From Streptomyces sannanensis (GTDB taxonomy: Bacteria > Actinomycetota > Actinomycetes > Streptomycetales > Streptomycetaceae), in assembly GCF_039536205.1 (NCBI RefSeq), contig NZ_BAAAYL010000001.1:4464001-4528000 (forward strand): 64,000 nt of DNA, given 5' to 3'. Below are positions 1 to 64,000 of this stretch, piece after piece (within the stretch, counting starts at the first letter, position 1; each line of letters opens with the position of its first letter). A program made the translations under genes and the position numbers. The notes below the pieces were generated by a model. The model did no database searches and had not been told where the DNA came from. It saw nothing but the letters and a program-made list of their open reading frames with translations.

Positions 1-136
1 CGGCCGGCCGGATGAGAATGCGCTGGCCGACTGCCGCGGCCTGCTGCACGATCCTGTTGACGGAGGCGGCGTCCACGACTGTGCGGTCCACGGCGGTGCC
101 GTCGATGTCGTCGAGGCGCATGATCTCGAAGCGCAA
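1..136 (-). CDS. Hypothetical protein, 5' part only
   Basis: The gene runs off the left edge; 45 codons are visible. The N-terminus reads (M)RFEIMRLDDIDGTAV, followed by a hydrophilic stretch containing VVDAASVNRIVQ. I chose the TTG start because GGGAG lies six bases upstream; an internal ATG at 121 is in frame but has no ribosome site at a normal distance. No domain is recognised, although short proteins of this type recur beside NYN-domain genes in Streptomyces (recalled). A SigR-like promoter lies about 65 bases upstream of the start. Confidence 0.6.
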   Translation of the reverse strand, partial: MRFEIMRLDDIDGTAVDRTVVDAASVNRIVQQAAAVGQRILIRPA

Positions 137-201
137 GGGCCTCTCCCTTCGTCTGATCCTCCTGATGGAGAACTACGGTGCTCCCGTTTCCATAACTCCA
201 C

Positions 202-227
202 AACTGATGACTCGGGGAAAACATTCC
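202..227 (-). promoter_or_regulatory. SigR-type promoter, GGAAT-N18-GTT
   Basis: On the minus strand GGAAT (227-223) and GTT (204-202) are separated by exactly 18 bases, matching the consensus of the Streptomyces thiol-stress sigma factor SigR. It points at the partial gene starting at 136 and predicts a leader of about 60 bases. It is one of three perfect matches in this window, all in intergenic or gene-end positions with correct orientation. Confidence 0.55.
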
Positions 228-327
228 CTACGCTAAGGAAATTTTTCGAGTGCCTAACCACTCAATGGTGAGGGGCGGCAGGAGCGCTTGTGCCCGTTCG
301 GTTACGCCACCGACAATGGGACCCGGT

Positions 328-1218
328 ATGAACGAGGCGAACGACGCAAATATCATCTCCCGCCTGGAGCGCACCAACGAGCTGCTCCAGCGCATGCTCG
401 CGAAGACCCCGACCATGCACGCGATCTTCGTCGATGCCGGGTACGTCTACGCCGCGGCAGGCCGTCTCGTTGCCGGGACCGAGGACCGCAGGGCCTTCGA
501 TCTCGACGCGGAAGGGCTGATCGAGGCGTTCATCGACAAGGCCCGCACGATCTTCGCGGACAGCAGGCTGTTGAGGGTCTACTGGTACGACGGCGCCAGG
601 CGTCGTATCCATACGCCCGAACAGCAGTCCATCGCCGAACTTCCGGACGTCAAGGTCAGGCTCGGCAACCTCAACGCGAACAACCAGCAGAAGGGCGTCG
701 ACTCCCTGATCCGCACGGATTTGGAGTCGCTCGCCCGGCACCGCGTCATCAGCGACGCCGCGCTCATCGGCGGCGACGAGGATCTCGTCCCGGCCGTCGA
801 AGCCGCCCAGGGCTACGGTGCCCGGGTCCATCTGTGGGGCATAGAGGCGCTCGAAGGGCGGAACCAGGCCGAGCCGTTGCTCTGGGAGGCCGACAGTCAG
901 CGCACGTTCGACCTCGAATTCTGCAAGCCGTACGTCACCCGACGGATCCCCGCCGTGCTGGAGGCCGACGGCGCGCCTCCGCCGTCCCGCGACGACGTGC
1001 ACTTCGTCGGCGCGCAGATCGCCGCGACCTGGCTCGCCGAACGGGGCCGTGAAACCCTCGCCAAGCTGCTGCCCGGCCATCCCTATCTGCCGGGCGGGGT
1101 CGACCAGGATCTGCTGGTGGAGGCCGAACGGCTGCTCCATCACTCCCTGCGCGGCCACCCCGACCTGCGGAAATCGCTGCGGGACGGCTTCTGGGAGCAC
1201 GTCCGGGCGTTGTGCTAG
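328..1218 (+). CDS. NYN-domain protein (PIN-like putative RNase)
   Basis: The 296-residue product has an N-terminal helix, then HAIFVDAGYVYAAAG (about residues 31-45) with the first acidic residue of a PIN/NYN nuclease fold, and later SLIRTDLESLA and ALIGGDEDLVPAVEAA, which carry further acidic active-site positions. NYN proteins are predicted metal-dependent RNases; the RNA target here is unknown. I chose ATG 328 (MNEAND) over an open frame beginning at 250 because the upstream 26 codons are not protein-like. Its stop TAG overlaps the stop of the convergent hydrolase at CTAG (1215-1218), so there is no room for a terminator between them. Confidence 0.8.
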   Translation: MNEANDANIISRLERTNELLQRMLAKTPTMHAIFVDAGYVYAAAGRLVAGTEDRRAFDLDAEGLIEAFIDKARTIFADSRLLRVYWYDGARRRIHTPEQQSIAELPDVKVRLGNLNANNQQKGVDSLIRTDLESLARHRVISDAALIGGDEDLVPAVEAAQGYGARVHLWGIEALEGRNQAEPLLWEADSQRTFDLEFCKPYVTRRIPAVLEADGAPPPSRDDVHFVGAQIAATWLAERGRETLAKLLPGHPYLPGGVDQDLLVEAERLLHHSLRGHPDLRKSLRDGFWEHVRALC

Positions 1219-2087
1219 CCGTCCAGGGCGCCCTTGGCCCAGAACTCCACCAGTGCCGCGGTCAGCACCTCCGGGTGCGACACATTCGGCGAGTGCTCGG
1301 CGCCCTCGATCACCGTGTGGTGCGCGCCGGTCCCCAGGGCCATGGCACTCAGCTCCGCCGACGGCCAGACCGTCTCCAGGTCGCCGTACGCGATGTGCAG
1401 CGGCACGGGCAGCGCCGCGACCGCGGCCGTACGGTCCGGCTCACGGCGCAGACAGCGGCCCGTCGCACGTAGCTGCATGCTCTCCGTGCCCAGCCAGCGG
1501 CGCTCCAGGAACTCCAGGACGTCCGCCGGGTCGTTGCTCTCCGCGGCGGCGTCGCCCCTGCTGTCCAGCCACCTCATGGCCGCCCACACCCACTCCTTGC
1601 GCATCACCGGCAGCGCGGCGCGCAGCGCGAGCAGCCGCGCCCGCTGCGGAGCCGCGACCCGGCCGGGGCCCGAGGAGAGGAGGGTGAGTGTGCGGAAAGG
1701 GGACGGGTCGAGCCGTACGGCGGCGCGGGCCACCAGCCCGCCGAACGAATGCCCCAGCAGATGCACCGGCCCGTCGCCCAGTGCCGCCGCCTGCGCCAGC
1801 ACGTCCTGCGCCAGCTCGCGCTGTGTGTACCCGGCACGGTGCCGTGGCCCGGGACTCTCGTACTGGCCGCGGCCGTCGACGGCGACGGCCCGGTAACCGG
1901 CCACGGCGAGCGGTTCCAGGAGCGCGAGGAAGTCCTCCTTGCTCCCGGTGTACCCCGGCACCAGCAGCACGGTCCCCAGCGCGGCGTCCTGCGGGCGCGC
2001 ATCCAGCGCGGCGAACTCCTGCCGTGCGGTGCGCAGCCGGTACGCGCGTGTACCGGGCGGCAGCGCGAGGGCCCTGGGCTTGCTCAT
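1215..2087 (-). CDS. Alpha/beta-fold hydrolase
   Basis: A 290-residue hydrolase with the oxyanion region VLLVPGYTGSKEDF, the nucleophile elbow GHSFGG, a late acidic residue in YGDLETVWP and the catalytic His in EGAEHSPNVSHPE, so the Ser-Asp-His triad looks complete. Its substrate cannot be told from sequence. The start is the ATG at MSKPRALALP; the frame stays open upstream, but those 43 codons are arginine-rich and unlike the family. No signal peptide is seen, so it is probably cytoplasmic. Confidence 0.8.
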   Translation of the reverse strand: MSKPRALALPPGTRAYRLRTARQEFAALDARPQDAALGTVLLVPGYTGSKEDFLALLEPLAVAGYRAVAVDGRGQYESPGPRHRAGYTQRELAQDVLAQAAALGDGPVHLLGHSFGGLVARAAVRLDPSPFRTLTLLSSGPGRVAAPQRARLLALRAALPVMRKEWVWAAMRWLDSRGDAAAESNDPADVLEFLERRWLGTESMQLRATGRCLRREPDRTAAVAALPVPLHIAYGDLETVWPSAELSAMALGTGAHHTVIEGAEHSPNVSHPEVLTAALVEFWAKGALDG

Positions 2088-2180
2088 GCCACGAGCGTAA
2101 CGGTCGCGCGGTTCGGCGTGCGGCCCGGCGCTGCCGCGCATCGTCCGGCAGGCCGGGGCATCCGACGCGTGTACGTACGC

Positions 2181-2218
2181 CGATGGCCCGGCTCCCTGGA
2201 GCGGGAGCCGGGCCATCG
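2181..2218 (-). terminator. Hairpin terminator of the helicase gene
   Basis: Perfect 16-bp arms (2181-2196 and 2203-2218) enclose a 6-base loop just past the helicase stop codon. There is no U-tract, as is common for Streptomyces terminators. Confidence 0.7.
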
Positions 2219-2237
2219 GGCCGTCAGCGGCGACCGG

Positions 2238-4766
2238 TCACGCGGTCTCGGGCACTGCTTCGGTGACCTTCTTGGCGCGGGTCCGGCGCGGCTTGGGCGC
2301 TGCCTCGGCCGTGTCCGCAGGGGCCTCCGCGACCTTCTTGGCCCGTGTGCGGCGCGGCTTGGCCTCGGTGACCTCGGCGACCTCGGCGGTGGCGACGGCG
2401 GTCTCGGCCGGCTTGGCCGTGGCGGCCTTGCGGGTGCGGCGGGGCTTGGCCTCGGTGGCCTCGGCGGTGGCGACGGCGGTCTCGGCCGCGGTTTCCGTGA
2501 CCTTCTTGGCCCGTGTGCGGCGCGGCTTGGCCTCGGCCTCGGTGGCCTCGGTGGCTTCCGTGGTCTCGGCCGGCTTGGCCGTGGTGGCCTTGCGGGTGCG
2601 GCGGGGCTTGGCCTCGGTGGCCTCGGCGGTGTCCTCCGCTGCCTCCGCGACCTTCTTGGCCCGTGTGCGGCGCGGCTTGGCCTCGGCGACCTCGGCGACC
2701 TCAGCGGTGGCGACGGCGGTGTCGACCGCTGCCTCCGCGACCTTCTTGGCCCGTGTGCGGCGCGGCTTGGCCTCGGCGACCTCGGCGACCTCAGCGGTGG
2801 CGACGGCGGTGTCGACCGCTGCCTCCGCGACCTTCTCGGCCCGCGTGCGGCGCGGCTTGGCCTCGGCGACCGGAGCGGCCTCCGCGGCCCGAGCAGCCTC
2901 GGCCAGCCTGGCCGCGGCGGACTCCGGGGTCTGGAAGTCCGGCTCGGCGACCGCGGGCCTGGGCCTGACGACCCGCGCGCGGCGCGGCCTGACCGGCGCC
3001 TCGGCGGTGGCCGGGGCCTCCGCGGGAGCCTCGACCGGCGTCACCTTGCGGGTGCGGCGGCGCGGCTCGGCCTCGGCCTCCGCCGGGACCACCACGACGG
3101 CGGGCTCCGGCCGGACGGGGGCTTCGGCGACCGCGACCGCTGCGTCGGCCGGCCTGGCCGCTGCACGGCTGCGGCGGCGACGCGGCTTGGCCTCGACGGC
3201 CTCCGCCGTGTCGACGGCAGCCTCGGCCGGGGCCGCGGCGCTCTCGACCGGGGTCACCGCGGCGGCCGGCGCCTCGGACGACGCGCCCGCGCGGGTGCGG
3301 CGGCGACGGCGCAGGACACGCGGGCCGCTCTGCTCCGGGGACTCCTCCGCGGCCGGGGCGGCCGCCGGGGCGGCACCTTCGGCGAGCGGCGCACCACCGC
3401 GCGTACGACGGCGCTCGCGCGGGGTACGGGTGCGGGCGGGGCGCTCCTCCGTGCGCGTACGGGCACCTCGGCCACCGCGGCCGCCGGTCTCGCCGAGGTC
3501 CTCGATCTCCTCGGCGTCCAGGCCGGCCCGGGTGCGCTCGGTGCGGGGCAGGATGCCCTTCGTGCCGGCCGGGATGTTCAGCTCCTCGAACAGGTGCGGG
3601 GAGCTGGAGTACGTCTCGACCGGGTCGTTGAAGTCCAGCTCCAGCGCCTTGTTGATCAGCTGCCAGCGCGGGATGTCGTCCCAGTCGACGAGCGTGATGG
3701 CGGTGCCGGAGTTGCCCGCGCGGCCGGTCCGGCCGATGCGGTGCAGATAGGTCTTCTCGTCCTCGGGCGACTGGTAGTTGATGACGTGGGTCACACCCTC
3801 GACGTCGATGCCGCGGGCGGCGACGTCGGTGCAGACGAGCACGTCCACCTTGCCGTTGCGGAAGGCGCGCAGCGCCTGCTCGCGCGCGCCCTGGCCGAGG
3901 TCGCCGTGCACCGCGCCGGAGGCGAAGCCACGGCGCTGCAGCTGCTCGGCGATGTCGGCGGCGGTCCGCTTCGTACGGCAGAAGATCATCGCGAGGCCGC
4001 GGCCCTCCGCCTGCAGGATGCGGGCGACCATCTCCGGCTTGTCCATGGAGTGGGCGCGGTAGACGTGCTGCGCGATGTTGGCGTGGGTCGCGCCCTCGTC
4101 GTCCGGCGAGGTGGCGCGGATGTGCGTGGGCCGCGACATGTAGCGCCGGGCGAGGCCGATGACCGCGCCGGGCATGGTCGCCGAGAACAGCATGGTCTGC
4201 CGCTTCGCCGGCAGCAGCTCCATGATCTTCTCGACGTCGGGCAGGAAGCCCAGGTCGAGCATCTCGTCGGCCTCGTCGAGGACGAGCGCCTTGACATGCG
4301 ACAGGTCGAGCTTCTTCTGGCCGGCCAGGTCGAGCAGCCGCCCGGGCGTGCCGACGACGACGTCGACGCCCTTCTGCAGGGCCTCGACCTGCGGCTCGTA
4401 CGCACGGCCGCCGTAGATCGCGAGGACGCGGACGTTACGGACCTTGCCGGCGGTCAGCAGGTCGTTCGTGACCTGGGTGCACAGCTCGCGCGTGGGGACG
4501 ACGACCAGGGCCTGCGGGGTGTCGGTCAGCTGCTCGGGCCGGGCCCGGCCCGCCTCGACGTCCGCGGGGACGGTGACGCGCTCCAGCAGCGGAAGACCGA
4601 AGCCGAGGGTCTTGCCCGTGCCGGTCTTCGCCTGACCGATGACATCGGTGCCGGAGAGCGCGACGGGAAGGGTCATCTCCTGGATGGGGAAGGGGTTGAT
4701 GATGCCGACGGCTTCCAGGGCCTCGGCGGTCTCGGGAAGGATCCCGAGGTCTCGGAACGTAGTCAG
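2238..4766 (-). CDS. DEAD-box ATP-dependent RNA helicase with long repetitive tail
   Basis: The 842-residue product contains a complete RNA-helicase core: Q motif near PFPIQE (25-30), Walker A AKTGTGKT (46-53), PTREL (91-95), DEAD (164-167), SAT (195-197), ARGID (317-321) and HRIGRTGRAG (342-351). After about residue 425 comes a tail of some 410 residues rich in Ala, Glu, Lys and Arg, with about eight copies of KPRRTR spaced by acidic-alanine segments; it may bind RNA or ribosomes non-specifically (inference). The likely start is a rare CTG at 4766, because AGAAGAGG sits seven bases upstream and the protein then begins (M)TTFRDLGIL as expected for the family; no ATG or GTG in frame is better placed. 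It is divergent from the ferritin-like gene. Confidence 0.88.
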   Translation of the reverse strand: MTTFRDLGILPETAEALEAVGIINPFPIQEMTLPVALSGTDVIGQAKTGTGKTLGFGLPLLERVTVPADVEAGRARPEQLTDTPQALVVVPTRELCTQVTNDLLTAGKVRNVRVLAIYGGRAYEPQVEALQKGVDVVVGTPGRLLDLAGQKKLDLSHVKALVLDEADEMLDLGFLPDVEKIMELLPAKRQTMLFSATMPGAVIGLARRYMSRPTHIRATSPDDEGATHANIAQHVYRAHSMDKPEMVARILQAEGRGLAMIFCRTKRTAADIAEQLQRRGFASGAVHGDLGQGAREQALRAFRNGKVDVLVCTDVAARGIDVEGVTHVINYQSPEDEKTYLHRIGRTGRAGNSGTAITLVDWDDIPRWQLINKALELDFNDPVETYSSSPHLFEELNIPAGTKGILPRTERTRAGLDAEEIEDLGETGGRGGRGARTRTEERPARTRTPRERRRTRGGAPLAEGAAPAAAPAAEESPEQSGPRVLRRRRRTRAGASSEAPAAAVTPVESAAAPAEAAVDTAEAVEAKPRRRRSRAAARPADAAVAVAEAPVRPEPAVVVVPAEAEAEPRRRTRKVTPVEAPAEAPATAEAPVRPRRARVVRPRPAVAEPDFQTPESAAARLAEAARAAEAAPVAEAKPRRTRAEKVAEAAVDTAVATAEVAEVAEAKPRRTRAKKVAEAAVDTAVATAEVAEVAEAKPRRTRAKKVAEAAEDTAEATEAKPRRTRKATTAKPAETTEATEATEAEAKPRRTRAKKVTETAAETAVATAEATEAKPRRTRKAATAKPAETAVATAEVAEVTEAKPRRTRAKKVAEAPADTAEAAPKPRRTRAKKVTEAVPETA
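2641..2871. repeat. 90-bp perfect tandem repeat in the helicase tail
   Basis: 2641-2730 and 2731-2820 are identical 90-bp units, and a third, diverged partial copy follows from 2821. Each unit codes for 30 residues containing one KPRRTR block. The identity at DNA level, not just protein level, implies recent slippage or unequal crossing-over and likely length variation between strains. Confidence 0.9.
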
Positions 4767-5135
4767 AGCACTGCCTCTTCTGTGATCGCGGTGCGAGGCG
4801 AACGCTGGGGTCTCACCACGCCGGACTGCATCCGGCCGCGGAGGGGCGGGCGGGGTGGCGCGGGACCACTGCCGTCGCTCGAGCGCTCGTACCGCTGAGG
4901 GCCCCTCATCTGCGGTACGAGCTGTCTCGTGCCGCGTGGAGGGCGGTCGGGTCGGAGCCGATCGGGCCACCGACCGGGCATCCTCATTCAGGTGCCCGTC
5001 GAATACTCGGCGGGCAGCCGTACCACCATACCGTGGAATCGCGCATGTGTGTGTGGCGCATTTCGCAAGGAGCCTGTGAGGGAAGTGGCTGGCCAGAGCC
5101 TTCCCCGGGGCGGCGGGCGGGCTATTGTGCGCTTC
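4767..5135. other. Divergent intergenic region, helicase / ferritin-like gene
   Basis: This 369-bp stretch holds no convincing gene. It contains a stem-loop at 4885-4922: 11-bp arms GCTCGTACCGC and its complement, with an inner TGAGG-GCC-CCTCA stem. The structure would lie in the helicase leader or mark a promoter boundary. I did not find a clear -35/-10 pair for either gene. Confidence 0.5.
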
Positions 5136-5870
5136 ATGGAGACGCCTGACAACGCCACTGCTGCCGAATCTCTCACCGGAATCGCCGCCCAGGACTGGGC
5201 CACGGCTTCCGCCGAACCCCAGTACCGCGCGGCAGTCGTGGACCTGCTCGGTGCGCTCGCCTACGGCGAGCTGGCGGCCTTCGAGCGGCTCGCCGAGGAC
5301 GCGAAGCTGGCGCCGACGCTGGCCGACAAGGCGGAGCTGGCCGCGATGGCCTCGGCGGAGTTCCACCACTTCGAGCGGCTGCGGGACCGGCTCGCGGCGA
5401 TCGACGTCGAGCCGACCGAGGCGATGCAGCCGTTCGCGGCCGCGCTGGACGGGTTCCACCGGCAGACCGCGCCGTCCGACTGGCTGGAGGGCCTGGTCAA
5501 GGCGTATGTCGGCGACTCGATCGCCAGCGACTTCTACCGTGAGGTCGCCGTCCGCCTGGACGCGGACACCCAGGCCCTGGTGCTGGCGGTGCTCGACGAC
5601 ACGGGGCACGGCAACTTCGCCGTGGAGAAGGTGCGCGCGGCGATCGAGGAGGACCCGCGGGTCGGGGGCCGGCTCGCGCTGTGGGCGCGGCGCCTGATGG
5701 GCGAGGCGCTGTCGCAGGCGCAGCGGGTGGTCGCGGAGCGCGACGCGCTCTCCACGATGCTGGTGGGCGGCGTGGCGGACGGGTTCGACCTGGCGGAGGT
5801 CGGGCGGATGTTCTCGAGGATCACGGAGGCGCACACCAAGCGCATGGCCGCGCTGGGGCTGGCCGCGTAG
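5136..5870 (+). CDS. Ferritin-like fold protein (MiaE-like family)
   Basis: A 244-residue all-helical protein starting METPDNATAAE. The helices carry a spaced Glu/His pattern (GELAAFERLAED, SAEFHHFERLRD and later DTGHGNFAVEKV) typical of ferritin-like di-iron folds related to MiaE hydroxylases. Whether it binds iron or modifies tRNA is not known; the Streptomyces family is usually annotated only as ferritin-like. The open frame extends upstream to 4929, but those codons run through the divergent promoter region and are not included. Confidence 0.75.
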   Translation: METPDNATAAESLTGIAAQDWATASAEPQYRAAVVDLLGALAYGELAAFERLAEDAKLAPTLADKAELAAMASAEFHHFERLRDRLAAIDVEPTEAMQPFAAALDGFHRQTAPSDWLEGLVKAYVGDSIASDFYREVAVRLDADTQALVLAVLDDTGHGNFAVEKVRAAIEEDPRVGGRLALWARRLMGEALSQAQRVVAERDALSTMLVGGVADGFDLAEVGRMFSRITEAHTKRMAALGLAA

Positions 5871-5939
5871 GCCCGGCTACGCGCGGGCTGGTTGCCGCGC
5901 TCCGTTGTGGCGGCCGGTGTGGGGCGTCGCCACCGGGGC

Positions 5940-5960
5940 CCGTCCGGCGTTCGAGGACGG
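5940..5960. repeat. Short Streptomyces intergenic repeat (CGTCCGGCG..TCGAGGACG)
   Basis: The sequence CGTCCGGCGTTCGAGGACGG lies in a gene-free spacer. The same motif recurs inside adnB (about 29250 and 29308). From memory, this motif is widespread between Streptomyces genes. Confidence 0.6.
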
Positions 5961-6033
5961 ACACACCGGTAGCCCGGACGGAGAGCGTTGCCGCGCACGG
6001 GGCTGGGGCACCCCGGTGCGCGGAGCCCCAGTG

Positions 6034-6297
6034 CTACGCCGGTGATCGGCGGAGGCGGCCCGTGGGGCGGATCAGGAGGGAGAGCGACACCAACCCGATC
6101 AGCACCGCGCCCACCGGCGTGGCCACTCCATGGCCCGGGCCCAGCGCCGAGTGCATGAGGAACGCGCCGAAGAGCGCGCCGAGTGTGCCGGTGGCGAGGA
6201 CCGCGCGGCGCGCCGGGAGCCGGTGGGGCAGCCGTGTCGTCGCAGTCCAGGCGAGGGCGAGACCGAGCAGTGCGGAACCGAGCGCTTCCAAGATCAC
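6034..6297 (-). CDS. Small membrane protein
   Basis: An 87-residue protein with three hydrophobic segments: about residues 3-20, 32-50 and 58-77. The N-terminus starts at GTG (MILEALGSALLG) with GAGG nine bases upstream. It ends in a short basic tail, RPTGRLRRSPA. No family is recognised. It lies between a ferritin-like gene and DUF3107, with a very strong hairpin on its upstream side, so it is probably its own transcription unit. Confidence 0.65.
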   Translation of the reverse strand: MILEALGSALLGLALAWTATTRLPHRLPARRAVLATGTLGALFGAFLMHSALGPGHGVATPVGAVLIGLVSLSLLIRPTGRLRRSPA

Positions 6298-6392
6298 CGA
6301 GTCTCACCTCACGGTCGGTTCTGCCAGGCCGGACACGTTGTAGCCGTCCTACCCGAAGCGCGCGGAACGCAACCCTCCCCCGTCGGGGGACA

Positions 6393-6434
6393 CGCGAACG
6401 GCCCGGCGGTCAGGTGACCGCCGGGCCGTTCGCG
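6393..6434 (-). terminator. Strong hairpin terminator after the DUF3107 gene
   Basis: A perfect 20-bp inverted repeat (6393-6412 and 6415-6434) with only two unpaired central bases begins ten bases beyond the DUF3107 stop codon. It is strong enough to act in either direction. Confidence 0.75.
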
Positions 6435-6444
6435 TTCGCTCGTG

Positions 6445-6672
6445 TCACACCGTGCCGAAGCCCACCCGGCGGGCCGCCGACTCGCCGATCTCCACGTACG
6501 CGATGCGGTCGGCCGGAACCAGGATCCTGCGGCCCTTGTCATCCGTGAGGCTGAGCAGCTGAGTCTTGCCGCCCAGCGCGTCGGCCACGGCGCGCTCGAC
6601 ATCCTCGGCGGACTGCCCGCTCTCCAGAACGATCTCCCGGGGCGCGTGCTGCACGCCGATCTTGACCTCCAC
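6445..6672 (-). CDS. DUF3107 family small protein
   Basis: A 75-residue protein beginning (M)EVKIGVQHAPREIVLES and containing KTQLLSLTDDKGRRILVPADRIAYVEIG, the typical actinobacterial DUF3107 profile: a small beta-rich protein of unknown function. GTG at 6672 is chosen because GGAGGG lies eight bases upstream. It follows the TetR gene with a 76-bp gap on the same strand, so the two may be co-transcribed. Confidence 0.8.
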   Translation of the reverse strand: MEVKIGVQHAPREIVLESGQSAEDVERAVADALGGKTQLLSLTDDKGRRILVPADRIAYVEIGESAARRVGFGTV

Positions 6673-6748
6673 GGCTATGTCCCTCCGAACGGTCCGTGCG
6701 ATGCGCGATCTTCGCGCCGTACGCAACACACATTAGCCCGGAAGGGGC

Positions 6749-7390
6749 TCAGTGCTGTTCGGCGCCGTGCAGCGGGAAACCGGCGATCCCGCGCCAGGCC
6801 AGCGAGGTCAGCAGCTGAACCGCCTTGTCGCGCGGGATGCCGGACCCGCTGGAGAGCCAGTAGCGGGCGACCACCTGGGAGACCCCGCCGAGGCCCACGG
6901 CCAGCAGCATGGACTCGTCCTGGGACAGCCCGGTGTCCTCGGCGATGACGTCGGAGATCGCCTCGGCGCACTGGAGCGAGACCCGCTCGACGCGCTCGCG
7001 CACCGCCGGCTCGTTCGTCAGGTCGGACTCGAAGACCAGCCGGAACGCGCCGCCCTCGTCCTGGACGTACGCGAAGTACGCGTCCATCGTCGCGGCGACC
7101 CGCAGCTTGTTGTCGGTCGTCGAGGCGAGCGCCGTACGCACCGCCTGGAGCAGGGCCTCGCAGTGCTGGTCGAGCAGCGCCAGGTAGAGCTCGAGTTTGC
7201 CCGGAAAGTGCTGGTAGAGAACCGGCTTGCTGACGCCGGCGCGTTCCGCGATGTCGTCCATCGCCGCGGAGTGGTATCCCTGTGCGACAAAGACTTCCTG
7301 AGCTGCGCCCAGCAGTTGGTTGCGACGGGCTCGGCGTGGCAGGCGCGTGCCCCGCGGGCGTGCCGCCTCTGTCTGCTCGATGGCTGTCAC
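6749..7390 (-). CDS. TetR/AcrR family transcriptional regulator
   Basis: A 213-residue regulator. The helix-turn-helix covers about residues 20-66: LLGAAQEVFVAQGYHSA, then MDDIAERAGVSKPVLYQHF. The C-terminal ligand domain (YFAYVQDEGGAFRLVFES) contains the conserved region of actinobacterial TetR proteins near lipid or housekeeping genes, but the ligand is unknown. Start GTG at 7390 follows GGGAGG. A further 32 codons are open upstream but have no ribosome site. Confidence 0.85.
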   Translation of the reverse strand: MTAIEQTEAARPRGTRLPRRARRNQLLGAAQEVFVAQGYHSAAMDDIAERAGVSKPVLYQHFPGKLELYLALLDQHCEALLQAVRTALASTTDNKLRVAATMDAYFAYVQDEGGAFRLVFESDLTNEPAVRERVERVSLQCAEAISDVIAEDTGLSQDESMLLAVGLGGVSQVVARYWLSSGSGIPRDKAVQLLTSLAWRGIAGFPLHGAEQH

Positions 7391-7542
7391 GCCGCCTCCC
7401 TGGTTGATCCGTTTGCGCTGTGCGCCGCGCCCGACATCGTACGTTTGGGTAACCGTGTCATGCGCCGTGCGGACGCAGAATTTCACGGACCGGACGTCGG
7501 CGGTAGCTGGAAATTAAACGGTAAACCGACAAAGTGGGCAGG

Positions 7543-7758
7543 TCAGCGGTAGTCGTCCTCGTCGAGGGCGACCACACGGATCTGCTCGACGGCGTCGGCT
7601 GGGTTCGCGGTGGCCGGATCGACGGTGGTCAGAGGCTCGTCCTGTTCCGGACGGAGTTCGGTGTGCTGCTCCGCCGCGTCGGCCTCGGGGATCTCCTCTT
7701 CGAGTCCGGCCCGATCCTCCTCGTCGAAGGTCTCCGGGTCGGTGGGGTCCACTGACAT
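7543..7758 (-). CDS. Small acidic hypothetical protein
   Basis: A 71-residue, strongly acidic protein, MSVDPTDPETFDEEDRAG..., without Cys or hydrophobic segments, so probably unstructured. It is preceded by AGAGG at six bases. It lies between the TetR gene and a divergent hydrolase gene. No function can be assigned. Confidence 0.65.
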   Translation of the reverse strand: MSVDPTDPETFDEEDRAGLEEEIPEADAAEQHTELRPEQDEPLTTVDPATANPADAVEQIRVVALDEDDYR

Positions 7759-7886
7759 GTTGTGCCTCTTTCCCGGGTGAGAGCCCCTCTACGTACGAGC
7801 GTAGGCAGAGACACCTTCCCACCGCCATGTGGTGTGTGACCGCGAACACACGGGCAGCTGTGTGATCACCTCGTAACATTGCCCGC

Positions 7887-8849
7887 ATGTCTTCGACCGA
7901 GCTGCCGGAATCCCTGGCCACGGCCGCCATGGCTCCGCCGACGGGCGCCGAAAGGGTTGGTGAGGGGGAGGAAATGCGCACCGTCGTGCTCCCCGGGCTG
8001 ACGCTGAACATGCGCTTCCGGCGTGCCGAGAGCGACGGACTGCCACCCGCGCTCTTCGTGCACGGGCTGGGCGGCTCCTCGATGAACTGGTCGGACCTGA
8101 TGTCGCGGCTCGAGGACATCGTGCACGGCGAGGCGGTCGATCTGCCCGGCTTCGGCGACTCCCCGCCGCCGGACGACGGAGACTACTCGGTCACGGGCCA
8201 CGCGCGGGCCGTCATCCGGCTGCTCGACGCGAGCGGCCGTAGCCCGGCGCACCTCTTCGGCAACTCGCTCGGGGGGGCCGTCGCCACCCGCGTCGCGGCT
8301 GTGCGCCCCGATCTGGTGCGCACGCTCACGCTCGTCTCGCCGGCCTTGCCGGAGCTGCGGCCGCAGCGCGGGGCCTGGCCGACCGCGGCGCTGGCGCTGC
8401 CAGGAGTCGCGTCGTTCTTCTCCAAGGTCACCGGGGACTGGACGCCCGAGCAGCATGTGCGTGGTGTGCTGGCGCTGTGTTACGGCGATCCGGGGCGGGT
8501 CACCGAGGCAGGATTCCGCGATGCCGTCCGGGAGATGGAACGGCGGCTGAAGCTGCCGTACTTCTGGGACGCGATGGTACGTTCGTCGCGGGGCCTCGTG
8601 AACGCGTACACGCTGGGCGGTCAGCACGGTCTGTGGCGGCAGGCGGAGCGGGTGCTCGCGCCGACGCTGCTGGTGTACGGGGGACGGGATCAACTGGTCT
8701 CGTACCGGATGGCGCGCAAGGCCGCGGCGGCGTTCAGGGATTCGCGGCTGCTGACGCTGCCCGACTCCGGGCACGTGTCGATGATGGAGTACCCGGAGGT
8801 CGTCGCCCAGGCGTTCCGGGAGTTCCTCGACGAGCGCGACGGGAGCTGA
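7887..8849 (+). CDS. Alpha/beta-fold hydrolase
   Basis: A 320-residue hydrolase: HGLGGSSMNW (oxyanion hole), GNSLGGAVATR (nucleophile Ser), YGGRDQLVSYR (acid) and PDSGHVSMMEYPE (His), a complete triad of the epoxide-hydrolase/esterase type. No signal peptide is visible. The DUF3152 gene starts seven bases after its stop, so the two are probably one operon. Confidence 0.85.
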   Translation: MSSTELPESLATAAMAPPTGAERVGEGEEMRTVVLPGLTLNMRFRRAESDGLPPALFVHGLGGSSMNWSDLMSRLEDIVHGEAVDLPGFGDSPPPDDGDYSVTGHARAVIRLLDASGRSPAHLFGNSLGGAVATRVAAVRPDLVRTLTLVSPALPELRPQRGAWPTAALALPGVASFFSKVTGDWTPEQHVRGVLALCYGDPGRVTEAGFRDAVREMERRLKLPYFWDAMVRSSRGLVNAYTLGGQHGLWRQAERVLAPTLLVYGGRDQLVSYRMARKAAAAFRDSRLLTLPDSGHVSMMEYPEVVAQAFREFLDERDGS

Positions 8850-8856
8850 TCGGCGC

Positions 8857-10149
8857 GTGGGACGCCACAGCCGCCCGAAGGGCCCCGGTAGCAAACTCAG
8901 CGCCGCCGTACCCGATCAGAACACCGGCAAGGGCCGGCGCCGCAGAGCGGACGGCGCGGACACCGGCGCCGTGCCGCGGGTCCAGCACCAGCGCCAGGAA
9001 CACGTCCCGCCGGTGCGCGGCGGTCACCCCGAGCAGCGCGAACCGGATGACGCTGCCGGGGCGCAGCCCCGTCGGGCTGGGGTGGTGGACGGGCGACGGG
9101 CGGGAGTCTGGGGCGAGCCGGCGCGGTACGGCGACTGGCACGGCATCCCGCGCGGTGCACGGCCGCAGCCGTACCCGGAGCCGCCCACCGAGGTGCGGAT
9201 ACCGTCACCGCGGCGCGAGTACCTGGAAGCCTTCGAGGAGCCGGGTGCACCGGCACCTTCCGAAGCCGGTGCCCTCGCACCCTCCGATGCCGCCGCCCCG
9301 GGTGCCGGCGAAAACCGGCCGCCTGCCGGGAAGGGGTCCGCGGGGCGTACCCTCGCCGGGGTCACGGCTGCCGTGGTCACCACCGTCCTCGCCGTCGTCG
9401 TGGTCGGCCAGGTCACCGACGCCGACCGGAGCGACCTCGCCGGCAAGGCCGCGGAAGGGGTGGACCGGCAGATCGGGAACGCTTCCACGTCCCGGTCCGA
9501 CGGCCGGCCCACGCCGCTGTCGGGTGAGACCGCGATCGTCCCGCTCACCTTCGAGCAGCGGATGGCCCGCCCGTACCCGATCGACCCGAAGCTGCGCGGC
9601 TCCGGCGACTTCGAGGTGGTGCCCGGCACCGACAAGGCACCGGGCAAGGGCCGCGAGTACTACCGCTACCGCGTCGACATCGAGAAGGGGCTCGGCCTCG
9701 ACGGCGCGCTGTTCGCCCAGGCGGTGCAGCGCACCCTGAACGACGACCGCAGTTGGGCGCACCACGGGGCCATGACCTTCGAGCGGATCTCCTCGGGCAA
9801 GCCGGACTTCGTCATCACCCTGGCGAGCCCCGGCACCACCGGGACCTGGTGTGCCAAGTCGGGGCTGGACACCACCGTGGACAACGTGTCCTGCGACTCC
9901 GCGTCGACCGAGCGCGTCATGATCAACGCCTATCGCTGGGCCCAGGGATCCGCGACCTACGGCTCCGCGCGGATGTTCGCGTACCGGGAAATGCTGATCA
10001 ACCATGAGGTCGGGCACCGGCTCGGGCACGACCACGAGAGCTGCCGCACGCCCGGAGCCCTGGCCCCGGTGATGCAGCAGCAGACCAAGTCTCTGGAGAT
10101 CGACGGGATCAAGTGCCGCCCCAACCCCTGGGTGTATCCCAAGGGTTGA
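8857..10149 (+). CDS. DUF3152 membrane-anchored putative zincin
   Basis: A 430-residue protein starting at GTG 8857. Residues 1-165 form a low-complexity cytoplasmic part; a transmembrane segment follows near 169-188 (VTAAVVTTVLAVVVVGQV), then an extracellular DUF3152 domain. Near the C-terminus is INHEVGHRLGHDHE, an HExxHxxGHxH motif like the zinc site of metzincin peptidases. Two Cys pairs around it (C in TWCAKSG, VSCDSA, ESCRTP, IKCRPN) could form disulfides. The role is inferred to be a cell-surface metallopeptidase; no substrate is known. Confidence 0.85.
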   Translation: MGRHSRPKGPGSKLSAAVPDQNTGKGRRRRADGADTGAVPRVQHQRQEHVPPVRGGHPEQREPDDAAGAQPRRAGVVDGRRAGVWGEPARYGDWHGIPRGARPQPYPEPPTEVRIPSPRREYLEAFEEPGAPAPSEAGALAPSDAAAPGAGENRPPAGKGSAGRTLAGVTAAVVTTVLAVVVVGQVTDADRSDLAGKAAEGVDRQIGNASTSRSDGRPTPLSGETAIVPLTFEQRMARPYPIDPKLRGSGDFEVVPGTDKAPGKGREYYRYRVDIEKGLGLDGALFAQAVQRTLNDDRSWAHHGAMTFERISSGKPDFVITLASPGTTGTWCAKSGLDTTVDNVSCDSASTERVMINAYRWAQGSATYGSARMFAYREMLINHEVGHRLGHDHESCRTPGALAPVMQQQTKSLEIDGIKCRPNPWVYPKG

Positions 10150-10205
10150 GACGGTGTCTCAAATGCGCGTTGACATCCGGTAGGAATCCGATCTGCTTTC
10201 GCGGC

Positions 10206-10301
10206 ATGCCGTACCGTCACACCGCCTTCGAACGCGCCGCCATTGAGCTGGCGCTGATCGGTGTGGCCGGGCACTGCGTCGCCGACATTCACTGTCGCTG
10301 A
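10206..10301 (+). CDS. Possible leader peptide with C-terminal Cys codons
   Basis: A 31-codon frame starting ATG that ends GHCVADIHCR, with two Cys codons close to the stop. Actinobacterial sulfur-acquisition operons are often preceded by short cysteine-containing leader peptides, and this resembles one. However, there is no clear ribosome site and no sulfur gene downstream, so it may be an orphan or chance frame. Confidence 0.3.
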   Translation: MPYRHTAFERAAIELALIGVAGHCVADIHCR

Positions 10302-10480
10302 CATCTGCCCGTAGCGCGTCGGCACATTCCCGCATTCCTTCTGACTGCTGTGCCTTTTCCGCCGCGCCCGGGCGTATGCGTCCGCAGGCGCGGCATGTCC
10401 TTTTTCCCTCTCGCAGCGCCTCTACGGCAAGGACGTCAAGACCGTCGTGATCAGCGACTGGACCGGCGTCGCGACGCTCC

Positions 10481-10526
10481 CTCCAGCTACCTCCCCCCAG
10501 CGGCAGCTGGGGGGAGGTAGCTGGAG
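10481..10526. repeat. Perfect 46-bp palindromic element
   Basis: The arms 10481-10500 and 10507-10526 are exact reverse complements around CGGCAG. It interrupts what looks like decayed coding sequence, so it may be an inserted palindromic repeat rather than a terminator; no T-run follows. Confidence 0.8.
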
Positions 10527-10617
10527 GAGCCGCGAGCTTCCCGGCAAACCATTCCGGCCACAGCACTAGCGCGGCCGAACGTCACCGGTCCGTGAAAGTT
10601 ACGACTGTTCACCCCTT

Positions 10618-10655
10618 CCGGTGGCGCGACGGACAACCGTCCGTCGCGCCACCGG
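10618..10655. terminator. Hairpin upstream of the glycan operon
   Basis: Perfect 16-bp arms (10618-10633 and 10640-10655) surround a 6-base loop. It lies 70 bp before the glycosyltransferase start, so it could stop readthrough or attenuate the operon. Confidence 0.55.
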
Positions 10656-10725
10656 TATATCCGCTTACCTTCTCCTCGCCGTCAGTCGCCGTGCCAACGG
10701 TGGCCGCCCACAAGGGAGATCGGGG

Positions 10726-12189
10726 GTGCGTATCGTGCGGATCGGACTGCTCACGGACGGTCGGTCCGGGCTCTGGTGCGACCGGCTCGTACGCGGGATC
10801 GCACAGCACGAGTTCGAGATCTACGCGCCCGGCCGGCCGGCGCCCTCCCGGGTGCGGCGGCGTCGCCCCGGGCGCGGTGAGCGCCGGGCCTTCACCGGGC
10901 ACCTGTCGGAGCTGGCCGGCGCCCTCTGCGGCGAGGGCGGGGACTTCGCCGCCGGGCTGTACGGGCTCGCCGCCCTCGCCCGGGACCGCGGCCTCGGGCT
11001 GAGCACCGCGCTCCGCTCCGAGCTCGCCGTGCGCACACTGGAGGCCGCCTGCCGCACTCCCGGCGCACGCCGCGTCGCGCACGCCGCGCGCGTACCCGAC
11101 CACCTGGTCCTCGCCGCGCTCCTGGAGCGCGCCCTGCGCCCGTTGTCGTACGGCTGGTACACGGAGGACGGCCTGGGTGCCGTGGACCTGTGCCATGCCG
11201 CTTCCGGCGGTACGACCGCGCTGCCGGGTCTGCTGGCCAAACACTTCTGCGGAGTGCCGCTGCTGGCCACCGAGTACGGCGTGCAGCTGCGCGCGCACTA
11301 CCTCGCGGCGAGCAGTGCACCGCTGAGCGCGCCGGTACGCGCCCTGTACGCGGCCTTCCAGCGTCTGCTTGCCGCCGAGGTGTACCGGCAGGCCGCCCTG
11401 ATCACCCCCGGCAACGCCCATGCCCGCCGCTGGCAGGAGCACTGCGGGGCCGACCCGGCCAAGCTGCGCACGGTCTACCCCGGCATGGAGGCCGATCGCT
11501 TCACCGGCGAGAGCGGTGGCGGCGACCCCAGCACGCTGGTCTGGGCGGGGCGCATCGAGCCGGCCAAGGACCTGGTCTCCCTGCTGCACGCCTTCGTCGC
11601 GGTGCGCGACGAGGAGCCGGAGGCCCGGCTGCGGATCGTCGTCGCGCCGGTGCGCGACCCTGAGGGTGCCGCGTATCTCGCCCACTGCGAGGCGCTGGCC
11701 GGGCGGCTCTTCCCGTGCGGCGCCGCCGTCTCCTTCGAGGAGGCGCCGGACCCGGCCGACGCCTACGCGTCTGGCTGCGTCGTCGTCCTGTCGAGCGTGG
11801 TGGAGGGCTTTCCGGTCGGCCTGGTCGAGTCCATGCTCTGCGGCCGGGCGACGGTCTCCACGGATGTCGGCGCGGTCGTCGAGGTCGTCGGCGGCACCGG
11901 CCTCGTGGTCCCGCCGCGCGATCCGCGCGCCCTCGCCGACGCCTGTCTGGCGCTGCTGCACGACCCGGAACGCCGGGAGCGGCTCGGGGCCGCCGCCCGT
12001 GCCCGTGCGCTGGAACTCTTCACCGTCGAACAGAGTCTGATGGCATTTCGCGGCATTTACCTGGAGATCGTCTCTCACTGTCCGGTGCGCCGTGAGGTCC
12101 TCGATGCCGACGGCGGACCGCTCCTCTTCGCCACCCCGCCGGAGGCCCGTGTCCCCGGCCCCATCAGGCCCGAGGGGGCCCTGCGATGA
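10726..12189 (+). CDS. GT4-family glycosyltransferase (DUF3492/PelF-like)
   Basis: A 487-residue retaining glycosyltransferase. The N-terminal half matches the DUF3492 type (VRIGLLTDGRSGLWCDRL, then LLATEYGVQLRAHYL), and the C-terminal half is GT-B with VWAGRIEPAKDL and the EX7E motif EGFPVGLVE that binds the sugar nucleotide. The GTG start follows AAGGGAG by six bases. It is the first gene of a five-gene overlapping operon; its stop overlaps the next ATG (ATGA). PelF-like enzymes polymerise exopolysaccharide from UDP-sugars, so a surface glycan is a reasonable guess. Confidence 0.82.
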   Translation: MRIVRIGLLTDGRSGLWCDRLVRGIAQHEFEIYAPGRPAPSRVRRRRPGRGERRAFTGHLSELAGALCGEGGDFAAGLYGLAALARDRGLGLSTALRSELAVRTLEAACRTPGARRVAHAARVPDHLVLAALLERALRPLSYGWYTEDGLGAVDLCHAASGGTTALPGLLAKHFCGVPLLATEYGVQLRAHYLAASSAPLSAPVRALYAAFQRLLAAEVYRQAALITPGNAHARRWQEHCGADPAKLRTVYPGMEADRFTGESGGGDPSTLVWAGRIEPAKDLVSLLHAFVAVRDEEPEARLRIVVAPVRDPEGAAYLAHCEALAGRLFPCGAAVSFEEAPDPADAYASGCVVVLSSVVEGFPVGLVESMLCGRATVSTDVGAVVEVVGGTGLVVPPRDPRALADACLALLHDPERRERLGAAARARALELFTVEQSLMAFRGIYLEIVSHCPVRREVLDADGGPLLFATPPEARVPGPIRPEGALR

Positions 12190-13130
12190 CCGTGGACCCT
12201 GTCAAACCGCTGCTCCACCGGCACCGGACCCTGTGCGAACACGCCGTCGACCCACTGGAGATCGCGGCCGGCCTGGAGGCGCGCGGCGTCACCGACCGCT
12301 CGGCCGCACGCTTCCGCCACCGCGACGTCTTCTCACTGGCCGAGGAGCTGTACGCCCGTGTGCCCCGCGGCACGGACAGTCGGACCGACTCGAGCGGCTG
12401 GCCGCAGTCCGTCCGGCCTTCGGGGACGGATGCTCCGGCCGACCGGACGGGAGACGACGCCACCTGGGCCCTGTGGGTTCTCGCGCCCGGCCTGGCGGCG
12501 ACGCTCGCCGTCGTCGCCGCCAGGACCGTGCCCGACGCACTGCGCTCCGGGGCGTACACGGCCGGCGCGGTGGTCGTCGCCGGGGCGCTGGTCCTCGCCG
12601 CGCGCCGCGGGCCACTGCGCGGGCCCCGTACGAGCTGGGCGGCCCGCCTGTGCACCGCATGGCTCGTGGTGCACGCCGTGCTCCGCGGCGACCCTGCCGT
12701 CGCCGTGGCCCTGGCCTGCGCCGTCGTGCCCGCCGCCTGGTGCGCCCACCTCTTCGCCGCCGGAACCCGCCGGCTGCTCGCCTCCAGCCGCGGACTGGAG
12801 GAGTTCGCGGCCCGCGCCCGGCCAGTGCTGCTCGCCATCGTCGGCCTGTACATCTGCGCGCTTCTCGCGGTGCTCACCGCCCTCCGGGTGCCGACGCTGC
12901 CCGTCGCCGCCCTCGGGGCACTGCTCTTCCTCGCCCGGCTGTTCGCCGTGCACGGCTTCACCCGCGTGGCCACGGCCGGGCTCGCTGCCGCCGTCCTCGC
13001 CGGGGCCGTGGTCCCCGAATGGGGCGTGGCGGCGGTCGCGGCAGTGCTGCTCACCCACGCCACCGTGACGCTCGCCAGGGCCTCCGCTCATGCCCCGGCA
13101 GTCATTCAGCAGAAGGAGAACCCGTCATGA
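12186..13130 (+). CDS. Integral membrane protein of the glycan operon
   Basis: A 314-residue protein. Residues 1-90 are soluble and resemble the cytosolic start seen in operon-linked Streptomyces proteins; from about 95 there are seven or eight hydrophobic segments (WVLAPGLAATLAVVAA, AGAVVVAGALVLAA, LAIVGLYICALLAVL and others). No transporter family is recognised; by position it could help export or anchor the glycan. It starts in the ATGA overlap with the glycosyltransferase and ends in an ATGA overlap with the mini-ORF. Confidence 0.75.
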   Translation: MTVDPVKPLLHRHRTLCEHAVDPLEIAAGLEARGVTDRSAARFRHRDVFSLAEELYARVPRGTDSRTDSSGWPQSVRPSGTDAPADRTGDDATWALWVLAPGLAATLAVVAARTVPDALRSGAYTAGAVVVAGALVLAARRGPLRGPRTSWAARLCTAWLVVHAVLRGDPAVAVALACAVVPAAWCAHLFAAGTRRLLASSRGLEEFAARARPVLLAIVGLYICALLAVLTALRVPTLPVAALGALLFLARLFAVHGFTRVATAGLAAAVLAGAVVPEWGVAAVAAVLLTHATVTLARASAHAPAVIQQKENPS

Positions 13131-13174
13131 AAGACCGGACCGAACCACGTCGGCACAGGAGGGCCGCACGATGA
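13127..13174 (+). CDS. 15-codon mini-ORF bridging two operon genes
   Basis: The frame encodes MKDRTEPRRHRRAAR. Its ATG overlaps the upstream stop (ATGA) and its own TGA overlaps the epimerase ATG (ATGA). AAGGAG lies eight bases before it, the best ribosome site in the operon. The peptide is basic and probably has no function of its own; the arrangement suggests translation of this frame carries ribosomes into the epimerase gene. No other evidence of expression can be seen. Confidence 0.5.
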   Translation: MKDRTEPRRHRRAAR

Positions 13175-14139
13175 GAGTGCTGCTGATCGGTGCCAACGGA
13201 TACCTCGGCCGCTTCGTCGCCGACCGGCTGCTCGCCGATCCGGCGGTGCAGCTCACCGCGCTGGGCCGCGGCGACGACGCGGATGTGCGCTTCGACCTCG
13301 CCAGCGGCAGCCCGGGCGCCCTGACCCGGTTCCTGGACGCCGTGCACCCGGGGGTCGTCATCAACTGCGCGGGCGCCACCCGCGGCGGCGCCCGTGACCT
13401 GATCCGGCACAACACCGTCGCCGTCGCCACCGTCTGCGAGGCGCTCCGCCGCAGCGGCTGCGGCGCGCGGCTGGTCCAGCTGGGCTGTGCCTCCGAGTAC
13501 GGCCCGAGTCAGCCCGGCTCGTCCACCGCCGAGGACGCCGTTCCGCGTCCCGGCGGCCCGTACGGAGTGAGCAAGCTGGCCGCGACCGAGCTGGTCCTCG
13601 GCTCGGGCCTGGACGCCGTCGTGCTGCGGGTCTTCTCGCCGGTCGGTCCGGGCACCCCGGCGGGCGCCCCGCTGGGGCGGCTCGCGGAGGCCATGCGCCG
13701 TGCGATGCAGGCCGGCGACAACGAGCTCAAGCTCGGCGGCCTCGGCGTGCAGCGCGACTTCGTCGATGTACGGGATGTGGCGCGGGCCGTGCACGCGGCC
13801 TCGCTCTCGGCCGCGCAGGGCGTCGTCAACATCGGCAGCGGACGCGCGGTGCGGCTGCGGGACGCGGCGGCGGTGCTGGCGCGGGTCGCCGGTTTCGGCG
13901 GGGTGCTGCACGAGCTGGACACTCCGGGGACGCGTCACGGCGGCGTACCGGCCATCGGCACCCAGCGCACCGATGCGGTGATGGAGCACCTCACTGCTCC
14001 GTACCCCTATCCGGACGGCTGCGGCAGCTGGCAGCAGGCGGATGTACGCACCGCACGCGACCGGCTCGGCTGGCGTCCCCGGATAAACCTCGAGGAGTCC
14101 CTCGCCGACATCTGGATGGAGGCGGCGTGCCGTATCTGA
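13171..14139 (+). CDS. NAD-dependent epimerase/dehydratase
   Basis: A 322-residue extended SDR enzyme: dinucleotide motif GANGYLG (residues 7-13), the catalytic YxxxK as YGVSKLAATE, and NxGSG-type VNIGSGRAVRLRDA. It probably interconverts or dehydrates a nucleotide sugar for the neighbouring glycosyltransferase. ATG 13171 has AGGAGG eight bases upstream. The last 13 bases overlap the spherulin-4-like gene. Confidence 0.82.
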   Translation: MRVLLIGANGYLGRFVADRLLADPAVQLTALGRGDDADVRFDLASGSPGALTRFLDAVHPGVVINCAGATRGGARDLIRHNTVAVATVCEALRRSGCGARLVQLGCASEYGPSQPGSSTAEDAVPRPGGPYGVSKLAATELVLGSGLDAVVLRVFSPVGPGTPAGAPLGRLAEAMRRAMQAGDNELKLGGLGVQRDFVDVRDVARAVHAASLSAAQGVVNIGSGRAVRLRDAAAVLARVAGFGGVLHELDTPGTRHGGVPAIGTQRTDAVMEHLTAPYPYPDGCGSWQQADVRTARDRLGWRPRINLEESLADIWMEAACRI

Positions 14140-14882
14140 AGGCATCCCAGGCATCGCCCACGTCCCCCGCCTCCGCGGTGCCGGGCTTCGGAGTCCCCGG
14201 CTACGCGCATCCGATGCTCGCCCCCGTCGAGTGGGCGGAGATTCTCCGCCCCGGGGCGCCCGTGCACTGGGCGGTGCTCGATGTGGCGAACGGCCCCGGC
14301 GACCGCCCCGACCCTTACTGCCTGGCGGCGGCAGCGCGGCTCGGCACCGCGGGCGTCCGGATCCTGGGCCATCTCGACATGGCGTACGGGGAGCGCGCCC
14401 CCGGCGAGCTGATCGCCGACGCGCGCCGCTTCGCCGACTGGTACCGGACCGGCGGCTTTCTGCTGGACCGCTGTCCCACGGACCGGGACGGGTTGCCGGG
14501 GATCCGGCGGATCACGGACGCCCTGAGGCAGCTCACGGCCGGCGCCGGGCATCTGGTCCTGGGCCATGGCACCCATCCCCACCCGGGATACGCCGGGACC
14601 GCCGATCAGCTGGTGACCTTCTCCGGGCCGTGGCGGGACTACCGCTGGTCGCAGGTGGCGGAGTGGACCGTCGAGCACCCGCCGGAGCGGTTCTGCCACT
14701 TCGTCCACGGCGTCCCGCGCAACCGTCTCGACGAGGCGCTGCGCATCGCGCGCTGGCAGGGCGCGGGCACGGTGTGGTTCACCGACCGTACGGACCGGGA
14801 CGGACAGAGCAACCCCTTCGAGACATTGCCCGGTTACTGGGACGAAATCGTCTCGCGGGTCGGACCGGGTGTCTCGGAATGA
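14127..14882 (+). CDS. Spherulation-specific family 4 (spherulin-4-like) protein
   Basis: A 251-residue protein starting at GTG inside the 3' end of the epimerase gene. Segments FGVPGYAHPMLAP, VHWAVLDVANGPGD, RILGHLDMAYGER and LVLGHGTHPHPGY match the spherulin-4 family, predicted TIM-barrel proteins related to glycoside hydrolases of the GH114 type. No signal peptide is visible. It could cleave or edit the glycan made by the operon (inference). Confidence 0.8.
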   Translation: MPYLKASQASPTSPASAVPGFGVPGYAHPMLAPVEWAEILRPGAPVHWAVLDVANGPGDRPDPYCLAAAARLGTAGVRILGHLDMAYGERAPGELIADARRFADWYRTGGFLLDRCPTDRDGLPGIRRITDALRQLTAGAGHLVLGHGTHPHPGYAGTADQLVTFSGPWRDYRWSQVAEWTVEHPPERFCHFVHGVPRNRLDEALRIARWQGAGTVWFTDRTDRDGQSNPFETLPGYWDEIVSRVGPGVSE

Positions 14883-14901
14883 GGAGTGGCGTGGCAGTGT
14901 T
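14876..14901 (+). promoter_or_regulatory. SigR-type promoter of moeZ, GGAAT-N18-GTT
   Basis: GGAAT (14876-14880) and GTT (14899-14901) are 18 bases apart, 46 bases before the moeZ start. The -35 element overlaps the end of the upstream gene. From memory the S. coelicolor homologue of moeZ belongs to the SigR regulon. Confidence 0.7.
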
Positions 14902-14947
14902 GCACGGGAAGCACACCCGTACTGTTTGACCGACCAACGGAGTCCCC

Positions 14948-16126
14948 GTGTCGCTGCCACCCCTGGTCGAGCCGGCTGCTGAGCTCACCGTAGACGAGGT
15001 CCGCAGGTACTCCCGCCACCTGATCATCCCTGATGTGGGGATGGACGGGCAGAAGCGGCTGAAGAACGCCAAGGTGCTCTGCGTGGGCGCGGGCGGCCTG
15101 GGTTCTCCCGCGCTGATGTACCTGGCCGCGGCGGGCGTCGGCACGCTCGGCATCGTGGAGTTCGACGAAGTCGACGAGTCGAACCTGCAGCGCCAGATCA
15201 TCCACAGCCAGTCCGACATCGGCCGTTCCAAGGCCGAGTCCGCCCGTGACAGCGTCAAGGGCATCAACCCGTATGTGAACGTGGTCCTTCACGAGGAGCG
15301 GCTCGAGGCCGACAATGTGATGGACATTTTCAGCCAGTACGACCTGATCGTCGACGGCACGGACAACTTCGCGACCCGTTACCTGGTCAACGACGCGTGT
15401 GTGCTGCTGAACAAGCCGTACGTATGGGGCTCGATCTACCGCTTCGACGGCCAGGCCTCCGTCTTCTGGTCCGAGCACGGCCCCTGCTACCGCTGCCTCT
15501 ACCCGGAGCCCCCGCCGCCGGGCATGGTCCCGTCCTGCGCCGAGGGCGGCGTGCTGGGCGTGCTGTGCGCGTCCATCGGCTCCATCCAGGTCAACGAGGC
15601 CATCAAGCTGCTCGCCGGCATCGGTGAGCCGCTGGTCGGCCGGCTGATGATCTACGACGCCCTGGAGATGCAGTACCGCCAGGTCAAGGTCCGCAAGGAC
15701 CCGAACTGCGCGGTCTGCGGCGAGAACCCCACGGTCACCGAGCTCATCGACTACGAGGCCTTCTGCGGCGTCGTCTCCGAGGAGGCGCAAGCGGCCGCTG
15801 CGGGTTCAACGATTACTCCCAAGCAGCTCAAGGAGTGGATCGACGACGGCGAGAACATCGACATCATCGATGTCCGTGAGCCGAACGAGTTCGAGATCGT
15901 CTCGATCCCCGGCGCGCGGCTGATCCCGAAGAACGAGTTCCTGATGGGCACCGCCCTGCAGGACCTGCCGCAGGACAAGAAGATCGTCCTGCACTGCAAG
16001 ACGGGTGTCCGCAGTGCGGAGGTCCTCGCCGTCCTGAAGTCCGCAGGCTTCGCGGACGCGGTGCACGTCGGCGGCGGCGTCATCGGCTGGGTCAATCAGA
16101 TCGAGCCGTCGAAGCCGGTCTACTAG
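14948..16126 (+). CDS. moeZ: Adenylyltransferase/sulfurtransferase MoeZ
   Basis: A 392-residue two-domain enzyme. The N-terminal ThiF/MoeB domain has GAGGLG (47-52), RQIIHS and zinc-binding Cys pairs in CYRC and CAVC; the C-terminal rhodanese domain has its active-site loop LHCKTGVR with Cys350. MoeZ activates the C-terminal glycine of sulfur-carrier proteins (MoaD/ThiS/CysO types) with ATP and then transfers sulfur, serving molybdopterin and thio-metabolite synthesis. The start is GTG with CGGAG upstream. The 3' end shows a short tandem copy of AGCCGGTCTACT around the stop codon. It ends at a shared terminator. Confidence 0.93.
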   Translation: MSLPPLVEPAAELTVDEVRRYSRHLIIPDVGMDGQKRLKNAKVLCVGAGGLGSPALMYLAAAGVGTLGIVEFDEVDESNLQRQIIHSQSDIGRSKAESARDSVKGINPYVNVVLHEERLEADNVMDIFSQYDLIVDGTDNFATRYLVNDACVLLNKPYVWGSIYRFDGQASVFWSEHGPCYRCLYPEPPPPGMVPSCAEGGVLGVLCASIGSIQVNEAIKLLAGIGEPLVGRLMIYDALEMQYRQVKVRKDPNCAVCGENPTVTELIDYEAFCGVVSEEAQAAAAGSTITPKQLKEWIDDGENIDIIDVREPNEFEIVSIPGARLIPKNEFLMGTALQDLPQDKKIVLHCKTGVRSAEVLAVLKSAGFADAVHVGGGVIGWVNQIEPSKPVY

Positions 16127-16155
16127 GAAGCCGGTCTACTGGACCGTACGCACGC

Positions 16156-16211
16156 AAGGGGCCGGCCCGGCAGTATCGATATGCGGCTACGCCGCGTGGG
16201 GCCGGCCCCTT
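16156..16211. terminator. Bidirectional terminator, moeZ / TAP-like hydrolase
   Basis: 13-bp arms (16156-16168 and 16199-16211), reading AAGGGGCCGGCCC and its complement, lie between two convergent genes. Confidence 0.75.
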
Positions 16212-16227
16212 CGCCGTGCGCGGGCCG

Positions 16228-17787
16228 TCACTTGCAGGTCGTTCCCTCGGCCGGGACCTTCCCGTTCAGCAGGTACGCGTCCACGGCGGTCTTCACGCAC
16301 TTGTTGCCGCTGTTGTACGCGGCGTGCCCTTCGCCCTCGTAGGTCACCACCCTGCCGACGCCCTTGCCCAGCTCCTCGGCCAGCTTCAGGGCGCCCCCGT
16401 ACGGCGTCGCCGGGTCGCCGGTGGTGCCCACGACCACGATGGGCGGCGCGCCCGGCGCGCTCACGTCCGGCGTGGTCCACTGGCCGGGCACCGGCCAGTG
16501 GGTGCAGGTCATCAAGGCCCAGCCGAGGTAGTCGCCGAATATCGGTGATGCCTCACGGAACCGGGGGAGCGCCGCCTTGGTCTGCTGCAGGCTGTAGCGC
16601 TGCTTGGAGTCCACACAGTTGATCGCGGCGTTGGCGGCCTGGAGATTGTTGTACATGCCGTTCTCGCTGCGGCCGTTCAGTGCGTCGGAGAGGGCGAGCA
16701 GCAGCGCTCCGTTGCCGCCCTCCGCCTCGTCGATGCCCTGCTCCAGCAGCGGCCAGAACTCCTTGGAGTACAGCGCCTGGGCGATGCCGTTGATGGCCTG
16801 GGTGGCGGTCAGCTGCCGGTCGCCGATGCCCGGGACCGGCTTCCGGTCGAGCTTCTTCAGCAGGGCGGCGATGCCCGCCTCGACCTCCTGGCGCGTACTG
16901 CCCCGAAGCAGGCACAGGTCGCCGCGGTTCACACAGTCCTGGGCGAAGTTGTCCATGGCCAGCTGGAAGCCCCGGGTCTGGCCCAGAGCGCTCTGCTCGG
17001 CGTCCTCGGTGGGGTCGACGGCTCCGTCGAGAACGGCCCGGCCGACCTTGTCGGGGAAGAGATGGGCGTAGACGCCGCCGAGTTCCGTGCCGTACGAGAT
17101 GCCGAAGTAGTGCAGTTTGGCGTCGCCGAGGACCTGGCGCATCAGGTCCATGTCGCGGGCGGCATTGGCCGTGCCGACGTACGGCAGCAGCCCGTCGGAG
17201 TTCTTCTTGCAGGCGGCAGCGTAGTCCTTCAGATTGTCGGTGTACGTCTTCTCCTCGCGGGGGGTGTCCGGGATGGCGTTCTGCGCGTAGTACGCGTCGA
17301 GCTGCTTGTTGCTCTCGCACTGCACATCGTCGCTGTCGCCGACCCCGCGCGGGTCGAAGCTCACCAGGTCGTAACGGGACCGGAGACTCTCGTAGTCCTT
17401 CACGGCGGCCGGCAGCGTCGAGGTGCCGGACCCGCCGGGTCCGCCGAAGTTGAACAGCAGCGAGCCGATCCGCCGGCTCTGGTCCCGGGCCGGTGCCCGG
17501 ATGAGGGCGAGTTCGATCGTCTCGCCGTTCGGCTTCGCGTAGTCACGCGGAACCTCCATGGTGGCGCACTGCCACTCGGTACCCCCGGGCAGCGGCGCGG
17601 GCGCGCTGCCGCCGCCCGCGGCCGGGGACGGAGGTGGGCACTTTTCCCAGTTCAGCTGCTGGGCGGCGAAGTTCCTGGTGCTCTCCTTCGCGGTCGTCCC
17701 GCCGCCGTTGCCCGAGCACGCGGCGAACGGCAGCAGTACGGCGACGGCGGTCAGAACCAGGACACGCCCGGCGGGCGATGTCTGCAT
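16228..17787 (-). CDS. Secreted lipoprotein, tripeptidyl-aminopeptidase-like hydrolase
   Basis: A 519-residue exported alpha/beta hydrolase. The N-terminus is a lipoprotein signal (hydrophobic core, then LPFAAC with the lipobox Cys at residue 24). The catalytic fold has FNFGGPGGSGT (oxyanion hole), YFGISYGTELGG (nucleophile Ser), TTGDPATPYGGA (Asp) and EGEGHAAYN (His), ending in a TAP-like C-terminal domain as in Streptomyces SlpD/SlpE proteases. It probably trims peptides outside the cell. ATG 17787 has GGAGG only one base upstream, so initiation may be weak; GTG at 17808 is an alternative. Confidence 0.85.
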   Translation of the reverse strand: MQTSPAGRVLVLTAVAVLLPFAACSGNGGGTTAKESTRNFAAQQLNWEKCPPPSPAAGGGSAPAPLPGGTEWQCATMEVPRDYAKPNGETIELALIRAPARDQSRRIGSLLFNFGGPGGSGTSTLPAAVKDYESLRSRYDLVSFDPRGVGDSDDVQCESNKQLDAYYAQNAIPDTPREEKTYTDNLKDYAAACKKNSDGLLPYVGTANAARDMDLMRQVLGDAKLHYFGISYGTELGGVYAHLFPDKVGRAVLDGAVDPTEDAEQSALGQTRGFQLAMDNFAQDCVNRGDLCLLRGSTRQEVEAGIAALLKKLDRKPVPGIGDRQLTATQAINGIAQALYSKEFWPLLEQGIDEAEGGNGALLLALSDALNGRSENGMYNNLQAANAAINCVDSKQRYSLQQTKAALPRFREASPIFGDYLGWALMTCTHWPVPGQWTTPDVSAPGAPPIVVVGTTGDPATPYGGALKLAEELGKGVGRVVTYEGEGHAAYNSGNKCVKTAVDAYLLNGKVPAEGTTCK

Positions 17788-18017
17788 GCCTCCAATCGTG
17801 CGCCGCACCGCCCGAATACGCCCGCGCGAGTGAGCCAAAAGAAGCCACCGTGGGAACACATCCGGCCCGTCCGGACAGAGCCTCCCGCCGGCACGACGCA
17901 GCCAACGGCTGGTCGAGCCCTCAGCCCGACTGGGAGCCACCCCGGCCCGTCCTGGGGGGCACCCCCAGCTGCACTGAGCGCGTCAAGACGCGGCGCGCCG
18001 GACTACAGCGCGCCGGA

Positions 18018-20651
18018 CTACAGCGCGCCCTTGCGCGTGAGGTGGTTGAAGCACAGCCAACCCGGCAGCACCGGCAGCCAGAACGTCAGCAGCCGGTACA
18101 GCAGCACCGCCGAGGTCGCGATACCGCTGCTCAGGCCGGCGATGGTCAGCGCCGTGGTGAGCGCCACCTCGACCGCGCCGACACCGCCGGGCGTGGGCGC
18201 CGCGGACCCCAGCGCGTTCGCGGTGAGGAAGACGACCGCGACGCTGGCGTAACTGAGCGTGTTCTCGCCCCCGCCGAACGCACGGATCGACGCGTCCAGG
18301 CACATCACGAACGTGCCGGTCAGCAGCAGCATCCCGCCGATGCCGGTGATCAGCTTCTGCGGCCGCTGCAGTACGTCGAGCATCCGCGGAACGACGCCCG
18401 CGAACAGCGACCGCACCCGGGTGACCACGAACTTGCGCAGGATCGGGACCGCGGTCACCACCAGCACCAGCACCGCCGCCGTCAGCAGTCCGGCGATCAC
18501 CGTGCGGGACGGTGTCAGCTCCGGTGTGCGTTCGGTGCCGGTCAGATAGCCGAAGACCAGTAGCAGCGTGATGTGCGCGGCGAGCCCGAACAGCTGGGAG
18601 GCGCCGACACTCGCCACAGCGAGCCCCGGCCGCACCCCGGCCCGCTGGAGGAAGCGGGTGTTGAGCGCCACACCGCCGACCGCAGCGGGCGCGACCAGCT
18701 TCACGAAGGAACCGGCCACCTGCGCCATGACCGTGCGCAGGAACGGCACCCTCTCCGGTACGAATCCCAGCAGGCTCATTGCCGCGGCCGGGTAGCTCAG
18801 TGCCGAGAACAGCAGGGCGGCCGCCACCCACCCCCACTGCGCGTTCGCGATGAGCTCGCCGAACTTGACGTGCGTGAGCGTCGACAGCAGGAAGTACGCG
18901 GCGAACGCGCCGGCCACGAAGGTCACCACGGTGCGCGGTTTGATCCGTTCCAGCTGCACGGGCGCGACCGGCGCCTGGGGCCGGATGAGCAGCACCTGGT
19001 GGCGGATCTGGGTGAGCAGATCCTCCTCTCGGGCTTCCTCGAGTGCCTCGTCGATGGCCTTCTTCTCGGCCTGCTTCTCGGCCCGTGCGGCCTTGCGGCC
19101 GCTCTCCGCGGCCTCACCCGCCGATGCTGCGGCCCTCGCCTCCCGTTCGGCGGCCGCGGCCTCGATGACCGCCTCGCGCTGCCGCTGGGCCTGCTCGCGG
19201 GCGAGCCTCCGCAGCGTCGCCCGGGTGGAACGACTCAGCGCGATCGGCTGGAGCAGCGGCAGACTGCCGGCCACCGCGTCCGGGCCGAGCACCTCGACCG
19301 CGGAGGTGACCGCGCGCTTGGCACCGACCCGCAGGCCGAGTGTGACCAGCATCTGCGCGACGTCCATGCGCAGCACCACATCGCCGGCGGCGATCTCGCC
19401 GCCCCGCATGTCGGTGAGGATCACATTGCCGGAACGATCCACCAGAATCGCGTCCCCGACGAGCCTGCGGTGCGCGATGCGCCGCGACTGGAGCGATTTC
19501 ACCTGGAGCCAGGCGCTGTGCAGCAGCTCGTCGGTGATCTCGCCGTCGGGCAGCGAGTCCAGGGGCCGGCCGCCCACGTGCTCGTAGACGAGCATGACCG
19601 CGTCAGGACCGAGCTCGGAGGTGGCGATCAGTTTCGGGGCGTTGGCACCCGCGGCGATCGCGGCGTACGCGAGCAGCGCCTCCTGCTCCAGCGCCTGGCG
19701 CAGCGACTGCAGCGAGCTGCGGGTGCTGACGCCGCGCAGCGTCAGCCGACGCCACACCCGGTAGAAGAAGCCCTGCGCCTGCTGCTCGCGGTCCACGACG
19801 GTGACGTCGAGCGGCGGCCCGTCCTCCAGGGTGACCAGATATCGGCGGCCCCGGTCGCCGGTGTCGTGCGAGTCGGGGATGTCCTCGGCGCGCAGCGCGC
19901 TCACCGGGCGGAAGCCGACGTGCCGCAGTCCGGCGAGGAGGGTCTGGCCGGTGGGGCGTACGTTCGGGAAACCGACCGCGTAGAGCGTGCCGTAGGCGAC
20001 GGTCCAGCCGATCAGCACGGTCAGGGCGATCGAGAAGGGCGTGGTGAGACCGCCGACGAGGACGGCGAAGGAGTTCAGGATCAGCACCGCCCACAGCGCC
20101 ACCCGCCAGCGAGGTCTGCGGGCCATGCCGACGGCCGTCATATAGGCGATGACGGGGGCGAGGTAGCCGTGCACGGGGTCGGTGAGCCCGCCGGTCCCGG
20201 TGGGCTGGGTCAGCGCGTCCCTGATCGATCCGGGCGCGGCCTTGGCGACCCACAGATCTGTGGCGAGTGCCACTCCGTGTGCGAGCACGGCGGCCAGGAC
20301 GCCGTCGGCGATCCGCAGCCCGTCGCGTTTGATCAGCCGCTCGATCGCGAAGGCGACCGGCAGGATCAGCACCGCGATGCTGGAGGCCAGACCCGCGAGC
20401 CTGATCAGTACGTCCGGGGCCTGTCCGGTCCCCTTGGTGATGTCCTGTTCCAGGCCGGACGTGGTGCCGTGCGCGAACGCGGCGATGGCCAGCACGATGG
20501 CTATCGCCAAGAGGCCGGTGGCCATCCGCACCAGGTCGGAGGGCCGGTGGACGCGAGCGGGCAGCAGCGGCTCGTCGCCGGAGAGTCGGTCGCCGCCGTC
20601 TCCGTCGACAAATTCCGGGCCGGGCCCGGACCCCGCCTCGCGTGAGGGCAC
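18018..20651 (-). CDS. Membrane protein: N-terminal TM block, degenerate kinase-like domain, LPG-synthase-type TM domain
   Basis: The 877-residue product has three parts. Residues 40-230 contain about six transmembrane segments. Residues 280-500 resemble an ABC1/aminoglycoside-kinase fold, but the catalytic loop reads HRRLVGDAILVD and the metal motif TDMRGG, so the key Asp of HxD is Arg and it is probably a pseudokinase. After a charged coiled-coil stretch (about 505-560), residues 600-877 form the YbhN/MprF-type flippase-like domain (TPGGVGAVE near the end). GTG 20651 is chosen because AAGGAG is six bases upstream; an upstream GTG lacks one. A 15-bp tandem repeat spans its stop codon. Confidence 0.82.
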   Translation of the reverse strand: MPSREAGSGPGPEFVDGDGGDRLSGDEPLLPARVHRPSDLVRMATGLLAIAIVLAIAAFAHGTTSGLEQDITKGTGQAPDVLIRLAGLASSIAVLILPVAFAIERLIKRDGLRIADGVLAAVLAHGVALATDLWVAKAAPGSIRDALTQPTGTGGLTDPVHGYLAPVIAYMTAVGMARRPRWRVALWAVLILNSFAVLVGGLTTPFSIALTVLIGWTVAYGTLYAVGFPNVRPTGQTLLAGLRHVGFRPVSALRAEDIPDSHDTGDRGRRYLVTLEDGPPLDVTVVDREQQAQGFFYRVWRRLTLRGVSTRSSLQSLRQALEQEALLAYAAIAAGANAPKLIATSELGPDAVMLVYEHVGGRPLDSLPDGEITDELLHSAWLQVKSLQSRRIAHRRLVGDAILVDRSGNVILTDMRGGEIAAGDVVLRMDVAQMLVTLGLRVGAKRAVTSAVEVLGPDAVAGSLPLLQPIALSRSTRATLRRLAREQAQRQREAVIEAAAAEREARAAASAGEAAESGRKAARAEKQAEKKAIDEALEEAREEDLLTQIRHQVLLIRPQAPVAPVQLERIKPRTVVTFVAGAFAAYFLLSTLTHVKFGELIANAQWGWVAAALLFSALSYPAAAMSLLGFVPERVPFLRTVMAQVAGSFVKLVAPAAVGGVALNTRFLQRAGVRPGLAVASVGASQLFGLAAHITLLLVFGYLTGTERTPELTPSRTVIAGLLTAAVLVLVVTAVPILRKFVVTRVRSLFAGVVPRMLDVLQRPQKLITGIGGMLLLTGTFVMCLDASIRAFGGGENTLSYASVAVVFLTANALGSAAPTPGGVGAVEVALTTALTIAGLSSGIATSAVLLYRLLTFWLPVLPGWLCFNHLTRKGAL

Positions 20652-20806
20652 GCGCTGCTCCTTCGTCGTCTCTGTACGGTCTTCGTGCTCTCGTATCACC
20701 AGTCACCGCCCGGATGATGGTTGCATGTCGAGCACGTGAACGGGGGCATCAGGGTGGATTCCAAGGATGCGCGGCATTGTCGGTGGTGTGCGGCAGGATG
20801 GACCGG

Positions 20807-21175
20807 ATGAGCCGGAAGAGCGATGAGCCGCAGGACCTTCCCGAGTACGCGGAACGGGTGCTGGAGGTCGCGGAACTGATTCCCCCGGGCCGGGTGATGA
20901 CGTACGGCGACGTCGCCGAATGGCTGGGGGAGGGAGGCCCGCGCCAGGTGGGCCGGGCCATGGCGTTGTACGGCGGTGCCGTGCCGTGGTGGCGTGTGGT
21001 GCGGGCCGACGGGACGCTGCTGCCCGGACACGAGCTGCGGGCCCTGGAGCACTACCGCGCCGAGAGCACCCCGCTGAAGGAGGCCTCGCGAGCGGCCGAG
21101 GGCCACCTGCCGCGCCTCGACATGAAGCGGGCGCGATGGGACGGCGCAGGCGCGGATGACGGTGCTCATACCTGA
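20807..21175 (+). CDS. MGMT-fold alkyltransferase-like (ATL) protein
   Basis: A 122-residue protein with the alkylguanine-DNA alkyltransferase fold: IPPGRVMTYGDVA, RQVGRAMALYGG and PWWRVVRADG. The active-site PCHR of true methyltransferases is replaced by PWWR (60-63), so it cannot accept alkyl groups. ATL proteins bind O6-alkylguanine and pass the lesion to nucleotide excision repair (UvrA). The chosen ATG has AGGA eight bases upstream. It lies directly before adnA, on the same strand, in a repair neighbourhood. Confidence 0.87.
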   Translation: MSRKSDEPQDLPEYAERVLEVAELIPPGRVMTYGDVAEWLGEGGPRQVGRAMALYGGAVPWWRVVRADGTLLPGHELRALEHYRAESTPLKEASRAAEGHLPRLDMKRARWDGAGADDGAHT

Positions 21176-21279
21176 AAGCTTCCGCCATCCGCTGCCGCCG
21201 GACGCAACGGAACGCGTACGGTCGTCAGCGCGCGACCCTCGCATCACCATCAGCACGACCACCAGGACCAGCGATCCAC

Positions 21280-24200
21280 GTGAGCTCCTTCTCCATCCAG
21301 TCGGTACGGCGCCGGACCCCCGGCCCGTACCGACTGGTGCGCACTCCGCCGGAGACCGTGGATCCCCCTGTCCTGGACGCACACCAGCGCGCCGTGGTTG
21401 ACCACACCGGAGGGCCACTGCTCGTCCTCGCCGGACCCGGCACCGGCAAGACGACCACCCTGGTGGAGGCCGTCGCGGCGCAGGTCGCCCGGGGTACGCC
21501 CCCCGAGCGGATGCTCGTGCTCACCTTCAGCCGCAAGGCGGCGGTGGAGCTGCGCGACCGTATGGCCATACGGCTGGGGGGCCCGCACGGTCCCCAGGCC
21601 ACCACCTTCCACTCCTTCTGTTACGCGCTGGTCCGCGCTCACCAGGACGGCGAGCTGTTCAGCGAACCCCTCCGGCTCCTCTCCGGCCCCGAACAGGACG
21701 TCGCCGTCCGTGATCTCCTCGCCGGCCAGATCGAACTGGAACGCGAGGGCCTGGCCCGTATCGAGTGGCCCGACGAACTGCGTGCCTGTCTGACCACCCG
21801 CGGCTTCGCGGACGAGGTGCGTGCCGTGCTCGCCCGCAGCCGGGAACTGGGCCTCGCCCCCGACGCGCTCGGCGCCTTCGCGGCCCGCACCGGCCGCCCC
21901 GACTGGGCCGCGGCGGCCTCCTTCCTCGCCGAGTACCTCGACGTCCTCGACATGCAGGGCGTCCTCGACTACGCCGAACTCGTCCACCGCGCGGTCCCGC
22001 TCGCCGAGCGCGTCCCCTTCGCGTACGACGCGGTCTTCGTCGACGAGTACCAGGACACCGACCCGGCCCAGGTCCGCCTCCTCCAGGCCCTGGCGGGCCG
22101 CGGCGGCACCCTGGTCGCCTTCGGCGACCCGGACCAGTCGATCTACGCCTTCCGCGGTGCCGACGTGAACGGCATCCTCGACTTCCCGGACCGCTTCCAC
22201 CGGCCGGACGGCCGCCCGGCCCCCGTCGAGGTGCTCACCACCTCACGCCGTTCCGGAGCGGGGCTGCTGGCCGCCACCCGGCTGCTCACCCAGCGCATGC
22301 CCCTCACCCGCCTCCCCGCGGAAAAGGTCCGCGCCCACCGGGACCTCGCCGCGGTCCGGCCCGGCGGCAGGGTCGAGGTCCACACCTACCCGACCCCCGG
22401 CACCGAGCTCGACAACATCGCGGACGTCCTCCGCCGCGCCCATCTGGAAGACGGCGTGCCCTGGAACGAGATGGCCGTCCTGGTCCGCGCCGGCGGCCGT
22501 ACGATCCCCTCCGTCCGCCGCGCCCTCACCTCGGCCGGTGTCCCGGTCGACGTCGCGGGCGACGACCTCCCCCTCCGCCACGAGCCGGCGGTGGCCCCGC
22601 TGCTCACCGCCCTCCGGGCGGTCGCCACGGCCGCGACCCGCCCGGCGGAGCCCACCCCCGCGGCACCCGGCCATGCCGGTCCGGCTGCGGCCGGGCCTGG
22701 TCCCGACGCCGGCCCGGAGCCGATGTCGCGCCGCGAAGCCGGCACCGGGGAGGCCGGGGGGCTTGCCCCGCAGTTTCGGGAAGAGGGGAAACCCCCTGCT
22801 CCCGCGGCCACCCCGGACCCGGCCGACGAGCCGGACCCCGTCGAGGCCGCCCCCTGGCTCGACACCGAGACCGCCCTCTCCCTTCTCGCCTCGCCCCTCG
22901 GCGGCATGGACGCCGCCGACCTGCGCCGGCTCGGGCGGGCACTCCGGGACGAGGAGCGGGCCGCGGGGACTCGCCTGCCCCCGCCCTCGGACGAGCTGCT
23001 CGCCCGTGCCCTCGCGGAACCCGAGCGGCTGGTCGCGCACGACCCGGCGTACGCCCGGGGCGCGCAGCACCTGGGCATGGTCCTGCGCAAGGCGCGCGAG
23101 CTCCTCGAAGGGGGCGGCACCGCCGAGGAGGCCCTGTGGCAGCTCTGGGACGGCACGCCCTGGCCCGCGCGACTGGAGCGTGCGGCGCTCCGGAGCGGCG
23201 CGGCCGGCCGCAACGCCGACCGCGACCTCGACGCCGTGTGCGCGCTCTTCGACACCGCCGCCCGCGCCGAGGAGCGCGTCGGCGGCCGAGGCGCGCTGAA
23301 CTTCCTCGAGGAGCTGGACGCCCAGGACATCGCCGCGGACACGCTCAGCAAACGGGTCGTACGACAGGACGCCGTACGTCTCATGACGGCGCACCGCTCC
23401 AAGGGCCTCGAATGGCGTCTGGTCGTCGTCGCGGGCGTCCAGGAGGGTCTCTGGCCGGACCTGCGGCGCCGGGGCTCGCTCCTCGAGGCGGACCGTATCG
23501 GCCGCGACGGACTCGCCGAGCCGCTCAGCCCGGGCGCGCTGCTCGGCGAGGAGCGCCGCCTCTTCTACGTCGCCGCGACGCGCGCCCGCGACCGCCTGGT
23601 CGTCACCGCCGTGAAGGCACCGGCGGACGACGGTGACCAGCCCTCCCGCTTCCTCACGGAGCTGGGCGTCGAGCCGAAGGACGTCACGGGCCGCCCGCGA
23701 CGCCCGCTCTCGACCGCCGCGCTCGTCGCCGAACTGCGCGCGACGACGGTCGACCCCGAGGCGTCCGAGGCGCTGCGCGACGCGGCGGCGCGCCGCCTGG
23801 CGCGGCTCGCGGCGCTCGCGGACGACGAGGGCCGGCCGCTCGTACCGGCCGCGCACCCGTACCGCTGGTGGGGTCTGTACGAGCCGACCCGCAGTGCCGC
23901 CCCGCTCCGGGACCGGGACGAGCCGGTCGCGCTGTCCGGCAGCGCGCTGGACCAGCTCGCCAATGCCTGCGCGTTGCAGTGGTTCCTGGGCCGCGAGGTG
24001 AAGGCGGACGCGCCGGCGACCGCCGCGCAGGGCTTCGGCAACGTCGTGCACGTACTGGCCGACGAGGTCGCCTCGGGCCGTACCCCGGCCGATCTCGCGG
24101 TCCTCATGGAGCGCCTGGACTCGGTGTGGGACGCGCTCGCCTTCGACGCGCCCTGGAAGTCGCGGCAGGAGAAGGAGAACGCCCGCGCCGCCCTGGAACG

Positions 24201-24726
24201 CCTCCTGCGCTGGCACGTCCTGGACCGCGCGGGCCGCACCCCGGCCGCCACCGAGCACGCCTTCGACGTGACGCTGGAGGCGGGCTCGTACGAGGTGCGC
24301 ATCCGCGGCTCCATGGACCGCGTCGAGCAGGACGCGCACGGCCGGGCCTACGTCGTGGACTTCAAGACCGGCAAGGCGGCCCCCACCAGGGAGGAAGTGG
24401 CCGGTCACCCGCAGCTGGCCGTCTACCAGCTGGCGGTCCGCGAGGGCGCGGTGGACGAGGTCTTCGACGGCCGCCGCCCGGAGCCGGGCGGCGCGGAACT
24501 GGTCCATCTGCGCCAGGCGGCCGCGAAGAAGGACGGCGGCGACGCCCTCCCCAAGGTCCAGGCGCAGGAACCCCTGTCCGGCGAATGGGTCGGCGACCTG
24601 CTCGCCACGGCGGCCGGCCGGGTCCTGGACGAACGTTTCACCCCGTCCACGGGAGGCCACTGCGCCACCTGCTCCTTCCACGCGTCGTGCAGCGCGCGGC
24701 CGGAGGGCCGGCACGTCGTGGAGTGA
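21280..24726 (+). CDS. adnA: AdnA-like UvrD/RecB-family helicase-nuclease
   Basis: The 1148-residue protein joins a UvrD-type motor (Walker A AGPGTGKTT at 51-59, VFVDEYQDTD, GDPDQSIYAFRG, LMTAHRSKGLEW) to a C-terminal RecB-type nuclease (GSMDRVEQ, VVDFKTGKA). Cys897, Cys1128, Cys1131 and Cys1137 form the four-cysteine pattern of an AddB-like iron-sulfur staple. Together with adnB it should form the actinobacterial AdnAB complex that resects double-strand breaks. Residues about 455-525 are a low-complexity insertion that may contain a former intergenic repeat. The assignment to A rather than B rests on gene order recalled from mycobacteria. Unlike a compact adnAB pair, about 1.9 kb separates it from adnB. 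Confidence 0.85.
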   Translation: MSSFSIQSVRRRTPGPYRLVRTPPETVDPPVLDAHQRAVVDHTGGPLLVLAGPGTGKTTTLVEAVAAQVARGTPPERMLVLTFSRKAAVELRDRMAIRLGGPHGPQATTFHSFCYALVRAHQDGELFSEPLRLLSGPEQDVAVRDLLAGQIELEREGLARIEWPDELRACLTTRGFADEVRAVLARSRELGLAPDALGAFAARTGRPDWAAAASFLAEYLDVLDMQGVLDYAELVHRAVPLAERVPFAYDAVFVDEYQDTDPAQVRLLQALAGRGGTLVAFGDPDQSIYAFRGADVNGILDFPDRFHRPDGRPAPVEVLTTSRRSGAGLLAATRLLTQRMPLTRLPAEKVRAHRDLAAVRPGGRVEVHTYPTPGTELDNIADVLRRAHLEDGVPWNEMAVLVRAGGRTIPSVRRALTSAGVPVDVAGDDLPLRHEPAVAPLLTALRAVATAATRPAEPTPAAPGHAGPAAAGPGPDAGPEPMSRREAGTGEAGGLAPQFREEGKPPAPAATPDPADEPDPVEAAPWLDTETALSLLASPLGGMDAADLRRLGRALRDEERAAGTRLPPPSDELLARALAEPERLVAHDPAYARGAQHLGMVLRKARELLEGGGTAEEALWQLWDGTPWPARLERAALRSGAAGRNADRDLDAVCALFDTAARAEERVGGRGALNFLEELDAQDIAADTLSKRVVRQDAVRLMTAHRSKGLEWRLVVVAGVQEGLWPDLRRRGSLLEADRIGRDGLAEPLSPGALLGEERRLFYVAATRARDRLVVTAVKAPADDGDQPSRFLTELGVEPKDVTGRPRRPLSTAALVAELRATTVDPEASEALRDAAARRLARLAALADDEGRPLVPAAHPYRWWGLYEPTRSAAPLRDRDEPVALSGSALDQLANACALQWFLGREVKADAPATAAQGFGNVVHVLADEVASGRTPADLAVLMERLDSVWDALAFDAPWKSRQEKENARAALERLLRWHVLDRAGRTPAATEHAFDVTLEAGSYEVRIRGSMDRVEQDAHGRAYVVDFKTGKAAPTREEVAGHPQLAVYQLAVREGAVDEVFDGRRPEPGGAELVHLRQAAAKKDGGDALPKVQAQEPLSGEWVGDLLATAAGRVLDERFTPSTGGHCATCSFHASCSARPEGRHVVE

Positions 24727-24819
24727 GTGTGGCCGGAATCACGCTTCTCAGATACATCCTTTTGCTTGCCTCCGCGGTCGCGTAAGTGCGGTGTAAGCAA
24801 GTTCAAGGAGAGACACACG

Positions 24820-25608
24820 GTGACGAACCGTAAGTTCCTGGTCGCGGCGACTGTCTGCGCGACCGCGCTGGCCGGCCTGACCGGCTGCAGCAGTGACAAG
24901 GGCAAGGACGCGGCGGACGACAAGAAGCCGAGCGCGTCGCAGGAGTCCAAGGCACCGGCGGACCCGTTCGCGGGCATGACCGCGGACCAGATAGCCGACA
25001 AGGCGCTGGACACGACGAAGGCCGCCGACTCGCTCAAGGCGATGGGCATCGCCAGGTCGGACAAGAAGGAGCTGCAGTTCGACGTCTCCGTCAGCAAGCA
25101 GGGCGACTGCCAGGGCAAGCTGACCGACGCGGGCGCCACGGCCGACCTCGTCTCGGTCGACAAGGCCGTGTACATCAAGGGCGACAGCAAGTTCTGGGAG
25201 CAGACGGGCAAGGAGGACGGTTCCTCCCCGGAGGAGACCGCCGCCATGGTCGAGCTCCTCAAGGGCCGCTGGCTCAAGGTCCCCGCCGAGGACAACTCGG
25301 CGGAGGACGACCTGGGCGCGATCTGTGACACGGACACCCTGTTCGAGGAGGCCGACCAGGCCAAGACCGGCCTGACCAAGGGGCAGAATACCGAGGTCAA
25401 CGGCCAGTCCGCGGTGACGCTGACCAAGAAGGACGGCGACGAGACCACCACCCTCCACGTGGCCACCGAGGGCGAGCCGTACCTTCTGAAGGTCACCGTC
25501 GAGGGCGGCAAGGATCCGGGCGAGGCGTCCTTCAGCGACTTCAACAAGCCGATCACCGTCACGGCCCCGCCGGCCGACCAGGTGATGGACCCGACGAAGC
25601 TGGGCTGA
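24820..25608 (+). CDS. Lipoprotein, LppX/LprAFG-like
   Basis: A 262-residue exported lipoprotein: signal peptide FLVAATVCATALAGLTGC with the lipobox LTGC (Cys at about residue 21), then a charged linker and a beta-rich domain (KELQFDVSVSKQGDCQGKL, ADLVSVDKAVYIKGDSKFW) like the LppX/LprG fold that carries lipids in actinobacteria. GTG 24820 follows AAGGAG. It stands between adnA and adnB, but nothing links it to DNA repair; it may be an inserted gene. Confidence 0.78.
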   Translation: MTNRKFLVAATVCATALAGLTGCSSDKGKDAADDKKPSASQESKAPADPFAGMTADQIADKALDTTKAADSLKAMGIARSDKKELQFDVSVSKQGDCQGKLTDAGATADLVSVDKAVYIKGDSKFWEQTGKEDGSSPEETAAMVELLKGRWLKVPAEDNSAEDDLGAICDTDTLFEEADQAKTGLTKGQNTEVNGQSAVTLTKKDGDETTTLHVATEGEPYLLKVTVEGGKDPGEASFSDFNKPITVTAPPADQVMDPTKLG

Positions 25609-25650
25609 CACCCACGCGCAGCGGGGGCCGTTGATTGTCGGCGGTCCCCG

Positions 25651-25806
25651 TCAACCTCTTCGAGGTGTCATCCTGCATCACCGATCCCGAGCAGCTCAAG
25701 GAGCTCCTCGGGATTCCGTTCACCCCGGAGCAGACGGCCTGTATCGCCGCGCCGCCCCGCAGGTCGGTGGCCGGAGCCGGGTCCGGGTCCGGGAAGACAA
25801 CGGTTG
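25651..25806 (+). repeat. Duplicated adnB 5' end, left copy
   Basis: This 156-bp segment matches 26593-26748 (the adnB start region, including about 14 bases upstream of its GTG) at roughly 85-90% identity. Differences include loss of 6 bases around the PAPQV codons and a 6-base tandem copy of GGTCCG in the Walker A codons. The match ends at the last base before the toxin stop codon. Confidence 0.9.
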
Positions 25807-25856
25807 TCAGGCGCCGGGCGCCGCGACAGCGAGTCCGACTCCCTCGGCGGCCTTGA
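25665..25856 (+). pseudogene. Truncated adnB head fragment
   Basis: GTG 25665 opens a 63-codon frame beginning (M)SSCITDPEQLKELLG, as in intact adnB. It keeps a Walker A-like AGAGSGSGKTT, but homology stops at about 25806 and the frame runs into the 3' end of the convergent toxin gene. It cannot make a motor protein. It most likely marks one side of the event that brought in the toxin-antitoxin pair. Confidence 0.85.
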
Positions 25857-26214
25857 GCAGTCGCTGGTCGTATGTGACGAATGTGAGTGGCTCTGCGCCG
25901 GGCTGCCCGGCCAGCAGTTGCGCGGTCGCCAGGTGAATCGCGTCGAGTGAGCGCAGGTGCGGGTCCTGATAGGCGGCGGCCGTGGAACGTACGGCCTGAT
26001 CGATCTCCAGGCGGTACAGCCTGGTCAGCGCACCGGGCACGCCTGCCAGAGCCTGGGGGGCGGACCGCCGAAGGGCGCGCGGCACTTCCACCTCGACGAG
26101 CGCGGAGGAGACCAGCGCTTCGTCCGGCCGCTCATTGATCCAGACGGCCAGTTCGGCGCCGGCGTGCTCCCGACGGACCATCTTCACGACGGCCGCCGAG
26201 TCGAGATAGATCAC
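25807..26214 (-). CDS. PIN-domain toxin (VapC family)
   Basis: A 135-residue PIN-domain RNase: Asp5 in MIYLDSAAVVKM, Glu41/Glu43 in VSSALVEVEV, Asp91 in LRSLDAIHLATA and Asp116 in TYDQRLLKAA give the acidic metal site of VapC toxins, which cleave tRNA or rRNA. It starts at GTG in a GTGA overlap with the antitoxin stop. Its own stop codon directly abuts the truncated adnB fragment, so the cassette boundary is precise. Confidence 0.9.
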   Translation of the reverse strand: MIYLDSAAVVKMVRREHAGAELAVWINERPDEALVSSALVEVEVPRALRRSAPQALAGVPGALTRLYRLEIDQAVRSTAAAYQDPHLRSLDAIHLATAQLLAGQPGAEPLTFVTYDQRLLKAAEGVGLAVAAPGA

Positions 26215-26489
26215 CAGCGCTCCTCGTCACGCATTGCGGAGAGCTCCGCCGCCGAATCGATTGCGGGGTCGCCCAGCACGGGCGGCAGCACGACCGGGCC
26301 GCTCACGGTCGGTGCGACGGCCCGACCCTCGGCGACGAGGCGGTCGAGCAGGGACTGGGTGCTGGTGATGGGTACGAGCCGGGCCACGGCTGTTCCGCTC
26401 ACGGTCACCTCCAAGGACTCGCCGCGCTGCACCCGGGCGAGCACGGCGCTGGTGTTCTGATTGAGCTCGCGTACAGGGATGCGGTCCAT
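26211..26489 (-). CDS. Phd/YefM-family antitoxin
   Basis: A 92-residue antitoxin, MDRIPVRELNQNTSAVL..., with the Phd-type DNA-binding and dimerising N-terminus (VRELNQNTSAVLARVQRGE, TVSGTAVARLVPI) and a variable C-terminal tail (SAAELSAMRDEERW) for toxin neutralisation. A GTG at 26495 is an alternative start; neither has a clear ribosome site. A perfect palindrome lies just upstream, as expected for autorepression. Pairing a Phd-type antitoxin with a PIN toxin is common in actinobacteria. Confidence 0.87.
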   Translation of the reverse strand: MDRIPVRELNQNTSAVLARVQRGESLEVTVSGTAVARLVPITSTQSLLDRLVAEGRAVAPTVSGPVVLPPVLGDPAIDSAAELSAMRDEERW

Positions 26490-26497
26490 GCTCACAG

Positions 26498-26518
26498 CGT
26501 AGAACGCGGTGTTCTACG
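26498..26518 (-). promoter_or_regulatory. Likely operator of the toxin-antitoxin operon
   Basis: Perfect 8-bp arms CGTAGAAC (26498-26505) and GTTCTACG (26511-26518) around GCGGT lie 3 to 9 bases upstream of the antitoxin start. Position and symmetry fit an autorepression site for the antitoxin or toxin-antitoxin complex. Confidence 0.6.
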
Positions 26519-26592
26519 TCGGTAGCGGTCCTTCGCTCGAACGAGTGACCGGTCGCACGCGGTCGACCGGCCTCCGCTGTCAGCGACTCCCA

Positions 26593-26748
26593 TTAACCTC
26601 TTTGGGGTGTCCGCCCGCATCACCGATCCCGAGCAACTCAAGGAGCTCCTCGGGATTCCGTTCACCCCGGAGCAGACGGCCTGCATTACCGCGCCGCCCG
26701 CCCCGCAGGTCATCGTGGCCGGAGCCGGGTCCGGGAAGACGACGGTGA
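26593..26748 (+). repeat. Duplicated adnB 5' end, right (functional) copy
   Basis: Partner of the segment at 25651-25806. Here the copy continues into the full adnB frame. Between the two copies lies only the toxin-antitoxin cassette and its control region. Confidence 0.9.
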
Positions 26749-29700
26749 TGGCCGCGCGCGTGGTGTGGCTGGTAGGCACCGGACAGGTCGCGCCGGAGCA
26801 GGTCCTCGGGCTGACGTTCACGAACAAGGCGGCCGGGGAGCTCGCCGAGCGCGTCCGTACCGCGCTGGTAAGGGCCGGGGTCACCGACCCCGAGACCATC
26901 GACCCCGCCCACCCGTCGCCCGGCCACCACCCCTCGACGACGGCGCTGCGCGCCGACCCCGACTGTTCGCCGGGCGAGCCCCGCATCTCCACGTACCACG
27001 CCTTCGCCGGGCAGCTGCTCACCGACCACGGCCTGCGCATCGGCATCGAGCCCACCACCCGGCTGCTCGCCGACGCCACCCGGTACCAGCTCGCGGCGCG
27101 CGTGCTGCGCGCGGCGCCCGGACCGTACCCGGCTCTCACCAGGTCCTTCTCCTCGCTGGTCAGCGACGTCCTCGCGCTGGACGCCGAACTCGCCGAGCAC
27201 CTGGTACGCCCCGAGGACCTGCGCGCCTACGACTCCGGTCTGCTGGACACCCTTGCCGCCGCCCGCCTTACCAACGCCGACCTGCGCAAAGTCCCCGAAG
27301 CCGCCGCCGCCCGCCGGGAACTGCTCGATCTCGTGGAGCGCTACCGCCGGGCCAAGCGCGCCCGCGACCTGCTCGACTTCGGCGACCAGATCGCGCTCTC
27401 CGCCGAACTGGCGCTCACCCGCCCCGAGGCCGGCCGGATCCTGCGCGACGAGTTCCGGGTCGTCCTGCTCGACGAGTACCAGGACACCTCCGTCGCCCAG
27501 CGCCTGCTCCTCTCCGGCCTCTTCGGCAACCGCACCGGTCATGCCGTCACCGCGGTCGGCGACCCCTGTCAGGCCATCTACGGCTGGCGCGGCGCGTCCG
27601 TTGCCAACCTTGACGACTTCCCCGAACACTTCTCATACGCCGACGGCAGCCCCGCCACCCGCTTCGCGCTCAGTGAGAACCGCCGCAGCGGCGGACGCCT
27701 CCTGGACCTCGCCAACGGCCTGGCCGCACCGCTGCGCGCCATGCACGAGGGCGTCGAGGCACTGCGCCCCGCACCCGGCGCCGAGCGCGACGGAGTGGTG
27801 CGCTGCGCCCTGCTCCGTACGCACGCGGAGGAGATCGAATGGCTCGCCGACTCGGTCGCCCACCTGGTGCGTACGGGTACGGCACCCGGCGAGGTGGCCG
27901 TCCTGTGCCGCACGGCCGCGGACTTCGCCGAGATCCAGGGCGCGCTGGTGGCCCGCGATGTGCCCGTCGAGGTCGTCGGCCTCTCCGGGCTGCTCCACCT
28001 GCCCGAGATCGCCGACCTGGTCGCCATGTGCGAGGTCCTCCAGGACCCGGGCGCCAATGCCTCCCTCGTACGGCTCCTCACCGGCCCACGCTGGCGTATC
28101 GGCCCCCGCGACCTGGCACTGCTCGGGCGCCGGGCCCGGCTGCTCGTGGCACGCGAGCGCGGCAGCACGGACGACCCGGACCAGCGCCTCGCGGACGCCG
28201 TCGAGGGCGTCGACCCGGCCGAGGTGATATCGCTCGCCGACGCGCTCGACACTTTCAGGGCTGCCGACGACACGGACGCCCTGCCCTTCTCGGCGGAGGC
28301 CCGCATCCGCTTCGCCCGGTTCGCCGCCGAGCTGCGCGAGCTGCGGCGCTCCCTCGCCGACCCGCTGATGGACGTACTGCACCGGGTCCTGGCCGTCACC
28401 GGCCTGGAGGTCGAGCTGTCCGCCTCGCCGCACGCCCTGGCCGCCCGCCGCCGGGAGACCCTGGCCAACTTCCTGGACGTCGCGGCGGGCTTCGCCGCCC
28501 TCGACGGCGAAGCGACCCTGCTCGCCTTCCTCGGCTTCCTGCGCACGGCAGCGCAGTACGAGAAGGGCCTGGACAACGCCCTGCCCGGCGGCGAGAACAC
28601 CGTGAAGGTCCTCACCGCCCACAAGTCCAAGGGCCTGGAGTGGGACGTCGTCGCCGTCCCGGGTCTGGTCGACGGCCACTTCCCGAGCACCAGGGCCCGC
28701 GAGGCCTGGACCTCCCAGGCCAAGGTCCTGCCGCACGCCCTGCGCGGCGATGCGGCGACGCTGCCCGACATCCCGTCCTGGGATGCCAAGGGCCTGAAGT
28801 CCTTCAAGGAAGACATGAAGGACCACCAGCACACCGAGGAGCTCCGCCTCGGCTATGTCACCTTCACCCGCCCGCGCTCCCTGCTGCTCGGCTCCGGCCA
28901 CTGGTGGGGCCCGGAACAGAAGAAGCCCCGAGGCCCCTCCGACTTCCTCCACGCCCTGTACGAGCACTGCGCGGCGGGTCACGGCGAGATCGAGGCCTGG
29001 GCGGACGCCCCTGAGGAGGGCGAGGAGAACCCGGCCCTGAACGAATCCGCCCAGGACCACGCCTGGCCCCTGCCGCTGGATCAGACGGCCCTGTCCCGCC
29101 GCCGCGCGGCGGCGGACAAGGTCCTGGCCCACCTGGACGCCCTCGCAGCCGGCCCGGCGCACTCGGGTCGCCTGGACGGAGGGCGTGAAGCCGCAGCCGC
29201 TCCGGCGCCCGAGGACTCGGGTTGCCTGGACGGAGGGCGTCAGGTTCCAGCCCGTCCGGCGATTGAGGACGGACACTCCGGCCGACCCGGCGGTGAGTGC
29301 CACGACCATGCTCGTCCGGCGTTCGAGGACGAGGCACCGGACTTCCACGGCGACCCCGACCGGCCCGAGGACGAGCCGGACCTGAGCGACTGGGACACCT
29401 GGACCACGACACCGGCGGACTCCGCACCGGCGGACTCTGCACCGGCGGACCCCACACCGGCGGACTCCGCACCGGCGGACCGCTCACCGGACCACCGCGG
29501 CGCCCGCCCCCTCGCGGAGCCGGACACCGCCCGCCCGCGTGAGCAAGCGCACCCCACCGTCCCCGCGCAGCGGCACGCGCACACTCGCCTCACGCCCGAG
29601 GAGGCGCGCACCGTCGCCTCCTGGGACCGGGACCTGGACGCCCTCGCCGAAGAGCTGACGAGGGCCCGGGCGACGACCCGGGACGTCGTCGTACCGCCCT

Positions 29701-30326
29701 CCCTCACCGCCTCGCAGCTACTGCGCCTCGCCGCCGACCCGGAGGGCTTCGCGCAGGAGCTGGCCCGCCCCATGCCACGGCCGCCACAGCCGGCGGCCCG
29801 CCGTGGCACCCGGTTCCACGCCTGGGTGGAGGCCCGCTTCGAGGAGCTGCCGCTGCCTCTCCTGCTCGGCCCGGACGAGCTCCCGGGTGCGGACGAGTGG
29901 GACGAGAACGAGCCGGAGATCGCCGACGAGCGCGATCTCGCCGCGCTCAAGGAGGCGTTCGAGCGCACCCCGTACGCCCGCCGCACCCCGTACCGCATCG
30001 AGGAGCCGTTCCAGCTCACGCTCGCGGGCCGGGTGATCCGAGGTCGTATCGACGCCGTGTACCGCACGGAGACCGGCTACGAGATCGTCGACTGGAAGAC
30101 CGGCCACGAAGGATCCGCCGACCCCCTCCAGCTCGCCGTCTACCGGATCGGCTGGGCGGAACGCATCGGCATCGCACCCGAGCGGGTGGATGCCGCGTTC
30201 CTGTACGTACGGACCGGCGAGATCGTGCGTCCGGCCCACCTCCCGGGCCGCGCGGAGCTGGAACGGATCCTGCTGGGCGAGCCGAGGAGCGGAACGGGTT
30301 CCGAGCCACCCGCACCGGCCGGATAG
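26607..30326 (+). CDS. adnB: AdnB-like UvrD/RecB-family helicase-nuclease
   Basis: The 1239-residue protein has Walker A AGAGSGKTT (38-46), LLDEYQDTS, GDPCQAIYGWRG, LTAHKSKGLEWD and a C-terminal RecB-type nuclease (GRIDAVYR, IVDWKTG). It lacks the iron-sulfur cysteines of its partner. It is longer than I would expect for the family: residues about 101-117 look like an in-frame repeat insertion in the motor domain, and residues about 850-965 form a linker built from two sets of tandem repeats. It should pair with AdnA for break resection. GTG 26607 has only a weak ribosome site (TTTGGG), the same sequence context as in the truncated copy upstream. Confidence 0.87.
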   Translation: MSARITDPEQLKELLGIPFTPEQTACITAPPAPQVIVAGAGSGKTTVMAARVVWLVGTGQVAPEQVLGLTFTNKAAGELAERVRTALVRAGVTDPETIDPAHPSPGHHPSTTALRADPDCSPGEPRISTYHAFAGQLLTDHGLRIGIEPTTRLLADATRYQLAARVLRAAPGPYPALTRSFSSLVSDVLALDAELAEHLVRPEDLRAYDSGLLDTLAAARLTNADLRKVPEAAAARRELLDLVERYRRAKRARDLLDFGDQIALSAELALTRPEAGRILRDEFRVVLLDEYQDTSVAQRLLLSGLFGNRTGHAVTAVGDPCQAIYGWRGASVANLDDFPEHFSYADGSPATRFALSENRRSGGRLLDLANGLAAPLRAMHEGVEALRPAPGAERDGVVRCALLRTHAEEIEWLADSVAHLVRTGTAPGEVAVLCRTAADFAEIQGALVARDVPVEVVGLSGLLHLPEIADLVAMCEVLQDPGANASLVRLLTGPRWRIGPRDLALLGRRARLLVARERGSTDDPDQRLADAVEGVDPAEVISLADALDTFRAADDTDALPFSAEARIRFARFAAELRELRRSLADPLMDVLHRVLAVTGLEVELSASPHALAARRRETLANFLDVAAGFAALDGEATLLAFLGFLRTAAQYEKGLDNALPGGENTVKVLTAHKSKGLEWDVVAVPGLVDGHFPSTRAREAWTSQAKVLPHALRGDAATLPDIPSWDAKGLKSFKEDMKDHQHTEELRLGYVTFTRPRSLLLGSGHWWGPEQKKPRGPSDFLHALYEHCAAGHGEIEAWADAPEEGEENPALNESAQDHAWPLPLDQTALSRRRAAADKVLAHLDALAAGPAHSGRLDGGREAAAAPAPEDSGCLDGGRQVPARPAIEDGHSGRPGGECHDHARPAFEDEAPDFHGDPDRPEDEPDLSDWDTWTTTPADSAPADSAPADPTPADSAPADRSPDHRGARPLAEPDTARPREQAHPTVPAQRHAHTRLTPEEARTVASWDRDLDALAEELTRARATTRDVVVPPSLTASQLLRLAADPEGFAQELARPMPRPPQPAARRGTRFHAWVEARFEELPLPLLLGPDELPGADEWDENEPEIADERDLAALKEAFERTPYARRTPYRIEEPFQLTLAGRVIRGRIDAVYRTETGYEIVDWKTGHEGSADPLQLAVYRIGWAERIGIAPERVDAAFLYVRTGEIVRPAHLPGRAELERILLGEPRSGTGSEPPAPAG
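26909..26956. repeat. In-frame copy of the moaE-flanking repeat inside adnB
   Basis: The sequence here is about 89% identical, in reverse complement, to the 53-bp unit repeated behind moaE (48334-48439). In the adnB frame it encodes HPSPGHHPSTTALRADP, a segment that interrupts an otherwise family-like stretch ending GEPRISTYHAF. Confidence 0.75.
29161..29330. repeat. Tandem 54-bp repeat with Streptomyces intergenic motif in adnB
   Basis: Units begin at 29161 and 29215 (ACTCGGGTYGCCTGGACGG...), a third is more diverged. They carry the motif GTCCGGCGATTGAGGAC (about 29252) and CGTCCGGCGTTCGAGGACG (about 29310), otherwise typical of intergenic DNA such as 5940-5960. The reading frame is kept (54 bp, 18 codons). 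Confidence 0.75.
29409..29490. repeat. 15-bp tandem repeats in the adnB linker
   Basis: About five units of ACCGGCGGACTCCGC encode repeats of PADSA. They lengthen the flexible linker between motor and nuclease and are prone to slippage. Confidence 0.8.
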
Positions 30327-30336
30327 GCTCAAGAGC

Positions 30337-31737
30337 ATGAGCGAGACCCCGGACAGTGTCGTCCGCACGTACATCCAGACCCACCGCGCCGCCTTCCTCG
30401 ACGACCTCGCCGAGTGGCTGCGCATCCCGTCCGTATCGGCGCAGCCGGAGCACGCGGACGATGTACGGCGCAGCGCCGACTGGCTCGCGGCGAAGCTCGA
30501 GGAGACCGGTTTCCCGACCGCCGAGGTGTGGCCCACTCCGGGCGCCCCGGCGGTCTTCGCGGAGTGGCCGTCCGGCGACCCGGACGCGCCCACGGTCCTG
30601 GTCTACGGCCACCACGACGTGCAGCCCGCCGCCCGCGAGGACGGCTGGCACACGGACCCCTTCGAGCCGGTCCTGAAGGACGGCCGCATGTACGCCCGCG
30701 GCGCCGCCGACGACAAGGGCCAGGTGTTCTTCCACACCCTGGGGGTACGCGCCCACCTCGCCGCGACCGGCCGCACCACCCCCGCCGTCAACCTCAAGCT
30801 CCTGATCGAGGGCGAGGAGGAGTCCGGCTCCCCGCACTTCCGTGACCTGGTCGAGGCCAACGCGGCCCGCCTCGCCGCCGACACGGTGATCGTCTCCGAC
30901 ACCGGCATGTGGGCCGAGGACACCCCGACGGTGTGCACCGGCATGCGCGGCCTCGCCGAGTGCGAGATCACGTTGTACGGCCCGGACCAGGACATCCACT
31001 CCGGCTCGTTCGGCGGCGCCGTGCCCAACCCGGCGACCGTCGCCGCCCGGCTGGTCGCCGCGCTGCACGACGACAACGAGCGGATCACCGTTCCCGGCTT
31101 CTACGACGGCATCGCGCCGCTCACCGACGAGGAACGCGAGCTCTTCGCCGAACTGCCCTTCGACGAGGAGCAGTGGCTGCGCACGGCCAAATCGCACGGC
31201 ACCCTGGGCGAGGCCGGCCACACCACCCTGGAACGCCTCTGGGCCCGGCCGACCGCCGAGGTCAACGGCATCGGCGGCGGCTACCAGGGCCCCGGCGGCA
31301 AGACGATCATCCCGTCGAGCGCCATGGTCAAGCTCAGCTTCCGGCTGGTCGCGGGCCAGGACCCGGACCGTGTCGAGCAGTTGGTCGGGGAGTGGGTCGC
31401 GGCCCGCGTCCCGGCCGGCATCCGGCACGAGACCGTCTTCAGCGCCTCGACCCGGCCCTGCCTGACGCCGCTGGACCATCCGGCCCTGCAGTCCGTCGTA
31501 CGGGCGATGGGACGCGCCTTCGGGCAGAAGATCCGCTTCACCCGTGAGGGTGGCTCGGGACCGGCCGCCGACCTCCAGGACGTACTGGGCGCACCCGTGC
31601 TCTTCCTGGGCATCTCCGTACCGTCCGACGGATGGCACGCCCCGAACGAGAAGGTCGAGCTCGATCTGCTCCTCAAGGGCGTCGAGACCTCCGCCCACCT
31701 GTGGGGCGACCTGGCGGCAGTCGCCGCGCACCGCTGA
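30337..31737 (+). CDS. M20-family dipeptidase
   Basis: A 466-residue zinc peptidase. Metal ligands are seen in VYGHHDVQP (His), RGAADDKGQ (bridging Asp), EGEEESGS (catalytic Glu and ligand Glu), SDTGMW (Asp) and SDGWHAPNEKV (His). The family hydrolyses dipeptides or beta-Ala peptides in the cytoplasm. It starts ten bases after adnB and may be co-transcribed with it. No anomaly is visible. Confidence 0.9.
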   Translation: MSETPDSVVRTYIQTHRAAFLDDLAEWLRIPSVSAQPEHADDVRRSADWLAAKLEETGFPTAEVWPTPGAPAVFAEWPSGDPDAPTVLVYGHHDVQPAAREDGWHTDPFEPVLKDGRMYARGAADDKGQVFFHTLGVRAHLAATGRTTPAVNLKLLIEGEEESGSPHFRDLVEANAARLAADTVIVSDTGMWAEDTPTVCTGMRGLAECEITLYGPDQDIHSGSFGGAVPNPATVAARLVAALHDDNERITVPGFYDGIAPLTDEERELFAELPFDEEQWLRTAKSHGTLGEAGHTTLERLWARPTAEVNGIGGGYQGPGGKTIIPSSAMVKLSFRLVAGQDPDRVEQLVGEWVAARVPAGIRHETVFSASTRPCLTPLDHPALQSVVRAMGRAFGQKIRFTREGGSGPAADLQDVLGAPVLFLGISVPSDGWHAPNEKVELDLLLKGVETSAHLWGDLAAVAAHR

Positions 31738-31790
31738 ACGCATCGCTGAACAGACAACCGATCCACCCCCGGGGGAGTTGGAAAGCACCT

Positions 31791-32741
31791 GTGAGCACCT
31801 TCAGTGACACCACTGCCGGCACGACTGCCCGCCCGATCGACCTGACCGCCCCGAGCGGCATCGACCGTGCGGCCCACCATCGCCTCGACGAGGCCTGGCT
31901 CGCGGCGGCCTGGAGCCACCCGACGACCCGGGTCTTCGTGGTCTCCGGCGGTCAGGCACTGATCGACGACACCCCGGACGGGCGTACCGAACTCGTCATG
32001 ACCCCGGCGTTCGAGGCCCCGCTCACCGAGACGCACCGCTACTTCCTCGGCACGGACGAGGAGGGGGTGAGCTACTTCGCGCTGCAGAAGGACACCCTTC
32101 CGGGCCGCATGGACCAGTCGGCGCGCGCGGCCGGGCTGCGCGAGGCGGGCCTGCTGCTCTCGCCGCGCGACGCCGGTCTGCTGGTCCACGCGGTGGCCCT
32201 GGAGAACTGGCAGCGGATGCACCGTTTCTGCTCCCGCTGCGGCGAGCGCACGAAGATCGCGGCGGCCGGGCACGTCCGGCGCTGCCCGGCCTGCGGTGCC
32301 GAGCACTACCCGCGCACCGACCCGGCCGTGATCATGCTGGTGACGGACGAGCAGGACCGGGCGCTGCTCGGTCGCCAGATGCACTGGCCCGAGGGACGCT
32401 TCTCGACGCTCGCGGGCTTCGTGGAGCCCGGCGAGTCGATCGAGCAGGCCGTGGTCCGCGAGGTGTGGGAGGAGGCGGGCGTCCGGGTCGGCGCGGTCGA
32501 GTACGTCGCCAGCCAGCCCTGGCCGTTCCCGTCCAGCCTGATGCTGGGCTTCATGGCCCGCGCGGTCTCGTCCGAGATCAACGTGGACGGCGAGGAGATC
32601 CACGAGGCCCGCTGGTTCTCGCGCGAGGAGCTGCAGGCCGCCTTCGAGTCCGGGGAGGTCGTCCCTCCGTCCGGCATCTCGATCGCGGCCCGCCTGGTGG
32701 AACTGTGGTACGGGCAGCCCCTGCCGAAGCCCGTCGTATGA
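31791..32741 (+). CDS. nudC: NAD(+) diphosphatase NudC
   Basis: A 316-residue enzyme with four zinc Cys (CSRC and CPAC), the Nudix box GFVEPGESIEQAVVREVWEE and the NudC signature SQPWPFPSS right after it. NudC hydrolyses NAD(H) to NMN(H) and AMP and can decap NAD-capped RNA. The start is GTG 31791 with GGAAAG upstream. The stop overlaps the start of the next (frameshifted) methyltransferase gene as ATGA. Confidence 0.92.
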   Translation: MSTFSDTTAGTTARPIDLTAPSGIDRAAHHRLDEAWLAAAWSHPTTRVFVVSGGQALIDDTPDGRTELVMTPAFEAPLTETHRYFLGTDEEGVSYFALQKDTLPGRMDQSARAAGLREAGLLLSPRDAGLLVHAVALENWQRMHRFCSRCGERTKIAAAGHVRRCPACGAEHYPRTDPAVIMLVTDEQDRALLGRQMHWPEGRFSTLAGFVEPGESIEQAVVREVWEEAGVRVGAVEYVASQPWPFPSSLMLGFMARAVSSEINVDGEEIHEARWFSREELQAAFESGEVVPPSGISIAARLVELWYGQPLPKPVV

Positions 32742-33534
32742 CGGCGTTCGACGCATCGGAGCGCCGGACCTGGGCCGGACGGGCCGAGGCGTACGAGAAC
32801 AGCTTCGCCAGGCTGTGCTTCACACGGTGCCCATGCTGCTCGACGCCGCGGGAGTACGGGCCGGTGCCCGTGTGCTCGACGTCGGTACCGGTACCGCGGC
32901 GGTCGCGTGCGAGCGCGGGGCGGCCGTGACGGCCGTGGACGCCGAGCCCGGCATGGTCGCCCTGGCCTCGAAAGCCGTCCCGGCAGCCGATGTGCGGGTC
33001 GCGGCCCTGCCCGGCCTCCCCTTCGCCGACGACGCGTTCGACGCGGTGGTGGGCAACTTCGTGCTCAACCATGTCGGCCGGCCTCGCGCGGCCCTGGCGG
33101 AGCTGCGCCGGATCACGCGACCGGGAGGGACGATCGCGCTGACCATCTGGGCGGCTCCTGCCGCCGCCGGGCAGGCACTGTTCGGGCGTGCCCTTCAGGC
33201 GGCCGGTGTCACCAGGCCGGCTCACCTGCCCACGCTGGCACCCGAGGACGACTTTCCCCGGACGGGCGAGGGCCTCGCCGACCTGCTGAGGGGCGCCGGC
33301 CTCGCGGACGTCGCCTGCCGGACCCTCGCATGGAACCATCGGGCCGGCGCCGAGGAGTGGTGGAGCGGCCCGGCCGCGGGCGTGGCGTCGGTCGGGCAGG
33401 TGGTGGTGAGCCGGCCCGCGGAGGTCATCGCCGAGATCAAGCGGCACTACGACGCGCTCAGCGCGGAGTTCGCCGGCCCTGACGGACTGCTCGTACTCCC
33501 CCAGGCCGCCCTGCTCGCCTCCGGGAGGGCCTGA
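32738..33534 (+). pseudogene. Class I SAM methyltransferase, frameshifted
   Basis: ATG 32738, translationally coupled to nudC, opens MTAFDASERRTWAGRAEAYE..., the expected N-terminus, but this frame ends at 32929. The rest of the protein (VPMLLDAAGVRAGARVLDVGTGT... to LLASGRA) continues in another frame from about 32815, where one base seems to be missing. The SAM-binding loop reads GTGTAAVACERG and lacks the usual third glycine and two or three residues. Motifs VVGNFVLNHV and RRITRPGGTIALT remain intact. An N-truncated product could start at GTG 32815. A sequencing error at the frameshift cannot be excluded, but the shortened loop argues for decay. Confidence 0.7.
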
Positions 33535-33558
33535 CCGGGCCGCTGCCCTCGCTTGTTC

Positions 33559-33609
33559 CGTGCACGGAGACGGCCCCGAGGCTTCCGCCCGGGGCCGTCT
33601 CCGTGCACG
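33559..33609. terminator. Bidirectional terminator, methyltransferase / mycoredoxin
   Basis: Perfect 20-bp arms (33559-33578 and 33590-33609) with an 11-base loop separate two convergent genes. Confidence 0.8.
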
Positions 33610-33615
33610 CGCGCG

Positions 33616-33873
33616 TCAGACGCCGAGAGCCTGCTTCACCTGGGCAAGGCTCGGGTTCGTCATGACGACCTCGTCACCGCCGTTGGAGGGAACCACCCGA
33701 ACCGTCGGAACCGTCTGGTTGCCGCCGTTCGCCTTCTCGACGTAGGCCGCGGACTCGGGGTCCTGCTCGATGTTGATCTCGACGTACTCGATGCCTTCAC
33801 GCTCCAGCTGCTTCTTCAGCCGCTGGCAGTAGCCGCACCACGTGGTGCTGTACATCGTCAGGGATCCCTGCAT
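33616..33873 (-). CDS. Mycoredoxin-like glutaredoxin
   Basis: An 85-residue thioredoxin-fold protein with the redox motif CGYC (Cys13 and Cys16) and the cis-proline TVPTVRV (Pro57). Actinobacterial mycoredoxins reduce mycothiol-protein mixed disulfides. AGAGGAG precedes the ATG by nine bases. A perfect SigR promoter lies about 50 bases upstream, consistent with induction by thiol stress. Confidence 0.9.
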   Translation of the reverse strand: MQGSLTMYSTTWCGYCQRLKKQLEREGIEYVEINIEQDPESAAYVEKANGGNQTVPTVRVVPSNGGDEVVMTNPSLAQVKQALGV

Positions 33874-33923
33874 GGGTGTCCGCTCCTCTGGCAGTCTCGG
33901 GGGGTTCCTTCTCCGAGTACCCG

Positions 33924-33949
33924 AACGTACGCGACGCGGTCACCATTCC
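33924..33949 (-). promoter_or_regulatory. SigR-type promoter of the mycoredoxin gene, GGAAT-N18-GTT
   Basis: On the minus strand GGAAT (33949-33945) and GTT (33926-33924) are 18 bases apart, about 50 bases before the start codon at 33873. Function and position both fit SigR control. Confidence 0.8.
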
Positions 33950-34046
33950 CGCACGCGGGAGCACGCGAGGCGTACCGGTATGACCAATGTCGTCCCCCTG
34001 TGGACAACTTTCTCGGTCGGCTCTCCCGACCTGGCAGCATGGCGGG

Positions 34047-36272
34047 GTGACAGCAGCAACGCACTCCACTCTCTTCCCGCAGGTCCCCGGCTCGAGCCAA
34101 TTCGTGGCTCCGCCGCGTGACGCCGACGCGGTGCTCGACGGGCTGGACCCCGAGCAGCGCGAGGTCGCCACGGCCCTGCACGGTCCGGTGTGCGTGCTGG
34201 CGGGGGCCGGCACGGGCAAGACCCGCGCGATCACTCACCGGATCGCGTACGGCGTACGGGCCGGGATACTCCAGCCCGCCAGTGTGCTCGCCGTCACGTT
34301 CACCAACCGCGCGGCGGGCGAGATGCGCGGGCGCCTGCGCCAGCTCGGGGCGGGTGGGGTGCAGGCGCGTACGTTCCACTCGGCCGCGCTGCGCCAGCTC
34401 CAGTACTTCTGGCCCAAGGCGGTCGGCGGGCCGATGCCGCAGCTCGTCGAGCGGAAGATCCAACTGGTCGCGGAGGCCGCCGCGCGCTGCCGTATCCGGC
34501 TGGACCGCAACGAGCTGCGGGACGTCACGGGCGAGATCGAGTGGTCCAAGGTGACCCAGACCGTGCCGGCCGACTATCCGGCGGCGGTCGTGAAGGCCCA
34601 CCGCGAGGCGCCCCGGGATCCGGCCGAGATCTCGCAGATCTACGCGACGTACGAACTGTTGAAGCAGGACCGTGGGGTGATCGACTTCGAGGATGTGCTG
34701 CTTCTCACGGTCGGCATCCTCCAGGACCACTACCCGGTCGCGGAGCAGGTCCGCCGGCAGTACCAGCACTTCGTGGTGGACGAGTACCAGGACGTCAGCC
34801 CGCTCCAGCAGCGGCTGCTGGAACTGTGGCTGGGCGACCGGGACAATCTGTGTGTCGTCGGCGACGCCAGCCAGACGATCTACTCCTTCACCGGCGCCAC
34901 CCCCGACCACCTGCTGAATTTCCGCAACCGCCATCCCCAGGCGACCGTGGTGAAGCTGGTCCGTGACTACCGCTCGACTCCGCAGGTGGTCCATCTGGCC
35001 AACGGTCTGCTGGGCCAGGCCCGAGGCCGGGCGGCCGAGCACCGGCTGGAGCTGGTCTCCCAGCGCGATCCGGGCCCCGAGCCGGTCTACGCGGAGTACA
35101 CGGACGAGCCGGCCGAAGCCGAGGGCACCGCCCGGCGGATCCGGGATCTGATCGACGCGGGTGTGCCGGCGGGCGAGATCGCTGTGCTGTTCCGTACGAA
35201 CGCCCAGTCCGAGATCTACGAGCAGGCGCTCGCAGACGCCGATGTGCCCTACCTGCTGCGCGGAGCGGAGCGGTTCTTCGAGCGCGCCGAGGTACGGGAG
35301 GCGGGGGCCAAGCTGCGCGGTGCCGCGCGCTTCGGGGCCAATGACACCCTCCTCGACGGTGCGGTGGACCTGCCCTCGCAGGTACGTGCCGTGCTGAGCG
35401 ACATGAACTGGACGCCGCAGCCTCCGGCGGGTTCGGGTGCGGTCCGGGACCGCTGGGAGTCCCTGGCCGCCCTGGTCCGGCTGGCCGAGGACTACGCCAG
35501 GGCCAAGCGGGAGGCGACCCTGGCGGATCTGGTGGCCGAGCTGGACGAGCGCGCGGCCGCCCAGCACGCGCCGACCGTGGAGGGTGTCACTCTCGCCTCG
35601 CTGCACTCGGCGAAGGGCCTGGAGTGGGATGCCGTGTTCCTGGTCGGCCTCACGGAAGGCATGATGCCGATCACCTACGCCAGGACCGACGAGCAGGTCG
35701 AGGAGGAGCGCCGGCTGCTGTATGTGGGGGTCACCCGGGCCCGGCGGCATCTCTCCTTGTCCTGGTCGCTGTCCCGGTCGCCGGGGGGCAGGGCGAACCG
35801 TCGCCCCAGCCGGTTCCTGAACGGACTGCGCCCTGGGTCGGGCACCGGCGCCGCGCGCACCGCGGGCGCGGGAGGAGGCGGTGGTGTCGAGCGGGGCAGC
35901 GGCGGCGGCAGCGACAGCGGGCGCAAGCGCGGGCGGCGCGGTCCGGCGCGATGCCGGGTGTGCGGCAGGACGCTGACCGACGCCGGCGAGATGAAGCTGA
36001 TGCGCTGTGAGGACTGCCCCTCCGACATGGACGAGGCGCTCTACGAGCGGCTGCGTGATTGGCGTGCCGACCAGGCCCGGCAGTTGGGCCAGCCCGCGTT
36101 CTGCGTCTTCACCGACAAGACGTTGATGGCGATCGCCGAGGCGGCACCGGCCACGGAGGGGGAACTGGTGGCCATCGCAGGGGTGGGCGTCCGCAAGCTC
36201 GATCGCTTCGGGGCCGATGTACTGGCCATCTGCGCAGGTCAGGAGGGCGGCGTAGGTGATGGGGAGGACTGA
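34047..36272 (+). CDS. uvrD2: ATP-dependent DNA helicase UvrD2
   Basis: A 741-residue SF1A helicase: Walker A AGAGTGKTR, VVDEYQDVSP, GDASQTIYSFTG, LASLHSAKGLEWD and VGVTRARRHL. The C-terminus has a four-cysteine zinc motif (CRVCGR ... CEDC) followed by an HRDC domain (AIAEAAPATEGELVAIAGVG), the architecture of mycobacterial UvrD2, a 3'-5' helicase in DNA maintenance. GTG 34047 is the likely start; the upstream open codons are not conserved-looking. The wblC promoter begins 14 bases after its stop. Confidence 0.9.
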   Translation: MTAATHSTLFPQVPGSSQFVAPPRDADAVLDGLDPEQREVATALHGPVCVLAGAGTGKTRAITHRIAYGVRAGILQPASVLAVTFTNRAAGEMRGRLRQLGAGGVQARTFHSAALRQLQYFWPKAVGGPMPQLVERKIQLVAEAAARCRIRLDRNELRDVTGEIEWSKVTQTVPADYPAAVVKAHREAPRDPAEISQIYATYELLKQDRGVIDFEDVLLLTVGILQDHYPVAEQVRRQYQHFVVDEYQDVSPLQQRLLELWLGDRDNLCVVGDASQTIYSFTGATPDHLLNFRNRHPQATVVKLVRDYRSTPQVVHLANGLLGQARGRAAEHRLELVSQRDPGPEPVYAEYTDEPAEAEGTARRIRDLIDAGVPAGEIAVLFRTNAQSEIYEQALADADVPYLLRGAERFFERAEVREAGAKLRGAARFGANDTLLDGAVDLPSQVRAVLSDMNWTPQPPAGSGAVRDRWESLAALVRLAEDYARAKREATLADLVAELDERAAAQHAPTVEGVTLASLHSAKGLEWDAVFLVGLTEGMMPITYARTDEQVEEERRLLYVGVTRARRHLSLSWSLSRSPGGRANRRPSRFLNGLRPGSGTGAARTAGAGGGGGVERGSGGGSDSGRKRGRRGPARCRVCGRTLTDAGEMKLMRCEDCPSDMDEALYERLRDWRADQARQLGQPAFCVFTDKTLMAIAEAAPATEGELVAIAGVGVRKLDRFGADVLAICAGQEGGVGDGED

Positions 36273-36285
36273 TGCAAACTCGTCG

Positions 36286-36325
36286 AAAAAATAGTTTGCG
36301 CCCGCCCCAGTGGTCGCCATAGGTT
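36286..36325 (+). promoter_or_regulatory. wblC promoter with AT-rich WblC/WhiB7-type site
   Basis: An A/T tract (AAAAAATA, 36286-36293) lies immediately upstream of a -35-like TTGCGC (36296-36301); 18 bases later is -10 TAGGTT (36320-36325). WhiB7-type regulators bind AT-rich DNA just upstream of the -35 of SigA promoters, including their own. The predicted transcript has a leader of about 600 bases. Confidence 0.7.
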
Positions 36326-36434
36326 CTTAACCACGGAACAGCGGCTTCTCCTAAGCCCTGTCTTCGTGCTGTACTTATCCGAATACGTGTGACCGGCCCG
36401 CCGGTCCCCGAGACGCCGAGAGGAGGCGATTGCA

Positions 36435-36755
36435 GTGATCAGCATCATCAACACCGTCAAAATGACCGATCGCTCGGTCGTCTCTGCCTGCTCGCTCGGC
36501 GGCTCCGTCGTCGTCTCTTCGCTGCGTGGCACCGGTCTGTCCGGCATTTCCGCCGTCGTTCCGGCGTCCCTGGCGAGCCTCCCCGTCCGGGAGCGCAATG
36601 AGCGACCGACCCAGGCACCGATTGCAGCAGTAGCGAAGACCCAGGCCCAGGCCTATGGCTTCGCGGCAGCCGGTGCCGGATTTACCAAGCAGACGACGCA
36701 GCACCACACGATGTGGGCCTTCCGTGGGCTCGAACCCTGGAGTGATCCAGCCTGA
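36435..36755 (+). CDS. Upstream ORF in the wblC leader, 106 codons
   Basis: The frame starts at GTG with a perfect AGGAGG eight bases upstream, so it is very probably translated. The product (M)ISIINTVKMTDRSVVSAC... has no recognisable domain. Its stop codon lies inside a small hairpin (36750-36768), 25 bases before a strong terminator, a layout expected of a ribosome-sensing attenuator. whiB7/wblC genes are known to be controlled through upstream ORFs when antibiotics slow ribosomes. It could also be an independent small protein. Confidence 0.65.
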   Translation: MISIINTVKMTDRSVVSACSLGGSVVVSSLRGTGLSGISAVVPASLASLPVRERNERPTQAPIAAVAKTQAQAYGFAAAGAGFTKQTTQHHTMWAFRGLEPWSDPA

Positions 36756-36822
36756 TTCGGCATCAGGCCGGCGCCTTCAGGGCCGCGGAACCCCACTCGG
36801 GATCCGCGGCCCTTCTGTTTTG
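36750..36822 (+). terminator. Attenuator in the wblC leader
   Basis: A small hairpin (arms 36750-36756 and 36762-36768) overlaps the upstream-ORF stop. It is followed by a 10-bp GGGCCGCGGA stem (36780-36789 with 36803-36812), then TTCTGTTTTG, one of the few true U-rich terminators in the window. It would block transcription 105 bases before wblC unless ribosome stalling changes the fold. Confidence 0.75.
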
Positions 36823-36926
36823 CCCGAACAGGTGAGACAGGCCGAAGGGGCCTCGGGACTAGCAAGACCCGGTACCAGCAGCCACCGGCCAACCGGCCGG
36901 GACGACCAGACGAGGAAACAAAAACC

Positions 36927-37304
36927 GTGCAACTCGAAGCGCACGCCCCGTCCGTACCGCCTTCCCAAACGATCCCCCCGCCCGGTCTCACGGAGGATTC
37001 CGCCTTGACCCCGCTCACCCCGCTCACCGCGCTCACCGCGCTCGACGACGCCATCGAGAACCTCGGCGTGTCCGTCCCCTGCCGTACCTACGACCCGGAG
37101 GTCTTCTTCGCCGAGTCTCCGGCCGATGTCGAGTACGCCAAGTCCCTCTGCCGCACCTGCCCGCTGATGGAGGCCTGCCTCGCCGGCGCCAAGGAGCGGC
37201 GCGAGCCCTGGGGTGTCTGGGGCGGCGAGCTGTTCGTCCAGGGCGTGGTCGTGGCCCGGAAGCGTCCGCGTGGACGCCCGCGCAAGAACCCGGTCGCGGC
37301 ATGA
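36927..37304 (+). CDS. wblC: WhiB-family iron-sulfur regulator WblC (WhiB7)
   Basis: The 125-residue protein has the WhiB cluster cysteines 52, 75, 78 and 84 (PCRTYD, LCRTCPLMEAC), the GVWGG turn (96-100) and a C-terminal AT-hook RGRPRK (115-120), which distinguishes WblC/WhiB7 from other Wbl proteins. It binds the primary sigma factor and activates intrinsic antibiotic-resistance genes and its own promoter. The start is GTG 36927 after GAGG. The stop overlaps the next ATG (ATGA). Confidence 0.95.
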   Translation: MQLEAHAPSVPPSQTIPPPGLTEDSALTPLTPLTALTALDDAIENLGVSVPCRTYDPEVFFAESPADVEYAKSLCRTCPLMEACLAGAKERREPWGVWGGELFVQGVVVARKRPRGRPRKNPVAA

Positions 37305-37624
37305 ACGCCACCGGCACGATCGATCACCCCAGGACGCACGACCCCAAGAAGCAGGCCCCGATGACCTCTTCCACCAGCGAGCCCGTCGGCTCCGCGACCC
37401 TCGACGTCACCACCATTGGCGCGAACGCCTCACGCCAGAACAGGAACCGTGAGATGCAACTCATCCCAGAAGCCTTGGCCCGAGCCCACATGCAAGAGCG
37501 CTTGCGGGAAGCCGACGCGGAGCGCCGGGCCCAGCGCCTGGTCGCCGCCCGGCGGATGCAGCGCCGCGCCGAGCGCGTGTCGCTGCGCGCCCGCCGTGCC
37601 CTGGCCATGGCGGTCATGCAGTAG
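37301..37624 (+). CDS. Hypothetical basic protein downstream of wblC
   Basis: A 107-residue protein starting in the ATGA overlap with wblC, so translation is coupled. The first half is polar; the second half (EALARAHMQERLREADAERR onward) is a long Arg/Ala-rich amphipathic helix, possibly a coiled coil or RNA-binding helix. No family is known to me. Its coupling to wblC suggests a role in the same response. A terminator follows. Confidence 0.7.
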   Translation: MNATGTIDHPRTHDPKKQAPMTSSTSEPVGSATLDVTTIGANASRQNRNREMQLIPEALARAHMQERLREADAERRAQRLVAARRMQRRAERVSLRARRALAMAVMQ

Positions 37625-37658
37625 AAACCGGTGCGACAGAGCCCGGAAAGCGCCTCTC

Positions 37659-37690
37659 GTGGGGGCCGGTCCGAACCGACCGGCCCCCAC
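37659..37690 (+). terminator. Terminator of the wblC operon
   Basis: 13-bp arms GTGGGGGCCGGTC (37659-37671) and complement (37678-37690) with a 6-base loop. Confidence 0.7.
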
Positions 37691-37737
37691 GGTGCGTTGT
37701 TCCCGCCATCGGCCCCGGCAGGAGTTATCGTCTGGTA

Positions 37738-37935
37738 GTGGACCAGCAGACTCCTCACCCCGCGCAGCCGGGAGCCGAGGCCATCGTGTGCTTCCGCTGC
37801 GGCAAGACCGCCGAGGGCACGCCGCTGACCTGGACCTGCTCCGTGGAGAACGGCATCCGGCAGTTCTTCTGCGACGACTGCGCCCGGGCCAATATCAGGT
37901 CGATCGAAGGACGGCTCGACTCCTCCTGGTGGTGA
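37738..37935 (+). CDS. Small zinc-ribbon-like protein
   Basis: A 65-residue protein from GTG 37738 with Cys pairs CFRCGK and CDDCAR plus one Cys in TWTCSVE, a likely zinc-binding knuckle. No partner is known. It ends two bases before the convergent AarF-like gene. Confidence 0.7.
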   Translation: MDQQTPHPAQPGAEAIVCFRCGKTAEGTPLTWTCSVENGIRQFFCDDCARANIRSIEGRLDSSWW

Positions 37936-37937
37936 CC

Positions 37938-39317
37938 TCAGGCACCGGCCCCGGCTTCCGCCATGGCATCCGGTTCGTCCTCCGCCGCTCCGAAGCCCGG
38001 TAGCCAGGCGGTGAGTTCGTCCCGCAGCCGGACCGTCGCGCCCAACTGGCACAGCACCCCGATCGTGCTCAGCGTGACCCGGTGGATCAGCAGATAGGCA
38101 GGCGGCAGATTGAGCTGCTTGCCCAGCTGGTGCGCGGGGGAGCGGGGATCGCCGATCCGGGCCGCCTGCCGGCGGAGCCAGCCCCGACTGAAGGTGAACA
38201 CCTCCACTCGCGTGGGCTCGATGACCGGCAGCAGCCACTCCAGCACGGCGTCCGGGTCGAGGCTGACGGACTCCTTGACGAACCCCTCCTCGCACAGGTG
38301 CTCGTACACCGCGGCGGCCTCGCCCTCGAGGGCCATCCGGAGCGAGTCACCGATTGTCCGGGGCAGCCCGCCGGGCAGCCGGTCCACCGTGCCGAAGTCC
38401 AGCACCCCGAGCCGCCAGCCCGAGCCGTCCGCCGTGTCCTGCGAGGGCAGCAGCCGGAAATTGCCAGGATGCGGATCAGCGTGCAGCAGGCCTGTACGGG
38501 CCGGGCCCGAGAAGAGAAAACGGGCCAGCAGCTGGCCCGCCCGGTCACGTTGTTCGCTGGTGCCCTCCGCGATCACCTCGGCCAGCGGTATTCCGTCCAT
38601 CCACTCGGTCACCAGTACCTGGTCGCACTGGTGCACCACGTCCGGCACCACCACATCGGGGTCGTCCGCGAACACCGCGGCGTGCGCCCGCTGGGCCTCC
38701 GCCTCCAGCGCGTAGTCCAGTTCCTCCCGGACCCGGTCCCGCAGCTCGGCGATGAGCGGCTTGATCTCTATCCCCGGGATCAGCGGCCCCAGCAGCTTGG
38801 CGAACCGGCTGAGCTGGTTCAGGTCCGACAGCAGTGCTTCCCCGGCTCCCGGGTACTGGACCTTGACCGCCACGTCCCGTCCGTCGTGCCAGACGGCCCG
38901 GTGGACCTGGCCTATGGACGCCGCGGCCGACGGCTTGTCCTCGAACTCCAGGAACCGTTCCCGCCAGTCCTCGCCCAGCCGTTCCTCCAGTGCGGCGTGC
39001 ACCGAGCGGGTGGGCATGGGCGGTGCCGCTTCCTGAAGCTTGGTCAGTGCCGCACGGTAGGGGCCCGCCGCTTCTTCGGGCAACGCCGACTCGAAGACGG
39101 AGAGCGCCTGACCGAGCTTCATGGCGCCTCCCTTCAGCTCGCCGAGTACCTTGAACAGCTGCTCGGCCGTACGCTGTTGCAGCTCGCGGCTCACTATCTC
39201 GGCGGACTTCCCGCCTATTCGCTTGCCCAGGCCCCAGGTGGCACGGCCCGCGATGCCCAGGGGCAGAGCGGCCAACTTGGCGGTACGGGTGACCGCCTTC
39301 CGCGGAAGATCGGACAT
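37938..39317 (-). CDS. AarF/ABC1/UbiB-family atypical kinase
   Basis: A 459-residue protein with the KxGQ motif MKLGQALS, the alanine-rich loop AAASIGQVH, the ATP-Lys in VAVKVQYPG, the catalytic HADPHPGNF and metal LDFG. The family acts on prenyl-lipid or quinone metabolism as ATPases or kinases; the actinobacterial substrate is unknown. All key residues are present, unlike in the kinase-like domain at 18018-20651. GGAGGG lies upstream of the ATG. Confidence 0.87.
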
Positions 39318-39380
39318 ACACCCTCCAATTCCTCGACAGCCGTGCCGCGTTGCCTTGCGGCAGTACTGCGTCGGCGGCAA

Positions 39381-40529
39381 TTACCCCGACATTGTGTCCT
39401 GCGGCTCCACGACCCCCGAGGCGCACTCCCCTCCAGCGTTGCCCGCCGCTCCGCAGCCACATCCGGCGTGCGGTCCGATCCGTTCCGAGGCCCACGCCAG
39501 CGCCGGCAGTGACGTCTTCCAGCGGGCTCCGGTACTTGCCGGAAGGTCCCCGTCCAGAAACGCCAGCACATGCGCGGCCGCCAGCCCGGCGACCGCCGTC
39601 GCGACCGCCATGTCGCAGGCCGGTACGCCCTCCCGCCGCCCAGAGCGCCACTGCGCCAGCAGCCGCGGCCATGCCGGGTCCCGCTCCTCCCACCCCAGGG
39701 CCAGGCACTTCGCGCAGGCGCTTCCACCGGGGAGCACCAGCGGCCCCACCACCCCGGTGCCCTCGACGACCCCGGTATAGAGATGAGGGATGCCGGAGGC
39801 GATCCAGGACTCGGCGGCGACCGGGTCCGGTGCGTAGGCGTCGAGGCCGTCGCGCGGGGCGACCACGACCAGCGCGAGCCCCGGCGGCGAACCGCCCATC
39901 GGTTCCGCCAGCTCCGCCTCGCGCGGCAGCCTCCCGGGCGCGGCACCGCGCACCAGCCGCTCCGCGGCCTCGTTCCTGCGCTTCCCGGCCGCCCTGGCCG
40001 GCAGGCCGCCGGGCGCCACATCCCATGACTCCACGCACTGACCGTCGAGTACCTCCACCCGCCCCACGCCGGAGGCGGACAGCACGGCGGCCAGGGTCGC
40101 GCCGACCCGGCCCGCGCCGCGCACCTGGACGCGCATGGCCCGCCGGGCCGCCAGCCGCCGTATCCCGCCGCCCGGCTCCGGGTGGACGACCGAGAGTGAG
40201 GCCAGATCGGGCCGCAGCCGGTCGTTCAGTCCCCCCGGCCGCCTGCGCAGCGCATCGGCTGCCGCGCCCCCGGCCGTCGGATCGTCGATCAGGCCCGCCT
40301 TCGCCAGCCGCTCGACCAGGCGGTCCACAAGTCCGTCGGGCAGGCCCAACGCGCGGGCTTCCTCTCGCAGCAGCGGCAGGCCGCGTGTCCCGTCGAGCCG
40401 CTCCAGCAGACTGCCCGTCGCCAGGTCCAGCGGACCGACCACCACCGCATGCGCGGGCGTCACCCCGAACTGCACGGTCTGCAGGTCCCGCCATGCCCGC
40501 CGCAGCGCAGGCTTCAGCATCGGATGCAT
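39381..40529 (-). CDS. ThiF-family adenylyltransferase-like protein
   Basis: A 382-residue protein with an N-terminal winged-helix-like region (about 1-130), then a Rossmann segment VRGAGRVGATLAAVLSASG and VEVLDGQCVESWDVA resembling ThiF/MoeB/E1 enzymes, and Cys pairs CAKC and CGCG for zinc. The nucleotide loop is GAGRVG rather than GxGGxG, so activity is uncertain. No carrier protein or peptide gene is adjacent. It is upstream of and co-directional with the AarF-like gene. Confidence 0.72.
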   Translation of the reverse strand: MHPMLKPALRRAWRDLQTVQFGVTPAHAVVVGPLDLATGSLLERLDGTRGLPLLREEARALGLPDGLVDRLVERLAKAGLIDDPTAGGAAADALRRRPGGLNDRLRPDLASLSVVHPEPGGGIRRLAARRAMRVQVRGAGRVGATLAAVLSASGVGRVEVLDGQCVESWDVAPGGLPARAAGKRRNEAAERLVRGAAPGRLPREAELAEPMGGSPPGLALVVVAPRDGLDAYAPDPVAAESWIASGIPHLYTGVVEGTGVVGPLVLPGGSACAKCLALGWEERDPAWPRLLAQWRSGRREGVPACDMAVATAVAGLAAAHVLAFLDGDLPASTGARWKTSLPALAWASERIGPHAGCGCGAAGNAGGECASGVVEPQDTMSG

Positions 40530-40744
40530 GACATACCCCCGTCACTTCGTGCCGCCGCTCGACGGCCCGTGCGGAATCCCCGGCGGAGATCCCGCAGCCA
40601 GATTGCACCGCCTCCGCGGTATCTGACCCGAGTTGTCCACAGGTGAGGGGTGTTAATCATGCGAATGCCGCACGCACGAATGGATCACGACTGAACCGTC
40701 CCGGAGGCAGGACTTCCCCCACTGACAGCCGGTAACGTCGGGGC

Positions 40745-41320
40745 GTGCCCGGAAGCCCGCAGCGCAGCACGACAGGCCAGCCGCCCCGCGGCTCCGCGGC
40801 GAGCCCGGTCGAGGTACGGAGAAGCAGCCGGCGTAGCAGAACGGTCTCCGCGTACCGGGAGGGCGACCGCACCATCGTCCTCATCCCGGCCCGGATGTCG
40901 GAGGCGGAGGAGCAGCGCTGGGTGAGGGTGATGCTCGACAAGCTCGCGGCGCAGGAAAGCAGACGTCTCCTCGGCGACTCCGAACTGACCGAGCGCGCCG
41001 AGCGGTTGTCGGAGCAGTATTTGGGCGGCAGGGCGCGGCCCGCCTCGGTTCGCTGGGTCACCAACCAGAACACCCGCTGGGGCTCCTGCACCCCTGCCGA
41101 GGGCAGCATCCGCCTCTCGCACCGGCTGCAGGGAATGCCGGAGTACGTCATCGACTATGTGCTCGTCCATGAACTGGCGCATCTGCTCGTGCCGGGCCAC
41201 GGCCCGCGTTTCTGGCGGCTGTTGGAGGCATATCCCCGAACCGAACGGGCGCGCGGCTATCTGGAGGGTGTGGTCGCGGCCGAGCGGCTGCCGCACCTGC
41301 CCGCCGCACGCGGAGAGTGA
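40745..41320 (+). CDS. YgjP-like (M48-type) metallopeptidase
   Basis: A 191-residue protein with QNTRWGSC and the zinc motif HELAHLLVPGHGPRFW, typical of the YgjP/DUF45 family. The first 40 residues are basic and disordered. Start GTG 40745. The function of the family is unknown, sometimes linked to restriction systems, but none is nearby. Confidence 0.85.
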   Translation: MPGSPQRSTTGQPPRGSAASPVEVRRSSRRSRTVSAYREGDRTIVLIPARMSEAEEQRWVRVMLDKLAAQESRRLLGDSELTERAERLSEQYLGGRARPASVRWVTNQNTRWGSCTPAEGSIRLSHRLQGMPEYVIDYVLVHELAHLLVPGHGPRFWRLLEAYPRTERARGYLEGVVAAERLPHLPAARGE

Positions 41321-41428
41321 CCGCCGACGGTTCTGTACCGAGTCTGTACCGGCCTGGGCTCTTCGTCGGACTTTGCGGTTAGCCTGACGCGACGGATTCA
41401 CCATCGGGATGGGGGACGGTCGTTACGC

Positions 41429-43042
41429 ATGGCCAGGGAATTCCAACGCGGCCACAAGGCCAGGATCAGTGATCTCACGGCGGGAACCGATCTCTATGTG
41501 GGGGTGCAGATCGCCGGCCCCGGAATGACGTTCGACATCAGCTGCTTCGGTCTCGACGCCGATGAACGGCTTTCGGACGACCGGTATTTCGTCTTCTTCA
41601 ACCAGCCGAAGTCGCCCGAGGAGTCGATCCAGCTGCTCGGCCCGCAGGCCGGTGACACGGAGTCATTCCGGGTCGCCCTGGACCGCGTCCCGGACCACGT
41701 CCAGAAACTGTCGTTCACCGCAACGATCGACGGTGCGGGTCAGATGTCGCAGGTCGGGCCGGGGTACATCCGGATCGTCGCGGGCGGCGAAGAGGTCGCC
41801 AGGTACGCCTTCGACGGCTCGGAGTTCTCCACCGAGCGCGCCGTGATGCTCGGCGACTTCTACCTCAAGGACGTCTGGCGTTTCGCCGCCGTGGGCCAGG
41901 GCTTCGACGGCGGTCTCGATGCGCTGCTGAGGAACTTCGGCGGCGAGGTCGCCGAGGAGGAACCGGCGCAGCACGCCACCGAGGCACCGTCCTTCGCGCC
42001 CCCTGCCGGTCAGGCGCCCGCCCCCGCCCCGCAGTTCGGAGCCCCTGCCCCCGTCGCGCCGGCGCCCCGGTTCGGCGCTCCTGCCGGGCCCCCGGCTCCG
42101 CAGCCCGCGCCGTCCTTCGGCGGTCCGCAGGCCCCCGCTTCGGCGCCTGCTCCCGCCCCCGCCCCGCAGTTCGGCACGCCGACGCCCCAGACGGCGAGTG
42201 TCTTCGGTGCCCCGCCGGCCCCGGCGCCCGCCCCGGCCCCCGCACCCGTCAGCCCGCCCGGATACACCGCGCCCGCTCCGGTCGCCCCGCCCGGATATCC
42301 CGCGCTCTCGGCCTCCGCCCCGTTCCCCGGCCAGGCGCCGCCGTTCGGGGCCGCCCCGACCGTGGCCGCCGTTCCCTCCGAGGCAGGGCTTCGCGTCGTA
42401 CTGACGAAGTACCAGGAAGCCCCGGTCGGCGACCGGTGGACCGAGCAGAACCCGCAGCTGGTCCGTGCCACGCTCGGCGACGGGCAGAGCATTCTGGCCA
42501 AGCAGGGCAGCATGGTGGCCTACCAGGGCGACATCGACTTCGCTCACAAGGGCTCCGGGCTGCTCGGCAAGCTGACCGGCCAGCTCACCGGACAGGGCAT
42601 GTCGCTGATGCGCTGTTCCGGAAAGGGCGAGGTGTTCCTCGCCGACGAGGCGAGCCGGCTGTTCGTGATCCGGCTGGAGGGCGGGGAGCAGCTCTACACC
42701 AGTGCCCAGGGCGTGCTGGCCTTCGACGAGTCACTGGACACGGAGGTACGCCGTATCGAGGGCGCGGGGCTGCCCGGCGGCGGGCTGTTCAGCATGCTCT
42801 TCTCCGGGACCGGTGCGGTCGTCGTGAAGACCCGGGGCATCCCCGTCGTGCTTCCGGTGGGACCGGCCACGTACGTCGACGGGAACGCGGTCATCGCGTG
42901 GTCGGCGGGCGCGCAGGCCGTCACCACCACCGCGCTCCGGCTGCGCCGCTCCGGGTACGCCCGACAGGGCGGGGAGGCCGTCAATCTCCAGTTCCGGGGC
43001 GCCCCGGGCAACTTCGTCGTCGTCCAGCCCTTCGAGGTGTGA
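41429..43042 (+). CDS. TerD-AIM24 fusion protein
   Basis: A 537-residue protein. Residues 1-170 form a TerD-type calcium-binding domain (FDISCFGLDADERLSDDRYFVFFNQ), 175-320 are a Pro/Ala-rich linker, and 325-537 an AIM24 beta-helix domain (LAKQGSMVAYQGDIDF, SGTGAVVVKTRGIPVVL). TerD proteins act in tellurite and general stress responses at the membrane; AIM24 is a mitochondrial-biogenesis homologue of unknown bacterial role. It heads a three-gene cluster of AIM24 proteins. Confidence 0.88.
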   Translation: MAREFQRGHKARISDLTAGTDLYVGVQIAGPGMTFDISCFGLDADERLSDDRYFVFFNQPKSPEESIQLLGPQAGDTESFRVALDRVPDHVQKLSFTATIDGAGQMSQVGPGYIRIVAGGEEVARYAFDGSEFSTERAVMLGDFYLKDVWRFAAVGQGFDGGLDALLRNFGGEVAEEEPAQHATEAPSFAPPAGQAPAPAPQFGAPAPVAPAPRFGAPAGPPAPQPAPSFGGPQAPASAPAPAPAPQFGTPTPQTASVFGAPPAPAPAPAPAPVSPPGYTAPAPVAPPGYPALSASAPFPGQAPPFGAAPTVAAVPSEAGLRVVLTKYQEAPVGDRWTEQNPQLVRATLGDGQSILAKQGSMVAYQGDIDFAHKGSGLLGKLTGQLTGQGMSLMRCSGKGEVFLADEASRLFVIRLEGGEQLYTSAQGVLAFDESLDTEVRRIEGAGLPGGGLFSMLFSGTGAVVVKTRGIPVVLPVGPATYVDGNAVIAWSAGAQAVTTTALRLRRSGYARQGGEAVNLQFRGAPGNFVVVQPFEV

Positions 43043-43051
43043 GGCCACTCC

Positions 43052-43729
43052 ATGGATTCGCAGATGCTCAGCGCACACCGGGTGGCTCCGACCGCCACCC
43101 GCATGGCCGTGCACAGCGCCAAGACGCTCAAGGTCACCATGGTCACCGGGCAGGACCTGCTGGCCAAGGCCGGTTCGATGATCGCGTACGACGGCTATGT
43201 GCAGTTCGACGCGGCTCCCGGCAGTCTGCGCCGCACGGCGGAGGAGATGGTCACCGGAGAGGGCGGCCGGCTGATGATGTGCCGCGGCGACGGCCACCTG
43301 TATCTCGCCGACTACGGAGGCGACGTCATGGTGATGCATCTCTCCGACGAGGCGCTGTCCGTCAACGGCGCCACTCTGCTCGCCTGTGACGCGAGCCTCC
43401 AGCTCTCCATCGAACCGGTCAAGGGCCTCGCCAAGTTCTCGGGCTCCGGACTGACGAACCTGGTGATCCGGGGTACCGGATGGGTCGCTCTCGTCAGCCG
43501 GGGCGTCCCCGTGGTGCTCGACTGCGCGGAGCGGGAGACCTACGTCGACCCCGACGCGCTCATCGCCTGGACCAACGGCCTGGAGATGAAGGCCCGGCGC
43601 ACCATCAAGGCGAGCGCGCTCATCGGCCGCGGCAGCGGCGAGGCCATGCAGATCGGCTTCAAGGGCCAGGGCTTCGTCGTCGTACAGCCGAGCGAGGACA
43701 CCGGCGACCGTTTCAAGATCCGGGGCTGA
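43052..43729 (+). CDS. AIM24-family protein
   Basis: A 225-residue stand-alone AIM24 domain (LLAKAGSMIAYDGYVQFDA, GTGWVALVSRGVPVVLDC, QGFVVVQPSE) following nine bases after the TerD-AIM24 gene. It probably assembles with its neighbours. No signal peptide or membrane segment is visible. Confidence 0.87.
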   Translation: MDSQMLSAHRVAPTATRMAVHSAKTLKVTMVTGQDLLAKAGSMIAYDGYVQFDAAPGSLRRTAEEMVTGEGGRLMMCRGDGHLYLADYGGDVMVMHLSDEALSVNGATLLACDASLQLSIEPVKGLAKFSGSGLTNLVIRGTGWVALVSRGVPVVLDCAERETYVDPDALIAWTNGLEMKARRTIKASALIGRGSGEAMQIGFKGQGFVVVQPSEDTGDRFKIRG

Positions 43730-43743
43730 GAGGAGCACCAGCC

Positions 43744-44496
43744 ATGCACAGCACACTCTTCGCGCACGTCCCGGTGGAGTCGACGGAGCGCTACGTTCTG
43801 CAGAACCCCCAGTTGCTGAAGGCGGACGTCAACCAGGGCAGCGGTCCCCTTCTCGCCCGGCAGGGCGCGATGGTCGCCTTCGAGGGGCAGGTCGAGTTCG
43901 ACAGCCAGTACCGCAACCGCAGCTGGCGCAACGTGGAGCGGATGACCGGGGAACGGCTGGAACTGATGCGCTGCAAGGGCACAGGCGTCGTCTACCTCGC
44001 CAACTTCGCCCAGCACATCCACATCACGGACGTCGGCCCGGGCATCACCGTCGACAGTTCCTACATCCTCGCCTTCGACGGCACGCTCGGGGTCGGCATC
44101 GTCGCCATCGACAGCGCCGTCGAGATCGCCTCGGCCGGCGCGTACAACCTGGAGCTGAGCGGCGCCGGCAAGGTCGCGCTGATGACCTCCGGGGAACCGC
44201 TCGTCCTCGAGGTCGGCCCGGACAGGAACGTCTGCGCGGACGCCGACGCCGTCATCGCCTGGTCCACCTCGCTGCGCACCCAGCTCCAGGCGCCGACCTC
44301 GTCGTCCGCCGTGTGGCGGCGCAGGGGCTCCACGGGGGAGGGCTGGGAGATGCAGTTCACCGGCTCCGGGTTCGTCCTGCTGCAGCCCAGCGAGCTGCTG
44401 CCGCCGCAGCATCTGCGGACCTCCGGAGCGCTCGGCCAGTTCGGCATGGGCCGCGGCGGGCTGCAGGGCAACTCCCTGGGCGGCAGCCGCAACTGA
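43744..44496 (+). CDS. AIM24-family protein
   Basis: A 250-residue AIM24 domain (LLARQGAMVAFEGQVEF, GAGKVALMTSGEPLVLEV, SGFVLLQPSE) with a Gly/Ser-rich C-terminal tail. AGGAG precedes ATG 43744 by eight bases; only 14 bp separate it from the previous gene. The three AIM24 copies are clearly diverged from one another, so the expansion is old. Confidence 0.87.
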   Translation: MHSTLFAHVPVESTERYVLQNPQLLKADVNQGSGPLLARQGAMVAFEGQVEFDSQYRNRSWRNVERMTGERLELMRCKGTGVVYLANFAQHIHITDVGPGITVDSSYILAFDGTLGVGIVAIDSAVEIASAGAYNLELSGAGKVALMTSGEPLVLEVGPDRNVCADADAVIAWSTSLRTQLQAPTSSSAVWRRRGSTGEGWEMQFTGSGFVLLQPSELLPPQHLRTSGALGQFGMGRGGLQGNSLGGSRN

Positions 44497-44511
44497 GCGC
44501 GGTCCGCACGC

Positions 44512-44573
44512 ACATACAAAGGGGCGCCCGTCATCGACGGCGGTTTCCAGGGGACGGGGGCCCCTTTGTATGT
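44512..44573. terminator. Bidirectional terminator, AIM24 / NUDIX
   Basis: Perfect 14-bp arms (44512-44525 and 44560-44573), ACATACAAAGGGGC and complement, between convergent genes. The AT-rich base of the stem supplies a short U-run in both directions. Confidence 0.8.
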
Positions 44574-44575
44574 CT

Positions 44576-45100
44576 CTACAGCGCCGCGCGGGCGTTCTCC
44601 AGCAGTCGTACGACCGACTCGTCGGCCACGTCCGGCACCTCGTCGTACCGGAACCAGCGCAGGTCGATCGACTCGTCACTGATCACCTCGGCCGCACCGG
44701 GCGGCGCCACCGCCGCGTACTGCACATCGAGATGCCAGTTGCAGGGCGACGGGATCGGATGACGGTCGAGCCGCACCGGGCCGCCGGGCAGCAGCGTCAG
44801 CCCCGAGGCGATCCCGGACTCCTCCCGCGCCTCGCGCAGTGCGGCTTCGGCGAGCGAGGAGTCGCCGGGCTCGCAGTGGCCGCCCATCTGCAGCCACATC
44901 CGGAGCTTCCTGTGCAGGGTGAGCAGCACCCGCCCGTGCGACGGATCGATCACCAGGGCGCTCGCCGTGATATGCCCGGCCTCGCAGGCCTTCCACATCC
45001 CGTCCGGATGCGCCGCCAGATGCTCCAGATAGGTCCGGCGCAGCTCCGGCTGCTGCTCGTAGTTCTTCAGGACAAGTACGGCGTCTTCGTGCAGGCTCAC
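44576..45100 (-). CDS. NUDIX hydrolase
   Basis: A 174-residue enzyme with the Nudix box GHCEPGDSSLAEAALREARE ending ESG, for hydrolysis of a nucleoside-diphosphate-linked substrate. Its GTG start overlaps the stop of the DUF2342 gene (GTGA), so the two are translationally coupled. Confidence 0.87.
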   Translation of the reverse strand: MSLHEDAVLVLKNYEQQPELRRTYLEHLAAHPDGMWKACEAGHITASALVIDPSHGRVLLTLHRKLRMWLQMGGHCEPGDSSLAEAALREAREESGIASGLTLLPGGPVRLDRHPIPSPCNWHLDVQYAAVAPPGAAEVISDESIDLRWFRYDEVPDVADESVVRLLENARAAL

Positions 45101-46506
45101 TTCTTGTCGTCGTCCTCGTCCCCGCGCTCCGCGGCCTCGCCCAGCATCTTGTCGAGCTCGGAGAAATCGAGCTGCTCACGGTGGACGAAGCCGTCCGGGT
45201 CGTCCAGGTCGGACGCGGTCGGCAGCATGTCCGGGTGCTCCCACAGCCCGTCGCGCCCGTCGACACCGCGCGCGTCCGTGAGCGAGGCCCACAGCCGGGA
45301 GGCGTCGCGGAGCCGGCGCGGGCGCAGCTCCAGACCGATCAGCGTGGCGAAGGTCTGCTCGGCCGGGCCACCGGTCGCGCGCCGCCTGCGCAGCGTCTCG
45401 CGCAGCGCGTCCGCCGAGGTGAGCCGGGGCTTGGCGGCCTCGTGCACCACGGCGTCCACCCAGCCCTCGACCAGGGCGAGAGCCGTCTCGAGACGGGCCA
45501 GTGCGGCCTTCTGCTCCGGGGTGTCCTCCGGCTGGAACATGCCCTGCTGGAGCGCTTCCTGGAGCTGTTCCGGATTGGACATGTCGAGCCGGCCGACCGC
45601 GTCCTCCAGCTTGGAGGTGTCGACCTTGATGCCGCGCGCATACCCCTCGACCGCGCCGAACAGGTGCGCGCGCAGCCACGGCACATGGGCGAAGAGCCGC
45701 TGGTGGGCGGATTCGCGCAGCGCCAGATAGAGCCGGACCTCCTCCTTCGGCACACCGAGGTCCTTGCCGAACGCCTCGATGTTCAGCGGCAGCAGCGCGG
45801 CCTTGCCGGCCGGCCCCAGCGGCAGACCGATGTCGGTCGAACCGACCACCTCGCCCGCCAGCACACCCACGGCCTGGCCGATCTGCTGGCCGAACATGGC
45901 CCCGCCCATGGAGCGCATCATGCCGATGAGCGGGCCGGCCATGGCCTGCATCTCCTCGGGCAGCACCCCGCTCATGGCGGCCCCGACGCGCTCGGCGACC
46001 GGGTCGACCAGCTCCTTCCACACCGGCAGGGTCGCCTCGACCCACTCGGCGCGGCTCCAGGCCTTCGCCGTGCCGGAGCCGGGCGACAGGGAGGTCGCGT
46101 TGTCCAGCCACAGGTCGGCGAGACGCATCGACTCCTCGACCGCGGCCTGATCGGCGGGACCGACGCTGGCGTCCTTGACGCCGTCGGGGGTGCCCTGCGC
46201 GACGGTCTGGCGGGCGATCTGCTTGGCCATGTCCCAGTTCACCGGGCCGCCCTCGTAGCTCAGCATCTGGCCGAGCTGCTGGAAGGCCGCGCCCAGGTCG
46301 CCGGGGTTCATGGAGCCGAAGATCGCGGCGAAGGGATTCTCCGCACCGCCCGCACCCATGCCCGGCAGTCCGAACCCCAAGGGGTTCGCCGGGCCGCTGC
46401 CCTGGCCGCCGGCACCCTGGCCACCGCCCTGGCCCTTCTTCTTGCCCTCGTCGCCGTTCTCCGGCTCCTCCGGCGGAAGACCGAATCCGAATGGGGTGTC
46501 ACTCAC
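45097..46506 (-). CDS. DUF2342 zincin-like protein
   Basis: A 469-residue actinobacterial protein: a Gly/Gln-rich N-terminus, then a helical domain with LALRESAHQRLFAHVPW carrying the Glu-x3-His-type zinc motif and LVEGWVDAVVHEAAKP. It is annotated as a zinc-dependent metalloprotease by structure, with no known substrate. Start GTG 46506, with a C-terminal acidic tail (RGDEDDDKK). Confidence 0.8.
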   Translation of the reverse strand: MSDTPFGFGLPPEEPENGDEGKKKGQGGGQGAGGQGSGPANPLGFGLPGMGAGGAENPFAAIFGSMNPGDLGAAFQQLGQMLSYEGGPVNWDMAKQIARQTVAQGTPDGVKDASVGPADQAAVEESMRLADLWLDNATSLSPGSGTAKAWSRAEWVEATLPVWKELVDPVAERVGAAMSGVLPEEMQAMAGPLIGMMRSMGGAMFGQQIGQAVGVLAGEVVGSTDIGLPLGPAGKAALLPLNIEAFGKDLGVPKEEVRLYLALRESAHQRLFAHVPWLRAHLFGAVEGYARGIKVDTSKLEDAVGRLDMSNPEQLQEALQQGMFQPEDTPEQKAALARLETALALVEGWVDAVVHEAAKPRLTSADALRETLRRRRATGGPAEQTFATLIGLELRPRRLRDASRLWASLTDARGVDGRDGLWEHPDMLPTASDLDDPDGFVHREQLDFSELDKMLGEAAERGDEDDDKK

Positions 46507-46697
46507 GGGTTTCCTCGGCTCGTAGGGCCGCCGGCTCCGGCCGACGGCGAATGCCCGACATCACCACCCAGCGTAGACATCCGAGCCGCCACTGGGGCTC
46601 GGTGCTCCGCCGGCTCCCGGCCTGCGGCAGGATGGACGCCACCTGGTGCGCACGGTCAATTCCCGTACGTACTGAAGACAACCGCTGGAGACGCCCG

Positions 46698-47807
46698 GTG
46701 AGTTCCCCTGATCCGCAGGTTCGCGCAGCGCGAAACACCACCCACGCCGCCGCCCGTGGCCCCGTCGTCGCGGTGACCGGCGCCGCCACGGGTGTCGGCG
46801 CCCTGCTCACCCGGCGCCTGGTCGCGTCGGAGGAGGTCAAGCAGGTCATCGCCATCGACGAGAGTCGCGGCGACGTGTCCGAGGCGCAGTGGCACATCCT
46901 GGACGTACGCGATCCGGCGATCGCCGAGAAGCTGCGCGGCGTGGACGTGGTGGTGCATCTGGCACTCGATCTCGACCTGGAGACCTACCCTGCCGCCCGG
47001 ACCGCGTACAACGTGCGCGGAACCCAGACGGTGCTCACGGCCGCCGCGGCCGCGGGCGTCCGCCGGGTCGTGCTCTCCACGTCCGCGATGGTCTACGGCG
47101 CGCTCCCGGACAACGAGATTCCGCTCTCCGAGGACGCCGAGCTGCGGGCAACCGCCGAGGCGACGGGCGTCGGCGACCTGCTGGAGATCGAGCGGCTCGG
47201 CCGCCGCGCGCCCCGTGCGCACCCCGGCCTGAACGTCACCGTGGTCCGGCCCACCGTCCTGGTGGGCGGCACGGACACCGCGCTCACCCGGTACTTCGAG
47301 TCGCCGCGCCTCCTGGTGGTCGCCGGATCACGCCCCACCTGGCAGTTCTGCCATGTCGAGGACCTGTGCAGCGCCCTGGAGTACGCCGCGCTGGAAAAGG
47401 CCGACGGAGAGTTCGCGGTCGGCTGCGACGGCTGGCTGGAGCAAGAGGAGGTCGAGGAGCTCAGCGGCATCCGGCGCATGGAGCTGCCCTCCGCCGTGGC
47501 CCTCGGCGCCGCCGCCAGGCTGCACCGGATCGGCCTCACACCGTCCCCCGCCGGGGACCTGGCCTACACGATGCACCCGTGGGTGGTCAGCGTCGGCAGG
47601 CTGCACGACGCGGGCTGGCGGCCGGCGTGGACCAACGAGGAGGTGCTTGCCGCGCTCCTCGAGGAGGTGGAGGGCCGGCACACCGTCGCGGGCCGACGGC
47701 TCGGCCGTAAGGACGCCACCGCCGCGGGCGCCGCGGGCGCGACGGTCGCGCTGCTGGGCACCGCCGCGCTGGTGCGCCGGGCCCGCAAGGCGCGCCGCCG
47801 ACTGTAG
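46698..47807 (+). CDS. Extended SDR (NAD-dependent epimerase-like) protein
   Basis: A 369-residue protein with TGAATGVGALL (dinucleotide loop) and a strand-order pattern of extended SDRs; the usual catalytic YxxxK is not evident after STSAMVYGALPDNE, so it may be non-catalytic or atypical. The C-terminus ends in a hydrophobic then basic segment (AAGATVALLGTAALVRRARKARRRL region), which may anchor it to the membrane. GTG 46698 follows GGAG by seven bases. It is divergent from DUF2342. Confidence 0.75.
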   Translation: MSSPDPQVRAARNTTHAAARGPVVAVTGAATGVGALLTRRLVASEEVKQVIAIDESRGDVSEAQWHILDVRDPAIAEKLRGVDVVVHLALDLDLETYPAARTAYNVRGTQTVLTAAAAAGVRRVVLSTSAMVYGALPDNEIPLSEDAELRATAEATGVGDLLEIERLGRRAPRAHPGLNVTVVRPTVLVGGTDTALTRYFESPRLLVVAGSRPTWQFCHVEDLCSALEYAALEKADGEFAVGCDGWLEQEEVEELSGIRRMELPSAVALGAAARLHRIGLTPSPAGDLAYTMHPWVVSVGRLHDAGWRPAWTNEEVLAALLEEVEGRHTVAGRRLGRKDATAAGAAGATVALLGTAALVRRARKARRRL

Positions 47808-47885
47808 GACCTTCCCAGGGAGGGTTCGCCGGCCCGGTCGAAACTGATGTTCCGCGATGTCAGTGCCGTACGGCACGATGGCCCC

Positions 47886-48344
47886 ATGGCACGCACCATT
47901 GACCATCCCGGCGAGCTGGCGGCACAGGATCCCATCCGGCTGCTGGCGATCCGCGACACCCCGCTCTCCGTCGACGAGGTCTTCCGGGCGGTCGGTGACG
48001 ACGCGGCGGGCGGCACCGCGCTCTTCGTCGGGACCGTGCGCAACCACGACGGCGGAGCCGATGTCGACGCCCTCGGTTACTCCTGCCACCCCACCGCAGA
48101 GTCCGAGCTGCGCCGGGTGGCCGAGAAGGTCGCCGCGAACCACCCCGTACGTGCCCTTGCGGCCGTCCACCGAGTGGGTGATCTGACGGTCGGCGATCTG
48201 GCGGTGGTCGTGGCCGTCTCCTGCCCGCACCGAGCGGAAGCGTTCGAGGCATGCCGCGAGCTGATCGACGACCTGAAGCACGAGGTCCCGATCTGGAAGC
48301 ACCAGAAGTTCTCGGACGGCACAGAGGAGTGGGTCGGCGCGTAG
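47886..48344 (+). CDS. moaE: Molybdopterin synthase catalytic subunit MoaE
   Basis: A 152-residue MoaE: VGTVRNHDGG, AAVHRVGDLTVGDLAV and the active-site segment KHEVPIWKHQKF with Lys131 and Lys138. With a thiocarboxylated MoaD it converts cPMP to molybdopterin; MoeZ (14948) could charge MoaD, though no moaD is in the window. The 3' end, including the stop codon, is part of a 53-bp tandem repeat. Confidence 0.93.
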   Translation: MARTIDHPGELAAQDPIRLLAIRDTPLSVDEVFRAVGDDAAGGTALFVGTVRNHDGGADVDALGYSCHPTAESELRRVAEKVAANHPVRALAAVHRVGDLTVGDLAVVVAVSCPHRAEAFEACRELIDDLKHEVPIWKHQKFSDGTEEWVGA

Positions 48345-48445
48345 CGCCGTCATCCGGGGGTGGTGGTCGGGCGACGGGTGGGAGGGTCGGCGCGTAGCGC
48401 CGTCATCCGGGGGTGGTGGTCGGGCGACGGGTGGGAGGGTCGGCG
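48334..48445. repeat. 53-bp tandem repeat of the moaE 3' end
   Basis: 48334-48386 and 48387-48439 are identical and a third copy starts at 48440 then diverges. The unit begins with the last moaE codons and stop. A related, inverted copy lies inside adnB (26909-26956). Confidence 0.93.
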
Positions 48446-48777
48446 CCTGCTGAGGCGGGCGTGAGGCCTGGACAGGCACCAGATCGGCGGACGGCAGGCC
48501 GACACGGCCGTCCGAAGCCTGTGAGGACCCCTGGGGCCGAGCAGTGCGAGGGCGGCATACAAGGAGGGGCCGGACGGCACGGAGGAGTGGGTCGGCGCCT
48601 GCTGAGGCGGGCGTGAGGCCGAGCAGCGCGAGAGCGGTCGTGTCAAGGACGCGCTGCCCTGTCGGTGAGCATCCGCCCCGATTTGCGTAACCGTACCCCT
48701 GCCCTGAGCGTTGAACCGTCAGATGGTTAATCTGCTGATCGGCCCGTTGTGGTCGCTCATGGGGTCGGGAGGTCGGG
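48345..48777. other. Repeat-rich intergenic region after moaE
   Basis: No gene is seen in these 433 bp. Besides the 53-bp tandem units, the sequence GGAGTGGGTCGGCGC from the moaE end recurs at about 48583, and GTCGGCGCCTGCTGAGGCGG occurs at both 48439 and 48591. The patch looks like repeated partial copying of the moaE terminus. Confidence 0.75.
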
Positions 48778-48948
48778 ATGGCATCACTCGCCTGGTTGCT
48801 GATTCCGCTTTTCGCTGCCATCGGTGCAGCGATATGGGGAAGCTGGGCCTCGAGGAATCGAACTGCCGGGGACGTCGCGGAGCTCGCGGGGTACGCCCGG
48901 TTCCGTGACGCGATGGAGAAGACACGCTCCGGTTCCGAACCGGTCTGA
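48778..48948 (+). CDS. Small single-pass membrane protein
   Basis: A 56-residue protein: one transmembrane helix near residues 4-22 (LAWLLIPLFAAIGAAIWG), then a basic-acidic cytoplasmic tail (FRDAMEKTRSGSEPV). GGGAGG sits five bases upstream of the ATG. It lies 84 bp before the Lon-like protease gene on the same strand. No family is assigned. Confidence 0.75.
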   Translation: MASLAWLLIPLFAAIGAAIWGSWASRNRTAGDVAELAGYARFRDAMEKTRSGSEPV

Positions 48949-49032
48949 CCTCCGTCCGTACGCATGCGCCGAGGAGCCCGTACGGACCGGCCCCAGGGGT
49001 GGACTGACGGCCCCGTCCCGTACTGTCGTTCC

Positions 49033-50121
49033 ATGCCACGCCGCACGGCGACGATGCTCGCCTCCACCCTCATGCTGATCGCGCTGCTCTGCGCGGGGGT
49101 GCTCATCACGCCGCCCTACGCGGAGATGTCGCCCGGGCCCACCGTGAACACGCTCGGGGAGTCCAGTGGCGAGCCGGTGCTTGAGATCTCCGGCCACAAG
49201 ACCTACCCGACGTCCGGGCACCTCAACATGACGACGGTCAGGGTCACCGGCGCGGACTACAGGATGAATCTCGTCGAGGTGGTCTACGGCTGGCTGGCGC
49301 ACGACAGCGTGGTGGTCCCGCACGACACCCTCTACCCGGGCGGCAAGACCGAGGAGCAGTCCACGCAGGAGAACGCCGAGGAATTCAGCCAGTCCCAGGA
49401 GAGCGCCAAGGTGGCGGCGCTCGGTGAGCTCGGCATCCCGGTGAAGTCGCGCGTAGTGGTCTCGACCGTCGTCAAGGACAGCCCGGCCGAGGGCCGGCTG
49501 CACGCGGGCGACGTCATCAAGGCCGTCGACGGCACCGCCGTGAAGGAGCCGACCGACGTGGCCAAGCTGGTCACCAGGCACAAGCCGGGCGAGGACGTGG
49601 TCTTCACGATCGTCCCCGCCAAGGACGCGGCCGCCGCCGAGAAGGCCGGCAAGGCGCTGACGGGCAGCGAGAAGGTCACCATCACGACCCGGAAGGCGTC
49701 CGACGACGATCGCGCGGTTGTCGGCATCCAGGCCGGGACCGATCACACGTTTCCGTTCGACATCGACATCAAACTGGCCGATGTGGGCGGCCCCAGCGCG
49801 GGGCTGATGTTCTCGCTCGGCATCGTCGACAAGCTCACGCCCGGCAGCATGACCGGCGGCAAGTTCGTCGCCGGTACCGGCACGATCGACGACAAGGGCA
49901 AGGTCGGTCCGATCGGCGGCATCACCATGAAGCTGGTCGGCGCGCGGCAGGCCGGCGCCGAGTACTTCCTGACGCCGGCCGAGAACTGCGCCTCCGCGGC
50001 CGCGGACACCCCGGCCGGGCTCACCCTGGTCAAGGTGAAGACGATAGACGACGCGACGAAGGCGCTGGAGAAGATCCGGACGGGCGACACCGCCGCGCTT
50101 CCCGGCTGTGCCACGAAGTAG
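49033..50121 (+). CDS. PDZ-domain Lon-like (S16) membrane protease
   Basis: A 362-residue protein: N-terminal transmembrane helix (about 9-28), a PDZ domain (KDSPAEGRLHAGDVIKAVDG, about 155-175) and a Lon-type catalytic domain with Ser in GGPSAGLMFSLG and Lys in GPIGGITMKLVGAR, a Ser-Lys dyad. It resembles B. subtilis YlbL and its mycobacterial relatives and probably degrades or shaves proteins at the outer face of the membrane. The start is ATG 49033 (MPRRTATMLAS). Confidence 0.87.
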   Translation: MPRRTATMLASTLMLIALLCAGVLITPPYAEMSPGPTVNTLGESSGEPVLEISGHKTYPTSGHLNMTTVRVTGADYRMNLVEVVYGWLAHDSVVVPHDTLYPGGKTEEQSTQENAEEFSQSQESAKVAALGELGIPVKSRVVVSTVVKDSPAEGRLHAGDVIKAVDGTAVKEPTDVAKLVTRHKPGEDVVFTIVPAKDAAAAEKAGKALTGSEKVTITTRKASDDDRAVVGIQAGTDHTFPFDIDIKLADVGGPSAGLMFSLGIVDKLTPGSMTGGKFVAGTGTIDDKGKVGPIGGITMKLVGARQAGAEYFLTPAENCASAAADTPAGLTLVKVKTIDDATKALEKIRTGDTAALPGCATK

Positions 50122-50166
50122 TGCCCCTCCCGGCAACGTCTGCCCCGTCGCGACGTTCCCCCAGGG

Positions 50167-50300
50167 GGCGCCCCCGGACACGCACGCGCGCTGCGTCGGC
50201 CGAAAACCCGAGGAGCGCCGCTACGAGGGTCTTCGGCCGCCGTGCGATCGCACGCACCGGAGGCCGCTCCTTGACGGGTAAACGTTGCCGGTCGCGGCAC
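50167..50300. repeat. 134-bp dispersed repeat, copy 1
   Basis: About 91% identical, in the same orientation, to 60819-60952. It contains an imperfect inverted repeat GCCGAAAACCC...GGGTCTTCGGC. It lies in a gene-free spacer between convergent genes. Confidence 0.9.
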
Positions 50301-50363
50301 TGGGCGGTGTCCGGCATGATCCGCCGGACACTCCCAGGCGCCGCCCGCGACCGGAGACCGCCG

Positions 50364-50921
50364 TCAGGCCTCGAAGGTCGCCGCGAGCGCCTCTGCCAGG
50401 CCCGGGACCAGGTCGGCACCCGTGAGGACCTCCGTCGCGGAGTCCTTCTCACGCAGTCGCACCGCCGATTCGCGGGCCCCGTCGCGCAGCACCGCCACGG
50501 TCATCCGGACCTCCTGGCGCTCCGGGTGGGCGGCCACCCACTTCGCCAGGGCCTTCTCGTTCATTCCCTCGGGAACGGACGCCTCGGCGGACGGCGGCAG
50601 CATCAGCCGTTCCACGGTCAGCGCGCATCCGGCGACCGCGTCGGGCCAGGCGATGGTGGCGAGGAACTCGTCCAGCGGGGCATCCGCCGGAATCTCGTCC
50701 TGTTCGATGGGGGTGAGCGGGGCGGCTGCCTCGTCTTCGTCGAGACCGAGCTGGGCGGCGAGCGCCGGCTCCTGGGCGCGCAGCTGTGCGGTGTCGACGA
50801 GCGCGAAGAGCCGGGCGGGCTGGTCCCAGCCGAGCCCGGAGGCGTACTCGTCGATCTCGAGCACGGCTCGGGTGAGCGGGCTCGCGGCCATCGGGGGGCC
50901 TGAGGGGGAAACGTTGGACAT
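50364..50921 (-). CDS. PPA1309-family protein
   Basis: A 185-residue acidic cytosolic protein of a conserved actinobacterial family of unknown function; conserved-looking parts are LDEYASGLGWDQPARLFALV-like near residue 25 and IAWPDAVAGCALTVERLM. The ATG has AGGA eight bases upstream. It is divergent from UPF0182. Confidence 0.8.
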   Translation of the reverse strand: MSNVSPSGPPMAASPLTRAVLEIDEYASGLGWDQPARLFALVDTAQLRAQEPALAAQLGLDEDEAAAPLTPIEQDEIPADAPLDEFLATIAWPDAVAGCALTVERLMLPPSAEASVPEGMNEKALAKWVAAHPERQEVRMTVAVLRDGARESAVRLREKDSATEVLTGADLVPGLAEALAATFEA

Positions 50922-51048
50922 GGTCAATATCCTGCCTCCTTCCCACCCCGGATCGGGAACTGGTTAAAGCCTCAGTAAGTTGCATGAGTGGGCCTCTACG
51001 ATCGCAGGGGCCTGTTTCATGACGATCGCGAACTTCGAGGTGCGCACG

Positions 51049-53943
51049 TTGGCTTTCCAGATGCCGGACCGCGGCGGAGGCCCTTCCGGGCCACGGATCA
51101 GAGTCGGCCGCCCGTCCCGGCGGGCCCGGACCCTTCTCATGACACTGGGCGTGCTGGCCGTGCTGGCCATGGCGTTCGTCATGTTCTCCGGGTTCTGGAC
51201 GGACTGGCTGTGGTACCGCTCGGTCGACTACTCGTCCGTCTTCACCACCCAGCTGTGGACCAAGATCGGGCTGTTCCTCGTCTTCGGACTGCTGATGGCC
51301 GTGGCCGTCGGTCTGAACATCTGGCTCGCCTACCGGCTGCGGCCGCCGCTGAGCGCGATGTCCCTGGAGCAGCAGAGCCTGGACCGCTACCGCATGGGCA
51401 TCGCCCCGTACAAGCGGTGGGTGCTGCTGGCGGTCACGTCGCTGGTCGGACTGATCGCCGGCGCCTCCGCCTCCTCCCAGTGGCGCACCTGGCTGACGTG
51501 GGTGAACGGTGTGTCCTTCGGCCAGAAGGACCCGCAGTTCAAGATGGACGTGTCGTTCTACGCGTTCGACCTGCCCTGGTACCGCTTCCTGCTGGGCTTC
51601 GGCTTCGCCGCCACCGTGCTGTCGCTGATCGCCGCCGTCCTGGTGCACTACCTGTACGGGGGCCTGCGCATCACCAGCCCCGGCGGGCGGGCCACGGCCG
51701 CGGCCACCGGCCACCTGTCGGTGCTGCTGGGCGTCTTCGTCTCGCTCAAGGCCGTGGCGTACTGGCTCGACCGGTACGGCCTGGCGGTGAAGTCCAGTGA
51801 CTTCAAGGCCACGGACAGCTGGACCGGTCTGCGGTACGTCGACGCCAACGCCTACCTCCCGGCCAAGACCATCCTGTTCTGCATCGCCGTCATCTGCGCG
51901 CTGCTGTTCTTCGCGACGCTGTGGCGCCGCACCTGGCAGCTGCCGGTGATCGGCTTCGGTCTGATGGTCCTCTCGGCGGTCCTGATCGGCGGGCTGTACC
52001 CGGCGATCGTGCAGAAGTTCCAGGTCCAGCCGAACGAGCAGGCCAAGGAATCGCCGTACATCAAGAAGAACATCGACGCCACGCGTGAGGCGTACGACAT
52101 CGACGACGCGAAGGTCACCGACTACTCGGGCAAGAACGACGCCTCGGACCCCAAGAAGCTGCGCGAGGCATCCGACACGGCGGCCAGCTACCGGCTGATC
52201 GACCCCAACGTCGTCTCGCCGGCCTTCCAGCAGCTCCAGCAGGAGCGTAAGTACTACCAGTTCCCCTCGACCCTCGACGTCGACCGCTACAAGGGTCCCG
52301 ACGGCAAGGAACAGGACACGGTCATCGGTCTGCGCGAGCTCGACATCACGGGCATCCCCAAGCGCAACTGGATCAACGACCACTTCACCTACACCCACGG
52401 CTACGGCGCCGTCGCCGCCAAGGGCACCGGCACGGACTCCACCGGCTCCCCGGACTTCACCGAGTCGGGCCTGCCGGCCAAGGGTGAGCTCCCCGCGCAC
52501 GAGCAGCGGATCTACTACGGCGAGAAGACCAAGCAGTACTCGATCGTCGGCGGTCCGCAGAAGGAGCTCGACTACGAGGACAACGGCGAGAAGACCACCA
52601 GCTACAAGGGCAAGAGCGGGGTGGACATCAGTAACCCGCTGAACCGCGCGGCCTATGCGGTGGCCTTCAACGAGCCGCAGATCTTCTACTCCGGCGCCAT
52701 CGGCGAGGGCTCGCGGATCCTCTACAACCGCACGCCCAAGGAGCGCGTCGAGGCCGTCGCCCCCTGGCTGACGATCGACGGCGACGCCTACCCGGCGGTG
52801 GTCGACGGCAAGATCCAGTGGATCGTCGACGCGTACACCACGACCAACGGCTACCCCTACGCCTCGCGTACGACGCTGGGCGAGACCACGGCCGACGCGC
52901 TGACCGACACCCAGCGCGCGGTGGTCGCCCAGCAGAACCAGGTCAACTACATCCGCAACTCGGTGAAGGCCACCGTCGACGCGTACGACGGCACGGTCAC
53001 GCTCTACCAGTGGGACACCGAGGACCCGGTGCTCAAGACCTGGATGAAGGCGTTCCCGGGCACGGTGAAGCCGAAGAGCGACATCGCTCCGGACCTGATG
53101 GAGCATCTGCGCTACCCGCAGGACCTGTTCAAGGTGCAGCGCGAGCTGCTCACCCGCTACCACGTCACCGACCCCGCGCAGTTCTACAGCGGCAGTGACG
53201 CCTGGCAGGTGCCGGACGACCCGACCAACCGGCAGAGCAACGCCGTCCCGCCGTACTACCTCTCGATGAAGATGCCGGGTCAGCAGGACCAGAAGTTCTC
53301 GCTGACCACGACCTTCACGCCGAACGGCCGGCCCAACCTCGGTGCCTTCATGGCCGTCGACGCCGATGCCGCCAGCAAGGACTACGGCACGATAAGGCTG
53401 TTGAAAGTCACCTCCAACGTGCTGGGCCCGCAGCAGGTGCAGAGCAAGCTCAACGGCCTTCCCGAGGTCGCCGAGTTCGTCCGCAACCTCAAGGGAACCG
53501 ACTCCGAGATCGATTACGGCAATCTGCTGACGGTGCCGCTCGACGGCGGGTTCCTCTACATCGAGCCCGTATATGCACGAGGTGGCACGGCGAACTACCC
53601 GCTGCTCAAGAAGGTGGGTGTCTCCTATGGGGACAAGACCGTCTTCGAGGACAGCCTGACCGAGGCGCTGAACGCGGTCTTCGGGGTCGAGGGCACCACC
53701 CCGCCGACGACGCAGCCGCCCACGACCAAGCCGCCGACGACCAAGCCGCCGGTCACCGGGAGCACCCCGCTGGCACAGGCCATCGCGGATGCCCAGAAGG
53801 CGTACGACGCCGGTCAGGAGGCGCTGAAGAAGGGCGACTGGACCGCGTACGGCAAGGCGCAGCAGGACCTGCAGGACGCACTGCGCCGGGCGTCCGAGGC
53901 CGGGGCCGCACCGCAGCCCCGAAGCGGCAGCAAGGGCAGCTGA
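51049..53943 (+). CDS. UPF0182-family large membrane protein
   Basis: The 964-residue protein has seven transmembrane helices in residues 25-345 and a large extracellular beta-rich region thereafter ([20 protein letters not shown] and [20 protein letters not shown]), ending in a Thr/Pro linker ([15 protein letters not shown]) and a short helical tail. The function is unknown; the family is widespread in actinobacteria. I prefer TTG 51049 ((M)[10 protein letters not shown]) because GAGG is eight bases upstream; ATG 51061 is the alternative. Confidence 0.88.
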
Positions 53944-53985
53944 GCCGGGCCCGCTCCGCGTCGTGCTAAGGTGGTGACACAACGA

Positions 53986-54059
53986 CGCGGGGTGGAGCAG
54001 CTCGGTAGCTCGCTGGGCTCATAACCCAGAGGTCGCAGGTTCAAATCCTGTCCCCGCTA
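53986..54059 (+). tRNA. Initiator tRNA-fMet (CAU), copy 1
   Basis: The 74-nt gene folds as a full cloverleaf: acceptor CGCGGGG/CCCCGCT with an unpaired C1-U72, anticodon loop CTCATAA and three G-C pairs at the base of the anticodon stem, all hallmarks of initiator tRNA. CCA is not encoded. A -10-like TAAGGT (53967-53972) precedes it. It is identical to the copy at 56326. Confidence 0.95.
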
Positions 54060-54066
54060 CTGAGAA

Positions 54067-54113
54067 CGAGGGGCCCGGATCCATCAGGATCCGGGCCCCT
54101 CGTCTTGTTTTTT
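54067..54113 (+). terminator. Terminator of tRNA-fMet copy 1
   Basis: 16-bp perfect arms (54067-54082 and 54087-54102), loop ATCA, followed by TCTTGTTTTTT: a classical intrinsic terminator. Confidence 0.92.
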
Positions 54114-54258
54114 GGGGGGGGGCATCGGCCGCGCCTTGCAGGGGAGTTGGGGGACAGACGTGTTTGACTTATCTCTCTGTGGGCATGTCGACAAAACGCT
54201 GAAGTGACCTCACTGGCTGCGGTATACCGGGTGTACGGCGGTTATGGGTGGTGCGACG

Positions 54259-56268
54259 ATGGTATTTATGGGGGACAGGGCAACTCTGTTGGAATCAGAG
54301 CGGTTTGGGCAGATGCGTTCCGATGTGGCCGAGGTGACCAACTCGGTCGAGGAGGAAGCACGGCACCGGCGCGCCGCTGACAGCGGTGACACCGCGGCCA
54401 TGAGCGTTCTCGGATCCCTGTTGCTGCGCCGGGGCGACCTCGACGGCGCCGAGCCCTATCTGCGCGGTGCGACCGCGGACGGAGACCGGGCAGCCGCGAA
54501 CAACCTGGGCGTACTTCTCCATCAGCGCGGCTACCCCGACGAGGCGGCCGGCTGGTGGCGCATCGCCGCCGTCGGCGGCTCCGCGGCGGCCGCGCACGCC
54601 CTCGGCCGCCACTACCGCGAGCGCGGCGACGAGCCCGCCGCCGAGTACTGGCTGCGCCAGTCGGCCGAGCAGGGCCATGCCCTCGGCGCGTACGCCCTCG
54701 CCGACCTCCTGGAGCACCGCAGCGACATGGGAGCCGAGCGCTGGCTGCGTGCCGCCGCGGAGCGGGGGCACCGGGAGGCCGCGTACCGGCTTGCCCGCAC
54801 GCTCGAGCGGCGTGCGGCGGAAAAGGGGCCCGCCGTCACCGACTTCGCCACCGGCACCGGCTGGGATCCCTTCCCCACGGGCACGGGCCGCCGCGACGCC
54901 GGTGTCTACGACACCGGCACGGCGTTGGGCGCGGACCGCTGGGCGCTGACCGACACGGGGGTCCACCGCAGCCTTTCGGCCGGAGCCGGTGCCGACGCCC
55001 CCGGTCGGGCGGGCCGGACGCCGGACGGGCAGGGGAGTGACGCCCCTCGCGGACTCTCTCTCATCGATGAGGCCGAGCAGTGGTACCGGCAGGCCGCCGC
55101 TCGGGGGCACCGGCGGGCGGCACTGCACCTCGGGGCGATCCTGGAGAAGCGCGGCGAGCTCAAGGAGGCCGGCCGCTGGTATCTGACCTCGGCCAAGGAC
55201 GGCGAGCCCCGTGCCGCCTGCGCCCTCGCCTTCCTCCTCAAGGACGCCGGCGACGAGGAGAGCGCCGCCATCTGGTGGCTGCGTGCCGCCCAGGACGGCG
55301 ACGGCAACGCCGCCAACGCGCTGGGCGCGCTGCACACGGCACGCGGTGAGTCGCAGACCGCCGAACGCTGGTACCGCGCCGCCCTGGACGCGGGCGACAT
55401 CAACGGCGCGTACAACCTCGGGCTGCTCTGCTCCGCCCAGGACCGCACCGCACAGGCCGAGCAGTGGTACCGCCGCGCCGCCTACGCGGGCCACCGCGAG
55501 GCCGCCAACGCCCTCGCCATCCTGCTGCTGCAGGGCGGCGATCCGATGGGCGCCGAGCCCTGGTTCTCCAAGGCGGCCGAGGCCGGCAGTGTGGACGCCG
55601 CCTTCAATCTCGGCATCCTGCACGCGGGCCGGGACGACGACGGGACGGCTCTGGAGTGGTACGAGCGTGCGGCGGCCGCCGGGCACACCGAGGCCGCGCT
55701 CCAGGTCGGCATCGCCCTGCTCCGGGACGGCGACGAGCACGAGGCCGAGCGGCATCTGCGCTGCGCGGCGGGCGGCGGCAGCGCCGAGGGAGCCTTCCGG
55801 CTTGCCACCGTGCTCGACGCGCGGCAGCCGCCACCGGGACAGCCCGCACTGGGCGAGCCGCGGAAGGCCAAGACCGAGTGCGAGGAGTGGTACGAGCGCG
55901 CCGCGGAGCAGGGCCATCGCCGCGCCCAGGTGCGCGTCGGCATGCTCGCGGCCGACCGCGGCGATGTGCGGGAGGCCGCCCGCTGGTACCGCGAGGCCGC
56001 CGAGGCCGGCAGCCGCAACGGCGCCTTCAACCTCGGGTTGCTGCTCGCCCGCGAGGGCAGCGAAGCGGAGGCGGCCCTGTGGTGGACGAGGGCCGCGCAC
56101 GACGGGCACGGCCGCGCCGCACTGCGCCTGGCGCTGCTCGCCGCCCGTCGCGGCGAGCTGGCCGAGGGCCGACGCTGGTGCGCCAAGGCCGTGGAGCTCG
56201 GCCCGGCGGAGGTCACCGAGCGGGCGGCCCGGCTGCGCGACGCGCTCCACCAGGAGCTCACCGCGTAG
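54259..56268 (+). CDS. Sel1/TPR-repeat protein
   Basis: A 669-residue protein made mostly of Sel1-like repeats of about 36 residues (pattern G...AA..LG.LL..RGD...AE.WYR.AA..GH), roughly 14 copies, split by a low-complexity insert at about 190-265. Such solenoids bind partner proteins; no partner is evident. Starts at 54259 (MVFMGDRATLLE) and 54268 are both possible. It is transcribed between two identical initiator tRNA genes. Confidence 0.85.
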   Translation: MVFMGDRATLLESERFGQMRSDVAEVTNSVEEEARHRRAADSGDTAAMSVLGSLLLRRGDLDGAEPYLRGATADGDRAAANNLGVLLHQRGYPDEAAGWWRIAAVGGSAAAAHALGRHYRERGDEPAAEYWLRQSAEQGHALGAYALADLLEHRSDMGAERWLRAAAERGHREAAYRLARTLERRAAEKGPAVTDFATGTGWDPFPTGTGRRDAGVYDTGTALGADRWALTDTGVHRSLSAGAGADAPGRAGRTPDGQGSDAPRGLSLIDEAEQWYRQAAARGHRRAALHLGAILEKRGELKEAGRWYLTSAKDGEPRAACALAFLLKDAGDEESAAIWWLRAAQDGDGNAANALGALHTARGESQTAERWYRAALDAGDINGAYNLGLLCSAQDRTAQAEQWYRRAAYAGHREAANALAILLLQGGDPMGAEPWFSKAAEAGSVDAAFNLGILHAGRDDDGTALEWYERAAAAGHTEAALQVGIALLRDGDEHEAERHLRCAAGGGSAEGAFRLATVLDARQPPPGQPALGEPRKAKTECEEWYERAAEQGHRRAQVRVGMLAADRGDVREAARWYREAAEAGSRNGAFNLGLLLAREGSEAEAALWWTRAAHDGHGRAALRLALLAARRGELAEGRRWCAKAVELGPAEVTERAARLRDALHQELTA

Positions 56269-56284
56269 CGGGCGTCATACGGAT

Positions 56285-56313
56285 TTGCCCTGGTCGCCGG
56301 TGTCGCGTACTGT
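56285..56313 (+). promoter_or_regulatory. Promoter of tRNA-fMet copy 2
   Basis: TTGCCC (56285-56290), 17-base spacer, TACTGT (56308-56313), 13 bases before the tRNA: a primary-sigma type promoter. Confidence 0.7.
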
Positions 56314-56325
56314 TGGGTTCACCGA

Positions 56326-56399
56326 CGCGGGGTGGAGCAGCTCGGTAGCTCGCTGGGCTCATAACCCAGAGGTCGCAGGTTCAAATCCTGTCCCCGCTA
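56326..56399 (+). tRNA. Initiator tRNA-fMet (CAU), copy 2
   Basis: All 74 bases are identical to copy 1, including the C1-U72 mismatch and GGG/CCC anticodon stem. It has its own promoter and terminator. Confidence 0.95.
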
Positions 56400-56405
56400 C
56401 TCAGA

Positions 56406-56440
56406 CCGAAGGCCCGGATCCTCAGGATCCGGGCCTTCGG
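56406..56440 (+). terminator. Terminator of tRNA-fMet copy 2
   Basis: 16-bp perfect arms (56406-56421 and 56425-56440), loop TCA. The core GGCCCGGATCC stem is shared with the copy 1 terminator, so the duplication included it. Confidence 0.85.
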
Positions 56441-56456
56441 TGTGTATACGCACCGC

Positions 56457-56486
56457 AAAGGCCCCCGGCGCTCGCCGGGGGCCTTT
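56457..56486 (-). terminator. Terminator of the Fur-family gene
   Basis: 13-bp arms AAAGGCCCCCGGC (56457-56469) and complement (56474-56486) with loop GCTC, 18 bases beyond the regulator stop codon. Confidence 0.7.
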
Positions 56487-56503
56487 CGTGCCACTTGTGG
56501 GCG

Positions 56504-56920
56504 TCAGGCTGACGCGCAGTCCGGGCAGAGGCCTCGGTACGTCACCTCGACATCCGAGACCGTGAATCCGAAGCGCTCGGAGTCCGGCAGGTCCGCGAGC
56601 GGGTTCCCGGAGGGGTGTACGTCACGGATGGCGCCGCATCGCGCACACACCAGGTGCTGGTGCGGGCGGTGCGCGTTCGGGTCGTACCGCTTGGCGCGGC
56701 GGTCGGTGGACACCTCGAGGACTTCCCCCAGGGACACCAGCTCGCCCAGCGTGTTGTACACGGTCGCCCGGGAGATCTCCGGCAGCTTCGCAACGGCGCG
56801 CGCGTGCACCTCGTCGGCCGTCAGATGTACGTGGTCCCCGGCGAGGACCTCGGCCACGACCCGCCGCTGTGCGGTCATCCGCCAGCCGCGTCCGCGAAGT
56901 CGTTCCAGCAGGTCACTCAT
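56504..56920 (-). CDS. catR: Fur-family peroxide-sensing repressor (CatR-like)
   Basis: A 138-residue Fur-type regulator: winged helix (GWRMTAQRRVVAEVL, EISRATVYNTLGELVSLG), the His-rich metal site HRPHQHLVCARCG and a second CxxC (CPDC) forming the structural zinc site. Divergence from a catalase gene and the operator between them indicate a PerR/CatR-type peroxide sensor. The symbol is by analogy to Streptomyces CatR. Confidence 0.85.
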   Translation of the reverse strand: MSDLLERLRGRGWRMTAQRRVVAEVLAGDHVHLTADEVHARAVAKLPEISRATVYNTLGELVSLGEVLEVSTDRRAKRYDPNAHRPHQHLVCARCGAIRDVHPSGNPLADLPDSERFGFTVSDVEVTYRGLCPDCASA

Positions 56921-56981
56921 GGAAGTCAGCCTAACAGGGAGCGGACCCATGTCCCGATCGAGTGTGACTTTGGAATGTTGC

Positions 56982-57009
56982 TTGACTTGGACAAAGTCCA
57001 ATGTAGGAT
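56982..57009 (+). promoter_or_regulatory. Catalase promoter with embedded Fur-type operator
   Basis: -35 TTGACT (56982-56987) and -10 TAGGAT (57004-57009) are 16 bases apart. The 15-bp palindrome TTGGACAAAGTCCAA (56987-57001) fills the spacer. A repressor bound there would block RNA polymerase directly. Confidence 0.75.
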
Positions 57010-57066
57010 CGAGTGCCGGCGAACGTCGAGGGACAGGACTTGCAGAAAATGACGCAGGAGGCGCAC

Positions 57067-58518
57067 GTGACGCAGGGACCGCTCACCACGGAGGCCGGCG
57101 CGCCGGTCGCCGACAACCAGAACAGCGAGACGGCGGGCGTCGGCGGTCCGGTCCTCGTACAGGACCAGCTGCTGCTCGAGAAGCTCGCGCATTTCAACCG
57201 TGAGCGCATCCCGGAGCGCGTGGTGCACGCCCGTGGCGCCGGCGCCTACGGCACGTTCACGGTGACCGCCGATGTCACCCGGTACACCCGCGCGAAGTTC
57301 CTCTCCGAGGTCGGCAAGCAGACCGAGACCTTCCTGCGGTTCTCGACCGTCGCGGGCAACCTCGGCTCTGCCGACGCGGTCCGCGACCCGCGCGGCTTCG
57401 CGCTGAAGTTCTACACCGAAGAGGGCAACTACGACCTCGTCGGCAACAACACCCCGGTGTTCTTCATCAAGGACGCCATCAAGTTCCCCGACTTCATTCA
57501 CACCCAGAAGCGCGACCCGTACACCGGTTCGCAGGAGGCCGACAACGTCTGGGACTTCTGGGGCCTGTCGCCCGAGTCCACGCACCAGGTGACCTGGCTG
57601 TTCGGTGACCGCGGCATCCCCGCCTCGTACCGCCACATGAACGGCTACGGCTCGCACACCTACCAGTGGAACAACGAGGCCGGCGAGGTCTTCTGGGTCA
57701 AGTACCACTTCAAGACCGACCAGGGCATCAAGAACCTCACCCAGGCCGAAGCCGACAAGCTCGCCGGCGAGGACCCGGACAGCCACCAGCGCGACCTGCG
57801 CGAGGCCATCGAGCGCGGCGACTTCCCGAGCTGGACCGTGCAGGTGCAGATCATGCCGGCGGCCGAGGCGGCGAACTACCGCTTCAACCCGTTCGACCTC
57901 ACCAAGGTGTGGCCGCACGAGGACTACCCGCCGATCGAGATCGGCAAGCTGGAGCTCAATCGCAACCCGGAGAACGTCTTCGCCGAGGTCGAGCAGTCCG
58001 TCTTCTCGCCGGCCCACTTCGTGCCGGGCATCGGCCCGTCCCCGGACAAGATGCTCCAGGGCCGTCTCTTCGCGTACGGCGACGCCCACCGCTACCGCGT
58101 CGGCATCAACGCCGACCACCTGCCGGTGAACCGTCCGCACGCCACCGAGGCGCACACCAACTCCCGTGACGGCTACCTCTACGACGGCCGCCACAAGGGC
58201 GCGAAGAACTACGAGCCGAACAGCTTCGGCGGTCCGTTCCAGACGGACAGGCCGCTGTGGCAGCCCATCCCCGTCTCCGGCGAGACCGGCGAACCCGCGG
58301 CCCCGGCCCACGCCGAGGACGACGACTTCGTCCAGGCCGGCAACCTCTACCGCCTGATGTCCGAGGACGAGAAGGGCCGTCTGATCGAGAACCTGGCGGG
58401 CTTCATCGCCAAGGTCTCGCGCGACGACATCGCCGAGCGTGCGATCGACAACTTCCGTCAGGCCGACGGAGACTTCGGCAAGCGGCTCGAGGCGGCGGTC
58501 CAGGCCTTGCGCGGCTGA
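57067..58518 (+). CDS. catA: Monofunctional haem catalase (KatA/CatA type)
   Basis: A 483-residue small-subunit catalase: catalytic His54 in [12 protein letters not shown], Asn in VGNNTPVFF (about 127), and the haem-ligand Tyr in [12 protein letters not shown]. It breaks down hydrogen peroxide in the cytoplasm. GTG 57067 is chosen because AGGAGG precedes it by five bases; an in-frame ATG at 57049 is possible. Control is by the divergent Fur-type repressor. Confidence 0.93.
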
Positions 58519-58602
58519 CCCCCCCTTTGCGGCTGAACCTCCCCCAGTCGCTCTCGCGGAGGTGGTTGCTCGCCGTCAGGGTTGCTCAAGCTCGCTGAGT
58601 CA

Positions 58603-58649
58603 AGAGGGCCGGATCCCCTGTCAGTGCTGACAACGGGGGCCGGCCCTCT
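58603..58649. terminator. Bidirectional terminator, catalase / CBS
   Basis: 10-bp arms AGAGGGCCGG (58603-58612) and complement (58640-58649) extended by inner CCCC/GGGG and GTCAG/CTGAC pairings. Confidence 0.7.
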
Positions 58650-58655
58650 CGGGTT

Positions 58656-59057
58656 TCAGCTCGCCAGCTCGGTCGTCCGGTGCCTGCTCGGCGCCCAGCA
58701 GCGGATGATGTCACGTACGGAGACGATGCCGACGGGCCCGTCGTTGTCGAGCACGACGAGATGGCGGAAGCCGCCGCGTGTCATGGCGTGCGCGGCTTCG
58801 TCCAGGGTCCAGACGGGTGCGGCGAAGACGACGTCGGTGGTGGTGTGGGCGGCCGCCCGCTCCAGGTCGGGATTCTGACCCCGGCCGAGGGAGTTGAGGA
58901 TGTCGCGCTCGGTGAGGATGCCGAGCCCGCTGGTGTCGGGGTCGAGGACTACGGCCGCTCCGACGTGGCGGGCGGCCATCAGCCGGGCCGCCTGACGGAG
59001 GGTGTGGGCGGGACCGATGGTGAGGACCATCGTGCTCATGGCGTCACGGACGAGCAT
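58656..59057 (-). CDS. CBS-domain protein
   Basis: A 133-residue protein consisting of two CBS motifs (about 1-60 and 70-128: VGAAVVLDPDTSGLGILTERD, HLVVLDNDGPVGIVSVRD). It likely senses adenosine nucleotides, with an unknown output. ATG 59057 has GGAGGT ten bases upstream; a GTG four codons earlier overlaps that site. Confidence 0.85.
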   Translation of the reverse strand: MLVRDAMSTMVLTIGPAHTLRQAARLMAARHVGAAVVLDPDTSGLGILTERDILNSLGRGQNPDLERAAAHTTTDVVFAAPVWTLDEAAHAMTRGGFRHLVVLDNDGPVGIVSVRDIIRCWAPSRHRTTELAS

Positions 59058-59277
59058 GAACGGAGCCACCTCCTTGGTGAATTGCCCTTGAGAGAGAATT
59101 CACAAGTTCACAAGTGGGGGGACTCTCAGAGTCGCACGGCCCGCGAGGGTCAACAAGGGGTCAACGAGCGGTCAAGAGGGCGAAAGCGGAACGTACATGG
59201 GGCGCACATGTCCCTTGACGCTCCGTCACTGTGCTGCGACGGGCTCCATCATCGAGCCCGTGCAGCGTTTGCGGTCG

Positions 59278-60099
59278 TCACACCTGGCCCGGACCGCCGT
59301 CGGCCGTGTCCCCCACATGGCGCAGCAGCTCGTCGTGGAGCAGACCGTTGGAGGCGGCCGCGTTGCCGCTGTGCGGCCCGTCCCGGCCGTCGAGGCCGGT
59401 GAAGCGCCCGCCCGCCTCCTGGACGACGATCACATTCGCGGCCATGTCCCACAGCGACAGCTCCGGCTCGGCGCAGATGTCCACCGAGCCCTCGGCGACC
59501 ATCATGTACGGCCAGAAGTCGCCGTACGCGCGGGTGCGCCAGCATGCCCGGGTGAGATCGAGGAAGCCGTCCAGCCGGCCCCGCTCCTCCCAGCCGCTCA
59601 GCGAGGAGTACGCGAACGACGCGTCCGCGAGCTGCGAGACGTTCGAGACGTGGATCCGGGTCGCCGACGCCAGGCTGCGCCCGGTGTACGCCCCCAGGCC
59701 CTTCGCCGCCCACCATCGCCGCCCCAGAGCGGGCGCCGACACCACGCCCACGACCGGGTGGTACCCTCCCTCGCCCGCCTCCATCAGGGAGATCAGGGTC
59801 GCCCAGACCGGCACCCCGCGGACGTAGTTCTTGGTGCCGTCGATCGGGTCGACGACCCAGCGGCGCGGGCCGGTGCCCTCGAGGCCGTACTCCTCGCCGA
59901 GAACCGCGTCACGCGGCCTGGCACGTGACAGCTGCCCGCGGATCAGCTCCTCGGCGGCCTTGTCGGCCTCGCTCACCGGAGTCATGTCCGGCTTGGTCTC
60001 GACCTTGAGGTCCAGGGCCTTGAACCGCTCCATCGTCGCGGCGTCGGCCGCGTCCGCGAGGACATGGGCGAGGCGGAGGTCATCGTGGTAGTCGGCCAT
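59278..60099 (-). CDS. hisN: Histidinol-phosphatase HisN (inositol-monophosphatase family)
   Basis: A 273-residue Mg-dependent phosphatase with [27 protein letters not shown] and [16 protein letters not shown] motifs, all metal ligands present. The actinobacterial HisN type dephosphorylates histidinol phosphate for histidine synthesis; in the absence of the his operon nearby, other IMPase activity cannot be excluded. From memory the S. coelicolor gene in this position is the characterised hisN. Confidence 0.85.
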
Positions 60100-60263
60100 G
60101 ACCGGCACTCTATCGGCCCCGCCCGCGCGGGGCCCGGCACGTCCAGGGCCCGGCTCGGCCATGGACAGCGCGGTACGGCGAGTCGACCCGGCCGCGCGGC
60201 CGGCGCTGCCGTACGTCGTGGCGCCGGGCGACGGGGACGCGGGACGGCTGGTACGGGCCCCGG

Positions 60264-60593
60264 TCAGTGGCCGGATCCGGACAGCTGCAGCCCGATGACG
60301 CCGGCGATCACCAGCGCGATCGAGACGAGTTTGAGCGTGGAGACCACCTCACCGAGGAAGACCATGCCGTAGATGGCGGTGCCCGAGGCGCCGATGCCGG
60401 TCCACACCGCGTACGCCGGGCCCACATCGAGCTTGCGCAGCGAGAGCGTCAGCAGACCGAAGCTGCCCAGCGCGAAGGCGCAGAACGCGACCGTCGGCCA
60501 GAGCCTGGTGAAGCCGTGGGAAAGCTTGAGGCCGACCGCGAAGCCGGTCTCGAGGAGACCGGCGACGACGACCATCAGCCACGCCATGGCCAT
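60264..60593 (-). CDS. sugE: SMR-family transporter, SugE/Gdx-like
   Basis: A 109-residue four-helix protein starting [18 protein letters not shown] with the essential Glu in [12 protein letters not shown] and the signature [17 protein letters not shown]. The SugE branch exports guanidinium ions. GGGAGG is nine bases upstream. I see no guanidine riboswitch in the upstream 130 bases. Confidence 0.85.
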
Positions 60594-60951
60594 GTCCCAG
60601 TGCCTCCCGCATCCCCGGCTGACCGCTTCGTCATCCCTTGGTGCGATTAGCACTTACCATCCGCGGCGCAGGCCAAACCTTGCGGGCCAGGCCCTGTCCG
60701 GCCGGTCATGCCGGGCTCGCGGCGGCCGGCACCGCACCTCTCCCCCGTAGCCCTTCGGGCACGGGAGGTACCCCCACCGTTGTCGTCGATCGCCGATGTC
60801 CGCTGGGGGTGCCCCGAGGGTGCCCCCGGGCACGCACGCTCGCTGCGTTGGCCGAAAACCCAAGGAGCGCTGCTACGAGGGTCTTCGGCCGCCTTGCGAT
60901 CGCACGCGCCGGACGCCGCTCCTTGACGGGCAAACGTTGCCGGTCACGGCA
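60594..60951. other. Intergenic region, sugE / rsgA, mostly repeats
   Basis: No gene is seen in these 358 bp. The right third is copy 2 of the dispersed 134-bp repeat; the middle holds several short GC palindromes. A GTGC-GATTA-GCAC inverted repeat at about 60641 lies upstream of sugE and could be a regulator site. Confidence 0.6.
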
Positions 60952-60952
60952 C
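60819..60952. repeat. 134-bp dispersed repeat, copy 2
   Basis: About 12 mismatches from 50167-50300 with no gaps, same orientation. It ends at the first base of the rsgA stop codon, so it could serve as that gene's terminator region. Confidence 0.9.
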
Positions 60953-61965
60953 TAGTAGTCGCCCTCGCGCCGCTCCCGGGCGGCGAGCAGCCGCCGCAGC
61001 GAGTACAGCCGGGCCGGTTCCGCATGGCCCTCCGCCACCCAGGCGTCCAGCGCGCAGTCCTGCTCGTCGTGGCTGCACGCCCGCGGGCAGTCCACCGTGC
61101 CGGGCTCCAGGTCGGGGAAGGCGTGGATGACCCGCGACGGGTCCACATGGTTCAGGCCGAAGGAGCGCACGCCCGGAGTGTCGATCACCCAGCCGTCGCC
61201 GCCCTCCAGCGGCAGCGCCAGGGCCGAGGTGGTGGTGTGCCGGCCGCGTCCGGTGACCGCGTTGACCCGCCCGGTGATACGCCGCCTGCCCTCCGGGACC
61301 AGCTCGTTGACCAGCGTCGTCTTGCCCACGCCGGAGTGGCCGACGAAGGCCGTGACCCGCCCGTCGAGATGCTCCCGCACCAGATCGGCCGCCTCGCCCT
61401 TGGACAGCTCCTCGCGGCTGGTCACCACATAGGGCACGCCCAGCGGCGCGTAGGTCTCCAGCAGTGGTCCCGCCGGGGCCAGGTCGGACTTCGTCAGCAC
61501 CAGCAGCGGCTCGAGCCCACCGTCGTACGCGGCGACCAGACAGCGGTCGATCAGCCGCGGGCGCGGCTCGGGGTCGGCCAGGGCGGTGACGATGGCGAGC
61601 TGGTCGGCGTTGGCGACGACCACGCGCTCGTAGGGATCGTCGTCGTCGGCGGTGCGCCGCAGCACCGAGGCGCGCTCCTCGATCCGTACGATCCGCGCGA
61701 GTGTGTCCTTGTCACCGGACAGATCGCCGACCAGGCCCACCCGGTCACCCACGACCGCGGCCTTGCGGCCCAGTTCGCGGGCCTTCATGGCGACGACCGT
61801 GCGGTCCTCCACGAGACAGGTGATCCGGCCCCGGTCGACGGTCAGGACGAAGCCCTCGACCGCGTCCTCGTGCTTAGGACGGATGCTGCTGCGGGGCCGG
61901 TTCCCCTTGCGGTTGGGACGGACCCGGACGTCGTCCTCGTCGGTGTGCTTGCCGTAGCGGCGCAT
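60952..61965 (-). CDS. rsgA: Ribosome small-subunit GTPase RsgA
   Basis: A 337-residue circularly permuted GTPase: N-terminal OB fold, then TKSDL (G4), GHSGVGKTTLVNEL (G1), DTPGVRSFG (G3) and the zinc motif CPRACSHDEQDC. It acts in late 30S maturation. It lies 14 bp after aroA on the same strand, probably an operon. Confidence 0.92.
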   Translation of the reverse strand: MRRYGKHTDEDDVRVRPNRKGNRPRSSIRPKHEDAVEGFVLTVDRGRITCLVEDRTVVAMKARELGRKAAVVGDRVGLVGDLSGDKDTLARIVRIEERASVLRRTADDDDPYERVVVANADQLAIVTALADPEPRPRLIDRCLVAAYDGGLEPLLVLTKSDLAPAGPLLETYAPLGVPYVVTSREELSKGEAADLVREHLDGRVTAFVGHSGVGKTTLVNELVPEGRRRITGRVNAVTGRGRHTTTSALALPLEGGDGWVIDTPGVRSFGLNHVDPSRVIHAFPDLEPGTVDCPRACSHDEQDCALDAWVAEGHAEPARLYSLRRLLAARERREGDY

Positions 61966-61979
61966 TGCTCAGTATCCCG

Positions 61980-63299
61980 TCAGTTTCCCGCGAGCATGCC
62001 GGTCCACATCCGCGGGAAATCGGGCAGCGTCTTGGCCGTGGTCGCCACGTTCTCGATCCGAACTCCCTCGACGGCAAGACCGATGATCGCGCCCGCGGTC
62101 GCCATGCGGTGGTCGTCGTACGTGTGGAAGATCCCGCCGTGCAGCGTGCGCGGCCGGATGTGCAGACCGTCCTCGGTCTCGGTGACCTCGCCGCCGAGTC
62201 CGTTGATCTCCTTGGTGAGGGCGGCCAGCCGGTCGGTCTCGTGCAACCGCAGATGGGCCACACCGCGGAGGGTCGACGGCGAGTCGGCCAGCGCCGCTAC
62301 GGCGGCGATGCCCGGGGTCAGCTCGCCGACCTCGGAGAGGTCCACATCGATGCCGTGGACACGGCCCGTACCGGTGAAGACCAGACCCCGCTCGGTGAGC
62401 TCGCAGGAGCCGCCCATCTCGGTGAAGATCTGCCGCAGCTGGTCACCCGGCTGAGTGGTGCGCTCGGGCCAGTCGGGGATCACCACACGGCCGCCCGTGA
62501 TCAGGGCCGCCGCCAGGAACGGCTGGGCGTTGGACAGGTCCGGCTCGACGACGAGGTCACGGCCGAGGAGCGCGCTGGGGGAGACCCGCCAGACATTCGG
62601 CTCACCGCCCGTCTCCGGCTCGTCCACCTGGGCGCCGACCACACGCAGCATGTCCACGGTCATCCGGATGTGCGGCACGGACGGCAGGGTCGCGCCGACG
62701 TGCCGTACCTCCACGCCCTGGTTGAAGCGCGGGGCGGACAGCAGCAGCGCGCTGACGAACTGCGAGGACGACGAGGCGTCGATCTCCACCCGGCCGCCGT
62801 CCAGCGCCCCGCCGCCGTGCACGGTCATCGGCAGCGAGCCGCGGCCGTCGTCGTCGATCCGGGCGCCGAGCGCGCGGAGCGCGTCGATCACACCGGTCAG
62901 CGGACGCTCGTAAGAACGCGGATCGCCGTCGAACCGCACCGGGCCGTCGGCCAGCGCGGCGACGGGCGGCAGGAAGCGCATCACGGTGCCGGCGTTGCCG
63001 ACGTCCACCGTCGCGTGGCCGTGCAGCGCCGCGGGGATGACCCGCCAGGCCTCACCGGAGCCGTCCGGGCCTACGCCTTCCTCGATGCCGACGCCGAGGG
63101 CACGCAGGGCCCCGGCCATCAGCAGGGTGTCGCGCGAGCGCAGCGGTCGGCGCAGCCAGCCGGGCTCCGCGGCGAGCGCCGCCAGGACCAGTCCGCGGTT
63201 GGTGACCGATTTGGACCCGGGCACGGTGACGGTCGCGTCGACGGCTCCGTCAGCGAGCGGGGCCGGCCACAGGGCGGGGTGCACGGGGGTTTCGGTCAT
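61980..63299 (-). CDS. aroA: 3-phosphoshikimate 1-carboxyvinyltransferase (EPSP synthase)
   Basis: A 439-residue enzyme with [19 protein letters not shown], the conserved [14 protein letters not shown] and [13 protein letters not shown]. It forms EPSP from shikimate 3-phosphate and PEP in aromatic amino-acid synthesis. It is the actinobacterial form. The start is ATG 63299 ([11 protein letters not shown]). First gene of aroA-rsgA. Confidence 0.95.
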
Positions 63300-63314
63300 G
63301 GACTTCACTTTACT

Positions 63315-63469
63315 GAGGTTCGCGTGATGAGACGGACGGCGTCCGGGCGGCGGACACGACAGCCCTGCCGGGGTCCGGCCCCCGGCGGAGCCGCAATGGG
63401 AAGCAGTGGCCCCCGGGACAGCACAGCACCGAGGTTCGCGTGACGAGACGGACGGCGTCCGGGCGGCGG
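63315..63469. repeat. 39-bp direct repeat upstream of aroA
   Basis: 63315-63353 and 63431-63469 (GAGGTTCGCGTG...GGGCGGCGG) differ at one base. They flank a 77-bp GC-rich spacer in the region between the M50 gene and aroA and could hold a duplicated control site. Confidence 0.85.
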
Positions 63470-63480
63470 GACCCCCGACC

Positions 63481-64000
63481 TCAAAGACCGAGCAGCCAGC
63501 GCCCACCGCCGACGAGCGAGCAGAGCGACACCGCGTGGAAGAAGAACAGCCACAGCACGGTCGGCACGTTCGTGAGACGCGACAGCTGATCGGCGTCCGA
63601 ATCCGATGCGTCGCCGTGCCGGCGCTTCATCTGGAGCTCGAAGGCCGGGCGTACCCCGCCGAGAAGCAGGAACCACACCGCCGTGTAGGCGAAAGCAGCC
63701 TGCACCCTGTCGTCGGCCTGCCAGGAGACCAGCAGGAAGGCCGCACCCGTGACGATCACCGTAAGCGCCCCGTACGCGTTGCGGATCATCACCAGCATCG
63801 CGACGAGCAGCGCCGTCGCCGCCCAGAGCAGCAGCGTGACATGGTGCGCGGCCAGCAGCCAGGCACCGCCGAGCCCCAGCAGTGGGGGCGCGGGGTAGCC
63901 GGCCGCGGCGGTGAGGATCATGCCGAGGCCGGTGGGCCTGCCACGGCTGACGGTCAGCCCCGAGGTGTCCGAGTGCAGCCGGATGCCCTGGAGCCGACGG
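63481..64000 (-). CDS. M50-family metallopeptidase, C-terminal part
   Basis: The gene enters from the right edge; about 173 codons are visible. The visible N-side reads [20 protein letters not shown], the stretch that follows the HExxH motif in actinobacterial M50B-like peptidases, then several transmembrane helices ([50 protein letters not shown]). The active-site motif itself would lie outside the window. Confidence 0.8.

Follow-up and report, generated by a model that had tools for sequence, protein, structure and literature searches.

The stretch of Streptomyces sannanensis DNA analysed here (the window, 64,000 nucleotides) carries, between adnA and adnB, a lipoprotein gene, a truncated copy of the adnB head and a VapBC-like toxin-antitoxin pair, and we propose, at somewhat below even odds (a probability of roughly 0.45), that this arrangement arose when one-sided recombination stacked a vapBC-adnB allele onto a lipoprotein allele and, in doing so, duplicated the adnB head. 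Both types of allele occur in the family, and no close donor or recipient was found.

The locus and its direct repeat

The two genes and the features between them lie as follows, in window coordinates:

21280 to 24726, forward strand: adnA, with UvrD-like helicase and PD-(D/E)XK nuclease domains (Pfam), open reading frame of 1148 aa
24820 to 25608, forward strand: lipoprotein gene, between adnA and the adnB stub
25636 to 25804, forward strand: left repeat copy (adnB stub), with promoter, start codon at 25665 and adnB codons 1-47 with indels
25807 to 26214, reverse strand: vapC-like PIN-domain toxin, 135 aa
26211 to 26489, reverse strand: Phd/YefM-type antitoxin, overlapping the toxin start, reading frame open from 26495
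26498 to 26518, no strand: perfect 8-nt inverted repeat, CGTAGAAC-N5-GTTCTACG, upstream of the antitoxin
26578 to 26746, forward strand: right repeat copy, with unbroken promoter motif and the first adnB codons
26607 to 30326, forward strand: adnB, with UvrD-like helicase and PD-(D/E)XK nuclease domains (Pfam), open reading frame of 1239 aa

The identity of the flanking genes was supported by domain content and by structural matches. Each product pairs a UvrD-type motor with a nuclease domain, the features by which AdnA and AdnB are recognised, and the best solved matches were chain A of PDB 7sjr/6ppj for adnA and chain B of 6ppu/6ppr for adnB, structures that we take to be mycobacterial AdnAB. 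The enzyme has been reported as essential in Streptomyces, going by a title cited in PMC5869714. The lipoprotein gene distantly resembles the SCO4651 family, scoring 42.7 bits with NCBIfam NF053532, where the cut-off is 65; its reading frame is open from 24727, and from the lipobox (LTGC) we infer a start at 24820.

The toxin-antitoxin pair is flanked by a direct repeat of 169 bp (25636-25804 and 26578-26746, spacing 942) that contains the adnB promoter and the start and Walker A codons. Without gaps the copies are 83% identical; a gapped alignment of 158 columns gives 86.1% (E 1.5e-48 in a comparison with the whole window, far beyond chance). The left boundary of the repeat is the first element of the adnB promoter motif, and on the right it reaches codon 47, past the Walker A codons. 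In the stub, homology stops at 25804, 2 bases short of the complemented stop codon of vapC (25807-25809). Because the indels of the stub in the gapped alignment (-5, +1, -2 and +6) sum to zero, the frame is kept, and the open reading frame continues antisense to vapC as far as a stop at 25856. The original prediction had placed a toxin-antitoxin cassette between two adnB 5' ends, the left one truncated and the right one belonging to a whole gene; the repeat on either side of the pair and the right adnB, open for 1239 aa, bear this out. It was right that the adnB head is duplicated, but it began the copy at 25651, about 15 bases late since the promoter is included, and its end, at the base before the toxin stop codon, was nearly correct.

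The VapBC-like character of the pair, also foreseen, is confirmed by the toxin's match to the PIN family PF01850 (E 7e-13, above the cut-off) and by the antitoxin's matches to Phd/YefM, with PF02604 just over its cut-off (E 4e-7; 30.2 bits against 29.8) and TIGR01552 above its own. The acidic positions D5, E41, E43, D91 and D116 of the toxin are invariant in an alignment of 6 proteins that includes the window's. The antitoxin gene lies upstream of the toxin gene and overlaps it at 26211-26214, and the inverted repeat before it is likely to be an autoregulatory operator; its core, TAGAAC...GTTCTA, is also found in Streptomyces sp. NRRL F-5135 (hereafter F-5135), ISL-94, G505 and G488. The pair looks intact, given the invariant PIN acidic positions and the perfect inverted repeat, and its sequence suggests that it works. 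PADLOC assigned no family to toxin or antitoxin, and a single-sequence search at E 0.001 found no solved relative of VapC.

A TGTC-type element, exactly 8 nt and then TAnnnT precede adnB in 131 of 133 unique other heads if the final four bases of the first element may vary; under a stricter definition of the motif, 92 of the 133 fit. The right copy has TGTCAGCG-N8-TAACCT, with the -10 element at 26594-26599, and the left copy TGTCGGCG-N8-CAACCT, with the -10 element at 25652-25657 and its first base changed. The left promoter, which is oriented antisense into vapC, is probably dead, as its -10 element has lost an otherwise near-invariant base. The third base of the -10 element, an A in both copies, recurs in 3 of the 133 other heads, two of which are those of G505 and G488. 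A scan for consensus promoters and terminators found nothing.

The adnA-adnB interval in related genomes

To place the window among its relatives, we took a census of 218 genomes with an adnB start, the window excluded, in which 210 intervals were readable. The comparison used one genome per species, and the genome samples of the separate searches overlap. The census comprised 187 genomes of the window's genus, 30 of the genus g20 and F-5135, which was found by its VapC. Relatives of the lipoprotein gene, VapBC and the pair seen in the genome G662 were sought in all intervals. Genomes were chosen by the similarity of their adnA/adnB DNA to the window's or because they carry the lipoprotein gene, and this bias means that the proportions are not population frequencies: 156 of the 210 intervals held none of the genes sought, 37 held one lipoprotein gene, 13 held two and 3 held vapBC, while a single one (G662) held an unrelated YefM-RelE pair. 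Most of the gene-free intervals (139 of 156) were shorter than 230 nt and the other 17 measured 241-693 nt; 13 of these 17 were read by eye for open reading frames, and none looked like a gene. Alleles free of the cassette, which the original prediction had proposed to look for, are thus common, with 206 of the 210 intervals lacking a toxin-antitoxin pair of the two kinds sought, in counts that cover the adnA-adnB interval alone.

A toxin scan of GTDB genomes returned at least 7 relatives, at least 2 of them in Streptomyces. In F-5135 (L062, NZ_JOHR01000021.1), as in G505 and G488 of the genus g20, the order is adnA-vapBC-adnB. These three loci share with the window the same pair (VapC 77-81% and VapB 76-84% identical), the same slot and the same orientation; none of the three has a lipoprotein gene or an adnB stub there. 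G505 and G488 match the query unbroken from the toxin into adnB, among the best 150 places in 375 family genomes, and they are 2 of 35 g20 genomes. The stop codon of adnA is separated from that of the toxin gene by 12 nt in G505 and by 10 nt in G488; from the vapB ATG to adnB there are 117 nt in the window, 118 in G505, 117 in G488 and 178 in F-5135.

The pair is rare. VapC was found at E 1e-20 or better in 3 of 392 genomes of the genus, the window's included; the other two proteins are 45-47% identical, and their 3.4-kb loci contain no adnA or adnB match above 45% identity. At E 1e-60, the cassette DNA was found in the window's genome only, among 238 genomes of the genus (a sample overlapping the 392). 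In the vapBC tree, where the fork is open, the nearest pair is that of ISL-94 (85%), and the adnAB-linked pairs are not united. The ISL-94 pair sits elsewhere, since its 12.4-kb locus (L061) has no match to adnA or adnB; it lies near an open reading frame whose product, by its sequence, is presumably MazG-like. The interval of G662 (L170), 679 nt long, encodes a Phd/YefM antitoxin and a RelE-like toxin of the ParE family (Pfam) in the direction of adnA and adnB.

Judged by these contents, the interval is a variable slot in Streptomycetaceae, and the window combines two of its allele types as a hybrid. Its stub comes directly after the lipoprotein gene, the place that adnB takes in lipoprotein alleles.

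Other variants were encountered among the loci. Two tandem, diverged lipoprotein genes precede adnB in L076, L078, L082, L083, L084, L086, L088, L089, L093, L098, L099, L108 (the same genome as L149), L141, L142 and L173; where the locus includes adnA, they sit between adnA and adnB. In L206/L087 (G192:C40, around 1526300), adnA and a lipoprotein gene are followed by the end of adnB only, from about residue 982, and the first 600 adnB residues have no match above 50% identity in that genome; the truncation may be an artefact, as the assembly has a completeness of 95% and a contamination of 6%.

Age and kinship of the two adnB heads

Within the first 81 coding bases, 6 positions distinguish the left copy from the right. 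The head of G650 (L186) differs from the left copy at 5 and from the right at 3, and the median other head at 11 and 9, respectively; the copies are closer to each other than average heads of different species are, not closer than the nearest ones. Since six differences in 81 lie within the between-species range, the duplication is probably old, in keeping with the earlier view that the event was not very recent. The two copies may well represent an old duplication of one lineage's adnB head, though their sequences do not allow us to say so firmly.

The copies share 6 rare coding states, a number reached by 2.8% of other pairs; L202 and L006 each have 7 such states in common with the left copy and 6 with the right. 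ATT at codon 17, common to both copies, occurs in 5 of 136 others, and each copy has a private change found in none of the 136 (CAA at codon 10 in the right copy, the first base of the TGC codon 4 in the left). The highest identity of the right copy is to L107 (88%), compared with 87% to the left copy. Outside the indel zone the copies differ by 16 transitions and 3 transversions, and in the upstream part 11 of 12 differences are transitions; among 3131 other head pairs with 9-15 upstream differences, transitions made up 39% on average and no pair had one transversion or fewer. This excess is no proof of a recent common source, as G030 (L004), a lipoprotein allele, shows it likewise against both copies. 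Of the 6 nearest upstream regions listed for each copy, all 6 belong to lipoprotein alleles in the case of the left copy, and 5 do in the case of the right.

The original prediction had left room for a left copy closer to a foreign adnB. Our comparison does not show it to be foreign: in a short tree (107 rows, 145 columns) the two copies are sisters, with a weak support of 78, yet in the first 81 coding bases each is nearer to G650 than to the other copy. A clearly foreign left copy was rejected, as none of the 133-136 unique other heads was much closer to it than the right copy.

Origin of the hybrid

Under the preferred reading, a fragment with a ready-made vapBC-adnB allele would have entered a lipoprotein-type chromosome and paired by homology at the adnB promoter and head on one side, and its other end, at the vapC stop codon, would have joined codon 47 of the resident adnB without extended homology. 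The join would duplicate about 169 bp of adnB, the right copy keeping promoter and gene and the left copy turning into a stub. One-sided recombination of this kind would account for three features: the duplication of a long piece of adnB instead of a few bases, the position of the stub behind the lipoprotein gene, where other alleles have adnB itself, and a distance from vapBC to adnB equal to that in G505 and G488. Both the one-sided mechanism and the direction of transfer are our interpretation of this layout. In favour of the reading we also count the last 500 nt of adnA, which are nearer to lipoprotein carriers, the lipoprotein alleles among the nearest upstream regions of both copies, and the weak sister relation of the copies. 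Against it stand the vapBC tree, in which the adnAB-linked pairs do not group together, the lipoprotein-type adnA end of F-5135, the frequent change of nearest relative along the locus, the closeness of both heads to G650 and the rare coding states that they share with L202 and L006. Neither G505 nor G488 has anything corresponding to the stub beside the vapC stop codon, and F-5135 has at most a 16-nt match. CGG or ACGG occurs near the vapC stop codon in G505 and F-5135 and in adnB, and is too short to test as microhomology.

The original prediction had described an insertion that duplicated its target. Its placement of the cassette between copies of the head stands; a simple insertion peculiar to this strain is weakened, because the slot holds the same vapBC in F-5135, G505 and G488. 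The alternative it offered, that the cassette arrived on DNA from a related strain, may hold. Insertion by a transposon was set aside as unlikely: transposon target duplications are usually far shorter than 169 bp, and no transposase or integrase was found among the six open reading frames scanned against Pfam. A cassette moved in trans would need no transposase of its own.

A different history, which we regard as possible though on the unlikely side, has vapBC enter a lipoprotein-type adnA-adnB locus from a different site, for example the one it occupies in ISL-94, with break-and-repair duplicating the 169 bp and the vapBC of F-5135, G505 and G488 arriving separately. Such an independent insertion would fit the nearest vapBC being off-site, in ISL-94, the weak sister relation of copies whose differences are mostly transitions, and the unrelated pair that also reached the slot in G662. 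However, the same rare pair would have to land repeatedly in the same slot and orientation, and the near-equal vapB-adnB distances of the window, G505 and G488 also speak against it. A shared vapBC-adnB joint is not proven, since homology upstream of vapB extends to window base 26552 in ISL-94 too and, in the last 28 nt before the right repeat, only 14 positions match G505 and 13 match G488.

The transfer could also have run the other way, a lipoprotein allele (adnA 3' end, lipoprotein gene and adnB head) being imported into a vapBC-type chromosome through homology in adnA and an illegitimate join before the vapC stop codon, so that the left copy would be the donor's head. We consider this distinctly unlikely. 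The last 500 nt of adnA are indeed nearer to lipoprotein carriers than to other genomes (82.1 against 79.2% and 84.9 against 81.7% in two end segments; 23 against 71 genomes) and parts farther upstream are not (86.2 against 87.6, 77.9 against 79.4 and 85.7 against 85.4%), and F-5135, which has vapBC without a lipoprotein gene, is the nearest relative in some stretches. Yet F-5135 has the same adnA profile without a lipoprotein gene, so this tract is not peculiar to the window, and the window's values are reached by 8 and 7 of 69 genomes without the gene in the two end segments; the weak sister relation of the left copy to the right also argues against a donor's head. The nearest relative along the locus changes every few hundred bases. 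When adnA and adnB were compared with 19 relatives in 250-nt stretches, F-5135 was the closest in some stretches and among the most distant in others; sliding comparisons for local import tracts around the slot gave no clear result and no position for the homologous side of the proposed join.

That the stacking predates the window's lineage, F-5135 having once had the lipoprotein gene and stub and then lost both, seems very unlikely to us. Besides the lipoprotein-type adnA end of F-5135, it draws on the 92-nt spacer between adnA and vapC in that genome, where 15 of 16 positions match the adnB Walker A codons. With the right copy, 0 of 500 shuffles reached the score of this match; with the left copy, 7 of 500 did. 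The match may be a remnant of the stub or chance: it is short, G+C-rich and was found after looking. The same spacer resembles the lipoprotein gene no better than chance (112 of 500 shuffles), and the short gaps that G505 and G488 have from the adnA stop codon to that of the toxin gene (12 and 10 nt) also tell against this history.

Meaning of the slot and known systems

The duplication gives adnB its own head and promoter, so that a toxin-antitoxin pair can settle in the adnAB locus without breaking the enzyme. The occurrence of lipoprotein genes and of two toxin-antitoxin pairs unrelated to each other points to the adnA-adnB interval as a variable slot, a view that lends itself to testing throughout Streptomyces. 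Far more speculatively, and in our view highly unlikely, toxin-antitoxin pairs would have docked in this slot again and again because they guard AdnAB, the repair enzyme. If this were true, inhibition of AdnAB, for example by a phage, could free the toxin, whose pair lies back to back with the adnB promoter; vapBC (in the window, F-5135 and a second genus) and the YefM-RelE pair of G662 would be independent recruitments, and the stub promoter would have been shut down on account of its antisense firing into the gene of the toxin. A toxin-antitoxin pair linked to AdnAB function would then be a new kind of guard system. Streptomyces VapBC is reportedly covered in published work, PMC4963828 being one example, and among the titles listed in our literature searches none concerned toxin-antitoxin pairs at adnAB.

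The proposed join resembles homology-facilitated illegitimate recombination, in which a homologous anchor on one side is combined with a non-homologous join on the other, as described in PMC3240628. The same process has been proposed in PMC5361080 for effector-immunity arrays, where older genes are left beside new modules. Unlike in those accounts (PMC3240628, PMC5361080), the event here is deduced from an old product, with no donor known and an unproven joint.

The promoter of the right copy and of 131 of the 133 other heads shares, in relaxed form and with exact spacing, the P1/RecA-NDp consensus tTGTCRgtg-8 nt-TannnT given in PMC5656591; that promoter was described in mycobacteria, whereas here it is a prediction from the motif. 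With type II toxin-antitoxin systems of PIN and Phd/YefM proteins, the window's pair has in common the domains, the antitoxin-toxin order, the gene overlap and the upstream palindrome. It differs from them in its place, beside adnB and its damage-type promoter, and its function is putative. All parts of the locus are of known kinds, and their hybrid is an unusual variant.
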